Shown: positions 1 to 63,742 of the stretch, one piece after another | How the letters are laid out: each line of letters starts with the position of its first letter | Numbering within the stretch: position 1 is the stretch's first letter | Origin: Candidatus Gastranaerophilales bacterium | GTDB taxonomy: Bacteria > Cyanobacteriota > Vampirovibrionia > Gastranaerophilales > Gastranaerophilaceae | Direction: 5' to 3' | Length of the DNA stretch: 63,742 nucleotides | NCBI GenBank assembly: GCA_944325875.1 | Contig: CALVBU010000012.1 | Coordinates: 1-63,742 of the forward strand | Notes under the pieces: generated by a model | The model's database searches: none | Seen by the model: only the letters and a program-made list of their open reading frames with translations | What the model was told of the DNA's origin: nothing | Program-made: the position numbers and the translations under genes

Positions 1-10
1 TCTTTTTCGG

Positions 11-52
11 TTCACTTTTTCTTTTTGCTTCGCAACAAAAAGAAAAAGTGAA
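11..52. repeat. 17-bp perfect inverted repeat (hairpin)
   Basis: Positions 11-27 pair perfectly with 36-52 around the 8-nt loop CTTCGCAA. The A/T-rich arms would act as a terminator-like hairpin on either strand. It lies upstream of the flagellar operon and probably ends transcription of a gene outside the window. It could also be a dispersed genomic repeat; one copy cannot tell. Confidence 0.6.
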
Positions 53-75
53 TAGTTCCAATAACATATATTATG

Positions 76-103
76 TTGACAAAGTGCAAATAATCATTAT
101 GAA
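76..103 (+). promoter_or_regulatory. Candidate sigma70-type promoter of the flagellar rod operon
   Basis: A perfect -35 TTGACA at 76-81 is followed after 16 nt by TATGAA at 98-103, about 100 nt before the first rod gene. I see no sigma54 (GG-N10-GC) or sigma28-like element here. The long leader up to the AGAGG ribosome site at ~196 is unexplained. Confidence 0.4.
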
Positions 104-208
104 TATAACAAAGTCATATAAACAGATGATTTATATAAAAAAAATTACGTCATCATGATAATGTAACCGTCTGTTATATATGAATAAGGTTAATCAGAGG
201 TAGTAAAA

Positions 209-907
209 ATGATAATCAACGGTGGTATTTCATACCTTGAAAAAGGTATAAGAACATCAATACGAGCAATGCAAGTTCAAAGTGAACTTCTTGCAATGTC
301 AAACGAAAACGTCAATGGTTTTGACAAAGTCGGATATCAACGAAAAGAATCAGTAGTATCATCATTTACAGAATTTCTTGGTGTCAACGGACTATCACAG
401 ACCACTGATGATAAAATCGGACGTATTTCCATGTCAGATAATCCGCTTGATTTAGCTATTGCTACCAAAGGTTATTTTCAGACAAGAAGCGAAGAAGGTG
501 TCAAATTAACACGTGACGGCCGTTTTAAAATAGACAAAAACGGCAACTTGCTAACACTAGAAGATCATCAGGTTCTATCAAATGCAGGTGTACCAATTCA
601 GCTACATATCGTTCCAGATGACTTAAAAAAGATTAAAATCGATGACAGCGGACTTATCAGTGTCTACAATGACAAAACAAGAAAAATGGAAAATGTTGCC
701 ACAATTGGAGTTGTAGATGCAAACGGATTACTTGTGATGGAGCCAAAGGTTAAGCAAGGATACAACGAATATTCAAACGTATCATTACAAAACGAATTTA
801 TAGGAATGATGCCTATCATCAGAAACTTTGAAGCTAACAGACAAGTCTTTATGATACAAAACCAAAACTTACAAAAAGTAATCAACCAACTAGGTTCAGC
901 ATCATAA
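209..907 (+). CDS. Flagellar basal-body rod protein, FlgF/FlgG family
   Basis: This is a structural protein of the flagellar rod, exported by the flagellar type III apparatus and assembled in the periplasm. At 232 aa it is close to FlgF/FlgG length. The family core is visible at about residues 75-120 (SDNPLDLAIATKGYF, then TRDGRFKIDKNGNL). The C-terminal helix has the SNVSLQNEF...RNFEANRQV pattern that contacts neighbouring subunits. An AGAGG ribosome site precedes the ATG. It is the first gene of a four-gene rod operon with 16-25 nt gaps. The FlgE/F/G superfamily is certain. Which of FlgF or FlgG it is I cannot decide, because two related genes stand side by side. Confidence 0.88.
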   Translation: MIINGGISYLEKGIRTSIRAMQVQSELLAMSNENVNGFDKVGYQRKESVVSSFTEFLGVNGLSQTTDDKIGRISMSDNPLDLAIATKGYFQTRSEEGVKLTRDGRFKIDKNGNLLTLEDHQVLSNAGVPIQLHIVPDDLKKIKIDDSGLISVYNDKTRKMENVATIGVVDANGLLVMEPKVKQGYNEYSNVSLQNEFIGMMPIIRNFEANRQVFMIQNQNLQKVINQLGSAS

Positions 908-923
908 GTAAAGGATTAGAATT

Positions 924-1637
924 ATGAATAATTTACAAGGAATCATCAGAAAAAGCGTCAATAACGTAACAAACCAATGGGAAAAATTGGGTTATGTTGC
1001 TAATTCACTTGCAAACTACAACACTCACGGCTATAAAGCTGTAAGATTTGAACAAATGCTGCAAGAAGATGGCTACTTAACTGGAGCTATCCGAACAGAC
1101 TATAAACAAGGTTCAGTTCAAATCACAAGTAATCCTTTTGATGTTGCTGTCGTCGGAGCAGGATTTATACCGGTATTTTCTCCACATGGTGAAGTTGCAT
1201 ACACAAGAGACGGTTCTTTTAAACAAGGTAAGGGCGGTTATCTTATGACAAACGACGATTGGATTGTCGGAAATGGGATAAAAATTCCTTCAAACTGCTA
1301 CAAGCTTGAAATTAAACCAAACGGAGATGTATTAGCTTACGATGGAGCACAGGCAAAAGGCAAAAATATCGGGAAGATTCCACTTGTCAGATTTGACAAT
1401 CCAGAAGGTCTTGAACAGGGCGATATGAACAAAATGCGTCCTACAGAAGAATCCGGAGAAGCAATGCTCGTTAAAGATCATGAATGCTTTGCTCAACATA
1501 ACTTGGAAAATTCAAATATAAACATTTACGATGCCGTAAATGATATGTTACGACTAAATGCATCTATGCTTGCAAGTACAAGAATGATGAAAGTCGTAGA
1601 TGATATGTATAACAAAGCAATAAATATCAGAGAATAA
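924..1637 (+). CDS. Flagellar basal-body rod protein, FlgF/FlgG family (second copy)
   Basis: This second FlgE/F/G-superfamily protein (237 aa) has an N-terminal rod helix with the ANSLANYNTHGYK pattern, the SNPFDVAVVGAGFI and YTRDGSFKQG core segments, and a C-terminal helix with LENSNINIYDAVNDM. It is diverged from the preceding gene, as expected for a proximal/distal rod pair. An AAAGGA-like ribosome site lies about 8 nt before the ATG and the gap to the upstream gene is 16 nt. It probably supplies the other of the FlgF/FlgG pair. Confidence 0.85.
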   Translation: MNNLQGIIRKSVNNVTNQWEKLGYVANSLANYNTHGYKAVRFEQMLQEDGYLTGAIRTDYKQGSVQITSNPFDVAVVGAGFIPVFSPHGEVAYTRDGSFKQGKGGYLMTNDDWIVGNGIKIPSNCYKLEIKPNGDVLAYDGAQAKGKNIGKIPLVRFDNPEGLEQGDMNKMRPTEESGEAMLVKDHECFAQHNLENSNINIYDAVNDMLRLNASMLASTRMMKVVDDMYNKAINIRE

Positions 1638-1655
1638 TAACGAAAGGAAATAGAA

Positions 1656-2003
1656 ATGTTTTCACCAACATCAGGAGTCGGAAAAGTTGAATTAATGATG
1701 GATTTGATTTCTCAAAGACAAGTCGCTTTGGGTTCAAATTTAGCTAACATGGATACTCCTGGGTATGTCAGAAGAGACATCGATTTCCAAGAATATCTTG
1801 GTTCAATGGACAGTCCGCTAGAAACAAAATTATCACAAAGACTCGGACCTTCTGCGATTATTTCCAAACGTTATGGAGAAGAAATCAGACCGGATAAAGA
1901 ATTGCTTGAACTTCAAAACAACGCTATTCTTTATACAATGGCAACAAGAAGAATGTCAAATATAATTACGGAAATGAAAACCGTAATAAATGTAGGTAAA
2001 TAG
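1656..2003 (+). CDS. flgB: Flagellar basal-body rod protein FlgB
   Basis: This is the proximal rod subunit. It is 115 aa, slightly shorter than the usual ~130. The N-terminus carries the family signature LGSNLANMDTPGYVRRDIDFQ (split here as LGSNLANMDTPGY and RRDIDFQ). The C-terminus ends with the amphipathic helix NNAILYTMATRRMSNI that packs in the rod. A GAAAGGAAA ribosome site precedes the ATG. It is followed directly by flgC, the classical FlgB-FlgC order, but here both come after the FlgF/G-type genes. Confidence 0.92.
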   Translation: MFSPTSGVGKVELMMDLISQRQVALGSNLANMDTPGYVRRDIDFQEYLGSMDSPLETKLSQRLGPSAIISKRYGEEIRPDKELLELQNNAILYTMATRRMSNIITEMKTVINVGK

Positions 2004-2026
2004 GTAAATTAACAGGAGCAATAATT

Positions 2027-2470
2027 ATGGGTATACTAGAATCAATGAACATAGGCGGACGCGCTCTAAGAACACACGGTCTGCGTCTTGATGTTCACTC
2101 AAAAAACATTGCAAACGTCGATACGCCTAATTATGTAAGACGTATTCCTGTTTTGAATGCCACAGAAGATATTTCATTCCACGGATTAATGAATGAAATG
2201 AAAGAAGATGTATTCGGAGTTGGAACATTACCGTTTTTACAAGGCGGAGTTGTATTTAACGGTTGTGTAGAAGACCCGACATTAGGGGAAAAAATATATA
2301 AGCCGGGACACCCAGATGCGGATGAAAACGGTTATATTAGAGCATCTAACGTAAACCCAATGGTAGAAATGGCAGATGCAATTTTAGCTCAAAGAGCCTA
2401 CGAAGCAAACCTTGCGCTGGTAAGTATTACTAAGTCTATGGCTCTTAAAGCCGTTGAAATAGGAAGATAG
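2027..2470 (+). CDS. flgC: Flagellar basal-body rod protein FlgC
   Basis: This 147-aa proximal rod protein fits the normal FlgC length. The N-terminus reads HSKNIANVDTPNYVRR, matching the rod signature. The C-terminal part has YIRASNVNPMVEMADAILAQ and the RAYEANLALV helix typical of FlgC. An ACAGGAGCA ribosome site is present. FliE, which usually follows flgC, is absent; the next gene is a YjbR-like protein, so other basal-body genes must lie elsewhere. Confidence 0.94.
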   Translation: MGILESMNIGGRALRTHGLRLDVHSKNIANVDTPNYVRRIPVLNATEDISFHGLMNEMKEDVFGVGTLPFLQGGVVFNGCVEDPTLGEKIYKPGHPDADENGYIRASNVNPMVEMADAILAQRAYEANLALVSITKSMALKAVEIGR

Positions 2471-2494
2471 CTTTATTTAGCAAATAATTAAATT

Positions 2495-2824
2495 ATGAAC
2501 AAAAACGATTTAATCCAAATGTGCTTAATTACAAAAGATGCAATTGAGACTTATCCCTTCAAAGATAAAACTTACGACGAATATGCAGTAATAAGGCACA
2601 AGAGCAATAACAAATGGTTCGCGCTTGTCTTTTATCTTGATGAAAAATTATGCCTAAATTTAAAATGCGAGCCTTTAGATAGTGCAATCCTGAGAGATAA
2701 CTATGAATTCATCACTCCAGCTTGGCATATGAATAAAGCACATTGGATAAAAGTCGAAATAGAAAAATGCCCATTAGATTTACTAAAAAATCTTATTCAA
2801 AATAGCTACAATCTAACTAAATAG
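2495..2824 (+). CDS. MmcQ/YjbR-like (CyaY-fold) protein
   Basis: This 109-aa protein fits the MmcQ/YjbR family of small proteins with a CyaY-like fold, some of which bind DNA. Visible family features are a hydrophobic start, KWFALVFYLDEKLCLNLKC in the sheet, and the conserved C-terminal segment AWHMNKAHWIKV followed by a terminal helix. It follows flgC by 24 nt and may be read through from the flagellar operon, but no functional link is evident. The molecular role of the family is poorly defined. Confidence 0.75.
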   Translation: MNKNDLIQMCLITKDAIETYPFKDKTYDEYAVIRHKSNNKWFALVFYLDEKLCLNLKCEPLDSAILRDNYEFITPAWHMNKAHWIKVEIEKCPLDLLKNLIQNSYNLTK

Positions 2825-2837
2825 AAATCCTAAATTA

Positions 2838-3197
2838 TTATTTAATCTCACCTTTATAAGCACAAGGAATATTTTCTTCTTTTAAATACTTCATACCCCA
2901 CTTATTTAATTCAATAATTGCAGGAATAAGTGTTTTTCCTCTATCAGTCAGAGAGTATTCTGTCTTTGGAGGAACAACAGGATATAATTTCCTTTTAACA
3001 ATTCCATCCGCCTCTAATTCTTTAAGCTGCTGTATTAACATTTTCGGTGTAGCATGTGAAATCAATTTTTGCAATTCACTATATCTTAGAGTTTTATCTA
3101 TTAAGTGACCTATTATTACACCTTTATACTTTCCGCCAATAATATCCATAGTCGCTTCCAAAGGGCATTTATACTCTTTTTGCATAGATTTTTTCAT
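2838..3197 (-). CDS. HxlR-family winged-helix regulator
   Basis: I place the start at the ATG at 3197 (119 aa) because GAGG stands 6 nt before it. The longer frame upstream has no ribosome site and runs through the promoter repeats. The sequence KCPLEATMDIIGGKYKGVII with the Cys near the start is the HxlR signature (the Cys is redox-active in relatives such as YodB/HypR). It is followed by LRYSELQKLI (HTH) and the wing PPKTEYSLTDRG. It is divergent from a metallo-hydrolase gene and likely controls it and itself through the repeats between them. Confidence 0.9.
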   Translation of the reverse strand: MKKSMQKEYKCPLEATMDIIGGKYKGVIIGHLIDKTLRYSELQKLISHATPKMLIQQLKELEADGIVKRKLYPVVPPKTEYSLTDRGKTLIPAIIELNKWGMKYLKEENIPCAYKGEIK

Positions 3198-3224
3198 GTT
3201 TAACCTCATACTTCCTTTATAGTT

Positions 3225-3257
3225 AGTATTATACAAAAAAGTAAGTATTATACAAAA
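3225..3257. promoter_or_regulatory. Tandem direct repeat, likely HxlR operator/promoter
   Basis: The 14-mer AGTATTATACAAAA occurs at 3225-3238 and again at 3244-3257, one repeat every 19 bp. On the minus strand each copy contains TATAAT, so both a -10 element and a regulator site are repeated just upstream of the HxlR gene. The spacing of nearly two helical turns suits a dimeric regulator. Operator function is inferred. Confidence 0.45.
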
Positions 3258-3318
3258 TAGTGCATTCTTGATTAATGGAAAGTCATAATTTAAAATTAAC
3301 AAAAAGGAGGTTATAAAT

Positions 3319-4092
3319 ATGGAAATTACTCAAGTGAGAAATGCAACAATAATAGTAAATTATAGTGGCACAAAATTTTTAATAGACCCTTGGCTAGGAC
3401 CCAAAGAATATATGGAAGGGTTTATTTCTGGAGTAAATTCACAAATAAGACAGCCAAGAGTAGATTTACCAATGGAGATAAGCAAAATTGTCAATGTTGA
3501 TGCAGTCATTGTAACCCATCTTCACCCTGATCACTGGGATGAATATGCAACAAAAGCTCTGGATAAAAATATTAAAATGTTTGTGCAATCAGAACGCGAC
3601 AAAGAATTTATGCAAAACGAAGGATTTAAAAATATTGAAATCCTGAGTTCAAATGGCACAGAATATAAAAATATCAAACTTTATAAAACTTCCGGAGAAC
3701 ATGGGATAAGAGAAATTATAGAGCCTATATGTAAGCAAGTCGGAATGGATTATGATGCTATGGGAATTGTATTTAAAGCTAATAATGAGAAAACTCTTTA
3801 CATTACAGGCGATACCATCTGGTGCAAAGAAGTTGAGGAATATCTGGCAAAATTTTCACCGGATATAATAATTGCAAATACCTGTGGTGCAACAGTTCTA
3901 AACGGAGAAAGATTAATAATGAACAAAGAAGACTTAATCAATCTTCTTATACATTCATCTAAAGCCACTGTAATCGCAAGCCATATGGACACAGTAAGTC
4001 ACCTGACAGTTACAAGAAACGATTTAAAAGAACTTACTTATAAACATAAAAACCTTTTAATTCCTAAAGACGGAGAAATAATTAAACTTTAA
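3319..4092 (+). CDS. Metallo-beta-lactamase-fold hydrolase (UlaG/YcbJ-like)
   Basis: This 257-aa MBL-fold protein has the metal motif THLHPDHWDE at about residues 74-83 (HxHxDH), ITGDTIW at ~155 and SHMDTVSH near the C-terminus as further metal ligands. The start MEITQVRNATIIVNYSGTKF and LIDPWLGP resembles the L-ascorbate-6-phosphate lactonase-like branch of the fold. An AAAGGAGG ribosome site precedes the ATG. It is transcribed divergently from the HxlR regulator. The substrate is unknown. Confidence 0.85.
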   Translation: MEITQVRNATIIVNYSGTKFLIDPWLGPKEYMEGFISGVNSQIRQPRVDLPMEISKIVNVDAVIVTHLHPDHWDEYATKALDKNIKMFVQSERDKEFMQNEGFKNIEILSSNGTEYKNIKLYKTSGEHGIREIIEPICKQVGMDYDAMGIVFKANNEKTLYITGDTIWCKEVEEYLAKFSPDIIIANTCGATVLNGERLIMNKEDLINLLIHSSKATVIASHMDTVSHLTVTRNDLKELTYKHKNLLIPKDGEIIKL

Positions 4093-4116
4093 ATTTATGA
4101 TCTTTTACCACAAAAT

Positions 4117-4150
4117 AACAAAGATGATAAACCTTTTTATCATCTTTGTT
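4117..4150. terminator. 15-bp hairpin between convergent genes
   Basis: Positions 4117-4131 pair perfectly with 4136-4150 around a CCTT loop. There is no long T-run on either side. It sits between the hydrolase gene and the convergent small gene and probably works as a bidirectional terminator. Confidence 0.65.
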
Positions 4151-4204
4151 ACTATATTAATAGGATTTCCCTTAACTAGATATGTCAGCACTTTATCATT
4201 AATA

Positions 4205-4405
4205 TTAAGCTTTAATATCTATCTTTTTACCAGTAGCAACATGTACAAGTTTAATTCCATTATCTTTAAGATATTGCATGCCATTTTCAAATGATTTATT
4301 CACAATCGATTTTGCATTGTATGGATTTCTTAAAACCATTTTAGCAACCGATTCTGAAGGGTTGTTTATTACGCCATAAGGTGTTTTTAATGTAGTTATT
4401 TTCAC
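4205..4405 (-). CDS. Small conserved-looking hypothetical protein (GTG start)
   Basis: This 66-aa protein starts at GTG (4405) with a strong TAGGAGG ribosome site 6 nt upstream, which makes real translation likely. The sequence starts MKITTLKTPYG and includes a charged middle (FENGMQYLKDNGIK) and a basic, Gly-Lys-containing end. There is no membrane segment or signal peptide. It has no partner on its strand and I recognise no family. Its MKIxxL start resembles those of several lineage-specific proteins in this window. Confidence 0.65.
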   Translation of the reverse strand: MKITTLKTPYGVINNPSESVAKMVLRNPYNAKSIVNKSFENGMQYLKDNGIKLVHVATGKKIDIKA

Positions 4406-4659
4406 TTAAGCCTCCTAATAAATTAAAAAAACTTCGAATAGTAGAACACTTCGATAAGAATATTGTATCAGAAAATAGCCTTTAGTGAAACAATACAAAC
4501 GTAATAAACTAGCCACAAATAAATATTGGGCGACGAGAATCATTCTCTAAATTGATTCTATTTAGGATAAACTTCTATTTACTGAATATTGAAAACCATG
4601 CAATTTTTAAACAGAAAAATACTTTATAACAGTATAGGGGATTTTCATAAGGGGATTTT

Positions 4660-6084
4660 ATGGGATTAGAAAAACTTGGAATGAGTTTAATACAAAAAAC
4701 TTCTGCTTGGGTAAAAGCAACTGGAAAAAACAGTATTTTACAAACTAAGCCAATCAAAGTGTCTGAATTAGAAGTATTTAAATATTCTCCTAGATTAGCT
4801 GAAGACTCAACAAAATTTTCTATTCAATCGAATCCTATAGATGCAATATACAAATTTAAACAACGTTTTGGACAGTTTATGTCTGATTACCGTTGTGCAT
4901 TTATGGCTAAACACGAATTTAGAGCCTTTGAACATAAAGATTTATTGAATCCAGATTATTTGCTCAGGGATATGCAATGTTATAAGAATGTTGGTCAAAA
5001 TACGACAAGTAAGATTGAAGACATTCTTATTAAGCTAAATAAGGGTGGTTTAAACTCTACTGAAAAAGAAAATTTAATAAAAGAATTCGAAAAGCTATGC
5101 GAAAATACATTAAGTAAAAAATCAGAATTTCAAAGATTAAAAACTAAATTAAAACACATACATACAAACTATTCTGAAACCTTAAATAACGCACAAATAA
5201 AAAAAGGAAACTTAAATCCTGCAAGAGACATAGAAACACCTTCTGAATTAGTAAGAAAGCCTAATGATATTGGTGAAATTTTACCGAAAGCTTATATTGA
5301 AAATTCAAAAGATGTGCGTATGCATTTAAATAAGGCTATTGATGACGGCAAATATCTTGATAGCTATGAAAGTTATGTTGAAACTCTTAATAAAGCTCAT
5401 CAATTTGCATATTCCGGAAAAAATGGGCAAAATTTGTATTACATGAAAAACGGCCAGCAATATATGATGGATGCAGGAAAGTGGAGACAATCAAATATTG
5501 AACACAGACGAGATGTTTCTAAGTATTACTTTGGCAATGAACGAGTAGAAGATATTGCAAAAAAATATAATGATCCTTTAAATGATATATTGAATATGGG
5601 AGATGTCACAAAAACATCAAGAGTTAAGTTAAAAGGTATACCTGAAAAATATCAACCAGTAGATAAATGGGACTGTTATGATTTTGAAGGCTTTAAATAT
5701 GGTGAATATTTAGGACATTCTTATCCTCCTGTTGAAGCTTTGCCAATGTATCATAATGAAATGTATAGAACAGCAAAAGAAGCAGTTAATAGGATAAAAA
5801 ATGGGGCATCTGAACAAAGGATCCTTGAAATATTAGCTGAACATTTTCAGTATGCATCAAATGCCCGTCCATACCCACAGATAAATAACTCTTTGTATAT
5901 GAATGAAATAAATACACTGTTACAAAGAGCAGGTATGAAAGTTATGCCTCATGGGAACCTTGATGTAGTTGCTCAAAGGTTACAACCAGAAACCTTTAAA
6001 AAATATTTTATTGATACATATTACAAAACAGCTTTGCCTGATCTAAATATTGATAAATTAATGTTTACAACAACTCTTTGTTAA
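4660..6084 (+). CDS. Lineage-specific protein with possible Fic-like C-terminal domain
   Basis: This is a 474-aa soluble protein with no signal peptide and no family I recognise with confidence. Residues ~110-175 are helical and charged, probably coiled coil. The C-terminal ~90 residues (ILAEHFQYASNARPYPQIN, then NSLYMNEINTLLQ, then MPHGNLDVVAQRLQP) faintly recall a Fic/Fido fold in which the HPFxxGNGR loop is altered to RPYPQINN. This is an impression from memory and is uncertain. The AGGGG ribosome site is good. The gene stands alone, followed by a strong terminator. Alternatives are any orphan helical protein. Confidence 0.6.
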   Translation: MGLEKLGMSLIQKTSAWVKATGKNSILQTKPIKVSELEVFKYSPRLAEDSTKFSIQSNPIDAIYKFKQRFGQFMSDYRCAFMAKHEFRAFEHKDLLNPDYLLRDMQCYKNVGQNTTSKIEDILIKLNKGGLNSTEKENLIKEFEKLCENTLSKKSEFQRLKTKLKHIHTNYSETLNNAQIKKGNLNPARDIETPSELVRKPNDIGEILPKAYIENSKDVRMHLNKAIDDGKYLDSYESYVETLNKAHQFAYSGKNGQNLYYMKNGQQYMMDAGKWRQSNIEHRRDVSKYYFGNERVEDIAKKYNDPLNDILNMGDVTKTSRVKLKGIPEKYQPVDKWDCYDFEGFKYGEYLGHSYPPVEALPMYHNEMYRTAKEAVNRIKNGASEQRILEILAEHFQYASNARPYPQINNSLYMNEINTLLQRAGMKVMPHGNLDVVAQRLQPETFKKYFIDTYYKTALPDLNIDKLMFTTTLC

Positions 6085-6165
6085 TCAAGAGTTTACGCAT
6101 TCCATTCTCAGCACGTACCAGCGAACCTGGCAAAATAATGATTTACCCGCTCCTATCAGGCATAA

Positions 6166-6195
6166 AAAAAGTGATAACATGTGTTATCACTTTTT
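6166..6195 (+). terminator. Rho-independent terminator
   Basis: A 14-bp perfect stem (6166-6179 with 6182-6195) with A-run and T-run at its ends follows the 474-aa gene by ~80 nt. The symmetric A/T tails would also serve the convergent secreted-protein gene. Confidence 0.8.
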
Positions 6196-6248
6196 ATCAT
6201 CAGTAAGGTTTCTAAACTAAAACCATACAACAAAAATATTTTAGCAAA

Positions 6249-6650
6249 TTAATCTTCATATTTACAATAGTTTTCATCATTACTTATTTGGTTAATGTAT
6301 TGACTATAAGCAGCACCGTTCCTTGCAGCATTTAAGGTTTTTATCCCTTCTTCTGCGTATTTTTTTGCAACTTCCCTTGGAAGATAACAGTGTTTATTAG
6401 AATTACCTAAATGCTCCCTTATATGGCATTTGCTATTTTGCATACCATATATATAATAATTCATACCTATTTCAGCGGTTTTATCACCTGAGCCAAGGGA
6501 AACTCCTCCCAATGGAAAAGTACCCATTGTACATGTTTTCATACTATTGTAATATTTCATTTGTTGATTATACATATAATCATTAGCAAATGCTATATTG
6601 GTTGCAAAAAATAACAAAATAGCAACACTGATAAATCTTAAATTTCCCAC
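6249..6650 (-). CDS. Small secreted hypothetical protein
   Basis: This 133-aa protein starts at GTG (6650) with AGGAG 7-8 nt upstream. Residues 1-22 form a signal peptide (hydrophobic VAILLFFATNIAFA, cleavage probably after AFA). The mature part has five Cys residues (KTCTMG, SKCHIRE, KHCYLP, ENYCKY and others) that may form disulfides, and a helical YAEEGIKTLNAARN segment. I recognise no family. It is a stand-alone gene just downstream of the tRNA-Leu gene on the same strand. Confidence 0.7.
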   Translation of the reverse strand: MGNLRFISVAILLFFATNIAFANDYMYNQQMKYYNSMKTCTMGTFPLGGVSLGSGDKTAEIGMNYYIYGMQNSKCHIREHLGNSNKHCYLPREVAKKYAEEGIKTLNAARNGAAYSQYINQISNDENYCKYED

Positions 6651-6697
6651 AATAAACTCCTAACTTTTGTTTGTCATCCAACCTCTATGAAACAAAA

Positions 6698-6781
6698 TGG
6701 TGTCGTAGGCGGGACTTGAACCCGCACGGATCTCTCCACACGCCCCTCAAACGTGCGCGTATACCATTCCGCCACTACGAC
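6698..6781 (-). tRNA. tRNA-Leu (anticodon GAG)
   Basis: On the minus strand the acceptor GTCGTAG (from 6781) pairs with CTACGAC, followed by discriminator A and an encoded CCA (6700-6698). The anticodon stem CACGT/GCGTG holds loop TTGAGGG, giving anticodon GAG. The long variable arm (CGTGTGGAGAGATCCGTG region) and T-loop TTCAAGT fit a class II leucine tRNA. Confidence 0.95.
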
Positions 6782-6860
6782 TTAATTCTATTTTCAATAT
6801 GCACGAACATACATCCGTTACGATTAATCTAGCATAAAATATTTTCTAAATCAAGAATTC

Positions 6861-6899
6861 AAAAAGCTCCCATTTATTTTAATATAAATGAGAGCTTTT
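6861..6899 (-). terminator. Terminator of surE
   Basis: Arms 6862-6877 and 6884-6899 pair with one mismatch. On the minus strand the stem ends in a T-run. It lies 18 nt after the surE stop codon. Confidence 0.8.
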
Positions 6900-6917
6900 A
6901 AAAACACGCTTTAATAT

Positions 6918-7709
6918 TTAATACCAATTACAAGAATCATTACTGCATAATATACTATCCAAATTGGTTATATAATCCTCTTTGGTCATTTCATATGTCA
7001 CTGGTGTAATTGAAATTTTATTATTTCTAACTGCTGCAATATCTGTATTTGCATCACTTGGTTCGTTAGTTAATTCACCTGCCATCCAGTAATATACCTT
7101 ACCTCTCGGGTCAACTCTTTTCTCATAAGTATTAGTAAACATCTTACTACCCAATTCGGTAATAGCAATTCCTGCAATATCATCAGCATCTAATGCCGGT
7201 ACATTCACATTCAAAATTGACTTTGCTGGGAAAGGGAAATCTTTCAACTTTTTAAGCAAAGAATTAACAAACTTTCCTGTATAAATAAAATCATCATAAT
7301 CAGCCTGCATACTAGCTAATGAAACTGCTATACTTGGAATTCCCATCATAGCACCTTCCATAGCGCAGCTTACAGTACCTGAATAAAGAATATCAGAACC
7401 CAAATTAGGACCATGATTGATTCCTGAGATTACAATATCAGGCTGTTCTTCCGGAGATAAAATAGCATTTATTGCAATTTTCACACAATCTCCAGGCGTA
7501 CCAGTTGTAACCCAAGTTCTTTTTGCCCCAGTAATAGTTTCCAATTCTTCTACTCGCAATGGCGTATGTAAGGTTAAAGAATGTCCTGCCGCACTGCGCT
7601 CCCGATCCGGAGCAACTACATAAACCTCATGATCTTCTGCCAAAGCTTTTGTCAAAACTCTGATACCATTTGCTGCAATTCCGTCATCGTTTGAAATTAA
7701 TACTTTCAT
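6918..7709 (-). CDS. surE: 5'/3'-nucleotidase SurE
   Basis: SurE dephosphorylates nucleoside monophosphates and helps stationary-phase survival; it is a cytoplasmic, divalent-metal enzyme. The 263-aa sequence has the metal motif LISNDDGIAANGI at the N-terminus, APDRERSAAGHSLT at ~40 and SGINHGPNLGSDILYSGTV at ~95, all diagnostic. Its length matches the family. A GGAGATAT-type ribosome site is present. It stands alone in front of tRNA-Leu and ends in its own terminator. The C-terminal tail NDSCNWY is unusual but short. Confidence 0.96.
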   Translation of the reverse strand: MKVLISNDDGIAANGIRVLTKALAEDHEVYVVAPDRERSAAGHSLTLHTPLRVEELETITGAKRTWVTTGTPGDCVKIAINAILSPEEQPDIVISGINHGPNLGSDILYSGTVSCAMEGAMMGIPSIAVSLASMQADYDDFIYTGKFVNSLLKKLKDFPFPAKSILNVNVPALDADDIAGIAITELGSKMFTNTYEKRVDPRGKVYYWMAGELTNEPSDANTDIAAVRNNKISITPVTYEMTKEDYITNLDSILCSNDSCNWY

Positions 7710-7857
7710 ATATCTCCTTTAATAAACTGACACTCTCTTTACCTTTATACTAATATTATACCCGTTTTCCTAACAATATCTACATGTTTCTTTATGAAGT
7801 TTTGTAAATAAATATACAAATAATAGATTTATTATAGCAATTTTATATACTAGAAAT

Positions 7858-7995
7858 TTTTTATATAAATGTAACACGAGGAAAGCTTAAATTCGAGGAA
7901 TCAAAACGAGATTTAAGCACACACACTACACTTCACACTATTTGAGGAATGAATCAAAAGTTTATTCCAAAAGCCTCTTCGGAGGCTTTTTTTTT
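7858..7995 (+). ncRNA. Candidate small RNA, possibly Yfr1-like
   Basis: The stretch between surE and a 47-aa gene holds a self-contained RNA-like unit. A TATACT -10 at 7846-7851 points to a start near 7858. Stem 1 pairs GCTTAAAT (7885-7892) with ATTTAAGC (7911-7918). An unpaired C/A-rich stretch (7919-7945) follows. Stem 2 pairs 7946-7953 with 7961-7968 with one G-U pair. A strong terminator ends the unit at 7969-7995. The unpaired stretch contains ACACTTCACAC (7928-7938), 9 of 11 identical to the ACUCCUCACAC core of cyanobacterial Yfr1, which likewise lies unpaired between stem-loops. The RNA is well supported; the Yfr1 relation is inference. Confidence 0.6.
7969..7995 (+). terminator. Strong terminator with TTCG tetraloop
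   Basis: AAAAGCCTC pairs with GAGGCTTTT around TTCG, followed by further T residues (nine in a row). It is the 3' end of the candidate small RNA. The reverse strand would also terminate the convergent 47-aa gene. Confidence 0.92.
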
Positions 7996-8032
7996 ACTAT
8001 TAACTTCTGACTCTATATAACACAACCTAATT

Positions 8033-8176
8033 CTATTTGTTTACAGTCAAAAGAATTTCTGCAAGCTTACGCCCGCCACGTTGATCTTTAAATGGAATTT
8101 CCTTTTTTGTTTCTTCAGGGGCAAAATCAGACTTCTGATAATTAATCAAAAATTTCATAAATTCAGGACTGAACAT
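8033..8176 (-). CDS. Small hypothetical protein (47 aa)
   Basis: An ATG at 8176 preceded by GGAGAATAA opens a 47-codon frame ending in TAG. The product starts MFSPEFMKFLINYQKSD, with a charged middle (PEETKKEIPFKDQRGG) and a hydrophobic end (KLAEILLTVNK). Good start signals and protein-like composition support it; I recognise no family. It converges on the small RNA and shares its terminator. Confidence 0.5.
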   Translation of the reverse strand: MFSPEFMKFLINYQKSDFAPEETKKEIPFKDQRGGRKLAEILLTVNK

Positions 8177-8351
8177 TTATTCTCCTTTAAATTCACACTA
8201 CCTAATCTAAAATAATAAACTACTACTTCGTATATATATAAAACCATAAAATTTAAAATAATTGCGTTTTCTTTATAAAAATTTTACATATTTTAATGCC
8301 TGCTATCATTATGATATAATGTAGATGAATCATAGATATTAAGGATAAGAT

Positions 8352-9011
8352 ATGAAACAGTCATCAATTATTGATATCATCTCACCGATTATGGTAGGAC
8401 CATCCAGTTCACATACAGCAGGAGCTGTTAGATTGGGGCTTTTGGCAAGAAATGTTTATAACGCAAAACCCCAAAAAGTTACTTTTAAACTTTACAACTC
8501 TTACGCTCTAACAGGGAAAGGACACGGTACTGATAAAGGTCTACTTGCGGGACTATTAGGTCTGCCTGTTGATGATACTAGAATTAAAGATATTTTTAAT
8601 CTTGATATTGCAAAAGAATTTGAATACAAGTTTGAATATCTGGAAGACTTTAACAGACACCCAAATGCTGTAGATTTTGTCATTGAAGGGGTTCAGAATA
8701 TGACTATTTCCGGTGACTCTATCGGCGCTGGTGAAGTTGTAATCAGAAAGATTAACGATTTTTCCGTAAAATTTACAGGAAAATATAATACGTTATTACT
8801 TGTATATAAAGATGTCCCTAATATGATTGCAAGAGTCACAAACTCAATACACGTAAATATCGCATCATTACACTGTGACAGATTTGCTAAAGGTGAAGAA
8901 GCATCGATGTGCGTATGTCTGGATGGAGATATAAACCAAAAAGTTATTGACTTTTTAGGACTTATTGAAGACGTTTACATGATTAGATATATTAAAAAAT
9001 TGGATAATTAA
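8352..9011 (+). CDS. sdaAB: L-serine dehydratase, beta subunit
   Basis: With the next gene it forms the iron-sulfur L-serine ammonia-lyase (serine to pyruvate plus ammonia). The 219-aa subunit shows the family start IDIISPIMVGPSSSHTAGAVRLG and the GTDKGLLAGLLG segment. Residues ~150-219 form an ACT-like domain (YKDVPNMIARVTNSI...). AAGGATA precedes the ATG. The stop is one base before the alpha-subunit ATG, so the two are translated together, as in two-subunit (Bacillus-type) enzymes. Confidence 0.96.
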   Translation: MKQSSIIDIISPIMVGPSSSHTAGAVRLGLLARNVYNAKPQKVTFKLYNSYALTGKGHGTDKGLLAGLLGLPVDDTRIKDIFNLDIAKEFEYKFEYLEDFNRHPNAVDFVIEGVQNMTISGDSIGAGEVVIRKINDFSVKFTGKYNTLLLVYKDVPNMIARVTNSIHVNIASLHCDRFAKGEEASMCVCLDGDINQKVIDFLGLIEDVYMIRYIKKLDN

Positions 9012-9012
9012 A

Positions 9013-9891
9013 ATGGATAGAATTATTAGCACTTTTGAAGAATTGTATATTTGCTGCACTAAATATAACAAACAAATATGGGAAATAGCCCAAGAAAGAG
9101 AAGCTGAACAAGCCGAAATTTCTATAAATGAATTTAGGGCAATTGTAAAGAAAAGCCTTGATGCTATGAAAGAAGCTATAAAAAACGGTTTACACAGCAA
9201 AGAAATGTCTATGAGCGGAATGTGCGGAGATGACTGTTACAGACTACAGGAACGTTATAAAAAGCAACACGCCCTATTTGGAAGTGCATTTGAAAAGATT
9301 ACAACTTATGCTCTTTCTACAATTGAAGAAAATTTGAGAATGGGAAAAATTGTTGCCTGCCCAACAGCAGGCTCATGCGCTATCGTACCATCAGTGCTAG
9401 TTGGATTCAGCGATGAACTGAATATTGATGAAGAATCACAAATTAATGCTCTTATTACTGCAGGAGAGGTTGGCCGAATTATTTCAAATAAAGTCGCACT
9501 GGCAGGAGCTGTTGCAGGATGCCAAGCAGAATGCGGAGTTGCATCTGCGATGAGTGCAGCCGCTCTTACACAACTAAGAGGCGGCAAAATTGAAGAAATA
9601 CTTAATGCGATGGCGCTTGCTATGAAAAATCTTTTAGGGCTTACTTGTGACCCAGTTTGCGGACTTGTAGAAATCCCTTGCGTAAAACGCAATCCATTCC
9701 TTGCTATTCATGCAGTTACAGCTAGTGAATTAGCTCTTGCGGGTATTTCATCCAAAATCCCGCCCGATGAGGTAATTGACGCTCTTGAACAAACTGGAAA
9801 ACTTATGTCACCTACGCTAAAAGAAAGCTCCCAAGCTGGACTTGCAAAAACTAAAACTGCAATAGAATTAGAAAAAAGATTGCTAAAATAG
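9013..9891 (+). CDS. sdaAA: L-serine dehydratase, alpha subunit
   Basis: This catalytic subunit carries the 4Fe-4S cluster. The Cys positions are visible in CPTAGSCAIVPSVL, GCQAECGVASAMSAAA and LTCDPVCGLVEIPC, the last being the classical cluster motif. Its 292 aa fit the family. The start has only a weak ribosome site, consistent with coupling to sdaAB. It degrades serine for pyruvate and energy in a fermenting cell. Confidence 0.97.
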   Translation: MDRIISTFEELYICCTKYNKQIWEIAQEREAEQAEISINEFRAIVKKSLDAMKEAIKNGLHSKEMSMSGMCGDDCYRLQERYKKQHALFGSAFEKITTYALSTIEENLRMGKIVACPTAGSCAIVPSVLVGFSDELNIDEESQINALITAGEVGRIISNKVALAGAVAGCQAECGVASAMSAAALTQLRGGKIEEILNAMALAMKNLLGLTCDPVCGLVEIPCVKRNPFLAIHAVTASELALAGISSKIPPDEVIDALEQTGKLMSPTLKESSQAGLAKTKTAIELEKRLLK

Positions 9892-9960
9892 ATCTTTTTG
9901 CATTTTTATTAACTTTTGTAACAACTTTGTTTAATTTAAGCACTTTTGTGGAAAAGAAAT

Positions 9961-9994
9961 ACTTTATATATATATATGAGATATAAAGTATAAT
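9961..9994 (+). promoter_or_regulatory. Inverted repeat abutting a -10 element
   Basis: ACTTTATAT (9961-9969) and ATATAAAGT (9981-9989) form a perfect 9-bp inverted repeat. The right arm runs straight into TATAAT (9989-9994), about 25 nt before the next gene. It could be an operator covering the promoter; no clear -35 is seen. Confidence 0.35.
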
Positions 9995-10019
9995 TTTTTG
10001 AAACATAAGGAGCATTCAA

Positions 10020-10226
10020 ATGGGCGATTTTAGCGTACAGGCAATTGGGTCAAAAAGAACTGAAGACATTGAACAGAAAAAACAAAAATTGCAATTTGCA
10101 GATGGCTTCAATGCATTTTATAGTAAACTAAAATCCGGAGAAGGATTATTTACATTAATGCGTTCCCAAGGAACAAGCGTACAAGCTTATGATGGCAACC
10201 AAGGATACGGGGCTGCGAACATCTAA
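10020..10226 (+). CDS. Small hypothetical protein (68 aa)
   Basis: AAGGAGC stands 7-8 nt before the ATG. The product starts MGDFSVQAIGSKRTEDIEQ, with a helix-like charged segment (QKKQKLQFADGFNAFYSKL) and a glycine-rich end (GNQGYGAANI). No signal peptide or membrane segment is seen and no family is recognised. The hairpin between it and coaX suggests most transcripts end before coaX. Confidence 0.65.
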   Translation: MGDFSVQAIGSKRTEDIEQKKQKLQFADGFNAFYSKLKSGEGLFTLMRSQGTSVQAYDGNQGYGAANI

Positions 10227-10252
10227 GTTTTGCAAAAAAAGTTTTTTGATAT

Positions 10253-10287
10253 AAAATAGTCCTTGAAACAGTAAAGGACTATTTTTT
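10253..10287 (+). terminator. Terminator-like hairpin that masks the coaX ribosome site
   Basis: A 12-bp perfect stem (10253-10264 with 10274-10285) is followed by T residues and ends exactly one base before the coaX ATG. The 3' arm contains AAGGA, the only ribosome-site candidate for coaX. It can end transcription of the 68-aa gene and also limit coaX translation. Confidence 0.75.
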
Positions 10288-11052
10288 ATGTTATTAACAG
10301 CCGATATAGGAAACACCAGTATTACGTTAGGTCTTTTCGATGAAAGTGCGCTCGTCGAAGAATTCAGACTTGCTTCAGATAAAGATTTATCTCTTGAAGA
10401 ATATGAAGTACTTCTAAAATCGCTTTTTAACAAATTTGTAATAGATGGGTGTATTATATCTTCTGTCGTAGAAGAATTAAACAACAAGTTTGAGGCGGCT
10501 GTAAAAAATGTATTTAAAATCACACCAATCTTTTTATCCGCAAAAATTAATACCGGTGTAAAAATAAAAATGCCAAATCTTAACGAAGTAGGAGCTGATA
10601 GGATAGCCAATGCCGCAGGCGCGTATGTTTTATACAAACATCCGGTTATTGTGGTTGATTTCGGCACTGCTACAACATTTGACATTGTAAACCCTAATGG
10701 AGAATTTATCGGTGGTGTGATTGCTCCAGGAATAAACTTACAACTAAAAACACTTAATAAATTTACATCTAAACTGCCAAGAATTGAAATTGCGAATTCA
10801 CCATCAGCAATTGGAAACAACACTGTTGACGCGATTTTATCAGGAGTAATCAGAGGTTGCGCCTGTATGATTGACGGATTAATTGAGCAATGTGAACAAG
10901 AACTTGGAGAAAAAGCCGTAATCGTAGCTACAGGCGGATATGCAAATTATATTGCCGAATACTTAAAAAGACCTTTTGACTTTATTAACCCAACACTTAC
11001 ATTAGAAGGGCTTCGCCACTTATACAACATAAATCAACTGGTCAAAGCATAA
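10288..11052 (+). CDS. coaX: Type III pantothenate kinase
   Basis: It phosphorylates pantothenate, the first step of coenzyme A synthesis. The 254-aa protein has the ASKHA-fold motifs of CoaX: DIGNTSITLGLFD (phosphate 1) at the N-terminus, GADRIANAAGA at ~105 and VVDFGTATTFDIV at ~125, then GGVIAPGI. Length and motifs match. Its ribosome site is buried in the preceding hairpin. Type III kinases resist feedback inhibition by CoA, so expression control may matter more here. Confidence 0.96.
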   Translation: MLLTADIGNTSITLGLFDESALVEEFRLASDKDLSLEEYEVLLKSLFNKFVIDGCIISSVVEELNNKFEAAVKNVFKITPIFLSAKINTGVKIKMPNLNEVGADRIANAAGAYVLYKHPVIVVDFGTATTFDIVNPNGEFIGGVIAPGINLQLKTLNKFTSKLPRIEIANSPSAIGNNTVDAILSGVIRGCACMIDGLIEQCEQELGEKAVIVATGGYANYIAEYLKRPFDFINPTLTLEGLRHLYNINQLVKA

Positions 11053-11054
11053 AT

Positions 11055-11669
11055 TTATATATTATAAGAGAATTGTAAGAAATTTCCCATTAAGTTTTCA
11101 TTCCAAACTTGTACATCTTCTGGGACTTCAAGTACAGCAGGTGTAAAATTCCAAATATGTTTTATGTTAGCTTTAACTAAAAAATCTGCAGTCACTTGAG
11201 CATATTTTCTTGGGACAGTTAAAATAGCTATATCTACATTAGATTTTCTTGATAAATTCGGGAGTTTAGAAATATCTAATATTATTTTATGATTTACGGT
11301 TCCTCCGATTTTCTTTTTATCATTATCAAATAATGCTACAATATTTAATCCATAATTTGCAAAATTATCGTACTTAGCCAAAGCCATTCCTAAATTTCCA
11401 GCCCCAACAATAAAAGCATTTTTAGTTTTAGCAAACCCAAGAGTAGCCTCAATAGACTTTTTTAGTTCTTTTACAATATATCCGACACGACTTTTACCAG
11501 AATTATTCAACAAATTTATATCTTTACGCACTTGCGAATCATCAATCTTCAATAATCCAGCAATTTGCTTACTTGAAATAAATTCTATATTTTGCTCAAT
11601 ATAATCATCCAAAATACAATGATATAATGTCAGTCTATTAATAACTTTGTCAGAAATTTTTTTATCCAT
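11055..11669 (-). CDS. rex: Redox-sensing repressor Rex
   Basis: Rex senses the NADH/NAD+ ratio and represses fermentation and respiration genes. I start it at the ATG at 11669 (204 aa); the longer frame upstream crosses a terminator and has no start signal. The N-terminal winged helix shows FISSKQIAGLLKIDDSQVRKD. The Rossmann domain starts at NAFIVGAGNLGMALA, followed by VALFDNDKKKIGG. A TATAAT box ends 6 nt before the ATG, implying a leaderless mRNA. It is convergent with coaX, with a 2-nt gap. Confidence 0.93.
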   Translation of the reverse strand: MDKKISDKVINRLTLYHCILDDYIEQNIEFISSKQIAGLLKIDDSQVRKDINLLNNSGKSRVGYIVKELKKSIEATLGFAKTKNAFIVGAGNLGMALAKYDNFANYGLNIVALFDNDKKKIGGTVNHKIILDISKLPNLSRKSNVDIAILTVPRKYAQVTADFLVKANIKHIWNFTPAVLEVPEDVQVWNENLMGNFLQFSYNI

Positions 11670-11675
11670 AACTTG

Positions 11676-11681
11676 ATTATA
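11676..11681 (-). promoter_or_regulatory. -10 box of rex, leaderless start
   Basis: TATAAT on the minus strand ends 6 nt before the rex ATG, so transcription would start at or next to the start codon. The -35 region is weak and lies inside the preceding terminator hairpin. Confidence 0.5.
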
Positions 11682-11685
11682 TAAT

Positions 11686-11715
11686 AAAAAAGGACGGATT
11701 AAAAAATTCCGTCCT
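11686..11715 (-). terminator. Terminator of the prepilin gene
   Basis: AGGACGGA pairs with TCCGTCCT (11691-11698 with 11708-11715), with a T-run on the minus strand. It separates the prepilin gene from rex. Confidence 0.88.
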
Positions 11716-11773
11716 AAAAGTATATTGTTTACTCTGTTCGAAAATATTTTTTCGGGTTGCATCTAAAATCTTA

Positions 11774-12433
11774 TTATTTACCTGCACCGTAAAGAACAGC
11801 TTCAGCAGCTCTTGTAGCTGGAAGAACTGTTTGGTCATACATAATTACAGGATAAATATCTGTAGGGTTAGTTACCTTACAATCTTCTCCACCTGCATTC
11901 CAATTTTTACCGTCGCAGTTAACAAGTTTGTTAGGGTTCTTTTCACCGTTAACATCGATTACACCATAGCAGTAACCAGGAGTACCATCAGTTCCGTTAT
12001 CAGCAGCATTTGTTGTTGCATTACCTTCAGTACAATTTGATGCATTTTTAGGGAATGTAAATGTGATACCATCATTGAAATACAATGTATAGTTTGATGT
12101 TTTATCACCAAATTTTACATTACTAGAAGTTGGTGTTGCTGTATAAGCATTACCGTCAGTTTTAACAACATTCATACGGTTGTTGAATAAGTTGTATAAT
12201 GATGCATTATCATTTGTAGTTGTAGAAGTTGTTTGAGACAAATCATAGTCATCAAGAGCAACGTTCAAAACTACAGCTTGAGACAATACAGATAAAGCTT
12301 TTTTGTAAGCTGTTTTGTACTGTGCACCGTTAGTTGAATTCATCAATGTAGGCATTGTCATTGCAGCTACAACACCAATAATACCCAAAGTAATCAATAC
12401 TTCTGCCAAAGTAAAACCGAATCTTTTTGTCAT
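11774..12433 (-). CDS. Type IV pilin/pseudopilin-like prepilin
   Basis: This 219-aa protein has a type III signal sequence: basic MTKRFG, then the prepilin peptidase site G|FTLAEVLITLGIIGVVAAM with Glu5 of the mature protein and a hydrophobic helix. The rest is a globular pilin-like domain with Cys residues (NCTEGN, GYCYGV, LVNCDG, GEDCKV) probably in disulfides. AGAGGT lies 8-9 nt upstream of the ATG. It stands alone, without assembly genes. It is likely a surface pilin or pseudopilin; the partner machinery is not in the window. Confidence 0.88.
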   Translation of the reverse strand: MTKRFGFTLAEVLITLGIIGVVAAMTMPTLMNSTNGAQYKTAYKKALSVLSQAVVLNVALDDYDLSQTTSTTTNDNASLYNLFNNRMNVVKTDGNAYTATPTSSNVKFGDKTSNYTLYFNDGITFTFPKNASNCTEGNATTNAADNGTDGTPGYCYGVIDVNGEKNPNKLVNCDGKNWNAGGEDCKVTNPTDIYPVIMYDQTVLPATRAAEAVLYGAGK

Positions 12434-12546
12434 AATTAAATACCTCTTTCTAAATGAATCTTTTTATTTTAATTATTTATAACTATATTTATTCCCAGCA
12501 TCTAATTCTTTTTAACTATATGTAAAGAAAAATTAATACTTTAGAA

Positions 12547-12861
12547 TTAGTTATTTTTTCTTTTCTCTTCTTCTTTAATAAAATCGCACAAACCTTCAAG
12601 ACGCTTATCTTCCATAGCATCAATTAATTCTTGGATTTTAGAGAATTTTTTTAATGCAAATCCTGTTTCTGCCAACAAGACACAATCATTACATAATCTA
12701 TAACCTTCATATTCAATAGACCCAGCAAGGCATTTTTGCTGACCACAACAATCACACTCAAAGTATTCATCTATAATATCAGGGTTATCTTCAATATCGT
12801 CAATTCGCATCTGTTCAACAACAGCTTGCATTTCTTCAATAATTTCTTTTTGGGTTTTCAT
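12547..12861 (-). CDS. Hypothetical protein with zinc-ribbon-like Cys cluster
   Basis: This 104-aa acidic protein has ECDCCGQQKC at ~35-44 and RLCNDC at ~56-61, a CxCC...CxxC arrangement that could bind one zinc. It is flanked by an N-terminal helix (IIEEMQAVVEQMRIDD) and a long C-terminal helix ending KEEEKRKNN. I recognise no family. It follows pdxJ by 14 nt on the same strand, so it belongs to the murT-pdxJ transcription unit, without an obvious functional link. Confidence 0.65.
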   Translation of the reverse strand: MKTQKEIIEEMQAVVEQMRIDDIEDNPDIIDEYFECDCCGQQKCLAGSIEYEGYRLCNDCVLLAETGFALKKFSKIQELIDAMEDKRLEGLCDFIKEEEKRKNN

Positions 12862-12875
12862 AAAATTTATCCATT

Positions 12876-13586
12876 CTATTTAATTAAATCTGCCATTTTT
12901 CTAACTGCTTCAGGAAGCCCAGTAAACACAGCACGAGAAATAATACTATGCCCAATATTCAATTCATACAATCCTGGAATTTCGTGCATTCTATAAACAT
13001 TTTCATAATTTAGCCCGTGACCGGCATTTACTCGAAGTCCTAATTCTTGAGCCAATTTTGCAGAATTTTTAAGTTTTAAAAACTCAATTTCTTCTTTATC
13101 TGACCCAAAGGCCTCAGCGTAAGCTCCTGTATGCATTTCTATAAATTGAGCTCCAGTCTTTGCAGAAGCTTTAACCTGTTCTTCATCAGGATCAATAAAC
13201 AAGCTTACAATAATACCAGCGTCTAAAAGCGGTTTTATAAAATCTGAAACTTTTTCCAATTGTCCTGCAACATCAAGACCGCCTTCAGTTGTAACTTCTT
13301 GACGCTTTTCCGGAACAATGCAAATTGAATAAGGCTTGATTTCTAAAGCTATTTTTTGAATATCATCAGCCATAGCCATTTCAAGATTTAATTTAGATTT
13401 AATAGTTTTTACTAATGTATAAACATCTTCATCTTTTATGTGACGCCTGTCCTCTCTAAGATGTGTAGTAATAGATGTTCCACCATTTGCCTCACAAATA
13501 TCTGCAGCTTTTATCGGGTCCGGTTCAAAACCGCCTCTTGCATTTCTTAAAGTAGCTATATGATCAATATTTACACCTAAAAGCAT
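12876..13586 (-). CDS. pdxJ: Pyridoxine 5'-phosphate synthase
   Basis: It condenses 1-deoxyxylulose 5-phosphate with 3-amino-2-oxopropyl phosphate to make vitamin B6. The 236-aa TIM-barrel protein has the diagnostic GVNIDHIATLRNARGG start, THLREDRRHI at ~40, EMHTGAYAEAFG and the NAGHGLNYENV region. Length is typical. It follows the MurT-like gene by 13 nt. Its substrate would come from DXS; a DXS-like gene is at 50-52 kb. Confidence 0.97.
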   Translation of the reverse strand: MLLGVNIDHIATLRNARGGFEPDPIKAADICEANGGTSITTHLREDRRHIKDEDVYTLVKTIKSKLNLEMAMADDIQKIALEIKPYSICIVPEKRQEVTTEGGLDVAGQLEKVSDFIKPLLDAGIIVSLFIDPDEEQVKASAKTGAQFIEMHTGAYAEAFGSDKEEIEFLKLKNSAKLAQELGLRVNAGHGLNYENVYRMHEIPGLYELNIGHSIISRAVFTGLPEAVRKMADLIK

Positions 13587-13599
13587 ATTTACCTCTTTT

Positions 13600-14937
13600 C
13601 TAAAATTTCATTTTTGCAATCTTTAAAAGTGCTGTATAAGAAGGCAAAATAGTTATATTTTCGTCCTTATCACCTGAGGCAGCAGCTATTTCAATTGCTT
13701 TCTTTATCGATGGTTCAACAACAATCTGGCTTTGCGAAATTCCGGCATATTTTAACCTTAATGCCATATCATTTGCTCTAATACCAGATGTTATAACTAG
13801 TTTTTTAGCATCTCTAAGCTGTTCAAAATCGCTATCCCATAACCAAGAAATATCACGACCATCAGCATAATTATCATTAATTGCTATTACAATATTAGAT
13901 TCTAAATCAACAGTTTTTAGGACTTCACTCGCACCTGTAGGATTTTTAATAAGCTGAATTAGAGCTTTGTGTCCCTTTATTTCACGAGTTTCTGTTCTGC
14001 CAAAAATAGACTTATAAGTATTTAAGGCATCTTGTATAGTTACATGAGAAATTCCAGCTTCCATAGCTAACGCTATTGCAGCTAGAGCATTATAAGCATT
14101 ATATAAACCTGACAAATAAACCTTAAACTTATAAACATTTTCTTTGTGAGATACAGTCAATTCAGAAAAATCTGCGTAGATTTTTGCAGAAGCTGAATAA
14201 TCGCAAACAGGTCTTTTATAACCACACTTGCGACAATAATAATGACCTTGTTGAGCAAAGAATCGCTTAGAATACAGTAAAGGATCTCCACAAGCACAAT
14301 TAAAGACTTCTGACGGAGCATTTGAATCATGTTGATAATTGCAATCATATTCTACACTATCAAACCCGTAATATACAGCATATTCGGTCCTGTTAAAAGT
14401 CGCGACAAGAGGATCATCAGCATTTAATACCAGTTTTAAATTTGGATTTTTATCAATTGCCTCTTTTATAAAACCTGCAGTTGTTGCTAATTCCCCATAT
14501 CTGTCAAGCTGATCTCTAAATAAGTTTGTAACAACTAAATAATCAGACCTGATATAGTCATAAAGCTTCCTTAAATAAGCCTCATCAGACTCTATCACAG
14601 CATAATCAAAAGATTTCAATGGAGATACTTCAAGCGCAAAAACATTTGCAACTCCAGTGAGCATATTCGCCCCTTTTAAATTATGAATAACAGAATAACC
14701 ATCAGTTTCAATAATATGAGATATCAAACCTGAAGTTGTAGTTTTTCCGTTTGTGCCGGTAACTGTGACAATATCATTTTTTATATAATCAGGACAATTT
14801 GCTAAAAATTCAGGATAAAACTTTAAAACCATTTTCCCTGCAAAAGAAGTACCTGAGGACTTCGTAAGAAGTTTAATTCCACAGTATGAAGCACGTGCTA
14901 ATAAAAGCGATAAATAAAATTTTAAAGGTTTAACCAT
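13600..14937 (-). CDS. murT: MurT-like Mur ligase (lipid II isoglutaminyl synthase subunit)
   Basis: This 445-aa Mur-ligase-family protein has the ATP loop VTGTNGKTTTSGLI at ~60 and the MurT-specific Cys4 insertion (CNYQH, NCACGDPL, HYYCRKCGYKRPVC) at ~210-245. It ends in the MurT C-terminal (DUF1727) domain with NDNYADGRDISWLWD. MurT works with the amidotransferase GatD to amidate D-Glu of lipid II. No gatD lies next to it here, unlike in Gram-positive bacteria. It is first in an operon with pdxJ. Confidence 0.88.
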   Translation of the reverse strand: MVKPLKFYLSLLLARASYCGIKLLTKSSGTSFAGKMVLKFYPEFLANCPDYIKNDIVTVTGTNGKTTTSGLISHIIETDGYSVIHNLKGANMLTGVANVFALEVSPLKSFDYAVIESDEAYLRKLYDYIRSDYLVVTNLFRDQLDRYGELATTAGFIKEAIDKNPNLKLVLNADDPLVATFNRTEYAVYYGFDSVEYDCNYQHDSNAPSEVFNCACGDPLLYSKRFFAQQGHYYCRKCGYKRPVCDYSASAKIYADFSELTVSHKENVYKFKVYLSGLYNAYNALAAIALAMEAGISHVTIQDALNTYKSIFGRTETREIKGHKALIQLIKNPTGASEVLKTVDLESNIVIAINDNYADGRDISWLWDSDFEQLRDAKKLVITSGIRANDMALRLKYAGISQSQIVVEPSIKKAIEIAAASGDKDENITILPSYTALLKIAKMKF

Positions 14938-15016
14938 AAATAGTCCTTTGGGCGTATTCCAAATCTCTCTTTTGTAATTTATACTTCAAATATAATACAA
15001 AAGTGTAAAAAATAAA

Positions 15017-15376
15017 ATGTATTTATTTATCGCAACAATCTTTATAGCAGAGCTAATAATAGCCTCAACAATAATTTCAAAAATTGTTCAGGCAGATAGG
15101 TGGGTCTGCAAATTTAATGAAAAAGTTTCTCAATGTCGTCCTGACATTCACCAATGTGCTCTATTTATAAAAGAAACTGTAACTTGTGCTAAAGAGCTCG
15201 TAGAAACAATTACAACAGTAATAAAGAAAAAACAGGAAGAATTTAGACTAAGAGTAATTAAAACATTAATAATTTATGCTTTATTGTTGGTTATGAAAAG
15301 CAGATTTAAAAAACTTGCGACATTCTGCCAGTACCTAGTATTCGCAAAAGACTACTGGGACGGGCTTTTAGTCTAA
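15017..15376 (+). CDS. Membrane-anchored hypothetical protein
   Basis: This 119-aa protein has one N-terminal membrane helix (FIATIFIAELIIASTIISKIV) and a second hydrophobic stretch at ~90 (TLIIYALLLVM). In between is a helical segment with Cys residues. A TATAAT box at 14991-14996 lies 20 nt before the ATG, and no ribosome site is seen. It starts a cluster with two YtxH proteins and a DUF948 protein, so an envelope role is inferred. I recognise no family. Confidence 0.6.
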   Translation: MYLFIATIFIAELIIASTIISKIVQADRWVCKFNEKVSQCRPDIHQCALFIKETVTCAKELVETITTVIKKKQEEFRLRVIKTLIIYALLLVMKSRFKKLATFCQYLVFAKDYWDGLLV

Positions 15377-15440
15377 TTTGCTTGTAAAATTTCAAAAATA
15401 TGTTATAATAAAACTCACAAAACGAAAGTCGAGGTTAGTT

Positions 15441-15752
15441 ATGAGTAAAAATAAAGCATTTGCTTTTGGTATGGGACTATTAGCCGGTGTTGTAGGCGGT
15501 ATAATTGCAGGAGTTCTCTACGCTCCAAAATCAGGTGAAGAATCTAGAAAAGAACTTAAAGAAACTGCTTGTGAATTATACGAAAAACATTCTCCGGAAA
15601 TTAAAGAAGCAAAAAAACAAGCATTAGAAAATATTGACTTAATGAAATATAAGCTGGAAAGACAATTGAGAAAGTTTAATAACATGGTAAAATCTAAAAA
15701 AATGCAGAAGGCAAAAGAACTTGAGACTTCAGATGAAAGTTTTGATTACTAA
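15441..15752 (+). CDS. YtxH domain protein (first copy)
   Basis: I start it at 15441 (103 aa), where GAGG lies 6-7 nt upstream; the longer frame has no such signal. The N-terminus is a glycine-rich membrane helix (GMGLLAGVVGGIIAGVLYAP) followed by KSGEESRKEL, the YtxH signature, then a long amphipathic helix. YtxH proteins are small stress- or envelope-associated proteins without a known reaction. It shares the APKSGEE motif with the gene at 16208. Confidence 0.85.
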   Translation: MSKNKAFAFGMGLLAGVVGGIIAGVLYAPKSGEESRKELKETACELYEKHSPEIKEAKKQALENIDLMKYKLERQLRKFNNMVKSKKMQKAKELETSDESFDY

Positions 15753-15773
15753 AATATAAATGGGGAAATTACT

Positions 15774-16136
15774 ATGGACTTTACTTCTCAAATAGCATTG
15801 AATCAAGGGTTAACATTCCTTGCTTGGGCAACTGGTATTGTCGTTATTGTAATAGGCGGTTTCTTGGCTAAATTATTGTATGATTTAATTAAATTATCCA
15901 AAAATTTAAATGAAACAACTACTATAATCAATACAGAATTAAAACCAACAATTAAAGAATTAAGTGACACTCTTCATTCAATCAATTCAATAGTTAAAAA
16001 TACAGACCAAGGCTTTGATAATGTTAAAAATGCAGTAGAAAGAGTTTTGGGTAAAACAAAAATCGTATCAGAATCCATTATCGGAGGAATGATAAAAGGT
16101 TTTACAACTGTATATAAAATGATTACAAAAAAATAG
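15774..16136 (+). CDS. DUF948/YtxG-like membrane protein
   Basis: This 120-aa protein has one N-terminal membrane helix (AWATGIVVIVIGGFLAKLLY) and a coiled-coil-type tail (ELKPTIKELSDTLHSINSIV...), the layout of DUF948/YtxG proteins. In Bacillus, ytxG and ytxH are co-transcribed general-stress genes; here it lies between two YtxH genes, which supports the call. A GGGGAAA-type ribosome site is present. Function is unknown. Confidence 0.75.
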   Translation: MDFTSQIALNQGLTFLAWATGIVVIVIGGFLAKLLYDLIKLSKNLNETTTIINTELKPTIKELSDTLHSINSIVKNTDQGFDNVKNAVERVLGKTKIVSESIIGGMIKGFTTVYKMITKK

Positions 16137-16207
16137 TAGTTTTCGGTAATGAAAAAATATTACTACTATTATAAAAATAAAAATGAAAGAAAAGGAGCGT
16201 AATAACT

Positions 16208-16489
16208 ATGTCAGTAGGAAAATTTTTAGCAGGCTTTGTTGTAGGCGGAGCAATTGGAGCTATTGCAGGTATTTTACTAGCACCAAAATCTGGTGAAGAA
16301 ACAAGAGCTTTAATTGCAGATACAGCAAAAGATATGACTCAAAGAGCCAATGAAACAGTTAGAGAAATTCAATCAAAAGCCGATGACGCAGTTTCTGAAA
16401 TGCAGAAAAAAGGCGATGAGTTAAAAGAAAAACTTCAAAACATGATTAACCAGCAAAAAGAAAATAAAGAAGCTCAAGCTGCTGAATAA
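16208..16489 (+). CDS. YtxH domain protein (second copy)
   Basis: This 93-aa protein starts with a glycine-rich membrane helix (FLAGFVVGGAIGAIAGILLAP) and KSGEETRALI, followed by a long charged helix with repeated Gln/Lys/Glu. A strong AAAGGAG site precedes the ATG. It is a paralogue of the gene at 15441 and closes the cluster, with a terminator directly after it. Confidence 0.88.
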   Translation: MSVGKFLAGFVVGGAIGAIAGILLAPKSGEETRALIADTAKDMTQRANETVREIQSKADDAVSEMQKKGDELKEKLQNMINQQKENKEAQAAE

Positions 16490-16510
16490 TCAACTAAATT
16501 AATCTAAAAA

Positions 16511-16538
16511 AAATACCGGAACTTAAATTCCGGTATTT
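16511..16538. terminator. Bidirectional terminator
   Basis: An 11-bp perfect stem (16511-16521 with 16528-16538) with A-run and T-run tails lies between the YtxH gene and the convergent LapA-like gene. Confidence 0.92.
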
Positions 16539-16539
16539 T

Positions 16540-16914
16540 TTATTGCCCTAAAGCATTTCTTAAAGCTCTTTCCAAAACTTCAACTTTTGCTTCCAAAACC
16601 TTTACCTTAGAATTGCTTGTATCGGATTTAACATCTCTGCGTTCCAATTCTCTTCGATACGCAGCTATTTTATCCAACTCTGCAAAATAAAAAGGAAGAG
16701 TTAAAGCGACACCTGCAAAAAGGCCCGCCAACATTATACATACAGTATAAAAAGCTATATTTAAAGTTTTTGTCGAATGATACACCATATTAGCGGCAGC
16801 ATCAAAACGAGGCCCCCATACTTGAATAGTCACAGAATCTCTGACATTTAATATTACAATAAACATTACTCCAAGTATTGCTAAATATGCCATTATCTGC
16901 ATTAATTTTCTCAT
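16540..16914 (-). CDS. LapA-domain-like membrane protein
   Basis: This 124-aa protein has two membrane helices (MAYLAILGVMFIVIL and FYTVCIMLAGLFAGVALTLP) joined by a short extracytoplasmic loop with VTIQVWGP. A C-terminal coiled coil (KVLEAKVEVLERALRN) follows. This is the LapA/DUF1049 layout, linked in enterobacteria to LPS assembly control. Its ATG overlaps the stop of the upstream pseudouridine synthase gene (ATGA). It is the last gene of an operon with lspA. Confidence 0.7.
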   Translation of the reverse strand: MRKLMQIMAYLAILGVMFIVILNVRDSVTIQVWGPRFDAAANMVYHSTKTLNIAFYTVCIMLAGLFAGVALTLPFYFAELDKIAAYRRELERRDVKSDTSNSKVKVLEAKVEVLERALRNALGQ

Positions 16915-17822
16915 TTTTTTTGCCCCTCATAATATTTTAGAACCTTTTTTATTTTCTCATCAGGCTCAATCGATAACTCTATTATCTCATCTGAAAGCGG
17001 TTTTGTAAACCTCAGATAAAAAGATTGTAATACTTGCTCTTGAGTATTAACTTTTCCTTTACCACCACCATATAAAGAATCATTATATACAGGGTGTTTC
17101 ATATAACTCGTATGAACTCTTATCTGGTGAGTTCTACCGGTAATTAATGTTAATTCAACATAAGTTGCATCAGAATACCTTTTTATAACTTTTAATAAAG
17201 TTGTACTTTCTTTTCCATCCTCGCGGACCATCATTTTATGAGGTTGGTTTAGATTTCTCCCGATAGGAAGATCTATTCTATCTTCATCTTTTGGATAATT
17301 ACCTTTCAATACTGCCCGATATTTTTTAACTATTTTATGATTTTTAATTTGTTCAGCCAAAAAATTATGCGCTTCATTATTTTTCGCAATCATAAGCAGG
17401 CCTGAGGTATTTCTATCTAAACGGTGCAAAATTCCGCGCCTAAATTCACCGTTAACATCAGAAAGATTCTCTCCAAACTTATACAATAAAGCATTAACCA
17501 ACGTATCTTTAAGCTCAAGTGATGTAGGATGAGTAAGCATCCCTGAAGGCTTATTCACCACAGCCATATTTTCATCTTCATAAACTATTTCAATTGGTAT
17601 ATTCTGAGCTTCAAGCTTAATCTCTTTGGCTTCAGGAATAATTATTGATATTTTATCATTTTCTTTTAATTGATATGATGATTTTTTAACGATATCATTA
17701 ACCCTAACATCGCCATTTTTAATAAAAGTTTGAACTTTAGAACGGGAATATTCTTTTAATATTCCTGTCAAAAAGCTGTCTAATCGTTGAAATTCGTCAT
17801 TTTCGTCTGCAAAAATAATCAT
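16911..17822 (-). CDS. RluA/RluD-family pseudouridine synthase
   Basis: It makes pseudouridine in rRNA (RluD type: 23S helix 69) or tRNA. The 303-aa protein has an S4 RNA-binding domain at residues ~10-75 (RLDSFLTGILKEYSRSKVQ) and the catalytic motif LHRLDRNTSGLLMIAK at ~130, with the conserved Asp. RTHQIRVH follows at ~230. It starts one base after the lspA stop codon. lspA-rluD adjacency is common in bacteria. The exact target site cannot be read from sequence. Confidence 0.93.
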   Translation of the reverse strand: MIIFADENDEFQRLDSFLTGILKEYSRSKVQTFIKNGDVRVNDIVKKSSYQLKENDKISIIIPEAKEIKLEAQNIPIEIVYEDENMAVVNKPSGMLTHPTSLELKDTLVNALLYKFGENLSDVNGEFRRGILHRLDRNTSGLLMIAKNNEAHNFLAEQIKNHKIVKKYRAVLKGNYPKDEDRIDLPIGRNLNQPHKMMVREDGKESTTLLKVIKRYSDATYVELTLITGRTHQIRVHTSYMKHPVYNDSLYGGGKGKVNTQEQVLQSFYLRFTKPLSDEIIELSIEPDEKIKKVLKYYEGQKK

Positions 17823-17823
17823 A

Positions 17824-18288
17824 TCATCTGGTTTTCTTTATTAAAATTAATATTATCAGTGCGATTACACCTATATTAATAAATATATCAGAAATATTAA
17901 AAACAGGAAAATCTACAAATTTCAATTCAAAAAAGTCTCTTACATAGCCTAATGCAATTCTTTCATGCAAATTTCCAGCAATACCTGCTGCTAGTAATGA
18001 AGTAAAAAATATAGACTTCATTGAAATTGACTTTAAATGCTTAATTACATATCCAAAGATAAGTACAAGAGCAACAACTGAAATTATTATAAGAAATTCT
18101 CTTGAATCACGTAATATACTAAAAGCAGCCCCTGTATTTTTTACATAATTAAGTGCAATTATATTACTTGAAAATGCATACCCTCTGGTAATATTTTTTA
18201 CTAATAAATCAGAAAGGTATAAATCTGATATCAAGAAAAATACAAAACAAACGATTAAATAAAGAAATTTACTTATCTTGTTCGACAT
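17824..18288 (-). CDS. lspA: Lipoprotein signal peptidase (SPase II)
   Basis: It cleaves the signal peptide of diacylglyceryl-prolipoproteins in the inner membrane. The 154-aa protein has four membrane helices. YVKNTGAAFSIL gives the conserved Asn/Ala region, and the two catalytic Asp residues fit YVRDFFELKF and FNISDIFINIG. The usual GNxxDR motif reads AGNLHERIA here, an odd change of Asp to Glu. It overlaps the 3' end of the upstream secreted-protein gene by 20 bp. Confidence 0.92.
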   Translation of the reverse strand: MSNKISKFLYLIVCFVFFLISDLYLSDLLVKNITRGYAFSSNIIALNYVKNTGAAFSILRDSREFLIIISVVALVLIFGYVIKHLKSISMKSIFFTSLLAAGIAGNLHERIALGYVRDFFELKFVDFPVFNISDIFINIGVIALIILILIKKTR

Positions 18289-19186
18289 CTAAATCCTCGA
18301 TTTTCACAAAATTATTTTTAGGCACAACATTGACTCTTGTAATTATAAACGCAAGACCGTTCATATAAACTTTCATTGTCTCATCACTAACTTTTTCTGA
18401 TTTTGTAATTCCAACAGAAGCGACAGCATACTCATTTATATTATCGGTATTTGAAACAAACACTCTCTCAAGAATTTGATCCTCCGGTAACTGTTTAAAA
18501 ACTTCTTCATCCTTTTGTACAGGTTGGACAATTCTTTCTTTATTTATAGATGCAATTACGATCTGGTCTTTTGGCAAGTCCACCCTTAATTCAGCAGTGT
18601 ATTCTTCTCCCGCACCAATTAAAGATGGAGCATTAAGTTCCATTTTTACAAATCTTGCATCACCATATTTTAAAGTTGATTGTTCTGCTAAGACTTGCTC
18701 TGCTGAAATTACCCATTTTTGATTTATACGTTTTAAATAATAAACACAAGTTGCTGTTGAATTTAATTCACCATGAGCTGAAATAATATCTGAATCCTCA
18801 TCATCTGTTGCAACTGCAGTCTCAAGAGTTTCTACAACAGCATAATCACCATTTACTTTTATATTTTTAATTTCTGTTTTATATGTTATATCAGGATAAG
18901 AATCCCAAGTTTCTTGAATAAGCTTGAAATAGACTTTTTTACTATAACCGTCATTATCAACGTAATTATCAGCATACAAGCTTGCAAGCTTTTTTAAATT
19001 ATACTCATTTGTATATTGAGTCTGCAAATCAAATAAAGCTTTTATTTCCTTAATAGCATTCTTTTCAATTTTATTATTTTCTATTCTCAGCTTATAATCT
19101 GCAATCGGACCGGCATAAGAACACTCATTACAGTTAACCGAAAATGCAAACGCACATAAAAATAATGTCAAAAACAATCTCTTCAT
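18269..19186 (-). CDS. Secreted protein with NTF2/SnoaL-like domain
   Basis: This 305-aa protein has a signal peptide (RLFLTLFLCAFAFSVNC). Residues ~45-165 look like an NTF2-like cone: helix IKALFDLQTQYTNEYNLKKLASLYADNYV, then strands ending YYLKRINQKWVISAEQ. A C-terminal all-beta region follows (~175-290). Cys near the signal end (VNCNEC) could suggest a lipoprotein, but the lipobox is not convincing. It is the first gene of the lspA operon. Function is unknown. Confidence 0.7.
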   Translation of the reverse strand: MKRLFLTLFLCAFAFSVNCNECSYAGPIADYKLRIENNKIEKNAIKEIKALFDLQTQYTNEYNLKKLASLYADNYVDNDGYSKKVYFKLIQETWDSYPDITYKTEIKNIKVNGDYAVVETLETAVATDDEDSDIISAHGELNSTATCVYYLKRINQKWVISAEQVLAEQSTLKYGDARFVKMELNAPSLIGAGEEYTAELRVDLPKDQIVIASINKERIVQPVQKDEEVFKQLPEDQILERVFVSNTDNINEYAVASVGITKSEKVSDETMKVYMNGLAFIITRVNVVPKNNFVKIEDLDVEQDK

Positions 19187-19243
19187 ACAAAAGATTATAC
19201 ATTAAAATTCAAAAAAGACTACTAGTTTAAATAATGTATTTTA

Positions 19244-19282
19244 CAAAGAAAAACAGCCTACGGACAAGACTGCTTTTCTTTG
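19244..19282 (-). terminator. Terminator after the GH13 gene
   Basis: CAAAGAAAAACAG pairs with CTGCTTTTCTTTG (19270-19282) with one mismatch. It follows the GH13 stop codon by ~30 nt on the minus strand. Confidence 0.65.
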
Positions 19283-19310
19283 TTTATTTAATGTATACCA
19301 AATCAGTTAA

Positions 19311-21068
19311 TTAATGTTGTTTATATACGTTTCTCGTATAATTTTCTATATACGGAGTATCGATTTCAAAAACGTGGACTCTTGCTGGACCGAGATCAGC
19401 TCTTAATTCGCCATCTACAGCTTGGAAAATACTTTCTTTACCATAAGACGGTAATAAATTATTTAATTTTTGAGTAGCTTTCAAAGTCGGAATTTTAATC
19501 TTACAAGCCACACCTCTATTAACATTTTTATTAGCTAATACAAGCAATGTTCTACCATTATTGTGTCTTGCATAAGCAATAATTTGGTCGTTTTTATCGT
19601 CTACTTTGTCTAATTCGATAAAAGTACCTTCTGGTCCAACGATATCAGCATAATCCTTTCTCAATTGGTTAGCATCCTGCAAGAAAGTTCTTATTGATTC
19701 ATCGTCACCACCAGGCTTTCTAGAAGCATTAAAGATATCCAATCTGCCTCTATGTACTGTCATTTCATGACTATCGGTTTGCGTATCTGGATTATATTTA
19801 TCTCCGTATGGGTACAAATAATAATCTCCATTTTGGAACCCATCTACTTGATACATATTAAGCATTGGCATTGTAGCCTGCAAGCCTGCTGTCATCTTAC
19901 AATAATCAGCTCCGCCATGGAACATAGGAGAAATATCATCGTGGGTAGCAAATGATCCAATCAAAGATTTTCCTCTATCTAATCTATAAGACATATCAAG
20001 ATTTTCTTTTACATAATCCATAAAAGTAGAAGCATTAGCCCATTCATGGAAAATGTGATATTGTCCATATATTGCATCAAAACCTGCTCTTAAAGAATCT
20101 TCAGGTCTATCATACGGCATATTTGCTTGCGGAGAAGCATCTTCATAAGTATAAGTTTCTGCAAGCCAAGCAAATTCAGGATCACGCATTCTTGAATACG
20201 GGATTATAATATCCCAAAATTCTACAGGTTTCGCTCTAGCTACGTCAGCTCTTATTCCATCAACACCTAGATCAATACACATATCTACAAATTGTTTATG
20301 TAATTCTAGTAATTTTGGATTAAGAGTTCTTTTACCTTCATCCTCCCATGGCTGGAACATTCTTATATCATTCCATCCTTGAGGAGTTTTAGCTAATCCG
20401 TCAGCTTCCACAGCCATCCATTCAGGATGACTTAAAAACATTTCATAAGAAGCGCAACTTGGTAAATCTAACATTACTTTTATGTCACGTTTATGACATT
20501 CATCAATAAATTTCTTAAATTGATCTTTTACAGTTCCAGGAGCTGATGGATCATACAATTTTGGATCTATTTCCAACAAATCTTTTGGAGAATAAACAGA
20601 ACCGGCAGTTCCCATTGCTTTAACTTTACCAGGAGTACTTATTGGTAACAAGTGAAGAGTATTAAAACCATCTTCTTTTACTTCATCTAATCTATCAATA
20701 GCATTTATAAAAGTACCGCCTTGTTCATTTCCATCTATATAAGCATTGTTGTTAGTATCTTTAGCATTAAATGTACGTGGAATAATCGCCAACATATTTA
20801 CCTGATTATGTCTAAACATACTACGCAAATTATTTCTATAAATAACTTTCTTTGGAGCTTCACTAGAAGTTACAGCTTCTATTTTATTGATACTTTGCTT
20901 TATCACAGGCTTATTATTCATTGCAAGATTTTGCATATACAAAGATAATAAATTTGGTTTCTCAGACTGATCTGGTTGAGTCTGCCCAATAGCTCCGTTA
21001 GAGTTTGCCTGAGGCTTAATTATTGGTCTATTTACATATTGGCTTAATAAACTTGTAGACTGTATCAT
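19311..21068 (-). CDS. GH13 alpha-amylase-family enzyme
   Basis: This 585-aa protein carries a GH13 barrel from ~residue 85. Visible conserved regions are DIKVMLDLPSC (region I, ~195-204), VDGIRADVARAK with nucleophile Asp275 (region II), WLAETYTYED with acid/base Glu304 (region III) and GSFATHDDISP (region IV). The normal HN pair of region IV is HD. The first ~80 residues are low-complexity and there is no signal peptide, so it should act in the cytoplasm on glucans. It is last in an operon with two large membrane proteins, after a 3-nt gap. The exact substrate is unclear. Confidence 0.88.
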   Translation of the reverse strand: MIQSTSLLSQYVNRPIIKPQANSNGAIGQTQPDQSEKPNLLSLYMQNLAMNNKPVIKQSINKIEAVTSSEAPKKVIYRNNLRSMFRHNQVNMLAIIPRTFNAKDTNNNAYIDGNEQGGTFINAIDRLDEVKEDGFNTLHLLPISTPGKVKAMGTAGSVYSPKDLLEIDPKLYDPSAPGTVKDQFKKFIDECHKRDIKVMLDLPSCASYEMFLSHPEWMAVEADGLAKTPQGWNDIRMFQPWEDEGKRTLNPKLLELHKQFVDMCIDLGVDGIRADVARAKPVEFWDIIIPYSRMRDPEFAWLAETYTYEDASPQANMPYDRPEDSLRAGFDAIYGQYHIFHEWANASTFMDYVKENLDMSYRLDRGKSLIGSFATHDDISPMFHGGADYCKMTAGLQATMPMLNMYQVDGFQNGDYYLYPYGDKYNPDTQTDSHEMTVHRGRLDIFNASRKPGGDDESIRTFLQDANQLRKDYADIVGPEGTFIELDKVDDKNDQIIAYARHNNGRTLLVLANKNVNRGVACKIKIPTLKATQKLNNLLPSYGKESIFQAVDGELRADLGPARVHVFEIDTPYIENYTRNVYKQH

Positions 21069-21071
21069 ATT

Positions 21072-23663
21072 CTAACCTCTTTGCCTATTTTCTGGCAGTT
21101 TCAATCTTCCAAAGAAGAACTGAGATAGTAGTGTAACACCTAATAACGCACCTCCGACAGTTCCAAAGACTTTCAGCCATTTGCTTGTATTGAATTTTCT
21201 TGCGCCAATCTTTGAGAACAACTCATCTGGTGACATACCTAAAAGAAGGAATTTTCTTTCTGATGTAGCAGTTGAACCCTTATTTTCTACAAAATGTTGT
21301 AATTTTGCAAAATAATCAGTATCACCGATTTCTTTAAACACTGCTTGTCTATATTCTTCTACACCTTTCATATTCGTATCACTAAATACACTTTGTGTAT
21401 CTGAATGCAATGGTTCTTTGTATAAAGTATTCATCACAAGTCTAAAGAAATCCCAATCATTTGGAATATCAACTTTACCCATTTCAGAAACTTTACCTAA
21501 GTATTCATTAATTACTTTGCCGTCTTTTACAACAACATTGCTTAGATCATCCATATTAGGATAAGGGTTTCTTAGCATATAGAACTTGGTTTCAAAATCT
21601 ACCATATGACGATCAACCGCAAGTTGTTTTGCAAATTCGATAACTTCTTCTTTAATTTCTCTAGGTCTATCTTTTATACTTTCAAGAGTTGATGTAGATA
21701 CTTTTCGGTAGAAGTTCAAACTATTAATCAGACCTTCAAATGTACTCTTGATACCTAAGAATCTATCTGAAACAAAACTTTTTTGAACAAGCTTCAAATT
21801 ACACTGATCTGAATGAACTAAATTACCATCCTTCATAACTTGAGGACCTGTTAAATGTTGAGCTACACGCTCAAATGGAGAATCTTTTCCTGCTTTTTTA
21901 ATATTTCTTAGATCTCTAGATGCACCATCATAAGCATTATCAGTTTCTCTTATGTAATCATTTGGAATAGCTGTTGCTTTAACTGTGTCATTCAAACTAT
22001 TAACTTTTTCACAAATTTCTTTTAATACTCGTCTGTATTCTTCATCATTTGATGAAATCTTCTCCATTTTTTCACGTAATAGAGCTGTCATTAATTCTCT
22101 ATCCATACGAGTATTTTTAATTTCATCAGGTGTAAACTTGAAGATATCTAATAGGCTATCTGCGACATCATTCCAATAATTTGCAAGTCCTGATTCAGGA
22201 GCTGAAGCATATTTGATGTATGCATATTTATCAAGAACATCTGCCTTAGCCTTTAAGTCAGTCATTATATTAGCTACATTCCTTACAACAGCTTGGGCTT
22301 CAGAGTCAAAGCGAGCTGCAGGAGTCTTAGCTATTACTTTTGAAATAGGAGCTTCATTAAAGTTTGCACCAACCAAACTATCTAAAATAATTGGTCTTTC
22401 AATTTCAGCTCTAATTGGTACGGATGGATTACTCTTATTATAATTATCAATATTTCGTCTAACTATTGAAGAGATATCATCCAATAAATCTTGGGTTTCT
22501 AATTTTGTGAAATCTTTGTTAGCATAAGTTTCACTTTCAAACAATTGAGTAAGTTGATCTGCTGATGGAACAACCGCATCAACTATTTTCGGATCAATTT
22601 CAGCTTGCTGCAATGCTTTACGTGAATTTTCTATAATTGATTGAGCAGAAGTTGAAGATAGTGTATATTTTTCAACCCCATCAATTCTAAGATTTTTTCG
22701 TAAATCTGCTTCCATAGCTTCGGTAGCTAACGCATCAAAACCGTCGGTTAAATTACTTGCAAGACTACGAATTAAATCATCACTTATAGGTTGATCTTTA
22801 TTTAACTCAATTATATTTTCTACATTATTAATAATTTTATCAGATCTCATTTTCTTTACAGCTTCAGGAATATGATTTAATAAATCATCAGCTTTTTTCA
22901 TCTGTAAATTATTCAAATATTTATTAACATACGGTTCTGACACACTACAAATAAGAGCACTCATAACAGGTGTTGCAAAACCTGCTGTCAACATCCATAA
23001 TGTATTATTCTGAACTGCGATTTTTCTCATTTTTTCTTGAATAAAATCACGTCTGTTTTCTATATTTCTTGGAACATTTAAACGGTCACCGATTTTATTT
23101 ATTTCCTTATCTGAATATAAATCCCAAGGAATAAATTGAGGATCTTGATAGAAATTCTTCTTTCTTCCAAAACTATCTTCATATTTTTGAGAAATGTTTA
23201 CACCATGAATCAATTGAGCTGGCCACTGAATAGCTACCTTAGGCCAAATTGACATTGACGCAAGAAATGAACCAAGCCCTATAAATTCCATAGCTTTTGT
23301 TTTTGGAGTTTGCTTAAGAGTAGCAAGAAATCCTGCCAAACTTAACCCGCCAAGAGTAAGTCCCATATCGTTTAACTTACCTAATTGGTGATCATTTGCT
23401 TTACCTGTATAACCATCTTTTAGAGCTTTAATATCATAAGCAAAATCTTTAACTAAAACGGCAGGCATATCAGTAATTCTATTTTTAACAAGACGACCAC
23501 GGCCAGGCAATGGCTTTATAAATGTACGATTAGCAAGTTCTCTATTTATATCAAAATTAGGCTTAGCCTTTCTTACGTTAACAATTTCGACATCCTGATT
23601 GTTATTCTTTGGCTGCGGCTTACGATTATAATTTTGTATGTATGAATTTATCATATTAACCAT
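21072..23663 (-). CDS. Large lineage-specific membrane protein
   Basis: This 863-aa protein has no recognised family. Hydrophobic segments lie at ~105-145 (GLTLGGLSLAGFLATL, FIGLGSFLASMSIWP), ~225-245 (LWMLTAGFATPVMSALICSV) and at the very C-terminus (VFGTVGGALLGVTLLSQFF). Between ~250 and 830 is a long soluble, helix-rich, charged region. The Asn/Gln-rich start lacks a signal peptide. It follows the 341-aa membrane protein by one base after its stop, and the GH13 gene follows, so the three are one unit. A scaffold role is only a guess. Confidence 0.7.
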   Translation of the reverse strand: MVNMINSYIQNYNRKPQPKNNNQDVEIVNVRKAKPNFDINRELANRTFIKPLPGRGRLVKNRITDMPAVLVKDFAYDIKALKDGYTGKANDHQLGKLNDMGLTLGGLSLAGFLATLKQTPKTKAMEFIGLGSFLASMSIWPKVAIQWPAQLIHGVNISQKYEDSFGRKKNFYQDPQFIPWDLYSDKEINKIGDRLNVPRNIENRRDFIQEKMRKIAVQNNTLWMLTAGFATPVMSALICSVSEPYVNKYLNNLQMKKADDLLNHIPEAVKKMRSDKIINNVENIIELNKDQPISDDLIRSLASNLTDGFDALATEAMEADLRKNLRIDGVEKYTLSSTSAQSIIENSRKALQQAEIDPKIVDAVVPSADQLTQLFESETYANKDFTKLETQDLLDDISSIVRRNIDNYNKSNPSVPIRAEIERPIILDSLVGANFNEAPISKVIAKTPAARFDSEAQAVVRNVANIMTDLKAKADVLDKYAYIKYASAPESGLANYWNDVADSLLDIFKFTPDEIKNTRMDRELMTALLREKMEKISSNDEEYRRVLKEICEKVNSLNDTVKATAIPNDYIRETDNAYDGASRDLRNIKKAGKDSPFERVAQHLTGPQVMKDGNLVHSDQCNLKLVQKSFVSDRFLGIKSTFEGLINSLNFYRKVSTSTLESIKDRPREIKEEVIEFAKQLAVDRHMVDFETKFYMLRNPYPNMDDLSNVVVKDGKVINEYLGKVSEMGKVDIPNDWDFFRLVMNTLYKEPLHSDTQSVFSDTNMKGVEEYRQAVFKEIGDTDYFAKLQHFVENKGSTATSERKFLLLGMSPDELFSKIGARKFNTSKWLKVFGTVGGALLGVTLLSQFFFGRLKLPENRQRG

Positions 23664-23664
23664 A

Positions 23665-24690
23665 TTAGTTCACCACATACTTTCTTGACTTTTCTATAAT
23701 ATCCGCAGAATCTAATTTTGACGGTTTATTAGAACTTGTCATTACATTTGCAACTCCAACAGCTGTCCCTAACACAGCTGCACCTAAAAGTGCTTTGCCT
23801 GCATATTTATTCATACAGTTTTTATCACCTTTATAAAATTCTTTAACACTCTCACCAAGAGTTTTCACAAATGTTGTAGCTGATTTAGCAAACTTTTTGC
23901 CTTGCCAGAATTTTAAAGTTGCGACGTTAAAGAACTTATCCCAACATTCTTGCATTGCAATACCTACACCAATTGCTGCCCATAAATATGAAACAATATT
24001 CTTAGCGGTAGCTGATTTAATTACAATTTCTCTAATTCTTGGTTTTGCTTCTTGGTCTGAATCGTTCAGGTTACTACCAAGTCCCAGTTTTTTGGCAATT
24101 TTATCATACGGCTCATTACGTGTTTTGGCATTATCATCAGGACCATACATCAAATCCCAACGAACAAATTCTGTACTTTCTGGAACTTTGTGATATTCAA
24201 TACTTGTAATATCAGTATCGTTAACACTTTCAGGTAATTCGTACTGAACTTTTGCATAAGGTTGTTCAGTATCAACACCGGTCATCCATTTTACCGGTTG
24301 AGTAATTAAAAGTTTTGAAAGACTTTTTGCTGCAGCATAGAAAACAACACCCAAAGCCAAACGTCTACCTAAAGTTGATGCTGCTTTTTTATCAAAAGGA
24401 CTAAACGGCTTATTATAATTAAATATTGCCATTAACATCCCACTGCCTACTAAATATGGCACCATGCCCATTGTTAAAAACTCATAAAAGTTAGCATTTT
24501 TACTTCCACTCAATCCCTTTGCAGGATAAACCGTCATGGCATTTGTAAGCTTATCTACACCTATACGAAGTCTGTTTGAAAAAGTATTTTTCAAAACAGT
24601 ATCATGCGTATAAGGAAGCTTATTCTCCTCATTTTGTTCTTTAGCAGAAAAATTTAAGCTACTATGTCGATTTGTAATCGGTAAAATCAT
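23665..24690 (-). CDS. Lineage-specific membrane protein
   Basis: This 341-aa protein has hydrophobic segments at ~75-95 (MVPYLVGSGMLMAIF), ~115-125 (ALGVVFYAAAKSL), ~225-240 and ~305-320 (ALLGAAVLGTAVGVANVM). The N-terminus has the SLNFSAKEQN motif (F14), which fits the recurring hydrophobic-F-x-G/A tag of this window. GTGTGGAGAA precedes the ATG. It is first in the three-gene unit with the 863-aa protein and GH13. It shares a Pro/Asp-Lys layout (FSPFDKKAASTLGRRLA) with the membrane proteins at 36-37 kb. No family is recognised. Confidence 0.7.
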   Translation of the reverse strand: MILPITNRHSSLNFSAKEQNEENKLPYTHDTVLKNTFSNRLRIGVDKLTNAMTVYPAKGLSGSKNANFYEFLTMGMVPYLVGSGMLMAIFNYNKPFSPFDKKAASTLGRRLALGVVFYAAAKSLSKLLITQPVKWMTGVDTEQPYAKVQYELPESVNDTDITSIEYHKVPESTEFVRWDLMYGPDDNAKTRNEPYDKIAKKLGLGSNLNDSDQEAKPRIREIVIKSATAKNIVSYLWAAIGVGIAMQECWDKFFNVATLKFWQGKKFAKSATTFVKTLGESVKEFYKGDKNCMNKYAGKALLGAAVLGTAVGVANVMTSSNKPSKLDSADIIEKSRKYVVN

Positions 24691-24873
24691 TTTTTCTCCA
24701 CACGCAATAAGTCTGGTATTCTAAGACCCGTCAAAACTTTTTTTTGCCACTTAGGACCTTTTAGTTTACATTTATTTACATACTAGTAAAAACTAAATCC
24801 CAATCGAAAACTCTAAAAAGCAGATTATTGACATGTCAATTCTACTTCAAAAAAATTTATTTTCAAGCATTGA

Positions 24874-25719
24874 TTATCTATACAAAGCAAAGAAAACCGC
24901 AGTAGCAATACCCATAATTATGCAATAGTAACCGAAAAATGCCAAAGAAAATTTTGAAATAAATTTCATAAAATATTTTATACAAAGATATCCAACTACA
25001 CCAGAAACAACAGTCCCTGCAATAATTGCTACCCAATTATAATTAACAACTTCATGTAAATCCAACTTTACAAAAGGATAAACCATAGAAGCACCCAAAA
25101 TAATTGGAATGCTCAATAGAAAAGAATATCTTGCAGCTGTAGTTCTATCAAGACCAGAGAACAAACCTGTCGCAATCGTCCAACCTGAGCGAGAGAAACC
25201 AGGCATTGCAGCAATACCTTGTGCTAAACCAATTAAAACTGACGTTTTAAAATCTACCTGATTTTTACGAGCCTGAACGTGCTTTGAAACATATTCACTA
25301 TAAAGCAGCGCAAAACCAGTTATAAAAAGTAATCCCCCAACAATTGACGGAGAAAAAACTAATCTTTCTGCAAAATCGTGTAAAGGTAAAGCAACCAATA
25401 CAGTGAGGAATGTTCCGACGATTATATAAAGTCCGATTTTAGCATCATCATCAGTCCAAACTCGACTTCTTAACGCATTGAATAAAGCTTTAATAATTTT
25501 GATAATATCTTTTCTGAAAAAAATTAATACAGCAATTAAAGTTCCTAAATGAACCATAATATCAAAAAATACTTCTTGACCTGATTGTTCATGGATAGGG
25601 ATATTTGCAAATACTTTATAAAAATTTGAGGTAAAAACTAAATGTGCAGAACTTGATATAGGCAAGAATTCACTCAAGCCCTGTACTATTCCCATTAAAA
25701 TTGCCTGTATTAAATTCAT
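24874..25719 (-). CDS. uppP: Undecaprenyl-diphosphatase UppP (BacA)
   Basis: It recycles the undecaprenyl carrier needed for peptidoglycan and LPS by dephosphorylating undecaprenyl diphosphate. The 281-aa polytopic protein has the signatures QGLSEFLPISSSAHL near the N-terminus and IAAMPGFSRSGWTIA at ~170, both with catalytic residues. Its length matches. It lies downstream of queD, kdsC and kdsD, in keeping with envelope synthesis. Confidence 0.97.
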   Translation of the reverse strand: MNLIQAILMGIVQGLSEFLPISSSAHLVFTSNFYKVFANIPIHEQSGQEVFFDIMVHLGTLIAVLIFFRKDIIKIIKALFNALRSRVWTDDDAKIGLYIIVGTFLTVLVALPLHDFAERLVFSPSIVGGLLFITGFALLYSEYVSKHVQARKNQVDFKTSVLIGLAQGIAAMPGFSRSGWTIATGLFSGLDRTTAARYSFLLSIPIILGASMVYPFVKLDLHEVVNYNWVAIIAGTVVSGVVGYLCIKYFMKFISKFSLAFFGYYCIIMGIATAVFFALYR

Positions 25720-25746
25720 ATTCTCTCTCTGTTAATTTAATCAATA

Positions 25747-26109
25747 CTAATCTTCTTCGTAATAACTGCAGCATGAAGTCTGAGTTTCCCAAACAGAAAT
25801 TTTACTAAGCTGGACGACTCTTTCCTTCAATTTACCGTAAATAAATGCTGCAATCATTTCACTTGAAGGACTTTCACCTTTAAATTCTGGTAATTCGTTA
25901 ATATCCTTATGATCAAGCATATCAAGAACGGCATTTAATTCACGCTTAAGAACTTTATAATCAATTAGAATGTTGCTCTTATCAAGAGTTTCCCCTTTTA
26001 CATAAGCTTCTACCATCCAATTATGCCCATGTTGATTTTCACAAGCTCCATCATAATTCAATAAATGATGAGCAGCTGCAAAAAAAGCCTGAGTTTTTAT
26101 TTCGTACAT
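25747..26109 (-). CDS. queD: 6-carboxytetrahydropterin synthase QueD
   Basis: It converts dihydroneopterin triphosphate to 6-carboxytetrahydropterin for queuosine/7-deazapurine synthesis. The 120-aa protein shows the zinc His residues (FFAAAHHL, QHGHNW) and the catalytic Cys in GACENQHGH, plus DYKVLKRELNAVLDMLDHKDIN. AAGGAGAC precedes the ATG. It lies 11 nt after kdsC. No other queuosine genes are nearby. Confidence 0.92.
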   Translation of the reverse strand: MYEIKTQAFFAAAHHLLNYDGACENQHGHNWMVEAYVKGETLDKSNILIDYKVLKRELNAVLDMLDHKDINELPEFKGESPSSEMIAAFIYGKLKERVVQLSKISVWETQTSCCSYYEED

Positions 26110-26120
26110 AAAGTCTCCTT

Positions 26121-26591
26121 TTAATTACGGTTTAATTTCAAAATACAATCACAAAATTCACGGACAGCACCGCATCCGCCATTTTTATCAGCTTCAAAAT
26201 TTACGACATCTTTAACTTCCTGAACCGCATCTTTTGGACAACCAGCAAGTTCAACTTTTTCCAAAATACAGATATCTGGGATATCATCTCCCATATAAGC
26301 CACTTCAGCTAAAGTTAGATTGTATTTCTGAAGTAATTCATCAAGTACAGCAGCCTTGTCTTGTACACCTTGGTATATCTCTGTAATATTAACATCTTTG
26401 GCTCTTCTTTCTACTGCTGCAGATTTACGGCCTGTAATTATTGCCGTAATAACGCCTTCTCTACTTAGTTCCGCAAGACCATGTCCATCCTTTGAGTTAA
26501 AAGTTTTATACTCAATACCATTATCATCATAAGTAATGCTACCATCAGTCATTACACCATCTACATCGAAAGCTGCTAATTTTATACTCAT
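26121..26591 (-). CDS. kdsC: 3-deoxy-D-manno-octulosonate 8-phosphate phosphatase KdsC
   Basis: It removes phosphate from KDO 8-phosphate in LPS core synthesis. The 156-aa HAD protein has motif I AFDVDGVMTDGSI, motif II IITGRKS, and motif III/IV AYMGDDIPDICILE. It has no cap domain, which is typical of tetrameric KdsC. It overlaps the kdsD stop (TAATG). Together they show the organism makes KDO and hence a diderm envelope. Confidence 0.95.
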   Translation of the reverse strand: MSIKLAAFDVDGVMTDGSITYDDNGIEYKTFNSKDGHGLAELSREGVITAIITGRKSAAVERRAKDVNITEIYQGVQDKAAVLDELLQKYNLTLAEVAYMGDDIPDICILEKVELAGCPKDAVQEVKDVVNFEADKNGGCGAVREFCDCILKLNRN

Positions 26592-27562
26592 TATGCTACT
26601 CCTGCTTTTAATAAATCGTGAATATGTATAACCCCTACCGGTTTATTATTTTCATCTACAACAGCCAAAGCTGTTATTGAATATTTTTCCATCAAATTCA
26701 ATGCGCTTGCTCCATAAGAACTTGCTGTAATTTTCTTTGGATTTGAAGTCATTACATCCTTTATTACAAGATTAGATGTATTGCCGAATTTAATAAGTGT
26801 TCTTCTAATATCACCATCGGTAAGAACGCCTGCTAATTCATTATTAGAATTTAAAATCATTGCCATACCGAGCTTATGAGCCGTAATAATTTCAATAACT
26901 TTATTAAAGCTGTCATTTTCAGAAGCAACAGGCAAATCTTCTGTTTTCATCAAATCAGAAACTCTATATAAGAAGCCTTTACCAAGAGCACCTGACGGAT
27001 GGAAAATCAAGAAATCTTCTTCCGTAAAACCTCGTTTTTCAAGCAAACAAACAGCAAGAGCATCACCCATTGCTAATGTTGCTGTAGTTGAAGCTGTCGG
27101 AGCTTTATTCAATGGACAAGCTTCTCTTTCAACTGAAATATCCAAAACAACATCGGATGCTTGAGCTAAAGTTGAGCCCATTTTACCTGTCATACCTATC
27201 ATTAATACGCCAAATCTTTTTATAATAGGAAGTAAATTTAATAATTCCTGAGTCTCGCCACTATTAGAAATAGCAATTACTACATCTTGTTTTGTGATAA
27301 GCCCGCTATCACCATGAGTGCTTTCTGCCGGATGAAGGAAATATGAAGGAGTACCCGTTGATGAAAGGGTCGCTGCAATTTTTTTACCAATTAATCCGGA
27401 TTTACCCATGCCGGTTACGATAACGCGACCTTTGCAATTGTATAAAATTTCAATTGCTTTATCAAAATTATCTCCAATATTATCTTTTAAACGAAGAATT
27501 GATTTTGCTTCGATATCAAAAACTTCTTTTGCCAATTCATTTATGCTTGACGCAGTCATCAT
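26591..27562 (-). CDS. kdsD: D-arabinose 5-phosphate isomerase KdsD
   Basis: It makes arabinose 5-phosphate from ribulose 5-phosphate for KDO. The 323-aa protein has a SIS domain (VTGMGKSGLIGKKIAATLSS at ~50, HPAESTHGDSG) and two C-terminal CBS domains (~205-320, e.g. GVLTDGDIRRTL). Order and length match KdsD/KpsF. GAGGTG precedes the ATG. It heads the kdsD-kdsC-queD-uppP unit. Confidence 0.96.
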   Translation of the reverse strand: MMTASSINELAKEVFDIEAKSILRLKDNIGDNFDKAIEILYNCKGRVIVTGMGKSGLIGKKIAATLSSTGTPSYFLHPAESTHGDSGLITKQDVVIAISNSGETQELLNLLPIIKRFGVLMIGMTGKMGSTLAQASDVVLDISVEREACPLNKAPTASTTATLAMGDALAVCLLEKRGFTEEDFLIFHPSGALGKGFLYRVSDLMKTEDLPVASENDSFNKVIEIITAHKLGMAMILNSNNELAGVLTDGDIRRTLIKFGNTSNLVIKDVMTSNPKKITASSYGASALNLMEKYSITALAVVDENNKPVGVIHIHDLLKAGVA

Positions 27563-27692
27563 GATTTCACCTCTTATTTATTTTCCAGTACAATCGGCTC
27601 TCTTATATTATGTACGTTTATCATTATACACCAAAAGTAGGAAATACTATCAAAACATTAAATTTTCTTATCATTACGACGAGAACACAAAT

Positions 27693-27953
27693 ATGAAATT
27701 CATAAGTTTTGATAAAATCAATTCAACAGAAATTCTTGAACGTGTAGAAAAGTTCATCGAAGAATATGACTGCCAAGAAATGGGGCTTGACGTCTCAAGT
27801 CTAAACATTTTTGACGCATCCAGAATCCTCTTGCTTACTTCTGCAATGCACTATAACAAATACCCTGAAGGAAAATTAAAATGCAAAGTTCAAGCAAAAG
27901 AAATAACAAATCTTATAAGCGGATTTTCAACCAAAAACCTTGAAATAGTTTAG
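27693..27953 (+). CDS. Small STAS-like hypothetical protein
   Basis: I start it at 27693 (86 aa): the longer frame in this register lies antisense to kdsD and is not protein-like. The sequence MKFISFDKINSTEILERVE, then GLDVSSLNIFDASRILLLTS, resembles a STAS domain strand-helix (cf. DLSxxxxIDSSGL), but no phosphorylatable Ser is certain. The ribosome site is weak (GACGAGAA). Its 3' end overlaps the convergent antiporter gene by 4 bp. Identity is tentative. Confidence 0.55.
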   Translation: MKFISFDKINSTEILERVEKFIEEYDCQEMGLDVSSLNIFDASRILLLTSAMHYNKYPEGKLKCKVQAKEITNLISGFSTKNLEIV

Positions 27954-29266
27954 AACAAATAAGCTGCAAGAATTGCAAAAATAATCAAAGGGATATTAAA
28001 ATGTAAAAAAGTAGGGATACAAGTATCTGCAATATGGTTATGCTGCCCATCAGCATTCAATCCTGCAGTCGGACCTAATGTTGTATCAGAAGCAGGAGAA
28101 CCCGCATCTCCAAGAGCTGCTGCGGAAGCCAAAATAACAGTTGTAGCTGATGGAGAAAAACCTAAATGCACGCAAACAGGTATAAACAATACCGCTAAAA
28201 TTGGAATTGTACCAAAAGAAGTTCCAATCCCCATTGTAATAAATAAGCCTAAAAACAGCATCAAACTGACAGCGAGCAATCTGCTATTTTGCATAAAAGG
28301 TAATATTGCATGAACAAGAGCATCAATACCGCCTGTAGCTTTCAAAACCATTGCAAACCCTGCCGCAACAAGCATTACAAAAGCTACATAACCCATTAAG
28401 CCTATACCTTCATTGATAAGCTTATCCATTTTTCTATGACTTACAGCGCCACCGCCAAAAACTATTCCCAAACCGACTAAAGCACCTAATGGTAATGATT
28501 TTGTCAGTAATTGAACAATTAAAGTTGCAAAAGCTCCAATAAGAGTTATGTAATGATTTTTATTCAATTTTAATGCTTCAGCATCAAGTTTCTCAAGTTC
28601 ATTTTCAACAGGAACGATTTCACTATACTCTCTAGGCTTTCTATAAGAAACAAATACTGCAACCAAAAGCCCTACAAACATTCCAAGACCCAAGATCCAA
28701 GTCGATTTCCAAACATCATTTTTTAAAAGAGTCATTCCGTTAATAGTCATATTTTCAGCAATCAATCCTTGGAAAATAAGCCCAAATCCTGCAGGAATCA
28801 TAATATATGGAGCTTTTAAACCAAAAGCCAAACTACAAGCTACAGCTCGCCTATCAAGCTTGAGTTTATTCATCACATGCAATAATGGTGGAATTAATAT
28901 TGGAATAAATGCAATATGCACTGGTATAAGGTTTTGCGAAAGCATTGCAATACCAGTTAAAATAGACAATAATAATATTTTTTTATCTTTAATTATAGTT
29001 GCAATTTTTCTTGCCAAAATAGTAGCCAATCCTGTATGAGTCATCGCCGCGGCAAAAGTACCAAGTAAAATATAACTCAAAGCTGTCTCAGAATTTCCAC
29101 CCATGCCGGAAATAAAAGTATCCATAACTTTATCAACAGGCAAACCGCCACATAAACCTGCCACTATTGCTGAAATAATAATTGCAAGCAACACGTTAAT
29201 TCTGCATACACAAAGCACACATAATAAAATTACTGATATAACTACAGGATTAAATATTACTGACAT
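27950..29266 (-). CDS. Na+/H+ antiporter family protein (YuiF-like)
   Basis: This 438-aa polytopic protein has about 11-12 membrane helices. The N-terminus (FNPVVISVILLCVLCVCRIN) and IPAGFGLIFQGLI fit the Na_H_antiport_2/NhaC-like group typified by Bacillus YuiF. The C-terminal MGIGTSFGTIPILAVLF and SAAALGDAGSPASDTTLGPT are typical re-entrant loops of that superfamily. No ribosome site is visible. It could move Na+/H+ or a small amino acid, so substrate is uncertain. Confidence 0.85.
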   Translation of the reverse strand: MSVIFNPVVISVILLCVLCVCRINVLLAIIISAIVAGLCGGLPVDKVMDTFISGMGGNSETALSYILLGTFAAAMTHTGLATILARKIATIIKDKKILLLSILTGIAMLSQNLIPVHIAFIPILIPPLLHVMNKLKLDRRAVACSLAFGLKAPYIMIPAGFGLIFQGLIAENMTINGMTLLKNDVWKSTWILGLGMFVGLLVAVFVSYRKPREYSEIVPVENELEKLDAEALKLNKNHYITLIGAFATLIVQLLTKSLPLGALVGLGIVFGGGAVSHRKMDKLINEGIGLMGYVAFVMLVAAGFAMVLKATGGIDALVHAILPFMQNSRLLAVSLMLFLGLFITMGIGTSFGTIPILAVLFIPVCVHLGFSPSATTVILASAAALGDAGSPASDTTLGPTAGLNADGQHNHIADTCIPTFLHFNIPLIIFAILAAYLF

Positions 29267-29310
29267 AACGAATTTATGGTATCATAAAACAGTAAAAAAA
29301 GGCAGGAAAT

Positions 29311-29769
29311 ATGAATTCTTATTCACAAAAAGCAATGAAAAATTTTAGAGATGGCTACAATTGTGCCCAATCAGTATTCTATGCATTTTCTGACGAACTG
29401 GGCATTGATAAAGAAACCGCATTAATGTTGGCTTCATCATTTGGCGGAGGTATGGGAAGACTTAGAGAAGTATGCGGTGCAGTAAGTGCAATGTTTATGA
29501 TTGCAGGACTAAAATACGGCTACACCTCCCCTACAGATATGGATGCAAAAGCTGAACATTATATCCGAATTCAAGAACTTGCAAAAAAATTTAAAGAAAA
29601 ACACGAAACGATAATTTGTCGTGAGCTTTTAGGTGTTGATGCTGACGACAACCCAATTCCATCAGCTAGAACCGCAGAATATTACGAAACTCGACCTTGT
29701 GAAAAATTAATTGGAGATGCTGCTCAAATAATTTCAGAATACATTCAAGATTGCGAAAAAAATAATTAA
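29311..29769 (+). CDS. C_GCAxxG_C_C family protein
   Basis: This 152-aa protein has the family's conserved cysteines and glycines: GYNCAQSVF at ~15, FGGGMGRLREVCGAVSAMFM at ~48-67, ICRELLG at ~108 and RPCEKLIGDAA at ~132. Members are widespread in anaerobes; a redox or metal role is suspected from the Cys pattern but no reaction is known. AGGAAAT precedes the ATG. It stands alone and is convergent with the fusion gene. Confidence 0.92.
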   Translation: MNSYSQKAMKNFRDGYNCAQSVFYAFSDELGIDKETALMLASSFGGGMGRLREVCGAVSAMFMIAGLKYGYTSPTDMDAKAEHYIRIQELAKKFKEKHETIICRELLGVDADDNPIPSARTAEYYETRPCEKLIGDAAQIISEYIQDCEKNN

Positions 29770-29780
29770 AAAATCTCTTT

Positions 29781-31880
29781 TTAGAAACTTAAATTAATTT
29801 GATATTTATTCAAGAATGTACGCATAGACTCCTCATCAAATTTTAATACAGTATGTTCTATACCATTAAAATTTCGGGTTCCGTCTTCTAACATTCCAAG
29901 ATTCTTGTAGAATTTTACATTTTGAGGTTTATCAGTTGCAAGCTTTAAGATTTTATTACCAGTTTCAAGGCAAAAGCTTACCATTCTAGCCATAATAGCT
30001 CTACCGCAACCTCTTATTTCAGCATCCTTACCCTGATTCCAAGGCGCTGTATTTAGGCTTCTTGTCCAAATTTCTCCATTATTTTGAATTTCTACATTTG
30101 CAACAGCCTGCAATCTACCATCATCAGTTTTTAAGGTGAAATAATTTGCATCAGGATAAAGTGTTAAGGACTTATATGGAGGCAATATATCAGCTTCCGG
30201 ATATGATTTTTTAAGCCACTGTTTTTTAATATCAGTAATAAGTCTTTGATATTCAGCTTTATTACTAAATGGGGTAATATCTTTGATATCCCCGAATAGA
30301 GGTTTACCTTCCTGAACATTTTGAAGATATACACTTTGTCCGTCTTTTAAAATATTCCAAGGTAATTTAGGCTCAGCAATCGGAAGAAATTTATTAAACT
30401 TAGCATCTCTATCACTAAACCTATCAGCTAAAATATTACGTTTATTTTTCAAATTCTTCATATACTCAGCAAAGTCTCTATCCTCTTTTGGAGTAATAGA
30501 ATAAGAACCATCAGCCATTTTAGCAATTTCAGCCTGCACATCTTTTGATAATTCAGTTTTTGGTACGTCAAATCTTATTCCGGCTTTTTCAATCCGCTCA
30601 AAACATTTATTTATAACATTTTCATCAGCGGACATAACTATTCTTACATAACCTTCGCCATTTGTCCCGAATACCGTTCCTGGGGTAAATGCAACATGAG
30701 CTTTATGCAAGACATATTTAAAAAATTCGTCAGATGTAAATTTTGGAGGTACTTTTGCCCATAGATAATATGTACCATCTGTAGGTTTTGCATCACTTCC
30801 TAGTTTATTTAACCACTTTATAGCGGTATTTTTACGACATCTATAAATTTTATTAACTTTACTGATATATCCTTCTTCATCTTTTAGAGCTGCAATAGCG
30901 GCATGTTGCACAGGAACATATACACTGCCTCCTGATAAATATTTGGCATTTAAGAGATTATCAATATTTTCTTTATCACTTACCGTAAAAGCTACTCTAA
31001 AGCCTGGCATACTCTGAGCCTTACTCATTGTATGAATTTGAAAAGCAACCTCTTTTGCACCGTCAATTTGCATAATCCCTATAGGTTTACGTCCTGTATG
31101 TGTAACCTCGCTATTATCCATATCATGAATAATTAGAACTTTATTTTTTCTTGCCCACGCAACAGCTTCTTCAAAAAACTTTTTCGGAGCGAACGATCCA
31201 GTAGGATTATGCGGGTAATTAACAATTAAAATTTTTGCATCGCTAGGCATTTTTGAAAAGTCAGGTAAATAACCATTTTCAGGATTAAGATCAAATTGAA
31301 CTTTTTGCAAATCATGACGAGTTATCAAATCATCATATAAGGAATACCCAGGGTTTGGAACTAAAACTTTATCCCCATAATTTGCATAAGCTGTAAAAAT
31401 ATGATCTACTGCATCTGAAGAACCTGATGTTGCCATTACTTCAGTTTTAGGATTAATTTTCACTCCGAAACGCTTCATCATCCATTCTTCTATTGCATAG
31501 AAAAAAGCACCCTCCCCCTTAGGATTATTGTATCTGTGTGACCATAAATCATTTACTTTATCCTTTAACGCAAGTTTAGCTTTTTCCGGCGGGGTTAAAT
31601 CTGGATTTCCCATAGATAAGTCTACAACAGCTCTATCACCGTGCAAATATCTTGCTTTTCCTATTTCTTTTATATATGCAGATATAAGATAGTCCGACTT
31701 AGTCAATCGTTTGGCCGGAGTTATAAGGCTTCCGAAATATACTAATGAAAGCCTAGGAGAAATTTTACATTTATCAAAACTTTCAGTTGTAATTCCTTTT
31801 ATTGAACTTTGATTTGCCTTAGATTTATTATTGTATATTGGATTTATACTCGTCCACGTATTTATTGATGTAATTTTCAT
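29781..31880 (-). CDS. Class I/II aminotransferase fused to a GNAT-like domain
   Basis: I start it at the ATG at 31880 (699 aa), giving MKITSIN; a GTG 18 nt upstream is possible. Residues ~60-445 are a PLP fold-type I aminotransferase: NPDLTPPEK, ATSGSSDAVDHIF, NYPHNPTGS and the Schiff-base Lys in HTMSKAQSMPGFRVAF. The C-terminal ~180 residues look like a GNAT acetyltransferase: WTRSLNTAPWNQG, RGCGRAIMARMVSFCL (acetyl-CoA loop) and NVKFYKNLGM. The ~60-residue leader holds the VYFGS tag. Substrates are unknown. It follows the esterase gene. Confidence 0.82.
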   Translation of the reverse strand: MKITSINTWTSINPIYNNKSKANQSSIKGITTESFDKCKISPRLSLVYFGSLITPAKRLTKSDYLISAYIKEIGKARYLHGDRAVVDLSMGNPDLTPPEKAKLALKDKVNDLWSHRYNNPKGEGAFFYAIEEWMMKRFGVKINPKTEVMATSGSSDAVDHIFTAYANYGDKVLVPNPGYSLYDDLITRHDLQKVQFDLNPENGYLPDFSKMPSDAKILIVNYPHNPTGSFAPKKFFEEAVAWARKNKVLIIHDMDNSEVTHTGRKPIGIMQIDGAKEVAFQIHTMSKAQSMPGFRVAFTVSDKENIDNLLNAKYLSGGSVYVPVQHAAIAALKDEEGYISKVNKIYRCRKNTAIKWLNKLGSDAKPTDGTYYLWAKVPPKFTSDEFFKYVLHKAHVAFTPGTVFGTNGEGYVRIVMSADENVINKCFERIEKAGIRFDVPKTELSKDVQAEIAKMADGSYSITPKEDRDFAEYMKNLKNKRNILADRFSDRDAKFNKFLPIAEPKLPWNILKDGQSVYLQNVQEGKPLFGDIKDITPFSNKAEYQRLITDIKKQWLKKSYPEADILPPYKSLTLYPDANYFTLKTDDGRLQAVANVEIQNNGEIWTRSLNTAPWNQGKDAEIRGCGRAIMARMVSFCLETGNKILKLATDKPQNVKFYKNLGMLEDGTRNFNGIEHTVLKFDEESMRTFLNKYQINLSF

Positions 31881-31913
31881 AATACATATGAAAACCACTC
31901 AAAAAATTTTTTG

Positions 31914-32885
31914 CTACCTGCGGAATTTATTTGACAAAATATTGCATATCAAAGAAAATGTGTCATTTACTAATTCACTAGATTGTAAGACATTTAGCAT
32001 CAAAAAATCATGTATTGTCATATTAACTCTCACATTGTAGACTTCTACACCTGCTTCTTCAAGCTTACATGCATAAGCTTCGCCCTCATCTCGTAGAACA
32101 TCGTTTTCTCCGGTAACAATAAGTGCTGGAGGCATACCGGATAAATCACTTAAGCTAGCTTTCAATGGAGAAACATATATTTCATCTTTTAAAGTTTTAT
32201 TATCAAGATACGCATTCCAAAACCACTCCATCGCTTTTTTAGAAAGCCAAGGTCCATCTTTAAACAGTTTATAAGATTCTGAATTCATATCAGCATCAGT
32301 CACAGGATATAAAAGCAACTGGTACAAAATTTTCGGTCCACCTTCTTTTAAAGACTTCAAAGCAATTGCTGTTGCAAGATTTCCGCCTGCACTATCTCCT
32401 GCAATTATAATTCTATCTGGATCAATACCAAATTCTTCCGGATTTTGATAAAGATATTCCAAAACTCCATATCCTTGATTAATTTGAGCAGGATAGACAG
32501 ACTCGGGAGCTCGTGTATAGTTAACAAATGCAACAACTGAATTAGTACCAACAGCGAGTCGTCTTATCAACATATCATGAGTTTCTTTATCGCCTAAAAT
32601 CCACCCACCACCGTGGAAATATAAAATTACCGGCAATATCTCATTATAATTTTCAGGACGAATTAATCTTACGCTTACACTACCCGCTAAATCTGTAAAT
32701 ATATCAATATCTCGAACTTCTGCTGGTATATTTCGATGTGTTTCTTTTTGTAAATCTAATAAAAACAACCTTGCTTCCTCAGGCTTCATTTCATAAATAG
32801 GTTTGCTTATTTTGGAACTAAGACTTTCTATAAATTCTTTTGATTTTTTGTCTAAATTTGGATTTTTGGAAAACGCATCAAACAT
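31914..32885 (-). CDS. Alpha/beta hydrolase, HSL-type esterase
   Basis: This 323-aa enzyme belongs to the hormone-sensitive-lipase (family IV) group. The oxyanion motif is ILYFHGGGWILGD at ~85, the nucleophile elbow is IIAGDSAGGNLATA at ~155, the catalytic Asp is probably in IVTGENDVLRDEG and the His in NMTIHDFLML. AAGGAG precedes the ATG and no signal peptide is present. It is transcribed together with the downstream fusion gene (gap ~33 nt). The natural ester is unknown. Confidence 0.9.
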   Translation of the reverse strand: MFDAFSKNPNLDKKSKEFIESLSSKISKPIYEMKPEEARLFLLDLQKETHRNIPAEVRDIDIFTDLAGSVSVRLIRPENYNEILPVILYFHGGGWILGDKETHDMLIRRLAVGTNSVVAFVNYTRAPESVYPAQINQGYGVLEYLYQNPEEFGIDPDRIIIAGDSAGGNLATAIALKSLKEGGPKILYQLLLYPVTDADMNSESYKLFKDGPWLSKKAMEWFWNAYLDNKTLKDEIYVSPLKASLSDLSGMPPALIVTGENDVLRDEGEAYACKLEEAGVEVYNVRVNMTIHDFLMLNVLQSSELVNDTFSLICNILSNKFRR

Positions 32886-33015
32886 ATAAACTCCTTTTTA
32901 TAGTATTTTGGATTTAAAACAAAAATTTTGGTATTAATAAAGTGGGTAAAATAAAATAACCTATTTAGCAAATATTATTTTGTGCAAACTTTATATAACC
33001 CAAAAGGATAAATTT

Positions 33016-33321
33016 ATGAAAATAACAAACGAAATTAATTCAATACAATTTAAAGGACTTGTTCCACTAAAAAAATATAAAGGACCTACACTAAAATTAA
33101 CGGACCGCGAAAAATTAGAAATTAATAATTTAAAAGAAAATATTAATCAACTGGAATTTGAGTTATATAATTTACAAAAATTTTACCAAGGCAAAAAATT
33201 TCAAACGCAAAAAGCCAATTATTTTATAGATAAAGAATTTACAATCAAATGCAAAATTGAAGATTATCAAAATCGAATTAGAAATATAAAAATAAACAAT
33301 ATAAACGCACAAAAAAAATAA
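33016..33321 (+). CDS. Small coiled-coil hypothetical protein
   Basis: I start it at 33016 (101 aa) because AAAAGGA lies upstream. It opens MKITNEINSIQFKGLVPLK, a clear example of the MKI...FKG tag seen in other proteins here. From residue 30 on it is a basic, Asn/Lys-rich coiled coil (REKLEINNLKENINQLEFE). No family is recognised. It is divergent from the esterase gene and convergent with tRNA-Ser. Confidence 0.65.
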   Translation: MKITNEINSIQFKGLVPLKKYKGPTLKLTDREKLEINNLKENINQLEFELYNLQKFYQGKKFQTQKANYFIDKEFTIKCKIEDYQNRIRNIKINNINAQKK

Positions 33322-33332
33322 TACAATTAAAA

Positions 33333-33419
33333 CGGAGAGGGTGGGATTCGAACCCACGGAAAGTGTTACCCTTCACAGACTTTCGAGATCCGCACCTTAA
33401 ACCACTCGGACACCTCTCC
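33333..33419 (-). tRNA. tRNA-Ser (anticodon CGA)
   Basis: On the minus strand GGAGAGG (from 33419) pairs with CCTCTCC, then discriminator G; no CCA is encoded. The anticodon stem CGGAT/GTCTG (two G-U pairs) holds loop CTCGAAA, anticodon CGA. The long variable arm (GTGAAGGGTAACAC region) and T-loop TTCGAAT fit serine. Confidence 0.95.
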
Positions 33420-33436
33420 ATCAAAAATATGTTATC

Positions 33437-33484
33437 ACAAAAAGAAAAACTTCATTTATATAAAAATGAAGTTTTTCTTTTTGT
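33437..33484 (-). terminator. Long A/T-rich hairpin terminator
   Basis: 21 bp pair perfectly (33437-33457 with 33464-33484) around ATATAA. It lies between the prepilin stop codon and tRNA-Ser on the minus strand, so it ends the prepilin transcript. Confidence 0.88.
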
Positions 33485-33489
33485 CACAA

Positions 33490-34086
33490 CTATTGCATTG
33501 ATTTATTTGAGCTTAAATATTCTCTTTCTTTTACACCTTTGACATACATCTTGCCACTAGGTTCTATCCAAATCTCAAATCTATCAGGGTTTATACAAGT
33601 ATTAGCTGTATAACTGCAATTAGGTTTTTTAGTACCATTTACATCTACAGTAATACTCTTATCAGTATCAAAATCCGTATATGGCATATACCAAGCAATA
33701 CCATCTGTAGTTATAAATGACGGAACATTTGAATCTGTTGGAACTCTAGACCCGGCAACACAACTAATATTATCATTAACAGTATTAACTTTTGCGGCAA
33801 ATAACTTACAGAACTTATCACTATCTTTGTATTTCTTGCCGTCGTATGTAACTTCACTCACGTTGTCCAACCCTACAGAATCACCTTCTCCCATAGGATA
33901 CAAACTTTCATCGTTTACAAGCTCACTTACCATTCGCTCAGCTACATAGTATGCCTTTTTAAACAAAGCTTTGTTTTCATTAGGACGAACTTTTGAAACA
34001 GCAGGAAGCAAAACTGAAGCCAAAATACCAAGAATAGCCATTGTAATCATTACTTCCGCTAAAGTAAATGCTTTATTATTCCTCAT
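33490..34086 (-). CDS. Type IV pilin/pseudopilin-like prepilin
   Basis: This 198-aa protein has the short basic leader MRNNKA and the processing site A|FTLAEVMITMAILGILASV with Glu5. The residue before the cut is Ala instead of the usual Gly. The globular part has Cys residues (KFCKLF, ISCVAG, CSYTANTC). AGAGG precedes the ATG. It is divergent from another prepilin gene at 34240, which suggests a small minor-pilin locus without assembly genes. Confidence 0.88.
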   Translation of the reverse strand: MRNNKAFTLAEVMITMAILGILASVLLPAVSKVRPNENKALFKKAYYVAERMVSELVNDESLYPMGEGDSVGLDNVSEVTYDGKKYKDSDKFCKLFAAKVNTVNDNISCVAGSRVPTDSNVPSFITTDGIAWYMPYTDFDTDKSITVDVNGTKKPNCSYTANTCINPDRFEIWIEPSGKMYVKGVKEREYLSSNKSMQ

Positions 34087-34186
34087 TTTAAATCCTCTTA
34101 AATACCTTAATTACAAAATATATACTTTATAAATATTATAACATATAGGGTACTATTTTGCAACATGCATAAGATAGCGCCTAGAC

Positions 34187-34215
34187 TTGACAGTATGGCG
34201 GTTATCCCTTATAAT
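34187..34215 (+). promoter_or_regulatory. Consensus sigma70 promoter
   Basis: TTGACA (34187-34192), a 17-nt spacer and TATAAT (34210-34215) match the bacterial consensus exactly. Transcription should start near 34222, about 18 nt before the prepilin ATG at 34240, which rules out the longer reading frame upstream. Confidence 0.85.
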
Positions 34216-34239
34216 AGAATAAGAGGAGTTTGGTTTTGT

Positions 34240-35130
34240 ATGAATAAGAAAAAAGCAATGACATTAGCAGAGGTTCTCTTTGTTTTCATAATTATCGGAA
34301 TTATTGCAACTATTGCTATAGTTACAGTAAAGCCTTGGGATAAAGCTTGTAAATACTCTTACTCAAGAATGTATCATTCAATACGTTTAGCATTCTACAA
34401 TGCAATGCTTACTCAAGCCGAATTTCCTACAACATCAACAAAATTCTGTAATCTTCTAATAGAATATATTAACACTTCAACAGAAGGTGCAAATTGTTCT
34501 AAGTCAAGAGATTTAACAAATAATCCAAGAATATTCCCAGATGAAAAAATCCAAATACAGACATCAAGCGCAGTAAAAATGTGGATTGGTGCAAACAATG
34601 GACAACCTTTTGTTCATACAGAAACAGAATCAAGCGGAGTTACCTCAAAAACAAAATATTACCTTGTATATGTAGATTTAAATGGTAATAAAGGTCCTAA
34701 CACTGCAAAATGGGAAGAAGACAGACTTTCTGATATTGTTGCATTTGCAGTTACTGACACTCTTGCTGTTATACCTTTAGGACATCCAGAAGTTGACAAC
34801 AGGTACTTATACGCTCATGTAATATATCCTCAAGTAGATGAAAGCCAGCCTGATGGAAATATTTCAGATGATATGACATATTATGAAGCTAAAAAAAGAG
34901 CTTGGGGTGACAACATTGATAGTGCCGATACAATGTCACTAAATTTCCAGAAAGACTTGCCTAATGACAGCTATTTTAAACTTACAAACACTGGCAATGT
35001 TAATAGCCCATACTACCCTGATGGAGATAGTTATACTGACTTTTTCCCTATGCCTATAGGACCTGACACAGCAAATGGTTGTCGAGAAGTTAGTACACCT
35101 TGCTACGTTGATATCTTTGAATACCACTAG
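34240..35130 (+). CDS. Prepilin-like protein
   Basis: Start at 34240 (296 aa) is set by the promoter just upstream and AGAGGAG. The leader MNKKKA is followed by A|MTLAEVLFVFIIIGIIATIAI with Glu5 but Met at mature position 1, less typical for a major pilin. The rest is a large globular domain with a KYYLVYVDLNGNKGPN segment like that in other pilins of this group, and Cys residues in CNLLIE, ANCSKS, NGCREV and TPCYVD. It pairs divergently with the prepilin at 33490. It is likely a minor pilin or tip adhesin. Confidence 0.82.
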   Translation: MNKKKAMTLAEVLFVFIIIGIIATIAIVTVKPWDKACKYSYSRMYHSIRLAFYNAMLTQAEFPTTSTKFCNLLIEYINTSTEGANCSKSRDLTNNPRIFPDEKIQIQTSSAVKMWIGANNGQPFVHTETESSGVTSKTKYYLVYVDLNGNKGPNTAKWEEDRLSDIVAFAVTDTLAVIPLGHPEVDNRYLYAHVIYPQVDESQPDGNISDDMTYYEAKKRAWGDNIDSADTMSLNFQKDLPNDSYFKLTNTGNVNSPYYPDGDSYTDFFPMPIGPDTANGCREVSTPCYVDIFEYH

Positions 35131-35135
35131 AAAAA

Positions 35136-35177
35136 TTTTCTCTCTTTCTATATAATTAGAAAAAAGGAGAGAGAAAA
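35136..35177 (+). promoter_or_regulatory. Helix that can hide the ribosome site of the flavoprotein gene
   Basis: TTTTCTCTCT (35136-35145) pairs perfectly with AGAGAGAAAA (35168-35177), which includes most of the AAGGAGAGAG ribosome site and stops at the ATG. It could serve as a terminator for the prepilin or as translational control. Confidence 0.4.
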
Positions 35178-35807
35178 ATGAAAGTTCTTTTAGTTAACGG
35201 AAGCTGTAATAAAAACGGATGCACATTTACAGCTTTATCAGAGATTGAAAAAGTTCTCAATGGTGAAAACATTGAAACCGAAATTATTCAAATCGGAAAT
35301 GCACCAATAAGAGATTGTATTGGTTGCAAGGTTTGTCGCAACACAAATAGTCTAAAATGCGTATTTGAAGATGATATAGTCAATGAAATTATCGAGAAAG
35401 CTAAAAGCGCAGACGGATTTATTTTTGGCTCACCTGTATATTATGCACACCCAAGCGGAAGACTAATTTCGCTAATGGATAGAGTTTTCTATGCAGGAGG
35501 AGGGGCATTTGCATTTAAACCTGCGGCCGCAATTGTATCTGCAAGAAGGGCTGGTACTACAGCATCTTTAGATGTAATAAATAAACATTTTTCTTTGAAT
35601 AAAATGCCAATAGTACCATCAAATTACTGGAATATGGTACACGGAAACACTCCTGACGAAGTTAAACAAGACTTAGAAGGTTTGCAAATAATGCGAAATT
35701 TAGGGCATAATATGGCTTGGCTGCTAAAGTGTATCGAGGCAGGTCAAAAAGCAGGCATTAACTATCCTGAAATAGAAGCTAAAGTAAGAACCAATTTTAT
35801 TCGCTAA
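35178..35807 (+). CDS. NAD(P)H-dependent FMN reductase / flavodoxin-family protein
   Basis: This 209-aa protein has the flavodoxin-like fold of FMN reductases: VNGSCNKNGCTFTAL as phosphate loop, IRDCIGCKVCRNTNSLKC (Cys-rich loop typical of the iron-sulfur flavoprotein/NADPH-dependent reductase group), and GSPVYYAHPSGRLISLMDR. It is a cytoplasmic flavoprotein of unknown acceptor. The ribosome site AAGGAGAG is strong but can be masked by a helix. Confidence 0.88.
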   Translation: MKVLLVNGSCNKNGCTFTALSEIEKVLNGENIETEIIQIGNAPIRDCIGCKVCRNTNSLKCVFEDDIVNEIIEKAKSADGFIFGSPVYYAHPSGRLISLMDRVFYAGGGAFAFKPAAAIVSARRAGTTASLDVINKHFSLNKMPIVPSNYWNMVHGNTPDEVKQDLEGLQIMRNLGHNMAWLLKCIEAGQKAGINYPEIEAKVRTNFIR

Positions 35808-35808
35808 A

Positions 35809-36081
35809 TTATTTCACTGCATAAACAGGAACATTATTTCTGTATCGGAACCACAAACCCATATCCAGAAGTAAGAAAAATACATTTAAAAGATATAAAG
35901 CCAAAACTATATCAAAGCTATAAAGTATCTTATGTATAATTCCGCAAATATATCCGAGTAAGATTAACATAGAAAAGTGAATACTTTTACCGTTTACGCA
36001 TTTTGCTTTATAAGTTTTATAAGCGGCAATAGGCCAGCTTGCGCCAAAACAAATTAACATACCGGCTTCAAAAACACTCAT
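35809..36081 (-). CDS. PQ-loop/SemiSWEET-like small membrane protein
   Basis: This 90-aa protein has three membrane helices. The first ends in GASWPIAAYKTYKAKCVNGKS, which matches the PQ-loop/SemiSWEET pattern (aromatic-Pro, then KTxKxKSxxGKS). Half-size SemiSWEETs dimerise to move sugars; other PQ-loop proteins have other roles. It follows the 202-aa membrane protein gene by two bases on the same strand. Confidence 0.65.
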   Translation of the reverse strand: MSVFEAGMLICFGASWPIAAYKTYKAKCVNGKSIHFSMLILLGYICGIIHKILYSFDIVLALYLLNVFFLLLDMGLWFRYRNNVPVYAVK

Positions 36082-36083
36082 TA

Positions 36084-36692
36084 TTAAACTCCTCCTTTTT
36101 TGTTTTTCTCAAGCCCCATTGTTTTTATAATAGGGTGAAGAACTTTATTACTAATTTCTGAAGCAATCCAAGCTAGACCAATAACAGAACCAGCAAGGTA
36201 ACTTAACTCTATAGCACCTTTGCCAGCTTCATATAATTTTGGATTTTCATTCGTCAACAAATCTTCTTTCAACGTTGTTCTTGAAAATTGATCTTCCTTC
36301 AATGTATCAGAAACTTTTGATAACAACTTATTTGATTTTCTATCTTTTAAAGGCATACGAGCAAGTTTTAAATAATTTTCATACTCATCAGCATTCTTAA
36401 ATGCAGGCAAAGCTTTTTCATTTTTTATAAGCTTTTGTGCGAGCTTAAATCCGGCATTCTTAAAAAATATAGAAACAAGAGTCATATATATGCCAAGACA
36501 AAGAAGCTGATACAAACCCTCTTTTACCGCAGCATAACGTCTTGTATCTTTATCAACTTTCTTATCCATCATAATAAAAGCGGGACGACCTACAGCCTTA
36601 AACATTGACTCTGTTGCAACAGTAGCCTTTGTATTTTGAGCGAAATTAACGAATGCAGGGTTTGTCAAAACTGCTGTTATTTTATCTATCAT
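36084..36692 (-). CDS. Lineage-specific membrane protein (RP...MMDKK family)
   Basis: This 202-aa protein has hydrophobic segments at ~70-85 (LLCLGIYMTLVSIFF) and ~165-180 (LSYLAGSVIGLAWIA). It contains GRPAFIMMDKKVDKDTRRYA at ~33-52, shared with the next gene (GILRPTYTMMDKKQDRQSR). The N-terminus carries NPAFVNFAQN, like the tag seen elsewhere. Its ATG overlaps the stop of the upstream gene. No family or function is known to me. Confidence 0.65.
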   Translation of the reverse strand: MIDKITAVLTNPAFVNFAQNTKATVATESMFKAVGRPAFIMMDKKVDKDTRRYAAVKEGLYQLLCLGIYMTLVSIFFKNAGFKLAQKLIKNEKALPAFKNADEYENYLKLARMPLKDRKSNKLLSKVSDTLKEDQFSRTTLKEDLLTNENPKLYEAGKGAIELSYLAGSVIGLAWIASEISNKVLHPIIKTMGLEKNKKGGV

Positions 36693-37201
36693 AACCCTAC
36701 CCTCATTCCGTAATTAAAAGGTCTTTTAACGCTATAAACTGGCTGATAAGATTTATTCGCAGTACTTTGTATCTTTAAAGGTTCTATACCTATCGGAGCT
36801 TCCTTTTTCTTTTTAGTACATAAATCCATAAGCGGCTTTGTAACAAGATTACAAATCATAGGGATTAAGAATAATGCAGTTAAACTAACACTTATCAAAG
36901 ATAAAGTAGATTTTACCTGACCCAACTTATCAGGAATTTTTGCTCTTTCGCAAATTGGCTTCGCCATTTTTTCTACGAAATGATTAGTTAATAAGTAAGA
37001 CCCAAAAGCTACAGCCCCTGTTGTTCCTTCACGAAAAGCTGTATAAACTCTTGACTGTCTATCTTGTTTTTTATCCATCATTGTATAGGTCGGACGCAAA
37101 ATCCCCTTAGAAAGAGCAATCGTCAAAGCTCCATAAAGAGCATTATTGTTCTTTCCGAGGTAAGTACATATATTTTCACAACTTTTTGAAAGGGTAGTCA
37201 T
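36689..37201 (-). CDS. Lineage-specific membrane protein (RP...MMDKK family)
   Basis: Start at the ATG at 37201 (170 aa), with AGGAAG 7 nt upstream. Membrane segments are at ~60-72 (GAVAFGSYLLTNHF) and ~105-125 (SLISVSLTALFLIPMICNLV). It shares RPTYTMMDKKQD and a following Arg-Tyr-Ala/Thr motif with the gene just downstream, so the pair arose by duplication. A more distant relative is at 52249-53274. Function is unknown. Confidence 0.65.
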   Translation of the reverse strand: MTTLSKSCENICTYLGKNNNALYGALTIALSKGILRPTYTMMDKKQDRQSRVYTAFREGTTGAVAFGSYLLTNHFVEKMAKPICERAKIPDKLGQVKSTLSLISVSLTALFLIPMICNLVTKPLMDLCTKKKKEAPIGIEPLKIQSTANKSYQPVYSVKRPFNYGMRVGL

Positions 37202-37294
37202 AATTTTTCTTCCTGTATTTATATTATGACTCAAATTTTTAGTGTGTAAAATACAATTATTCTATAATATCCATAACTTTTAGCTATAATATTA

Positions 37295-37323
37295 TTGAAT
37301 TTTTATTCAAAATATTATATAAT
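37295..37323 (+). promoter_or_regulatory. Promoter of the LysR gene, leaderless start
   Basis: TTGAAT (37295-37300), a 17-nt spacer and TATAAT (37318-37323) place the transcription start at the A of the ATG (37330). No ribosome site exists, which fits leaderless translation. Confidence 0.6.
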
Positions 37324-37329
37324 TTTTAT

Positions 37330-38202
37330 ATGAATTTAAACCAATTAAAATACATAACTATTACAGCAGAAGAATTAAATATCTCCAAGGCCGCAGAAAA
37401 GCTTTACATATCACAACCCTCATTAAGTAAAAGTATAAAAATGTTGGAAGAAGAGCTGGGTACTGAAATTTTTACACGCAAGCCGTTCCAATTAACCTAT
37501 GCAGGCGAAATATTTGTAAAATGGGCCAATCAAGTATTAGCATCGCACAAACAATTAAGTCAAAGAATTTCTGATATTGTAAATGAAAAAGAAATAAAAC
37601 TTACAATCGGAATGTCACCTTATAGAAGTACATTTTTACTTCCCGAAATAGTAGCCAAGTTCAAAGAAGAATACCCTGACTGCAATCTTACATTAGAAGA
37701 ACACCCGACTGATATTTTGCATAAGATGCTTGATGAAGAAAAAATTGACCTTATGATAGATATTCCATACGGAGATCCTTCTAATTACGAAAGCATAGTT
37801 ATTGCCAAAGAAAAAATCCTATTAGGTATACCATCAAATTGGCCTTATCAAAAAACTACAGCTGATATTAAAGATTTTAGCGATAAACCATTTATAATGC
37901 TTACAGAAAGGCAATTTTTAGGGAAATTAGGAAGAAAACTTTGTATAAAAAGCGGTTTCAGTCCTAAAATATTTATGGAATGCCACAACTTGGAAACTGT
38001 ATATTCAATGATAAAGCACGGATTTGGAGTATCGTTTATTCCTGAGATGTTTGCTAAAAACCTAGCTGATAATGATAAAATGAAATGTTTTGAGATAGAA
38101 AATTTTAAACCCGAACGTGAAATTGCCGTTGTCTACAATAAAAACAATTATCTTCCAAAACCTGCAAAAAGACTTATTGAAATATTAAAAGAAACATTCT
38201 AG
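37330..38202 (+). CDS. LysR-family transcriptional regulator
   Basis: This 290-aa protein has the LysR HTH at residues 1-60 (LNQLKYITITAEELNISKAAEKLYISQPSLSKSI in outline; split, the core is ISKAAEKLYISQPSLSKSI). A periplasmic-binding-protein-like effector domain follows from ~90. Its 3' end overlaps galT convergently by 4 bp. Its gene neighbours are the gal genes, but LysR regulators are usually divergent from targets, and here the divergent gene is the membrane-protein pair. The effector is unknown. Confidence 0.92.
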   Translation: MNLNQLKYITITAEELNISKAAEKLYISQPSLSKSIKMLEEELGTEIFTRKPFQLTYAGEIFVKWANQVLASHKQLSQRISDIVNEKEIKLTIGMSPYRSTFLLPEIVAKFKEEYPDCNLTLEEHPTDILHKMLDEEKIDLMIDIPYGDPSNYESIVIAKEKILLGIPSNWPYQKTTADIKDFSDKPFIMLTERQFLGKLGRKLCIKSGFSPKIFMECHNLETVYSMIKHGFGVSFIPEMFAKNLADNDKMKCFEIENFKPEREIAVVYNKNNYLPKPAKRLIEILKETF

Positions 38203-39686
38203 AGTGATGCAATAAACTTTCTAAAGGCATTTTGACCTTGCTCATTTCTTTTAAACACACCTGCATCTTCAAGAACTTTAGCAAACACAAGACCTGTCTC
38301 AGCCTCAATAATACCTCGAATATTATCAGCATTCACATTATTATATTTTGGCAAGAATTCATTTACCCAATCAGCATGTTTGGCAGTTAACTCATTTTCT
38401 TTTAAGTCTTTATTATGAATAATCGCATCTTCAAGAGCCTTGAACTCTTTTTCTAATCGAGAAGGAAGCACCGCAAGCCCCATAACTTCAATTAAACCTA
38501 TATTTTCTTTTTTAATATGATGTAAATTAGAGTGCGGATGATAAACACCTAAAGGATGCTCCTCTGTTGTAATATTATTTCTCAATACCAAATCCAATTC
38601 GTACAACTCATTGCGTTTTCGTGCAATAGGCGTAATCGTATTATGAGGCTCACCATTTGTATAAGCAAAAACAAATGAACTTTCATCAGTATAATTTCGC
38701 CAACATTTAAGAATATAATCAGCTAAATCAACAAGCCTATCAGAATCTTTATGCCTAATTCTTATAACAGACATAGGCCAATTTACAATTCCGACCTCAA
38801 CATCTTCAAAATATCTTATAATAAATTCTTCATCAATAGGAGCTCGCTCCATCGCAAATTCATATCTTCCACCTTGAAAATGGTCGTGAGAAAGAATTGA
38901 CCCCCCAACAATCGGTAAATCAGCATTTGAGCCAACAAAATAATGAGGGAATATCTCTATAAAGTCAAAGAGTTTTTCAAACGTAGACCTATCAATCACC
39001 ATAGGAATATGTTTTTTATTAAACACTATACAATGCTCGTTATAATAAACATAAGGAGAATACTGAAAAAACCAAGGTTCATTTGCTATTTGAATCGGTA
39101 TAATTCTATGATTTTGTCTAGCAGGATGATTTACCCTGCCGGCATAACCTTCATTTTCAGGGCAGAGCATACATTTAGGATAACCTAATTGTTTTGCAGA
39201 CTTTGCAGCTGCAATAGCTTTTGGATCTTTTTCAGGCTTGGAAAGATTTATTGATAAATCAAGTCTGCCATATTCAGTCTCAGCACACCAGCGCAAATCT
39301 TTTTCTATACGGTAGCGCCTGATATAATCAGTATCCTGCGAAAATTTATAATACCAATCAGTAGCTTCCTTAGGAGATCCGGCATAATGAGAATTAAAGG
39401 TGTCAATAACTTCATGAGGCGGAGGTGTTAGACAACCCATTAATTTCGTATCAAATAAATCTCTATATACAATACTATCTTCAATCAATCCTTTTTCTAC
39501 TGCGTAATCATTTAACTTTTTAAGGATTTCTTCAAGTGAAGCATTAGAAAGATTTTCAGGTTCTATATACTCATCAATTTGAAGCATTTCAAGAATACGG
39601 TTAATTGCATAATTACAATCAACCTCTTTAATAAGACCTGAATTAATACCATATTCAACGAGTTGTTTTATCGCTTCATTAATCAT
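38199..39686 (-). CDS. galT: UDP-glucose-hexose-1-phosphate uridylyltransferase, class II
   Basis: It swaps UMP between UDP-glucose and galactose 1-phosphate. The 495-aa protein is of the Firmicutes-type GalT (two-domain, longer than E. coli's ~350), seen in YPKCMLCPENEGYAGRVNHPA, GGSILSHDHFQGGRYEFAME (the active-site His region) and GVYHPHSNLHHIKKENIG. I start it at 39686, where ATGA overlaps the galE stop, with AAAGG upstream. It is the third gene of galK-galE-galT. Confidence 0.95.
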   Translation of the reverse strand: MINEAIKQLVEYGINSGLIKEVDCNYAINRILEMLQIDEYIEPENLSNASLEEILKKLNDYAVEKGLIEDSIVYRDLFDTKLMGCLTPPPHEVIDTFNSHYAGSPKEATDWYYKFSQDTDYIRRYRIEKDLRWCAETEYGRLDLSINLSKPEKDPKAIAAAKSAKQLGYPKCMLCPENEGYAGRVNHPARQNHRIIPIQIANEPWFFQYSPYVYYNEHCIVFNKKHIPMVIDRSTFEKLFDFIEIFPHYFVGSNADLPIVGGSILSHDHFQGGRYEFAMERAPIDEEFIIRYFEDVEVGIVNWPMSVIRIRHKDSDRLVDLADYILKCWRNYTDESSFVFAYTNGEPHNTITPIARKRNELYELDLVLRNNITTEEHPLGVYHPHSNLHHIKKENIGLIEVMGLAVLPSRLEKEFKALEDAIIHNKDLKENELTAKHADWVNEFLPKYNNVNADNIRGIIEAETGLVFAKVLEDAGVFKRNEQGQNAFRKFIASL

Positions 39687-40672
39687 TTTTGAAAACCTTT
39701 CGGATGATTTTTGTGCCATTTCCAAGCTGTTTCAATAATTTCTTCCAATGAATCGTGCTCAGGCTTCCAGCCTAAAATCTTTTTAGCTTTTTCACTTGAT
39801 GCAATTAATACTGCAGGATCACCTGCTCTGCGTGGTGAAATAACAGCAGGAATTTTATGACCTGTAACTTTTCTTGCACATTCAATAACCTCTTTTACGG
39901 TAAATCCAACGCCATTGCCGAGATTAAAGATGTTACTTTCATTTCCTGCTCTCAAATATTTAACAGCAAGAATATGAGCCTGAGCCAAATCTGTTACATG
40001 GATATAATCTCTAACACAAGTTCCATCCTTTGTGTTGTAGTCATCACCAAAAATTCCAACTTCCTTACGCTGTTCATTTGGAACTTGTAAAATTATCGGA
40101 ATAAGATGAGATTCAGGATTGTGAGCTTCACCAATTTCACCTGAAATATGAGCACCACAAGCATTAAAATATCTCAATGAAACATATCTCAATCCATGAG
40201 CTTTTGATACCCACTTAAACATTTTTTCCATTGATAATTTTGTCTCACCATAAGTATTAGTCGGCTCTGTTCTATCTGATTCAAGAATTGGAATACTTTC
40301 CGGTTCTCCATAAGTTGCTGCAGTAGAAGAAAATACAATCTTATCAATACCATTTTCGACCATTGATTTTAAAAGCACCATAGTGCCATATAAATTGTTA
40401 TCGTAATATTTTAGAGGATCAACCATACTTTCTCCGACAAGAGAATTTGCGGCGAAATGTATTACAGAATCAATATTTTCATCTTTAAATAATTTATCTA
40501 AAAATTCTTTATCTCTTATATCACCTTTATAAAATCTTGCTTTCGGATGAACAGCTTCCAAGTGGCCGGTTTGAAGGTTATCTGCAATAACAACATCTTC
40601 CCCGCTATCAATCAGTTCATACACAGTGTGTGAACCAATATATCCTGCTCCGCCTAAAACTAATACAGCCAT
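39683..40672 (-). CDS. galE: UDP-glucose 4-epimerase
   Basis: It interconverts UDP-galactose and UDP-glucose using bound NAD. The 329-aa SDR protein has the NAD motif VLGGAGYIGSHTVYELI, FAANSLVGES, the catalytic STAATYGEP and NTYGETKLSMEKM (Tyr-x3-Lys), and RYFNACGA. GGAGG precedes the ATG. It sits between galK and galT in a full Leloir operon. Confidence 0.97.
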   Translation of the reverse strand: MAVLVLGGAGYIGSHTVYELIDSGEDVVIADNLQTGHLEAVHPKARFYKGDIRDKEFLDKLFKDENIDSVIHFAANSLVGESMVDPLKYYDNNLYGTMVLLKSMVENGIDKIVFSSTAATYGEPESIPILESDRTEPTNTYGETKLSMEKMFKWVSKAHGLRYVSLRYFNACGAHISGEIGEAHNPESHLIPIILQVPNEQRKEVGIFGDDYNTKDGTCVRDYIHVTDLAQAHILAVKYLRAGNESNIFNLGNGVGFTVKEVIECARKVTGHKIPAVISPRRAGDPAVLIASSEKAKKILGWKPEHDSLEEIIETAWKWHKNHPKGFQK

Positions 40673-40693
40673 TTTATTTTATCCTCCAATTAT

Positions 40694-41962
40694 TTATCTA
40701 ATAACAGTTCCACCAGTCGGTCTTATTGAAAGAACATGGCAATTACCAATTCCAACTGTTTTTTCAATATTTTCTTTAAAATCATCTAACATATCAAGCG
40801 GAACAAATGCTTGTACAGTACCTGCAAAACCGCCACCATGAACTCTATATGCACCTTTTCCGTCTAAAAACTCTTCGCACAATGCAAGAACAACCCCTAC
40901 AGCCTGTTCAGCTACAGAACCTGTGACATTAACATTTTGCAAATACATATAAGATGAATATCCTGATTGCTTTACTAATTTTAAAAACTCTTTAAAATCT
41001 TGTTTTTCTAGCGCTTCAGCTTCTTTTTGAGCTCTTTCATTTTCTCTCAAGAAGTGATACGCTCTTAGAACCGCCCTATCTCCATATAATTTTCTTATTT
41101 CAGGAATTTTTGCTAAAAAGTCTGTTTTTCCAACTTCTCTTAAAACATCTTTTTTAAAATATTCAGCAACCGCTTTCATTTCCTTAGGAATTGCTGCATA
41201 CTCATCTGTCAAATCTGCATGGTCAGCTCCGGTATCAATTATACAAAGAGCATAACCTTCTTTTTCCAAATCAAAATCAATCTTTTTAATTATCGGCTCA
41301 TCAGGATTTTTAAAATCAATAAATACAGCACCCCCAACAGAAGATGCCATCTGATCCATTAATCCGCAAGGTTTACCAAAATAAACATTTTCTGCATATT
41401 GACCCAATTTTGCAATTTCAACAGCAGATACCTGCTCTTTTGCAAACAATCCATTTAGAATATTACCTACCAAAACTTCAAAAGCCGCAGATGAGGACAA
41501 CCCCGAGCCTTTTAAAACATTTGAAGATGTATAGGCATTAAAACCTTTTATTTCATAACCTAACTGCTTAAATTTAGCAACCATACCACGAATAATTGCA
41601 CTTGAACAGCCATACTCTTTTTCATTCGGCTCCAAATTCTCAAGAGATATCTCATCAATCGGATACCCTTCGGATTTTATTCTTATAACATTTTCATTAT
41701 TTTCGGCAGCAACTGCAATAACGTCTAAATTTACACTTCCAGCAAGAACACACCCATGTTGATGATCAGTATGATTACCACCAATTTCAGTTCTACCAGG
41801 AGCAGAAACTAAAATTACATCACCATTAGCCGAAAAAATTTCCTTATACTTTTTTATTAACTCTAAAAACCTATCACGACTATTGGAGCGAAATGACAAA
41901 TTAAAATATTCATCATACTTACCATCGACCAATTCTGCTTCAACTCGTTCTAAATTTTTCAT
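40694..41962 (-). CDS. galK: Galactokinase
   Basis: It phosphorylates galactose at C1. The 422-aa GHMP kinase shows APGRTEIGGNHTDHQHGCVL (sugar site), LKGSGLSSSAAFEVLVG (ATP loop) and YRVHGGGFAGTVQAFVP near the C-terminus. I choose the ATG at 41962 because AGAGG lies 5 nt upstream; the in-frame GTG six bases earlier overlaps that site. It heads the galK-galE-galT operon, divergent from the sugar transporter. Confidence 0.96.
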   Translation of the reverse strand: MKNLERVEAELVDGKYDEYFNLSFRSNSRDRFLELIKKYKEIFSANGDVILVSAPGRTEIGGNHTDHQHGCVLAGSVNLDVIAVAAENNENVIRIKSEGYPIDEISLENLEPNEKEYGCSSAIIRGMVAKFKQLGYEIKGFNAYTSSNVLKGSGLSSSAAFEVLVGNILNGLFAKEQVSAVEIAKLGQYAENVYFGKPCGLMDQMASSVGGAVFIDFKNPDEPIIKKIDFDLEKEGYALCIIDTGADHADLTDEYAAIPKEMKAVAEYFKKDVLREVGKTDFLAKIPEIRKLYGDRAVLRAYHFLRENERAQKEAEALEKQDFKEFLKLVKQSGYSSYMYLQNVNVTGSVAEQAVGVVLALCEEFLDGKGAYRVHGGGFAGTVQAFVPLDMLDDFKENIEKTVGIGNCHVLSIRPTGGTVIR

Positions 41963-42101
41963 AAACACCTCTCGTTAATATATAATTTATACCCTAATAT
42001 AGAAATTCAAAACATTCAAATACATGAAAATCAGATAAATATATGATAAAAATTTCAAAAAAATGGGCATAATGATAACATACTGTTTAGAGGAGATTTA
42101 T

Positions 42102-43511
42102 ATGGAAGAAAGCTTAGACCTTAACGAAAAAAGGGTTGCAAAGGCTAAAAGAATGAAACTTTTCATCACCTTTGCAGCAGGCATGGCTGGGTTACTTTTC
42201 GGTCTGGATATCGGAGTAATTTCTGGAGCATTGCCATTTATTACAACTCAATTTGAACTTTCAAGCAGACTACAAGAATGGGTAGTAAGCACAATGATGC
42301 TTGGAGCTGCTCTGGGTGCAATTTCCACCGGATGGATTTCATTCAAGCTAGGCAGAAAAAAAAGTTTGATGACAGGCGCCGCACTTTTTGTAATCGGTTC
42401 ACTAGGGTCATCACTTGCACCTAATGTAGCTATTCTATTGATATCTAGAGTCCTTTTAGGATTTGCTGTAGGTATTGCGTCGTACGTAGCACCTTTGTAT
42501 CTTTCTGAAATGGCTGAAAAAGAAGACAGAGGAAAACTTATATCAATGTATCAAATGATGGTTACAATTGGTATATTAGTTGCATTTATTTCAGATACTA
42601 TTTTTAGTTATGGCGGACACTGGAGATTAATGCTTGGTGTGATCAGTTTACCGGCATTACTTTTAATGTTTTCTGTATTTGGCTTACCTGACAGTCCAAG
42701 ATGGTTAGCTTCAAAAGGCAAATTTGAAAAAGCTAAAGAAATCCTAAGAATGCTTTCTACAACTGATGCAAAAGCTGACGCAGAATTAAATGAAATTCAC
42801 GAAAGCCTTAAAGTAAAACAAGAAGGCTGGAGCTTATTTAAAGAAAACAAAAACGTAAGACGCGCAGTATATCTTGGAATGTTATTACAAGCAATGCAAC
42901 AGTTTACAGGTATGAACGTAATCTTATATTACGCTCCGCAAATCTTTAAACACGCAGGATTTGCAAATACCGAACAACAAATGATAGCAACTGTAATTTG
43001 CGGTCTAACAAACGTACTTGCGACATTAATTGCAATGAAAACTGTTGACAAGTCCGGCAGAAAACCTATATTAAAAATAGGTTTTGCAGGAATTGCAACA
43101 GGTACATTCTTATTAGGCGTATGTTTGTTTATGATAAACGCAGGATTTAATGCATTATGGATCTCAATACTTGCAATCATAATGACATTATTCACAATCA
43201 CAAGCTTTGCAATGAGTGCAGGACCAGTTGTATGGATTTTGTGTTCTGAAATTCAACCGTTAAAAAGCAGAGATTTCGGTGTAGCTTGCTCTACAACTAC
43301 AAACTGGATTGTTAATATGATAATCGGAGCAACATTCCTAACTCTTATAAATCAATTCGGTATTGCTGCTACATTCTGGATTTATACTGCATTGAACATA
43401 TCATTTGTAATATTTACAATATTATTAATTCCAGAAACAAAAGGTATTTCTCTAGAAAATATAGAAAAGAACCTTATGGACGGAAAACGACTTCGAGATA
43501 TCGGAGTATAA
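42102..43511 (+). CDS. Sugar porter MFS transporter (GalP/XylE-like)
   Basis: This sugar:H+ symporter of the major facilitator superfamily (469 aa, 12 membrane helices) sits in the inner membrane. Signatures are [71 protein letters not shown] and [17 protein letters not shown] sets the start at 42102. Facing galK across a shared promoter region strongly suggests galactose as substrate. A terminator follows. Confidence 0.93.
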
Positions 43512-43513
43512 AC

Positions 43514-43546
43514 AAAAGACCCGCTTAATTAATAAGCGGGTCTTTT
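43514..43546 (+). terminator. Strong terminator
   Basis: A 14-bp perfect stem (43514-43527 with 43533-43546), GC-rich in its centre with a T-run, follows the sugar porter stop codon by three bases. It also faces the convergent GH77-like gene. Confidence 0.95.
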
Positions 43547-43559
43547 TATTTTATATTAA

Positions 43560-45518
43560 TTATGCAGAAACTTTCTTAGTATTATCCTGAGGGGTTTTAG
43601 CTTCATCTTTTTTTACAGGTTTCGGATGCCTATTCTTAACAAAAGCATAAACGCCACCAGCTACAGCTAGTGCTCCAGCTGTATACCATAGTGGTTTATA
43701 TGACTTAGCAGCTTTTGTTGCTTGCTTACCTGTAGACTCAGCAGCTTTGCCCGCTGCTTCTGCACCGGATTTCGCATTATCTACAGCGGTAGATGCTGTA
43801 TCTTGAGCAGCACTTGCAGCTTTTTCTGCAAGCTTTGTATTTTCTTCTTCTCTGTCTGCTAAGATATTGCTAAATTTAACAATTTTATTATATAAATCCG
43901 CATTTGATTCGTCTAAGCCTTTTGCTTTAAATGTTTTAGCAAGAGCATCCATAATATTAAAACCAAAGCCTTCTTTTAAAGAGTCTAAATAATTTTGCAT
44001 ATAATTTACTGACACTTTTCTTCTGAATGTAGTTGCAGATTGGTTATTGTGTTCATTGAACCTGTCCGCCATACCAAACACATCACCAAAGAAGAAATGG
44101 TTATTTTTACCTGTCATAATTTCTGCCCATTTAGCTTTTGCAAACTCAACAGGGTTTTGTAAGGTTTCTCCATCAATTTTAAGAATTTTTGATAACGGAC
44201 TAATGGAAGCATTTTTATTAACTTGATTTCCATTCACCGAATCTTCTACACCATTTGCAATTTGTCTTAAAGGTTGAGTATCATGATTTCCAACACCAAC
44301 AGAAAGTTCATCTGCACTCCAGCCTCTATCTTTGAATGCTGCATTTGAGCCCCAACCATCATTCATATATGTGGTTTGGTAAATATTCACTCTATCTTTC
44401 ACTGCAGGAATTAATTTACCATCCCAAAATGCACTAAATTCATTTGTACCAGCTTCAAACTCGTATAAAATATTACTTTTAACATCAAAGTCTTCACCTT
44501 TGACTTCTTTTACCCATTTCTCAATTTGATCTAATAAACCCTTTTCTAAAGATTTTCTATTACCATCAAGGATTTGAGTTTCATCCTTTGGAGTTACAAC
44601 TGGTGTTACATAATTCCAAGCCGCATCCAAGCGAATCATATCTGCGTCTTTTGCCGCATATTGAACTTTCATTTTTAACAATTTATTCGCATCACTTGAT
44701 TCATCAAGAATTGTATCAAAATTCAAAGACGGAATTTTCCAACTAGGAGCTCCCATATAATGATCTTGCTTAAATGCATTAGGGAAGGCTCTTACTTCAT
44801 CATCATCAAAATTAAAAGCAATATCTCGACAATATTTTAAACCATTATCATGAAGTTTTTGAATACCTTTAGCATGATGTTCTTCAGCTAAAAATTGTTT
44901 AAATTTAAAGAAATCAACATCAGACTCTGCTTCACGTTTAATATTCAATCTTTCAGCATTATCAGTAACAAACTTATTATATCTTTGTTTTAATTCAGAT
45001 TTTTCATCCAAGGCATTAAATCTTTCATAAGCTTTTTTAAGAGCTTTACCTTGAGCACTTTCATTTCCGATTACATTATCAAAATTTGCAAGAGTTTCTT
45101 TTGTTTCACCATTATTAGCTTTTACAATTTCGTCAAACTCTTCTTTTGTAAGAATTGAGCCATATTCTTCTGTGGTTAGAAGTTCAGGATTAATATTTTG
45201 ATCGCCTAAAGAAAGAGCGGATCCATTATAATGATTACCTTTAAACTGATTTACAGGTAAATCCTGAACAACATTAAAACCTAAATATGTTCTCATATCA
45301 TTCAAATATTTAATTGAGTCTTCTGAAGCTAAATTTGAAACCCCAGTGTTTCTTGCCGCAGACTGAGGCATGGAAGTAGAAGGCATTATAAACGCTGAAT
45401 TTCCATTCTGTCCAACTAAATTTTTACCTTCACTAAGTGTCTTCTTATACTCTTCTATTTCATTGTCATGCAGTGCACGCCCAAAACTCAAACCCGGATT
45501 AATCCTTGATACTAACAT
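43560..45518 (-). CDS. Divergent GH77-like (4-alpha-glucanotransferase) protein with C-terminal anchor
   Basis: This 652-aa protein resembles GH77 in outline: RNTGVSNLASEDSIKYLNDM, FFKFKQFLAEEHHAKG with YCRDIAFN, GAPSWKIPSLNF, DADMIRLDAAWNYV (nucleophile Asp), ILYEFEAGTNEF (acid/base Glu) and VGVGNHDTQPL. An Ala/Thr-rich linker and one membrane helix (LWYTAGALAVAGGVYAFV) plus a basic tail end it. There is no signal peptide; LSFGRA near the start fits the recurring tag. It may act on glucans at the inner membrane face; catalysis is inferred from motifs only. Confidence 0.7.
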   Translation of the reverse strand: MLVSRINPGLSFGRALHDNEIEEYKKTLSEGKNLVGQNGNSAFIMPSTSMPQSAARNTGVSNLASEDSIKYLNDMRTYLGFNVVQDLPVNQFKGNHYNGSALSLGDQNINPELLTTEEYGSILTKEEFDEIVKANNGETKETLANFDNVIGNESAQGKALKKAYERFNALDEKSELKQRYNKFVTDNAERLNIKREAESDVDFFKFKQFLAEEHHAKGIQKLHDNGLKYCRDIAFNFDDDEVRAFPNAFKQDHYMGAPSWKIPSLNFDTILDESSDANKLLKMKVQYAAKDADMIRLDAAWNYVTPVVTPKDETQILDGNRKSLEKGLLDQIEKWVKEVKGEDFDVKSNILYEFEAGTNEFSAFWDGKLIPAVKDRVNIYQTTYMNDGWGSNAAFKDRGWSADELSVGVGNHDTQPLRQIANGVEDSVNGNQVNKNASISPLSKILKIDGETLQNPVEFAKAKWAEIMTGKNNHFFFGDVFGMADRFNEHNNQSATTFRRKVSVNYMQNYLDSLKEGFGFNIMDALAKTFKAKGLDESNADLYNKIVKFSNILADREEENTKLAEKAASAAQDTASTAVDNAKSGAEAAGKAAESTGKQATKAAKSYKPLWYTAGALAVAGGVYAFVKNRHPKPVKKDEAKTPQDNTKKVSA

Positions 45519-45583
45519 ACTACTTTCTACTCCTTTACTTTATTTTATTTTTTAATTACAAAAAACGTAAATTTATTTTTTTG

Positions 45584-46612
45584 CTAGATATTTTCAAATT
45601 TATAAATAATATTTTTACAATACTTTTCTCCTTTTTTTAATATTGGTTGAACAAAATTGTTATGATTTATAGCATCTGGAAAATATTGACACTCAAGACA
45701 AAATGCAGAACGGTTCTTTATAGGAACTTGATTTTTGCCAAACGAAGAACCATCAAGATAGTTACCGCTATAAAATTGAACACCAGGATAATCACTACAC
45801 ACAATTAATTTTATGCCAGAGATTGCATCAATAACTTCAGCTACATCTCTAACTGTGCCGTCATAATCTCTTACCACCCAATTATTATCAAAACCTCTTG
45901 CATATTTTATTTGATAATATTCACTATCAATATCTTCACCAATACGTTTAAAACTTCTAAAATCCATCGGTGAATTTTCTACTGGCAACACCTCTCCTGT
46001 TGGAATTGAATATTCGTTATTTTCAGTAAAACAATCCGCATTTATTTTAAGTTTATTTTCTAAAATATCACTTCCAAAATTAAAGTAAGAATGATTAGTT
46101 AAATTACATAAAGTATCACTATCAGATTCACCCTCATAAATTATTTGCAAAGCTTTATCTTTAACAATATAGGAAACCGAAACTTTAATATTTCCAGGGT
46201 ACCCTTCTTCACCATCTTTACTGAAATAAGAAAACTTTACCCCATCCTGAATTTCTTCAGCATTCCATACTTTCGAATTAAAACCTTTTATTCCACCATG
46301 CAAATGGTTATCACCATCATTGACAGCTAATTTATAAATTACATCATTTAACTTAAATTTACCTTGATTAATCCTATTACAGCATCTACCAATAGTTGCA
46401 CCTAGGTATTTATAATTATTTTCATAGTCATTCAAATTATCGTATCCAAGCACAACATCTTTCATCTCACCTTTATTATTCGGAGCATACAAAGATACAA
46501 TAGTCGCACCATAAGAAGATACAATAACTTCTATATCTCCCTTTATTGAATAATTGTAAACTTCAATTCCGTTAAACGTTTTTCCAAAAGAATGCTTAGA
46601 AATTTTTACCAT
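45584..46612 (-). CDS. galM: Aldose 1-epimerase (galactose mutarotase)
   Basis: It interconverts alpha and beta galactose before GalK. The 342-aa protein shows YLGATIGRCCNRINQGKF, DNHLHGGIKGF, LTNHSYFNFG with catalytic His, VQFYSGNYLDG and the catalytic Glu in FCLECQYFPDAINH. Length is typical. No ribosome site is seen before the ATG; a 51-codon frame ends 10 nt upstream and may couple translation. It completes the Leloir pathway with galK, galE and galT. Confidence 0.95.
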   Translation of the reverse strand: MVKISKHSFGKTFNGIEVYNYSIKGDIEVIVSSYGATIVSLYAPNNKGEMKDVVLGYDNLNDYENNYKYLGATIGRCCNRINQGKFKLNDVIYKLAVNDGDNHLHGGIKGFNSKVWNAEEIQDGVKFSYFSKDGEEGYPGNIKVSVSYIVKDKALQIIYEGESDSDTLCNLTNHSYFNFGSDILENKLKINADCFTENNEYSIPTGEVLPVENSPMDFRSFKRIGEDIDSEYYQIKYARGFDNNWVVRDYDGTVRDVAEVIDAISGIKLIVCSDYPGVQFYSGNYLDGSSFGKNQVPIKNRSAFCLECQYFPDAINHNNFVQPILKKGEKYCKNIIYKFENI

Positions 46613-46621
46613 AGACCAATA

Positions 46622-46777
46622 TTAACACAAAAATTTATGATTGTTATCATTTTTACACAAGAGAACATTATTAATGAAACAAATAAAACCCAAGAATAAA
46701 TTAAATATAAAAATTCTGATGTAATCAAACCTTAGTCTCATAAGATTTAAAAAGCTGAAAAATAATGAATATTCCAT
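46622..46777 (-). CDS. Possible small hydrophobic protein upstream of galM
   Basis: An ATG at 46777 with AGGAGATAATT upstream opens a 51-codon frame. The product starts MEYSLFFSFLNLMRLRFDY, followed by a hydrophobic helix (IRIFIFNLFLGFICFI) and a basic tail, so it could be a one-helix membrane peptide. It ends 10 nt before galM, which lacks its own ribosome site. It may be a leader whose translation helps galM. Good start signals, but no homologue known to me. Confidence 0.4.
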   Translation of the reverse strand: MEYSLFFSFLNLMRLRFDYIRIFIFNLFLGFICFINNVLLCKNDNNHKFLC

Positions 46778-46811
46778 AATTATCTCCTATATAAAAGATT
46801 GAGAAGACGCC

Positions 46812-46871
46812 GTGCCAAAGGATTTATTTGAACTTCTTGGCAAAAGTACAAACAAACAAGATGCTAAATAA
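46812..46871 (+). CDS. Possible 19-aa peptide with its own terminator
   Basis: A GTG frame encodes MPKDLFELLGKSTNKQDAK. GAGAAG lies 6 nt upstream and a terminator follows 20 nt after the stop. It may be a tiny peptide gene or the trimmed start of a lost gene. Evidence is weak. Confidence 0.25.
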   Translation: MPKDLFELLGKSTNKQDAK

Positions 46872-46890
46872 GGCAATCAAAAATATTAAG

Positions 46891-46933
46891 AATTGTAAAA
46901 ATTTACTAAAAGTGTAGTTTTTACAATTTTTAT
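46891..46933 (+). terminator. Hairpin terminator
   Basis: AATTGTAAAAA (46891-46901) pairs with TTTTTACAATT (46918-46928), followed by a T-run. It closes a short plus-strand transcript with the 19-aa frame. Confidence 0.7.
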
Positions 46934-47015
46934 TTCTATTTTACTTGGTTTCGCATAAAAAGCTTAAAGTGTTTTATTTTTAGAAAATAAACAATATCAT
47001 AATCTCCAAATTTAA

Positions 47016-47031
47016 TACTACATTTGTAGTA
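47016..47031. promoter_or_regulatory. Palindrome TACTACA-TT-TGTAGTA
   Basis: A perfect 7-bp inverted repeat with a 2-nt centre in otherwise A/T-rich DNA, about 45 nt before the possible promoter of the 35-aa frame. It has the shape of a dimeric regulator site. The regulator is unknown. Confidence 0.35.
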
Positions 47032-47131
47032 AATTAAATATCTTGGTACATTTTGGCACCCAATTGTAGGCATTGACGTTTTTTTTAACATAATGTAGTC
47101 TATAAACATCGAAAGAAAAAAGGTTATTTAA

Positions 47132-47239
47132 ATGTCTTTGATAAAAAACGAAAAACGAGTCCTATTAAATTCAGTGGTGAGAATGCATAAATCCTTAAAA
47201 TTAATGCACTCCGTTTTTTATCGCAGACTGTGTTTATAG
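47132..47239 (+). CDS. Possible small basic protein (35 aa)
   Basis: An ATG with AAAGG 8-9 nt upstream opens a 35-codon frame. The product begins MSLIKNEKRVLLNSVVRMH and is basic. TTGACG at 47073-47078 with a weak -10 (TAGTCT, 17-nt spacer) could drive it, and a strong terminator at 47277-47317 ends the unit. The same stretch can fold (GAGAATGCAT with ATGCACTC), so it might instead be a leader or structured RNA of the ATPase gene. Confidence 0.4.
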   Translation: MSLIKNEKRVLLNSVVRMHKSLKLMHSVFYRRLCL

Positions 47240-47276
47240 CTATTACTTAATTTACTAAACCTAATAACATACTAGC

Positions 47277-47317
47277 AGCCTGCAAATCTAGGGGTAAATT
47301 TGCAGGCTTATTTTTTT
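47277..47317 (+). terminator. Strong terminator just before the AAA+ ATPase gene
   Basis: AGCCTGCAAAT (47277-47287) pairs with ATTTGCAGGCT (47298-47308), followed by TATTTTTTT. It lies 22 nt before the ATPase start codon, so most upstream transcripts stop here; it could act as an attenuator. Confidence 0.9.
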
Positions 47318-47339
47318 GCGAGAAAGGAGAAGACCACAA

Positions 47340-48869
47340 ATGAAAATTGCACAAATTCAAAACTACAACATTAACTATCAAAGAAATCAAAAACCAAATA
47401 ACACAAAGAATAATCTACCAGTGGTCAAACATTCCTACACCCAAAACCCTCAAATGAGTTTATTGGACACAAATTATAATCAACTAATGATAAAAAAGAA
47501 AAATCCAACTTTTACAGGGGAAATAGAAAGAGCAGTATCTATACTTACAAAACAAATTCCACTGGAAGAAAGAATTGCAGACGCCTTTAATTTTCTAAAA
47601 CATGGAGATCTGATTATTACGGGGAAATCAATAAAAGAAGCTCAAGGGGGACTACTCAACTCAATAGATAAACTTAAAAAGAATGTAATTAAAAGAATAT
47701 TTTTTATAGAAGATGACAATATAAAAGGTACTCTAGCATTTAGAAAAGATGCATTGGGAGATACAGAAATCATAAATCCAAATAAACAATCAATATTCAT
47801 TACAACTGATGGTAAAGAATATGAACTTCCACAAAACAGCTATAATTATATAATTCCAGGAGACTCTGTTAGAATTGACGATTTTATTTTACCAATAAAA
47901 GATAAGCCAAAACGAGACCTAAGTATGCATAGATTTGCTTATGCTAAAGCTTTCAACTACGAAAAAGAAGCTGAAGATGTAATTGGAAAAGAAAATAAAA
48001 AAATTCTAAGTACACTTTATTCAGAGAAAAAACCGGTTAAGAAAACTATGTTTAGTGACGTTATAGGCCAAGACGATGTAATTAGAGAACTTAAAGAAAA
48101 TATCCTTTATCCTTTAAGAAGTCCACGAGCATATGAAAACCTTGATTTACACCACGGATTTATTTTAAAAGGGGGCCCGGGACTTGGAAAAACTCACACT
48201 GCACAAGCATTAATTAATGAAGCAGGACTAAATTATAAATTTCTAAACGGACTGGAATTAGAAAACAAATACGTAGGAGAATCAGAAGCCGCGTGGAGAG
48301 ATTTATTTGATGAAGCAATAGATAATCAACCATACTTATTATTTATTGATGAATTTGATGCAGTAGGCAGAGCTCGTGGCGGAAACGATGAATACGGGGA
48401 TAAAGTTGTTGATCAAATTTTGACCTGTATGACAGATGTTGATGCAAATAAACACGATGTATTTGTAATGGCTGCAACAAACTTCTTCGACAGACTCGAT
48501 AAAGCTCTAATTAGATCAGGAAGATTTGGAAAAATACTTAATTTTAAACAACCGGACCTAGACGCTACAAGAAAATTACTCGATAACTACACAAAAGGGA
48601 AACCTATCAGTGAGACTTTATCAAAAGATGCAATTGCAAAGAAAATGTTCCAACTTCAATGTACAGGAGCTGATGTAAGAAGGCTTGTAACAGACGCATA
48701 TTTAAACGGCTACCAAAGAGCAGGTATCACTGAAAAACTTGATAAAAATATCCTTACGGATGCTGATTTAGATGAATTTAAAATTCTGGATATTGATTTT
48801 GAAAACGCTATAAATAAATTTGCAGAAGGCAAAAAACCTGACAGAAAGGCTGTCGGATTTAGCAAATAA
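47340..48869 (+). CDS. AAA+ ATPase (FtsH/Cdc48-type AAA domain) with lineage-specific N-terminus
   Basis: Start at 47340 (509 aa), after AAAGGAG. The AAA module spans ~230-480: FSDVIGQDDVIRELKENIL, Walker A KGGPGLGKTH (~277), Walker B LLFIDEFDAVGRA (~332), sensor/second-region MAATNFFDRLDKALIRSGRFG and an arginine-finger-like RSGRF. No protease or second AAA domain follows. The N-terminal 230 residues are unrecognised and include MKIAQI and NPTFTGE, the recurring tag. There is no membrane helix. It may remodel or unfold protein substrates in the cytoplasm; partners are unknown. Confidence 0.88.
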   Translation: MKIAQIQNYNINYQRNQKPNNTKNNLPVVKHSYTQNPQMSLLDTNYNQLMIKKKNPTFTGEIERAVSILTKQIPLEERIADAFNFLKHGDLIITGKSIKEAQGGLLNSIDKLKKNVIKRIFFIEDDNIKGTLAFRKDALGDTEIINPNKQSIFITTDGKEYELPQNSYNYIIPGDSVRIDDFILPIKDKPKRDLSMHRFAYAKAFNYEKEAEDVIGKENKKILSTLYSEKKPVKKTMFSDVIGQDDVIRELKENILYPLRSPRAYENLDLHHGFILKGGPGLGKTHTAQALINEAGLNYKFLNGLELENKYVGESEAAWRDLFDEAIDNQPYLLFIDEFDAVGRARGGNDEYGDKVVDQILTCMTDVDANKHDVFVMAATNFFDRLDKALIRSGRFGKILNFKQPDLDATRKLLDNYTKGKPISETLSKDAIAKKMFQLQCTGADVRRLVTDAYLNGYQRAGITEKLDKNILTDADLDEFKILDIDFENAINKFAEGKKPDRKAVGFSK

Positions 48870-48908
48870 GCCAAAATAACTCCCTTTTCTTATTCTTATA
48901 CTAACAAC

Positions 48909-48940
48909 AAAACTCTCGGATAAAATAATTCGAGAGTTTT
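48909..48940 (+). terminator. Hairpin terminator after the AAA+ gene
   Basis: AAAACTCTCG (48909-48918) pairs with CGAGAGTTTT (48931-48940). The T-run is short, so termination may be partial. Confidence 0.65.
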
Positions 48941-48990
48941 ACTATAAAAAAAAAATGATGTAAAATATCATTGAGAGAAAATATAAAGAA

Positions 48991-49947
48991 ATGGGAAAAG
49001 AATATAAACTGGAAAATTTATACTCAAATATAGCTCTAGTACTTACAGCTTTTATACTGGGCTTATCTTTTGTTGCACAAAAAGCCGGAATGGAATTTGT
49101 CGGCCCTTTTACATTTAATACCATAAGAAATTTTTTAGGTGCAATAAGTCTTTTGCCAATTATATTTGTGGCTAAAATTTATTCGTCGAAAAAATATACA
49201 AGATCGAAAGAAGAAATAAAACTACAGAGAAAAATGCTTGCAAAAGGCGGAATTATCTGCGGACTATTATTTTTTATTGCACTTTCAATAAATCAATATT
49301 GTATGATGTATGCACCAGCGGGAAAAGCAGGATTTATTACAGCTCTATATATTATATTTGTCCCGCTTATTTCTGTTGTTTTTCTAAAAAGGAAACTTAA
49401 AAATAATGTAAAAGTTAGTATTATTCTTTCAGTATTAGGGCTTTACCTGCTTTGCGTGAAAGAAAACTCAGCGTTCCATCCAAGCGAAATTGGCTTGTTA
49501 GTAAGTTCAATCTTTTTTGCATTACATCTTCTTGCCGTTGCTCACTATTCACACAAAATAAGCTCGATAAAACTTGCTTGCGTTCAATTTTTAACAACAG
49601 GAATTCTCTCTGCTATTATCATGCTTTTATTTGAACCAGTTGCTGTTAGTAGCATAATTCTTGGAATTAAACCTATTTTATTTTCCGGAGTTATCGTAAC
49701 TGGAGTGGCTTACACGTTGCAAATTTTCGGACAAAAAAACACTCCACCTGTTATTGCATCTTTAATATTAAGCTTGGAATCAGTATTTGCAGTTTTAGGG
49801 GGAATGGTTATTCTTGGAGAGACTTTAACTATACAAGAAACTCTAGGGTGTATAATTATGATATGCGGAATACTATTATCACAACTTAGATTTAACCCAA
49901 GAGCTATGAAAAGATTCAAAAGAATACATAAAAAATTTTCAACATAA
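48991..49947 (+). CDS. DMT-family (EamA) transporter
   Basis: This 318-aa inner-membrane protein has ten membrane helices in two EamA repeats (LTAFILGLSFVAQKAGM at the start of repeat 1; GLLVSSIFFALHLLAVAHYS in repeat 2). A PxxA-type kink (APAGKAGFITALYIIFVPL) and VLGGMVILGETLTIQETLG near the end are family hallmarks. These export metabolites or amino acids; the substrate cannot be told. The ribosome site is weak. Confidence 0.92.
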   Translation: MGKEYKLENLYSNIALVLTAFILGLSFVAQKAGMEFVGPFTFNTIRNFLGAISLLPIIFVAKIYSSKKYTRSKEEIKLQRKMLAKGGIICGLLFFIALSINQYCMMYAPAGKAGFITALYIIFVPLISVVFLKRKLKNNVKVSIILSVLGLYLLCVKENSAFHPSEIGLLVSSIFFALHLLAVAHYSHKISSIKLACVQFLTTGILSAIIMLLFEPVAVSSIILGIKPILFSGVIVTGVAYTLQIFGQKNTPPVIASLILSLESVFAVLGGMVILGETLTIQETLGCIIMICGILLSQLRFNPRAMKRFKRIHKKFST

Positions 49948-50012
49948 CTCTTGACTGATAGCAGCTCTCAAGTTTTACAATATATTTATAGTATGAAAGG
50001 AGATATTAAGTC

Positions 50013-51761
50013 ATGATATTAGACAAAGTTGATACCCCAACAGATTTAAAGAAGCTGACAATTTCTGAAATGGAAACTCTTGCTAATGAAATGAGAGAGC
50101 TTATTATAAAAAAAGTAAACACAACAGGCGGTCATATGGGACCAAATCTTGGTATAGTAGAAGCAACAATTGCACTTCATTATGTTTTTAATTCGCCTGA
50201 AGATAAAATAGTATTTGACGTATCACATCAATGCTACCCGCATAAAATGCTAACAGGTAGAAAAGAAGGTTTTACAAACCCTGAATTATACAATAAATAC
50301 ACAGGTTACACAGCTCCCGAAGAAAGTGCTCACGACATATTCAAAGTAGGACATACTTCAACCTCAGTAAGTTTGGCAGTAGGACTTGCAAAAGCAAGAG
50401 ATCTTAAAGGTGGAAAAGAAAATATTATCGCACTAATTGGTGATGGTTCACTAAGCGGAGGAGAAGCTCTTGAAGGCTTAGATAACGCTGCAGTACTTGG
50501 AAGTAACATAATCATCCTTGTAAACGACAACGATATGTCTATAGCTGAAAACCACGGAGGTTTATATAAAAATCTTCAAGATTTAAAAGAATCTGATGGA
50601 AAATGTGATTGCAATTTCTTTAAAACATTGGGATTTGATTACTATTATGTAGGAGAAGGGAATAATATTGAAAAACTAATCGAAACATTCAAAAAAGTAA
50701 AAGATACAAACCATCCTGTCATAATACATATGCATACTCTAAAAGGAAAGGGGCTTCCAATAGCAGAAGAAAACAAAGAAGCTTTCCACTGGATTTTACC
50801 GGGGACACTTGACAAAAAAGACGAAGCACCTTCTACAACAGAAGATTATTGCTCAATAACCACAGATTACATTCTAAAAAAAGCAGAAAAAGATCAAAGC
50901 ATAATTGCAATTTCTCCTGCAACACCTGGAGCTTACGGATTCACACCTGAATTTAGACAAAAGCTCGGCAGACAATATCTTGATGTAGGTATCGCAGAAG
51001 AACACGCAATAGCAGCTGCTTCTGCAATGGCAAAATATGGAGCAAAGCCAATACTTGCAATCTTAAGCTCATTTGTTCAAAGAACATATGACCAATTATC
51101 ACAGGATTTATGTTTAAACAATTCTCCTGCAACAATACTTGTTCACTGGGGCGCAATATCAAATGCTGACGCTACACATTTAGGCTCATTTGATATCCCT
51201 CTAATATCAAATATTCCAAATATTATCTATCTAGCACCAACCTGCAAAGAAGAATATTTAAAAATGTTAGACTGGTCAGTTGAACAAAATGACTATCCTG
51301 TTGCGATTAGAGTACCGTTTGGAAATTTAATCTCAACCGGTGAAGAAGATTTAACTGATTATTCTAAGATCAATAAATTTAAAATGGTAGAAAAAGGTTC
51401 TGAAGTTGCAATCTTAGGGCTTGGAAACTTCTTCCATTTAGGAAAACAAGTAAAAGAAGCTCTAAAAAAAGATTTAAACATTAATGCAACACTAATAAAT
51501 CCAAAATTCATTACAGGCATTGATGAAGAAATGCTTGATGAATTAAAAGCAAACCACAAAGTAGTGATAACTCTTGAAGACGGTATTTTAAACGGCGGAT
51601 TTGGAGAAAAAATTGCCAGATTCTATGGAAATTCGGATATGAAAGTTCTAAATTTTGGCGGATACAAAGAATTTACAGACAGAACTCCATTAGAAGTCCT
51701 ATACCAAAGATATCACTTGACGACAGAATTAATTGTACAAGACATCAAAAATGTACTATAA
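50013..51761 (+). CDS. 1-deoxy-D-xylulose-5-phosphate synthase-like protein
   Basis: This 582-aa thiamine-diphosphate enzyme resembles DXS, which feeds isoprenoid, thiamine and B6 synthesis. Motifs include HMGPNLGIVEATIALHYVF, DVSHQCYPHKMLTGR, the ThDP motif IGDGSLSGGEALEG with NDNDMSIAENHGG, and DVGIAEEHAIAAASAMA. It is shorter than typical DXS (~620 aa), and the usual RAG-x-VG-x-DGxTHxG stretch reads HWGAISNADATHLGSFD, so it belongs to a divergent branch. AAGGAGAT precedes the ATG and a terminator follows. It could be the cell's DXS or a related transketolase-type enzyme. Confidence 0.8.
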   Translation: MILDKVDTPTDLKKLTISEMETLANEMRELIIKKVNTTGGHMGPNLGIVEATIALHYVFNSPEDKIVFDVSHQCYPHKMLTGRKEGFTNPELYNKYTGYTAPEESAHDIFKVGHTSTSVSLAVGLAKARDLKGGKENIIALIGDGSLSGGEALEGLDNAAVLGSNIIILVNDNDMSIAENHGGLYKNLQDLKESDGKCDCNFFKTLGFDYYYVGEGNNIEKLIETFKKVKDTNHPVIIHMHTLKGKGLPIAEENKEAFHWILPGTLDKKDEAPSTTEDYCSITTDYILKKAEKDQSIIAISPATPGAYGFTPEFRQKLGRQYLDVGIAEEHAIAAASAMAKYGAKPILAILSSFVQRTYDQLSQDLCLNNSPATILVHWGAISNADATHLGSFDIPLISNIPNIIYLAPTCKEEYLKMLDWSVEQNDYPVAIRVPFGNLISTGEEDLTDYSKINKFKMVEKGSEVAILGLGNFFHLGKQVKEALKKDLNINATLINPKFITGIDEEMLDELKANHKVVITLEDGILNGGFGEKIARFYGNSDMKVLNFGGYKEFTDRTPLEVLYQRYHLTTELIVQDIKNVL

Positions 51762-51771
51762 ATCAATTATA

Positions 51772-51805
51772 AAAAAGCCCGATAAAATAAATTATCGGGC
51801 TTTTT
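51772..51805. terminator. Bidirectional terminator
   Basis: A 14-bp perfect stem (51772-51785 with 51792-51805), GC-rich core, A-run and T-run tails, lies between the DXS-like gene and the convergent merR gene. Confidence 0.95.
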
Positions 51806-51808
51806 AAT

Positions 51809-52222
51809 TTATGCAATACTTTCTTTTTCAGTTTTATTCATAGGATTCCATTCATCAGCCAGATTATTTTTTATCAGATTTTTATAATAATTTTCTTTAT
51901 AATCTAACAATTCCATTTGGCGTTTCAAATCCTCCATCTGCTGATAAGCTTTCGCTTTTGTATCTTGAATAATCTTATAACGCTCAGGAATTGTTGAATC
52001 CCCAATTAAACATAAATCAATGTATCTTTTTATAGCTTTATTTTCAGTACCTGTCATCCTGAGGCATTTTACTATTTTTACCCAATCAAGGTCACTTTCT
52101 GAAAACAATCTAACATTATTTTCATTTCTTTTTATAAAAGGAAAAAGTCCGCTTTTAGCCCAAAATCGGAGAGTATGTTCTGAAACATCCATTTTTTCTG
52201 CAACTTCTTTAATCGTATACAT
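51809..52222 (-). CDS. MerR-family transcriptional regulator
   Basis: This 137-aa protein has the MerR HTH at the start (YTIKEVAEKMDVSEHTLRFW, with WAKSGLFPFIKR wing) and a coiled-coil dimerisation helix at ~85-120 (QQMEDLKRQMELLDYKENY). It lacks the Cys cluster of metal sensors and resembles the TipAL/aldehyde-responsive class with YIDLCLIGDSTIPERY. A perfect TAAGGAGGT ribosome site is present. The target is not evident; the upstream gene is a membrane protein. Confidence 0.93.
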   Translation of the reverse strand: MYTIKEVAEKMDVSEHTLRFWAKSGLFPFIKRNENNVRLFSESDLDWVKIVKCLRMTGTENKAIKRYIDLCLIGDSTIPERYKIIQDTKAKAYQQMEDLKRQMELLDYKENYYKNLIKNNLADEWNPMNKTEKESIA

Positions 52223-52248
52223 TAAAAATACCTCCTTAATAAAATAAT

Positions 52249-53274
52249 CTATACTTTTTGTAATTTAGAATTACTCTCTACATATTTATCAATTTTTTCT
52301 GCAATATATGTCGAAAACATCGGTAATATACCATAATAAATTCCTGCAAAAATAAGAGCCGGTCTAACGATATTAATACCCTCAATATACTTATGCAACT
52401 TTGGATCATGCCTGTTCAATTCTGAAAATGTTTCAATAAATTTCCCTGATTTATTTTTAACAAAACTATTGATCCCATATCCTAAACCTAAAGTAATTGC
52501 CGTTGATACAAGATTATTATAGATTAAGGCTTTTTTACGATTTTCTTTAATTTCAGAACTTTTATTTGTTTGATACGCAGCAGATGCTGTCAAAAGAATA
52601 TCAGTAGCAGCTGTCATATTTATTGCAATATCTTTTTCTTGTTTTGCATGTTTTACCATAAACTTTTGGAAGGTTTCATTATCAAAAAGTTTTCCAATAC
52701 CTTTTGATAAAGTTTCAGTCAAACCTCCTGTAAAAGGTATCTTTTTACTTTTGATAATTTGTATATTATCAGGGTTGGTCTTTACTCTTACTGATTCTGT
52801 TTGTTTTTTGACATTAAAAAGTTTATCCATAATAACAGGAATTAAAGCGATAGTAAGGACAGATTTTGGGATCGCGGTAACAAAACCTGTTCCAAGTTTT
52901 ATCATTTGAGTTGCAAGCTTATAACTTTTTGACTTTAGCAATTCATTAGATGTTGATTTCAAAGTCTCTATCGTCTTTGGTTTTAGATATTTATCAGGAT
53001 GCTTGTCAATATTTTTAACAGCATTTTCTACTGGTAAAGCAACAGCCTCTACCATTCCATATTTTATAAGACCTGAGCAGATAGAATTTGCACAAGCATA
53101 TTGCTTATTTTCTTTCTCTACATCAGGCGTCGAAAAAATAGCAAGAGGCCTTAACGATAAAGACATCAAAAGAGAAGTCCCAGCACTAAAAGAAGTCCCG
53201 TGCTCGGATACCTTTTCTAGACTTTTTAAAACTGTTTTATTCGTTAAAATTCGGCTTATTTTTTGTACTTGCAT
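52249..53274 (-). CDS. Lineage-specific membrane protein
   Basis: Start at the ATG at 53274 (341 aa), as AGGTG lies 6 nt before it; a GTG nine bases upstream has no site. It opens MQVQKISRILTNK, with HGTSFSAG at ~25-32 (the tag). Hydrophobic stretches are at ~35-48, ~140-155 (VTAIPKSVLTIALIPVIM), ~255-268 and ~305-320 (PALIFAGIYYGILPMF). LRPLAIFSTPDVEKENKQYA parallels the RP...D...YA motif of the proteins at 36-37 kb. Function is unknown. Confidence 0.65.
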   Translation of the reverse strand: MQVQKISRILTNKTVLKSLEKVSEHGTSFSAGTSLLMSLSLRPLAIFSTPDVEKENKQYACANSICSGLIKYGMVEAVALPVENAVKNIDKHPDKYLKPKTIETLKSTSNELLKSKSYKLATQMIKLGTGFVTAIPKSVLTIALIPVIMDKLFNVKKQTESVRVKTNPDNIQIIKSKKIPFTGGLTETLSKGIGKLFDNETFQKFMVKHAKQEKDIAINMTAATDILLTASAAYQTNKSSEIKENRKKALIYNNLVSTAITLGLGYGINSFVKNKSGKFIETFSELNRHDPKLHKYIEGINIVRPALIFAGIYYGILPMFSTYIAEKIDKYVESNSKLQKV

Positions 53275-53329
53275 TATTTTCACCTAATAATAGTAGACAA
53301 CACACATAGAAAAAAGTAAAATAAATTTG

Positions 53330-54034
53330 ATGAATATATTAGAGTTTATTAAAAAAGAATTTCAAGGTTTTGGAAAATACGAAAGGATATTTTTTCCATT
53401 AGGTATTATACTCATAATATTATTATCATTTCTTATCGGAGATAGCAAAATTGCACTCATCTCGGCAATATGTGGAATAAGTTACACAATATTAGCAGGC
53501 AAAGGCAAAATATCCTGCTATATTTTAGGATTATGCGGGACAATGTGCTACGCTTATCTAGCTTATAAGAACCATTTATACGGAAACTTATTTTTATATA
53601 TGCTCTATTACTTTCCAATGCAAGTGATTGGAATATTTAAATGGAAACAACATTTAAAAAAAGATGTACAAGAAATTATAAAAACGAATCTTTCAAAAAA
53701 AGAACAACTTATATTTTTTACAATATTAATTATCGGCTCTTTAGTTACATCTGTGATACTAAAAAGACTTGGAGATGCGAGCCCGTTTATTGACGGGATA
53801 ACAACATTTTTCTCAATCGGAGGCCTACTACTCACGATAAAAAGATGTATAGAGCAATGGTATGTGTGGACTATTGTAAACGGATTATCTGTTATAATGT
53901 GGATTGACGCATACATAAACGGCTCCAATTGTCTGGCAACAGTAATAATGTGGAGCATATATTTTATACTTGGATTTTATTTTTTAAATAATTGGAAAAA
54001 AGAATTGGATTATAAAAAAGACTTTGGTATATAA
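53330..54034 (+). CDS. pnuC: Nicotinamide riboside transporter PnuC
   Basis: This 234-aa inner-membrane protein takes up nicotinamide riboside for NAD synthesis. It has ~7 membrane helices. The PnuC pattern is visible in AYLAYKNHLYGNLFLYMLYYFPMQVIGIFKW and EQWYVWTIVNGLSVIMW (Trp/Tyr-Asn binding residues; read in parts YYFPMQVIGIFKW and YVWTIVNGLSVIMW). The start is ATG at 53330; no ribosome site is visible. No NadR-type kinase is adjacent. Confidence 0.9.
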   Translation: MNILEFIKKEFQGFGKYERIFFPLGIILIILLSFLIGDSKIALISAICGISYTILAGKGKISCYILGLCGTMCYAYLAYKNHLYGNLFLYMLYYFPMQVIGIFKWKQHLKKDVQEIIKTNLSKKEQLIFFTILIIGSLVTSVILKRLGDASPFIDGITTFFSIGGLLLTIKRCIEQWYVWTIVNGLSVIMWIDAYINGSNCLATVIMWSIYFILGFYFLNNWKKELDYKKDFGI

Positions 54035-54045
54035 TATTAAAAGTT

Positions 54046-54888
54046 ATGGCTAAAATAGATTTACACATACATAGTAACTACTCAGATGGAAGTGATACAA
54101 TTCAAGAACTTGCAGAAAATATCAAAACGTCAGGTCTTGGAGTTTTTGCACTGACAGATCATGATACCATTGACGGGTGCAAAGCATTAGCCCCCCTAAT
54201 CCCTGATGATATTAAATTTATCCATGGAGTAGAACTTACCTGCAAAGCTAGAGAATGCAAATGTCATATTCTAGGGTACAATTATAACGAAAATTCCTCT
54301 GAATTAAAAGAATTATTAGGAAAAGGAAAACAGCTTCGTTTGCACAAACTTGAAACAAGAATCAACTATCTGAAAGATAAATTTGGCATTATACTATCTA
54401 AAAAAGAATTAGATTGGCTATATTCAAGAAAAAGTGTCGTAAAAATGCATATCGCAAATATCCTTGTAGAAAGAGGGCTCGCTGATAACAATATTGAAGC
54501 TATGCGAAAGTATCTTAATGGCTGTTCTACGGGGAACTCAAGGTTTGATGGCGAAGAAGCTATAAATGCAATATTGAAATCCGGAGGCATTCCTATCTGG
54601 GCACATCCTCTTGGCGGAGAATGCGAAAGACACTTAAAAGAAGATGAATTCATTCCTAAGTTAAAAACACTTATTGATTGTGGGATTCAAGGCTTAGAAT
54701 GTTATTATTCAAGATATTCAGAAGATGAAATTAATTTCCTTGTAAATTGCGCGAACAAATATAACTTATATATTACAGGTGGAAGTGATTATCACGGGAC
54801 TAATAAAAATATTCCTCTCGGAACATTAAATTGTCAGAATTTATATATTGATTCATCTAAACTAAATTTAGGAAATTTATTAAACTAA
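54046..54888 (+). CDS. PHP-domain phosphoesterase
   Basis: This 280-aa metal-dependent enzyme is of the PHP/YciV (RNase AM) group, which removes phosphates or trims nucleotides. Metal ligands are visible in DLHIHSNYSDGSDTIQEL, FALTDHDTIDG, IHGVELTCK, HILGYNYN, IWAHPLGG and GGSDYHGTNK. Length fits the family. It follows pnuC by 11 nt and overlaps the next gene by one base, so the three form an operon. Its exact substrate (pAp or RNA 5' ends) is unknown. Confidence 0.9.
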   Translation: MAKIDLHIHSNYSDGSDTIQELAENIKTSGLGVFALTDHDTIDGCKALAPLIPDDIKFIHGVELTCKARECKCHILGYNYNENSSELKELLGKGKQLRLHKLETRINYLKDKFGIILSKKELDWLYSRKSVVKMHIANILVERGLADNNIEAMRKYLNGCSTGNSRFDGEEAINAILKSGGIPIWAHPLGGECERHLKEDEFIPKLKTLIDCGIQGLECYYSRYSEDEINFLVNCANKYNLYITGGSDYHGTNKNIPLGTLNCQNLYIDSSKLNLGNLLN

Positions 54889-55382
54889 TGAATGAATGCA
54901 TAAGTTTTAACCCAATTATAAATCAAGATTCAAAAATACTTATTTTAGGGTCAATGCCTGGAATAAAATCTTTGGAAGCTCAAGAGTACTATGCCCATCC
55001 GCAAAATCGTTTCTGGAAAATTATTGGAATACTTTTCAATGTAAAAGATTTAGATACTCAAGACTACACAAATAAAACAAAAACTTTACTAAAAAATAAT
55101 ATAGCTCTTTGGGATACAATAAAATTTTGCACAAGAGAAGGCAGCCTTGATTCTGCAATAGAAAATGAAAAACCTAACGACTTAGACTCATTGCTGAATC
55201 ATTATCCAAATATAAAAACAATATGCTTAAACGGAAATAAAGCATATATTTCGTTAAAAAAATATTTTCCAAAACTTTTTGAAAAATGCTCAATAATAAA
55301 ACTTCCATCAACAAGTCCGGCAAACGCAAAGTGGACAATCGAAAAACTAACTGCAGAATGGGAAAAATACTTAAAATTATAA
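54888..55382 (+). CDS. Family 6 uracil/hypoxanthine-DNA glycosylase
   Basis: It removes deaminated bases (hypoxanthine, possibly uracil) from DNA. The 164-aa protein has the family-6 motif LILGSMPGIKSLEAQEYYAH, split as LGSMPGIKS and EYYAHPQNRFW, then ALWDTIKFCTREGSLD and LPSTSPANA. The length matches hypoxanthine-DNA glycosylases. The TAATG overlap ties it to the PHP gene. Confidence 0.9.
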   Translation: MNECISFNPIINQDSKILILGSMPGIKSLEAQEYYAHPQNRFWKIIGILFNVKDLDTQDYTNKTKTLLKNNIALWDTIKFCTREGSLDSAIENEKPNDLDSLLNHYPNIKTICLNGNKAYISLKKYFPKLFEKCSIIKLPSTSPANAKWTIEKLTAEWEKYLKL

Positions 55383-55432
55383 GCTTGGAAATCCAGGTTT
55401 GCAGTATAATACCATTGAAAATCGATAAGAAC

Positions 55433-56074
55433 ATGATTAATTTAAATAATAAAATCAAAAGAATTATATTATACTTAATAGGTATGAATATTATGGCATT
55501 GGGAATTGTTCTTAATACAAGAACAGACTTAGGAGTAGCCGCAATAAGTTCTGTCCCTTTTGCTTATTCTATACTTTTAAATAAGTCTCTGGGACTTACT
55601 ACGTTTATTTTATATATAATATTCATTGTTATACAATGTATTATCTTAAAAAAATTCGATTACAAATTATTTATGCAAATACCAATGGCATTTTTAGTAA
55701 GCATTTTTATAGAAATATTTGATATAACACTCCCAACCTACAAACTACCGTTTAACATTGCATTTATAACACTATTAATATCAAATACCTTAACCGGACT
55801 AGGAGTATATCTGATGACGAAAGCTAACTTAATTTTAGATCCAGGGAATGGTATCGTTGAGACATTATGTGAATACTTAAAACGCCCCTTTTCATATCTA
55901 AGAATTAGATTTGATATTTCTCTTGTTATCTTTACATGCATATCAGGACTGGTAATAAAAGGGGAAATTGTTGGAATTGGGCTTGGAACAATTATTTCTG
56001 CTTATTTAATAGGAAAAATGGTTGGAGTAAGCGAGCAATTACTTGATACAAAAATCAATAAATTTATATTATGA
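55433..56074 (+). CDS. YczE/YitT-like membrane protein
   Basis: I start it at 55433 (213 aa); the longer frame lies over the glycosylase gene. It has five to six membrane helices, opening with LYLIGMNIMALGIVLNTRTDLGVAA, then GVYLMTKANLILDPGNGIVE and VGIGLGTIISAYLIGKMVG, the pattern of YczE/YitT-type proteins. Such proteins are of unknown function. A TATAAT at 55405-55410 may give it a promoter of its own. Confidence 0.82.
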   Translation: MINLNNKIKRIILYLIGMNIMALGIVLNTRTDLGVAAISSVPFAYSILLNKSLGLTTFILYIIFIVIQCIILKKFDYKLFMQIPMAFLVSIFIEIFDITLPTYKLPFNIAFITLLISNTLTGLGVYLMTKANLILDPGNGIVETLCEYLKRPFSYLRIRFDISLVIFTCISGLVIKGEIVGIGLGTIISAYLIGKMVGVSEQLLDTKINKFIL

Positions 56075-56172
56075 TAATAGTAAATCTAAGCAAATAAGAA
56101 TCATCTAAACCTTTACAAATGGTTGATATAAAAATAATTAATATATTATTTTAATTAATATAAATTTTTATG

Positions 56173-56178
56173 TATAAT
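56173..56178 (+). promoter_or_regulatory. -10 box of the nuclease-PLD gene, leaderless start
   Basis: TATAAT ends 7 nt before the ATG at 56186. A TTTAAT at 56150-56155 (17-nt spacer) is a modest -35. No ribosome site is present. Confidence 0.45.
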
Positions 56179-56185
56179 AACCGTA

Positions 56186-57925
56186 ATGAGATTTTTTTTT
56201 GCAATTGCTTTCCTACTGACAACTGTGTCAATTTTACCAGTAACCGCATCAGTTGAACATAAGGTAATTAAGGTTATTGATGGGGATACTGTATATGTTG
56301 ACTTTAACGATAACGGAATAGCTGAACAAGATGAAAAAGTCCGCATAAATGGAATTGATACATTTGAAACTAAACTCAATGACGGACTTAATTGGCAAAT
56401 GAAACTATATAACTTTACTCAAGATGAAGCTTTAGGGCTTGGGTATTATGGTAAAGAATTTGCTAAAAAAGAGCTTCTGAATAAGCCTGTAAGAGCTGAA
56501 TACACAGCAGAAGAAAAGTTAGATAAAAATAATAGATACCTGATGTCGCTCTACTATGATTGCAATAAACATGGTAAATGCAAAAGCTATGAAAAAGAAG
56601 TGCTGAAAGCAGGACTTGCGACAATTTATACAAAATCTAACCTTGCAGAAGAATTAAAACCTTATCAGAACCTAGATAAAATAAAAGCTAATGCAAAAAA
56701 ATCATATAAGCTAAATCTTGTTGTATTAAATTATAAAAACGGTAAATATCACAAAACTACTTGTAAGTATGGTTGGAAATCTGGTCAACAGGAGTTGATT
56801 AATAAACCTTCAATCAAATATGTACCTGCCAGCTGTTGCTATCCAAAAGAAATAAAAGAAAAAAAGTACAAGCCATATAAAAGAGTTGTAAAACCCGATG
56901 CCAAAGATGGGAATATTGAATTATATTTTCTAAGTCCGTTAAAACAAAAACACCCAGAAAATTCTTGCAAAAGTTCCGCTTGTAAAGCTCTTTTGTACAA
57001 TATTGATAATGCAAAAGAAAGTATAGACTTTGCAATATATGGAATTGCAGAACAAGACAAGATTTTTGAAGCATTAGTCAATGCTCAGAAAAGAGGTGTT
57101 AAAGTTCGGTGGGTAACTGATTTAACAGAAAATAAAGAAAATATTTATTTTGATACATACAAATTAATGGATAAAATTCCAACTTTCACAACGGATTATG
57201 AAAGTGCCGAATCAATAAATATTCCTGATTATAAATATAAATTTGATTTTCAGGGAGCTTTAATGCATAATAAATTTTTTATCTTTGATAGTCAAAAGGT
57301 CTTTACGGGTTCTACAAATATTTCTTCAAGCTGCTTAACAGGATACAATGCAAATATCGCTGTATTGATTAATTCAAAAGAGATTGCGAATTTATATAAA
57401 AAAGAATTTGAGCAAATGTATAATGGAAAGTTCCATAATATGAAAAATCGCGTTAGTAATAATGAAGATATTTTAGTAGATAAAAAATATATCTCAGTTT
57501 ATTTTTCTCCGACAAATAAAATCTCAACAACTCAAATTATACCTTTGATAAATCAAGCACAAAAATCTATTTATATTCCTGCATTCTATTTAACTCATAA
57601 TGATATAATCAACGCACTTATTGATGCTCACAAAAGAGAAATTGATATTAAAATCATAGTTGATGAGACAAGTGTCAAAGGAAAATATGTAAATGTAGAT
57701 TATATAATACAAAATGGTATTGATGTAAAAGTTGAAAATTGGAATGGGAAAATGCATATGAAATCTATTATCATAGATGATGATATCCTTGTTATAGGCT
57801 CTATGAATTTTACTAAACAAGGGGAAAGAATGAATGATGAAAATTGCATAGTTATTAAAAATTCTCAAATATTAAATAGTGCATATAAAAAAATCTTTTT
57901 TAAACTTTGGAATTCAATCAAATAA
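56186..57925 (+). CDS. Secreted staphylococcal-nuclease-like / phospholipase D fusion
   Basis: This 579-aa protein has a signal peptide (FFFAIAFLLTTVSILPVTA). Residues ~24-165 form an SNase domain: VIDGDTVYVDFN with metal Asp, RINGIDTFETK, then YGKEFAKKELL. A Cys-rich linker follows (~195-260; TTCKYG, ASCCYP). Two HKD motifs complete a PLD unit: MHNKFFIFD with GSTNIS (~360) and MHMKSIIIDD with GSMNF (~522). Both halves should cleave phosphodiesters, most likely nucleic acid outside the inner membrane (lipid also possible). Its leaderless promoter is its own. Confidence 0.88.
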   Translation: MRFFFAIAFLLTTVSILPVTASVEHKVIKVIDGDTVYVDFNDNGIAEQDEKVRINGIDTFETKLNDGLNWQMKLYNFTQDEALGLGYYGKEFAKKELLNKPVRAEYTAEEKLDKNNRYLMSLYYDCNKHGKCKSYEKEVLKAGLATIYTKSNLAEELKPYQNLDKIKANAKKSYKLNLVVLNYKNGKYHKTTCKYGWKSGQQELINKPSIKYVPASCCYPKEIKEKKYKPYKRVVKPDAKDGNIELYFLSPLKQKHPENSCKSSACKALLYNIDNAKESIDFAIYGIAEQDKIFEALVNAQKRGVKVRWVTDLTENKENIYFDTYKLMDKIPTFTTDYESAESINIPDYKYKFDFQGALMHNKFFIFDSQKVFTGSTNISSSCLTGYNANIAVLINSKEIANLYKKEFEQMYNGKFHNMKNRVSNNEDILVDKKYISVYFSPTNKISTTQIIPLINQAQKSIYIPAFYLTHNDIINALIDAHKREIDIKIIVDETSVKGKYVNVDYIIQNGIDVKVENWNGKMHMKSIIIDDDILVIGSMNFTKQGERMNDENCIVIKNSQILNSAYKKIFFKLWNSIK

Positions 57926-58702
57926 ATCAAAAAGTTTATTTATAACAGTAATTTTAGTTTTTTTATTTTTATAAAACTCTCTGATTTTTTTGACATTTTC
58001 AGGTCTTATCATTTCTACTAAGGACATATCAATATTCCATCCGACTCTTTTGAAATTTCTACTATTAGCATTATTTTTATCATCTTCGTATTGCTTAGCT
58101 TTAAAAAACAAATCAGGATGATGCTCGTATAGATTTAACCAATTATTTTTACTTTGAAACGGGCAAAAATAACAACCCGAACGATTTGACCATTCATAAT
58201 ATTTAGGAATTCCGATACCCGATTTATTTAAAATTTCCATAATATCTGAATAATTTAAGCCATAATCAACAAATGGGTAAACCTCTTTTATTCTTTGATT
58301 ATTATATTTATTATATTCTGCACGTTGTAATTCATCAGCTCTAATTCCTATAAAAAGGTGAATTATTGAGTTATTTTTATTTAATTTGTCAACTATAAAT
58401 TTCTTAAAAGGTTTTGTTTTTAATTCTACTGTGCACCACCTTTTTATTGGAGAAGGGAAATAATTATGTAAAAGCATTAGGTGTTCAAAACTTTTTTCAG
58501 GTTTTACCCTGTGAATTTTTTTATTTAGAAAGATTTCAATTTTATTCAAATAATCATAAGTTTCAGGCAATTCGCACTCTGTATCGCAAAAAACCAGTTC
58601 TAGTTTTTCAAAGATTTCAGACATATTCTCTTTCATAAAGAAAGCAAGAGCTGTAGAATCTTTACCGCCTGATAGTGATAAAATATGATGTTCTTTTTCC
58701 AT
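57914..58702 (-). CDS. PAPS-reductase-like (adenine nucleotide alpha hydrolase) protein
   Basis: This 262-aa protein has the PP-loop LSLSGGKDSTALAFF and CDTECELPETYDYL, then RWCTVELKTKPFK, as in PAPS reductase-like proteins. RSGCYFCPFQSKNNW is a Cys pair typical of the accessory (DndC-like or phage) branch, not of CysH in sulfate assimilation. AGGAGAACTA precedes the ATG. Its 3' end overlaps the nuclease-PLD gene by 12 bp. No Dnd partners or sulfate genes are near. A role in DNA or RNA sulfur chemistry is only inference. Confidence 0.85.
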   Translation of the reverse strand: MEKEHHILSLSGGKDSTALAFFMKENMSEIFEKLELVFCDTECELPETYDYLNKIEIFLNKKIHRVKPEKSFEHLMLLHNYFPSPIKRWCTVELKTKPFKKFIVDKLNKNNSIIHLFIGIRADELQRAEYNKYNNQRIKEVYPFVDYGLNYSDIMEILNKSGIGIPKYYEWSNRSGCYFCPFQSKNNWLNLYEHHPDLFFKAKQYEDDKNNANSRNFKRVGWNIDMSLVEMIRPENVKKIREFYKNKKTKITVINKLFDLFD

Positions 58703-58730
58703 TAGTTCTCCTTATTTAAAATAACAAATA

Positions 58731-58760
58731 AGCACAGCAAAGCATCTGCTTCACTGTGCT
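58731..58760 (-). promoter_or_regulatory. Hairpin in the leader of the PAPS-reductase-like gene
   Basis: AGCACAG (58731-58737) pairs with CTGTGCT (58754-58760), with an inner AAGCA/TGCTT helix. It is followed on the minus strand by T-rich DNA and then the ribosome site. It may be a terminator of upstream transcription or a leader control element. Confidence 0.45.
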
Positions 58761-59029
58761 AAAAAATTTCAGTTACTCCTTGCAAACACAAAAATCATCT
58801 AGGATTAAAGCTTAGCAAGAGGTGTATTACCTTTTACATTATTACTGCAAAATGACAAATATGACTATTACTTAATCTTTTTTTAAGGTTTTACAATTAT
58901 CTCTTTTACTCATAAAAAAAAGAATTCCAATCTGCACCTTAAAATTTTCAAAAAGAGAATTTAGGAGATATTTTAATAAAAATTGGTAAAAATTAAGCTT
59001 AAAAAATTCTCTAAATAAAATCACATATC
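58761..59029. other. A/T-rich stretch without a gene
   Basis: I see no credible frame. A weak helix (GAGAATTT with AAATTCTC, ~58955-59012) precedes the strong terminator at 59030, so an untranslated plus-strand transcript is possible. With its A/T content and the gene remnants downstream, it reads as the edge of a decaying element. Confidence 0.4.
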
Positions 59030-59057
59030 AAAAACCGCCCCAGAGTGGGCGGTTTTT
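59030..59057. terminator. Strong GC-core terminator
   Basis: AAAAACCGCCC (59030-59040) pairs with GGGCGGTTTTT (59047-59057). A-run and T-run make it work on either strand. No intact gene ends nearby, so the gene it served may be lost. Confidence 0.88.
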
Positions 59058-59158
59058 CAAACTTATATCTTCACTAATTCCTAATCTATATACTAAAAAA
59101 CGGAGAAGGTAGTTTCTGCATCAAAAGTCTATCTTAAAATCTTAGAGCTATTTAAAAC

Positions 59159-59191
59159 AAATTCCCTGCTAATTCAATTTTCAGGGAATTT
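59159..59191. repeat. Hairpin AAATTCCCTG...CAGGGAATTT (copy 1)
   Basis: 10-bp inverted repeat with a 13-nt loop. Its core AATTCCCTG/CAGGGAATT recurs in the hairpin at 59246-59279. Confidence 0.6.
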
Positions 59192-59245
59192 TGAATTAAT
59201 TTCGCAAAAGTTACCTTTTAAAAACTTTTATAACAATATTTAGGG

Positions 59246-59279
59246 ACAATTCCCTGCTTGATACAATGCAGGGAATTGT
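59246..59279. repeat. Hairpin ACAATTCCCTGC...GCAGGGAATTGT (copy 2)
   Basis: 12-bp perfect inverted repeat with a 10-nt loop and the same core as the hairpin at 59159. The pair suggests an extragenic repeat or duplicated terminator next to the gene remnants. Confidence 0.65.
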
Positions 59280-59315
59280 AATTCCTTATTATATTTAAAT
59301 TATTATATTTTGTTA

Positions 59316-59690
59316 TTATTTAATACTCGGGTTACTTCTGTAGTAACCCTTTACTTTTGTTCCATCAGAACGAGTATATGAGTTTACATAAATTAAATTT
59401 CCCGCTTTTAATTGTTGTTTTGCTTCTGACATAATTTTTCCTGCTGCCAATTGTTGATTTATAAAACTTTCTAAACGACTATATTCTTCTGATGTCATTT
59501 GTTTTATTTCTTTATTGGTAAATATCCTATCGCTATCAATATTTCTAAAATCAATATCCAGATTAATTTACTCTTTTAGCCGAGTAGGTTTATACTCAAC
59601 AGCATTTTCTAAATCTCCCATTCCTTCAATAAAATGATATTTTAATGGATATGTGCCCCCTAAATATTTACTATCTACGTTTTTGGTTAT
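59316..59690 (-). pseudogene. Broken gene with an in-frame TAA
   Basis: One minus-strand frame reads from ~59690 through ILNYITKNVDSKYLGG and ENAVEYKPTRLKE, hits TAA at 59570-59568, then continues in the same frame as INLDIDFRNIDSDRIF, SRLESFINQQLAAGK and YTRSDGTKVKGYYRSNPSIK to a real stop. The last 60 residues could be translated from an ATG at 59498, but the continuity across the TAA suggests one former gene. The YTRSDGTKVKGYYR tail recalls C-termini of phage or mobile-element structural proteins; that is from memory and unsure. Confidence 0.6.
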
Positions 59691-59825
59691 GTAATTGAGT
59701 ATTGTAAAGATGGTCAGACTATAAAATACATTCCAAAAGAAAAGCCAGAAACAGAAAAAGTACTAAGAAAAACAAATTATGAGGCAGATGGTAAAACTAT
59801 AAAAAAGGTTATTGAGTATAGTTAG
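59664..59825 (+). pseudogene. 3' remnant of a gene on the plus strand
   Basis: An open frame of 53 codons without any start codon ends in TAG at 59823. It reads VIEYCKDGQTIKYIPKEK and NYEADGKTIKKVIEYS, two related repeats of a Y-x-DG-x-T-IK pattern. It abuts the minus-strand remnant, so a rearrangement joined two gene fragments. I recognise no family. Confidence 0.45.
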
Positions 59826-59894
59826 TAGAATTAATTTAAATTTCTAAATTTGCATGTCCCCAATTTTCCAAACCGGTTGTTTTTTTTACAATTT

Positions 59895-59978
59895 GCAACA
59901 AGAATGTTAGAAAGAGGGGTACAACCAATAGTAGTATCAAGATTAAATTTACAATTATTATCAAAAGTTCATGTTTGA
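59895..59978 (+). pseudogene. Remnant of a tyrosine recombinase (integrase)
   Basis: The frame reads ATRMLERGVQPIVVSRL, then NLQLLSKVHV and a stop. This matches the catalytic-domain stretch of phage-type integrases (H-x-FATRMLExGVxxxxVxxLLGHSxxxTTxxYxHV) with the LLGHS part deleted and no upstream coding sequence. It indicates past integration of a mobile element here. Confidence 0.7.
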
Positions 59979-60041
59979 GCTATAATTTAATAAAAGGTAA
60001 GCTACGTTTATCATACATATAAAGATAGTCGAGGTATAAAA

Positions 60042-60785
60042 ATGATTTGCAAAATTATTTTAGTTGTTATCGCTTTATTTTTAATATTGCTATTAGCAAT
60101 AAGTGCTATAAAGTCTGTATATTCTAATTTAAAGGACCATTTTATCTTATTTTTTAAAGATATGACATTATCAGATGAAGAACATAAAAATATAGATGAG
60201 AAGTTAAAGAAACAGTACAGAGAGTCTTCTTTATGTGAGATTCTAAATCCTAAAACAAACACAGACAATGAAAATAATGGAACTCAAGATACTAATTTAA
60301 AGGAAAATATTGATTTATTAGTACAGATAAAAGATTTTTATAAAAATGAAATAAATATATTTATTAATGATTATAATGAATTTTTAAAAAAAGTAGATTT
60401 TATGTTCCAAATGTTTTCTATGCCTATACCAATCTATATAGGTATAATTTCATATATATTAAGAAACAAACATAATACTGAAATAGTATATGGGTTGTTA
60501 ATTTTTGCTATCGTACTTTATCTTTATTATTTTGTAAGGGTTGTATGGATCCAATCATTAAAAAATGGTTTTTCAAAAATTTCTGTTGAATTCCCCTTTT
60601 TAATAAAAAATATTTCATTAAAAAAATACCTAGAAAGTTATATCATGAATTCAGCAGTATATCTAAAAATACAAAGAGAAAATTTAATCAGATTGAAACG
60701 GAAAATTCAATACATACATGCTGAATATATAGCAAGTTCAATATTTCTAATTCTTGTTATAATAATTATGTATATTGCTAAATAA
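60042..60785 (+). CDS. Hypothetical membrane protein of a two-gene cassette
   Basis: This 247-aa protein has a strong N-terminal membrane helix (IILVVIALFLILLLAISAI), a soluble charged stretch (~35-110), two central membrane helices (~128-170; IPIYIGIISYIL, LLIFAIVLYLYYFV) and a C-terminal one (IFLILVIIIMYIA). GAGGT precedes the ATG. It sits in the decayed mobile-element region, followed 11 nt later by a 66-aa gene with a perfect ribosome site. I recognise no family. A membrane-acting defence or toxin-type function is possible but unproven. Confidence 0.65.
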   Translation: MICKIILVVIALFLILLLAISAIKSVYSNLKDHFILFFKDMTLSDEEHKNIDEKLKKQYRESSLCEILNPKTNTDNENNGTQDTNLKENIDLLVQIKDFYKNEINIFINDYNEFLKKVDFMFQMFSMPIPIYIGIISYILRNKHNTEIVYGLLIFAIVLYLYYFVRVVWIQSLKNGFSKISVEFPFLIKNISLKKYLESYIMNSAVYLKIQRENLIRLKRKIQYIHAEYIASSIFLILVIIIMYIAK

Positions 60786-60796
60786 AGGAGGATAAC

Positions 60797-60997
60797 ATGG
60801 ACGAGAAGTATTTATTAGAATTAAAAAGGGTGTATCAACGATATAAAGCAGGTTATACCTTAACATACCGTGAAAAGGAGTTATTAAAAAGGTTTGTAAA
60901 CCTATCACATTTTGAAAAAGTAGAATTTTCCAAACAGGTAAATGAATCTGTTGAGGACATTGAAACATTTATTGAAAAAGATATTAAAAGACAATAA
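60797..60997 (+). CDS. Small helical partner protein
   Basis: This 66-aa all-helical, charged protein starts MDEKYLLELKRVYQRYKAG and ends IETFIEKDIKRQ. AAGGAGG lies 6-7 nt before the ATG, so it is expected to be translated more strongly than the upstream membrane gene. The size and order (large membrane protein, small soluble protein) recall toxin-antitoxin or regulator pairs, but no motif supports that directly. Confidence 0.6.
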   Translation: MDEKYLLELKRVYQRYKAGYTLTYREKELLKRFVNLSHFEKVEFSKQVNESVEDIETFIEKDIKRQ

Positions 60998-61119
60998 TAA
61001 GCAATAAAACACATTTCACCACACATGAGTTTAACAAATTATAATCAATTTGTTGAAACAATATGAATTCTCATAAAAATCAGTGTTAAGTCGTGGTAAA
61101 TCGTGAAAAATTGTTAGAG

Positions 61120-61185
61120 TGCGGGTACCCTGAAGGACTCCTCATAATCCGAAGGTCGTTGGTTTAAATCCAGCTCTCGCAACCA
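61120..61185 (+). pseudogene. tRNA-derived fragment, candidate attachment site
   Basis: From 61139 the sequence reads as a tRNA 3' half: CTCATAATCCG (anticodon CAT, Met-like), variable region AAGGTC, T-arm GTTGG-TTTAAAT-CCAGC, acceptor TCTCGCA, discriminator A and CCA ending at 61185. A possible 5' acceptor TGCGGGT at 61120 leaves no room for a D-arm, and the T-loop has T instead of C56. It is not a working tRNA. A 3' half starting at the anticodon loop is what integrases leave as an att copy. Confidence 0.65.
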
Positions 61186-61193
61186 TTTGATAT

Positions 61194-61224
61194 AAGAGGG
61201 TTTCAAGTTTCTTGAAATCCTCTT
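61194..61224 (+). terminator. Hairpin terminator after the tRNA fragment
   Basis: AAGAGGGTTTCAAG (61194-61207) pairs with CTTGAAATCCTCTT (61211-61224) with one G-U pair. It would have ended the tRNA transcript or the two-gene cassette. Confidence 0.75.
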
Positions 61225-61397
61225 TTGGTGTAAATCTTTGTTTTACCATTAAGTTTTTGTATTGGTACAAAATCAGGATAGTCATTATTAATTTCATGGT
61301 GCGTTTCTCGTTCTGAAACTTTACAAACTTTTTTACTATTCCTTTGCAAATAGCAAAAAAAAATTTTTCACGTTTTAGAATATTACAAGGAGGTTTT

Positions 61398-62492
61398 ATG
61401 CAAATAAATTCTATTACAAATAATTTCAATATAAATACCCAAAATCGTAATTATTTTTCAAAAAATGAATCTCATGTAGCATTTGGTTCCAGAGAAGAGG
61501 TTCTTGGGTATACATCTAAAATTGCTTTAAAACATATAGATGAAAAAAATCTTTATAAAGCAAAAGTTAAAAATATAATAAAAGATGCTATAAAAAATTC
61601 TGATGTTAAAATACTTTTTGAGGCTGTAGGACTTAAAGCTAAAAGAGATTTATTTGGCAAGTACACCGTTTCCGGATATGGAAAGGGTGGTGGTGCTACT
61701 CATGATTTCTCAGAGCTTGGTGTTGATGAAAACAAATTGTTAAAAAAGATAAAAAGAATAACAGGTACTGCTGATTTTAGAGAATCAAATGCTACTGATT
61801 TGGGCAGTCTTAAACAGATAGATGGAGATCTTTGGTTATCTTATGACAAAAGAACACCACAAGAGGGATACTTTGACTTTATTACACATAACGGTAAAAC
61901 AAAATATTTTGATAGTAAACCTTGTATTCACGGGTCTTATACTACATCTAATTTAGAAATAATAAAGGATGCTATAAAAAATTGTGATGTCGAAAGACTT
62001 TTTGAGGCTGTAGGACTTAAAACTAAAAGAGATTCACATGGCAAGTACATCGTTTCCGGATATGGAAAGGGTGGTGGTGCTACTCATGATTTCTCAGAGC
62101 TTGGTGTTGATGAAAATAAATTGTTAAAAAAGATAAAAAGAATAACAGGTACTGCTGATTTTAGAGAATCAAATGCTACTGATTTGGGCAGTCTTAAACA
62201 GATAGATGGAGATCTTTGGTTATCTTATGACAAAAGAACACCACAATGGGGATACTTTGACTTTATTACACATAACGGTAAAACAAAACATTTTCATAGT
62301 AAACCTCGTATTCCCGTGCCTTATACTACATCTAATTTAGATTACCCTCCTAGCTATTACGATCATGAATGGAAACCATGTCCTGAAGACTATCGCCCTT
62401 TTACTACATCTAATTTAGATTACCCTCCTAACTATTACGATCATGAATGGAAACCACGTCCTGAAGACTATCGCCCTTCTATATTTTTTTAA
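61398..62492 (+). CDS. Orphan protein with near-identical tandem repeats
   Basis: AAGGAGG 5 nt before the ATG at 61398 sets a 364-aa product. It opens MQINSITNNFNINTQN and has SHVAFGSRE at ~26-34 (the recurring tag). Residues 60-187 and 188-315 are two copies of one 128-residue unit, almost identical over ~80 residues (SGYGKGGGATHDFSELGVDE... to ...YFDFITHNGKTK). Two 26-residue Pro/Tyr-rich repeats follow (YPPSYYDHEWKPCPEDYRP). No signal peptide or membrane helix. I recognise no family. Confidence 0.8.
   Translation: MQINSITNNFNINTQNRNYFSKNESHVAFGSREEVLGYTSKIALKHIDEKNLYKAKVKNIIKDAIKNSDVKILFEAVGLKAKRDLFGKYTVSGYGKGGGATHDFSELGVDENKLLKKIKRITGTADFRESNATDLGSLKQIDGDLWLSYDKRTPQEGYFDFITHNGKTKYFDSKPCIHGSYTTSNLEIIKDAIKNCDVERLFEAVGLKTKRDSHGKYIVSGYGKGGGATHDFSELGVDENKLLKKIKRITGTADFRESNATDLGSLKQIDGDLWLSYDKRTPQWGYFDFITHNGKTKHFHSKPRIPVPYTTSNLDYPPSYYDHEWKPCPEDYRPFTTSNLDYPPNYYDHEWKPRPEDYRPSIFF
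61575..62342 (+). repeat. 384-bp tandem duplication inside the orphan gene
   Basis: Unit 1 runs 61575-61958 and unit 2 61959-62342, offset exactly 384 bp (128 codons). Over ~240 bp in the middle (from AAGTACA.CGTTTCC to AACGGTAAAACAAAA) only about four bases differ, while the flanks differ more. Confidence 0.95.
62340..62480 (+). repeat. 78-bp tandem repeat at the 3' end of the orphan gene
   Basis: GATTACCCTCCTA at 62340 recurs at 62418, offset 78 bp (26 codons). ACTACATCTAATTTAGA also occurs once more at ~61942, at the end of the first 384-bp unit, so both repeat layers share a seam. Confidence 0.92.
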
Positions 62493-62614
62493 CCAGCAAT
62501 ATAATAAAAGAACATTATCAATCTTCTTGCTTTTTGTTTGTAATTGTATTGATATGGAATATCATACAAAGTAAAGCAGATATAGAAAGTTGTTATGATT
62601 GAAGATTACATAGT

Positions 62615-62646
62615 AAGTAGGGTGTGTCGTTTGACGCACCCTACTT
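62615..62646. terminator. Hairpin terminator
   Basis: AAGTAGGGTGTG (62615-62626) pairs with CGCACCCTACTT (62635-62646) with one wobble pair, followed by a T-rich stretch. It lies between the repeat gene and a convergent small gene, whose stop it overlaps. Confidence 0.75.
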
Positions 62647-62791
62647 ATTTCTCTTTTGTTTTAAAAATTACTTCTATATCATATTTTTCACAAAATCTAG
62701 AGATTACTTCAGAATCCCTGAATGCTTTCATTACCCAAAGAACTTCATTAGGGTAATTCTTTACATTAAATAAGTTATTTTCTATTGTCAC
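62645..62791 (-). CDS. Small hypothetical protein (48 aa)
   Basis: I choose the GTG at 62791, where AAGGGG lies 6 nt upstream; a TTG at 62830 would add 13 residues but has no site. The product includes ENNLFNVKNYPNEVLWVMKA and ends EKYDIEVIFKTKEK, an alternating strand/helix look. No family is recognised. Confidence 0.45.
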   Translation of the reverse strand: MTIENNLFNVKNYPNEVLWVMKAFRDSEVISRFCEKYDIEVIFKTKEK

Positions 62792-62857
62792 TATCAGCCC
62801 CTTACTTGCTTCCTTTTTTAATAAATTCAAGCTAATCTGGACTTTTGCTCAATCTAT

Positions 62858-63463
62858 TTAATCTCTAAGTTCAGGACAATTTTCTGCATAGAACTTCTTA
62901 ACTTCTTGTTGAACAGGATAATCTGTAACATTTTCAAAGACTTTTTTATTTAATTTACCTTCACTATTTCTTCCAAACCAGAATGTTTCAGACATAGTTT
63001 CTTGTCCTTCTTTAGTAAACTTATCAGTGAATTGGTAAGCTGTTTTCACTTTTCCATTTTCAAAACTTGATTTAAAGAAGTCAGAACCCCTATAAGCACT
63101 TTTACCAACCTCTTTTGCTATAACTTGTCCACTATTAGTATCTTTTGCTGTTACAATTTTTGTTCCGTTGAAATTAAGAGTATCAGTTACTACAAAATTA
63201 TCTTTTTTGATGTTTCTAACCCAGTTAATTAGTTTTCTACCTTTATCATCTTTTAAGGTAATTTTCTTTCCAGTTGCTTTATCTATACCTTTAACGGCAA
63301 CAGGCTTGTATCCATCAATGATATTCCAAACAGAATCTCCAAACCTTTGTAATTGAGACCATTCTTTAGGTTGTCTAAAAAATTGAGCATTGGTAGGTCT
63401 AATCAAAGTATCCATAAAACTTGTTGATCTAATTCTAAAACCGATTCGTGTAATCATACTCAT
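62858..63463 (-). CDS. Hypothetical beta-rich protein
   Basis: This 201-aa basic protein starts MSMITRIGFRIRSTSFMDTL (in-frame ATG two codons later is possible); AAGGAG lies ~9 nt upstream. From residue 55 it has many short strands with a central repeat-like pattern (GIDKATGKKITLKDDKGRK, TLNFNGTKIVTAKDTNSGQV). No signal peptide or membrane helix and no family known to me. The gene upstream on the same strand runs off the window. Confidence 0.65.
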   Translation of the reverse strand: MSMITRIGFRIRSTSFMDTLIRPTNAQFFRQPKEWSQLQRFGDSVWNIIDGYKPVAVKGIDKATGKKITLKDDKGRKLINWVRNIKKDNFVVTDTLNFNGTKIVTAKDTNSGQVIAKEVGKSAYRGSDFFKSSFENGKVKTAYQFTDKFTKEGQETMSETFWFGRNSEGKLNKKVFENVTDYPVQQEVKKFYAENCPELRD

Positions 63464-63526
63464 AATATACTACTCCTTAATTAATTAAATAAATTATACT
63501 AAAAAAGTAATTTATCCTACTTACTT

Positions 63527-63742
63527 TTATTTAATCGGATTTTCTTTGTTATTAAATTTATTAGAAAGCAAACTTTTAACAATATCATTAAAATCTTTTT
63601 CAAATTTATTTTTTGGAGTGATAGGTTTTGGAATATTTTCGATAGCTTTATGCAATTCTGTTTCCAGATTTTCAAAAGTTAAACTTTTGATTGCCTTTGA
63701 TAATTTATAAAGAGCAGTATCCGCAAAGTTATTATGCTTAGA
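63527..63742 (-). CDS. Partial hypothetical protein (cut by the right edge)
   Basis: The last 71 codons of a minus-strand gene are seen, ending in TAA at 63529-63527. The visible part has helical, charged sequence (LYKLSKAIKSLTFENLETE, IENIPKPITPKNKFEKDF). The N-terminus is outside the window. Same strand as the 201-aa gene, ~65 nt upstream of it. Confidence 0.6.
   Translation of the reverse strand, partial: SKHNNFADTALYKLSKAIKSLTFENLETELHKAIENIPKPITPKNKFEKDFNDIVKSLLSNKFNNKENPIK

Follow-up and report, generated by a model that had tools for sequence, protein, structure and literature searches.

Positions 7873-7997 of the plus strand in a contig of a Candidatus Gastranaerophilales genome are, judging from the sequence, a real single-copy non-coding RNA gene, and this gene very probably encodes a genuine trans-acting small RNA (sRNA). 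The RNA defines a new sRNA family of the Gastranaerophilaceae (f1), of a known kind. Its resemblance to the cyanobacterial sRNA Yfr1, of which it was originally predicted to be a relative, is one of layout only, and membership of the Yfr1 family is rejected. The conservation of the gene and of its core, the predicted single-strandedness, the terminator and the departure from surE in diverged genera were all directly computed, and the best overall explanation, to which we give an even chance, is an independent sRNA of ~120 nt acting through a single-stranded tract. The analysed stretch of DNA, referred to here as the window, is 63,742 nt long and corresponds to contig C12 of a 2.2 Mb genome that is 99.96% complete. 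The host had been correctly guessed to belong to the Gastranaerophilales (Melainabacteria group).

The region first singled out (7858-7995) sits between surE and a conserved 47-aa ORF, both on the minus strand, with serine dehydratase subunits encoded beyond the latter. The 47-aa ORF, which shows 54-77% identity across many family members, had no match in the Pfam search. A conserved promoter-like region, a hairpin, a G-less unpaired core, a second hairpin and an intrinsic terminator follow each other in this order, and the features of the locus are the following:

6918-7709, minus strand: surE (PF01975, Pfam match), divergent neighbour lying outside the RNA and marking its usual locus.
7833-7849, plus strand: upstream element TATAGCAATTTTATATA, hardly varying among the 18 aligned homologs, which may be an activator binding site or an unusual -35 region.
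7860-7867, plus strand: -10-like box TTTATATA, conserved across genera of the family.
7873-7997, plus strand: small RNA gene (putative transcript, its ends placed from conservation and the terminator).
7878-7882, plus strand: first GAGGA motif, within ACACGAGGA at the 5' end, GAGG being invariant in the 18-homolog alignment.
7885-7918, plus strand: stem-loop 1, GCUUAAAU / AUUUAAGC, predicted for each member of the genus and for most of the 18 homologs closest to it.
7895-7899, plus strand: second GAGGA motif, exposed by the loop of stem-loop 1.
7919-7943, plus strand: G-less unpaired core ACACACACUACACUUCACACUAUUU, C/A-rich, between the stem-loops.
7944-7948, plus strand: third GAGGA motif, overlapping the foot of stem-loop 2.
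7946-7968, plus strand: stem-loop 2, GGAAUGAA / UUUAUUCC, with GGAAU/AUUCC pairing throughout most of the family.
7969-7997, plus strand: intrinsic terminator, AAAAGCCUC UUCG GAGGCUUUU plus U-run (hairpin 7969-7990, then T-run).
8033-8176, minus strand: 47-aa ORF MFSPEFMKFLINYQKSDFAPEETKKEIPFKDQRGGRKLAEILLTVNK, with the RNA on one side and the serine dehydratase genes on the other.

The two stem-loops, the unpaired C/A-rich stretch and the UUCG terminator were thus all present, as predicted. TATACT (7846-7851), first described as promoter-like, is less well conserved than the -10-like box TTTATATA, so that the 5' end of the RNA lies more likely near 7872-7875 and its length is about 120-125 nt instead of the ~138 nt first put forward. 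A TATA-like box is present in 38 of 54 homologs and a GCAAT-like element upstream in 46 of them, and TATAGCAAT is a putative promoter element of the sRNA. The sole perfect copy of TATAGCAATTTTATATA within the window is the one at 7833-7849, and the conservation of this element is close to that of the RNA. The terminator hairpin and T-run are kept in 48 of the 54 homologs, with a stem sequence that differs between species. Folded with its terminator, the RNA reaches -29.4 kcal/mol compared with -17.2 for shuffled sequences (z = -3.9, 0/200 shuffles as good); the fold without the terminator is ordinary (z = -0.8), and the case for structure therefore rests on conservation. Double changes affect 14 of 16 stem pairs in an alignment fitted to the covariance model, which leans towards the structure, and covariation is weak (one double change) in an alignment built from sequence only, because the stems barely vary.

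No plus-strand ORF of at least 24 aa overlaps the RNA, as anticipated in the original prediction, and the alignment revealed no ORF conserved across homologs. A micropeptide mRNA could be evoked, since GAGGA is similar to a ribosome site and an ATG frame of 23 codons begins at 7949; this reading is hardly credible, because the frame extends across the terminator to DNA that is not conserved, and several homologs, L015 and L016 among them, lack its ATG. By sequence, the locus is intergenic, non-coding and conserved and has its own promoter and terminator, as generally expected of trans-acting sRNAs.

The gene is kept among Gastranaerophilales relatives, its core included, as the prediction of an authentic RNA implied. 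A DNA search retrieved the element in every one of the 13 genus genomes and also in other genera of the family. A covariance model built from 13 sequences matched 127 of 286 genomes of the order, and a second one built from 45 sequences matched 153 of 382 genomes of the class, distributed in 26 of 97 genera, the latter genome count being probably a slight overcount given four doubtful matches (L271, L275, L281 and L096). All matches of both models belong to the window's own family, almost always as one copy per genome, and most of 20 weaker matches that were inspected display a recognisable core, hairpin and terminator. L096 (g33), a weak match that contains ACTCCTCAC without the remaining parts, was left out as doubtful, and a single pattern match in Mycobacterium lepromatosis was taken as chance. 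Viral contigs contained no exact copy of the 19-nt core. Identity within the genus is 96-100% for the RNA, compared with 78-88% at the DNA level for surE. In the alignment, conservation begins at the promoter-like block TATAGCAATTTTATATA followed by TTTATATA, spans the RNA and stops past the terminator, the downstream flank being unrelated between most species.

The position of the RNA relative to surE bears on its autonomy. In most loci of the family the two are arranged head-to-head, which could suggest a cis-acting leader or antisense element of surE, or of the 47-aa ORF. We nevertheless disfavour this explanation as very unlikely: transcription would run away from surE and end at a dedicated terminator, conservation is lost in the downstream flank, and surE occurs without the RNA alongside in many relatives, no diverged copy having been seen in the surE upstream regions of genomes without an RNA match. 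Moreover, in diverged genera the RNA lies beside other genes, not adjoining surE, and no neighbour is common to all these loci, which argues for an independent and probably trans-acting gene.

The core ACACTTCACAC (7928-7938) is located within a G-less stretch of the CACUUCACAC type and was found in all 18 closest homologs, where the core ACACUUCACAC is invariant. The terminator stem changes freely. A 9-mer of the core is present in 54 of 54 homologs, with a predicted mean probability of being unpaired of 0.81. The universal or nearly universal parts are the 5' ACACGAGGA, the further GAGGA copies, the G-less tract with CACUUCACA (replaced by CACUACACA in L097) and the terminator. The GGAAU...AUUCC hairpin is usual without being universal, stem-loop 2 giving way to a bare terminator in some genera. 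In RNAs of the genera g40 and g45 (L269, L270, L272, L285, L286, L095 and L101) the second hairpin is missing and the 5' stem is another one, as in GCCCGAAAC..GGG; they retain ACACGAGGA, ACGAGGACU and CUACACACACUACACUUCACA.

Yfr1 is a base-pairing sRNA (PMC2190773; PMC6778093) of 54-69 nt that carries ACUCCUCACAC (PMC2190773). Like the Gastranaerophilaceae RNA, it is a single-copy sRNA nearly universal within its own lineage, and its unpaired C/A/U core is conserved and flanked by a stem-loop on the 5' side and a hairpin or terminator on the 3' side. A true Yfr1 homolog outside photosynthetic cyanobacteria would accord with this unpaired conserved core flanked by two stem-loops, with the common phylum-level clade and with the 9/11 identity of ACACTTCACAC to ACTCCTCACAC, the Yfr1 core. 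This identity is exact as first reported, but it does not exceed what chance gives in a window of such size, six 9/11 matches occurring in the 64 kb and a shuffled tract yielding one in 3.4% of trials. In addition, the UCCU of the Yfr1 core, mutation of which abolishes Yfr1 pairing (PMC6778093), is replaced by ACUU in the RNA and all 18 closest homologs. The Gastranaerophilaceae RNA, at ~120 nt, is about twice as long and possesses an extra stem-loop, GAGGA repeats and a core expandable as repeats; its unpaired section spans ~25 nt, and more in diverged genera, compared with 16-20 nt in Yfr1, and its third hairpin is the terminator. It adjoins surE or other genes, whereas Yfr1 adjoins guaB/trxA in most, though not all, cyanobacteria. 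Porin mRNAs are among the transcripts with which Yfr1 pairs. The Rfam Yfr1 model (RF01116) retrieved nothing in the window genome, with a positive control in Synechococcus elongatus, and matched 181 of 386 Cyanobacteriota genomes, all of them, among the matches listed, outside the window's class. The proposed kinship with Yfr1 is therefore largely refuted, and true homology appears very improbable.

The window region matches no family of Rfam 15 at gathering score, and neither do 14 homologous loci; a scan of the locus up to E = 10 returned only matches at chance level (terminators and poorly matching leaders), Yfr1 not being reported among them. Neither Rfam at this locus nor the literature searched yielded an sRNA of Gastranaerophilales. 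Yfr10 and related sRNAs offer a parallel in keeping a short exposed motif while its position and structure drift, as in the diverged genera here; in Yfr10-type sRNAs a loop contains the Yfr1 motif in its exact form (PMC6778093), which the Gastranaerophilaceae RNA does not have.

Transcription, action in trans and mechanism are what we infer for this gene. According to the preferred explanation, it would be independently transcribed into an sRNA of ~120 nt from one copy per genome, in which the two stem-loops and the terminator would keep a G-less, CACU/ACUUCAC-rich tract single-stranded. This tract would be the active site. Most likely it would pair imperfectly with several mRNAs at (U)GUGAAGU(GU)-type sites, probably independently of Hfq, and the pairing would control the translation or the stability of these targets. 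The mode would be Yfr1-like, although the RNA itself is not Yfr1, and the GAGGA repeats would offer a further surface to which a protein or another RNA could bind. Pairing through the core is the best-precedented mode, and the match in layout with a base-pairing sRNA was counted in favour of this explanation. The tandem growth of the core and the repetition of GAGGA were counted against pairing, because they would also suit a protein ligand, and whether base-pairing is the main mode of the RNA appears to us evenly balanced.

Searches for targets were made with the core complement. Across the 13 genus genomes, they brought up no conserved complement of the 11-nt core, whether perfect or with G-U pairs: four genomes (G001, G006, G008 and G010) match only the gene itself, match counts resemble those of a reversed-pattern control, and the other matches examined are antisense to a topoisomerase-like gene and other coding genes or fall in repeats. 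With 18 nt and up to 3 mismatches, the complement was found only at the gene itself. Intergenic repeat-like sequences in G004 and G011 (L304, L306, L315 and L295) consist of GTGAAGTGTGAAG followed by TTCAC/CTCAC stretches and resemble short palindromic repeats; since the sRNA core has perfect complements in them, they could, if transcribed, act as sponges.

The outcome of these searches, in which no perfect conserved mRNA complement emerged, would also fit a CsrB-like mode, in which repeated GAGGA and/or ACUUCAC sites titrate a protein binding single-stranded RNA. This mode is the main alternative, and we hold it tentatively. It is consistent with the composition of the RNAs, most members having 2-4 GAGGA copies: GAGGA occurs on average 2.13 times per RNA compared with 0.16 in shuffles and ACUUCA 1.5 times compared with 0.15, with a maximum of six in one homolog, these counts being descriptions and not p-values because homologs are not independent. 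The G-free run, of about 25 nt, lengthens in diverged genera to as much as 73 nt, and genera differ in the number of copies of a motif that is itself retained. Conversely, the window's genus has one ACUUCA, and its near-invariant flanks exceed what a simple titration site needs. The two candidate partners of the RNA that were sought in the window genome, CsrA (PF02599) and Hfq (PF17209), were not detected, and hence no known protein partner is at hand; CsrA is absent with positive controls, and the Hfq search was also negative for the Synechococcus elongatus control, so that a diverged, cyanobacterial-type Hfq could escape it. CsrA sites are of the ANGGA type. The RNA resembles CsrB/RsmZ in having several copies of a GGA-containing motif in variable number, and differs from them by a host without CsrA, by the motif ACGAGGA and by one class of repeats being a G-less single strand. 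A lineage-specific global regulator in hosts without detectable Hfq or CsrA, working as a multivalent decoy in which GAGGA and (ACUUCAC)n arrays would titrate an RNA-binding protein, with an array length tuned by genus, is an idea that we regard as rather doubtful.

The RNA is among the most conserved stretches of its locus and is found in most genera close to that of the window. It provides a handle on post-transcriptional control in non-photosynthetic, animal-gut relatives of cyanobacteria, and the combination of a conserved seed-like core with expandable arrays makes the choice between pairing and protein titration directly testable.
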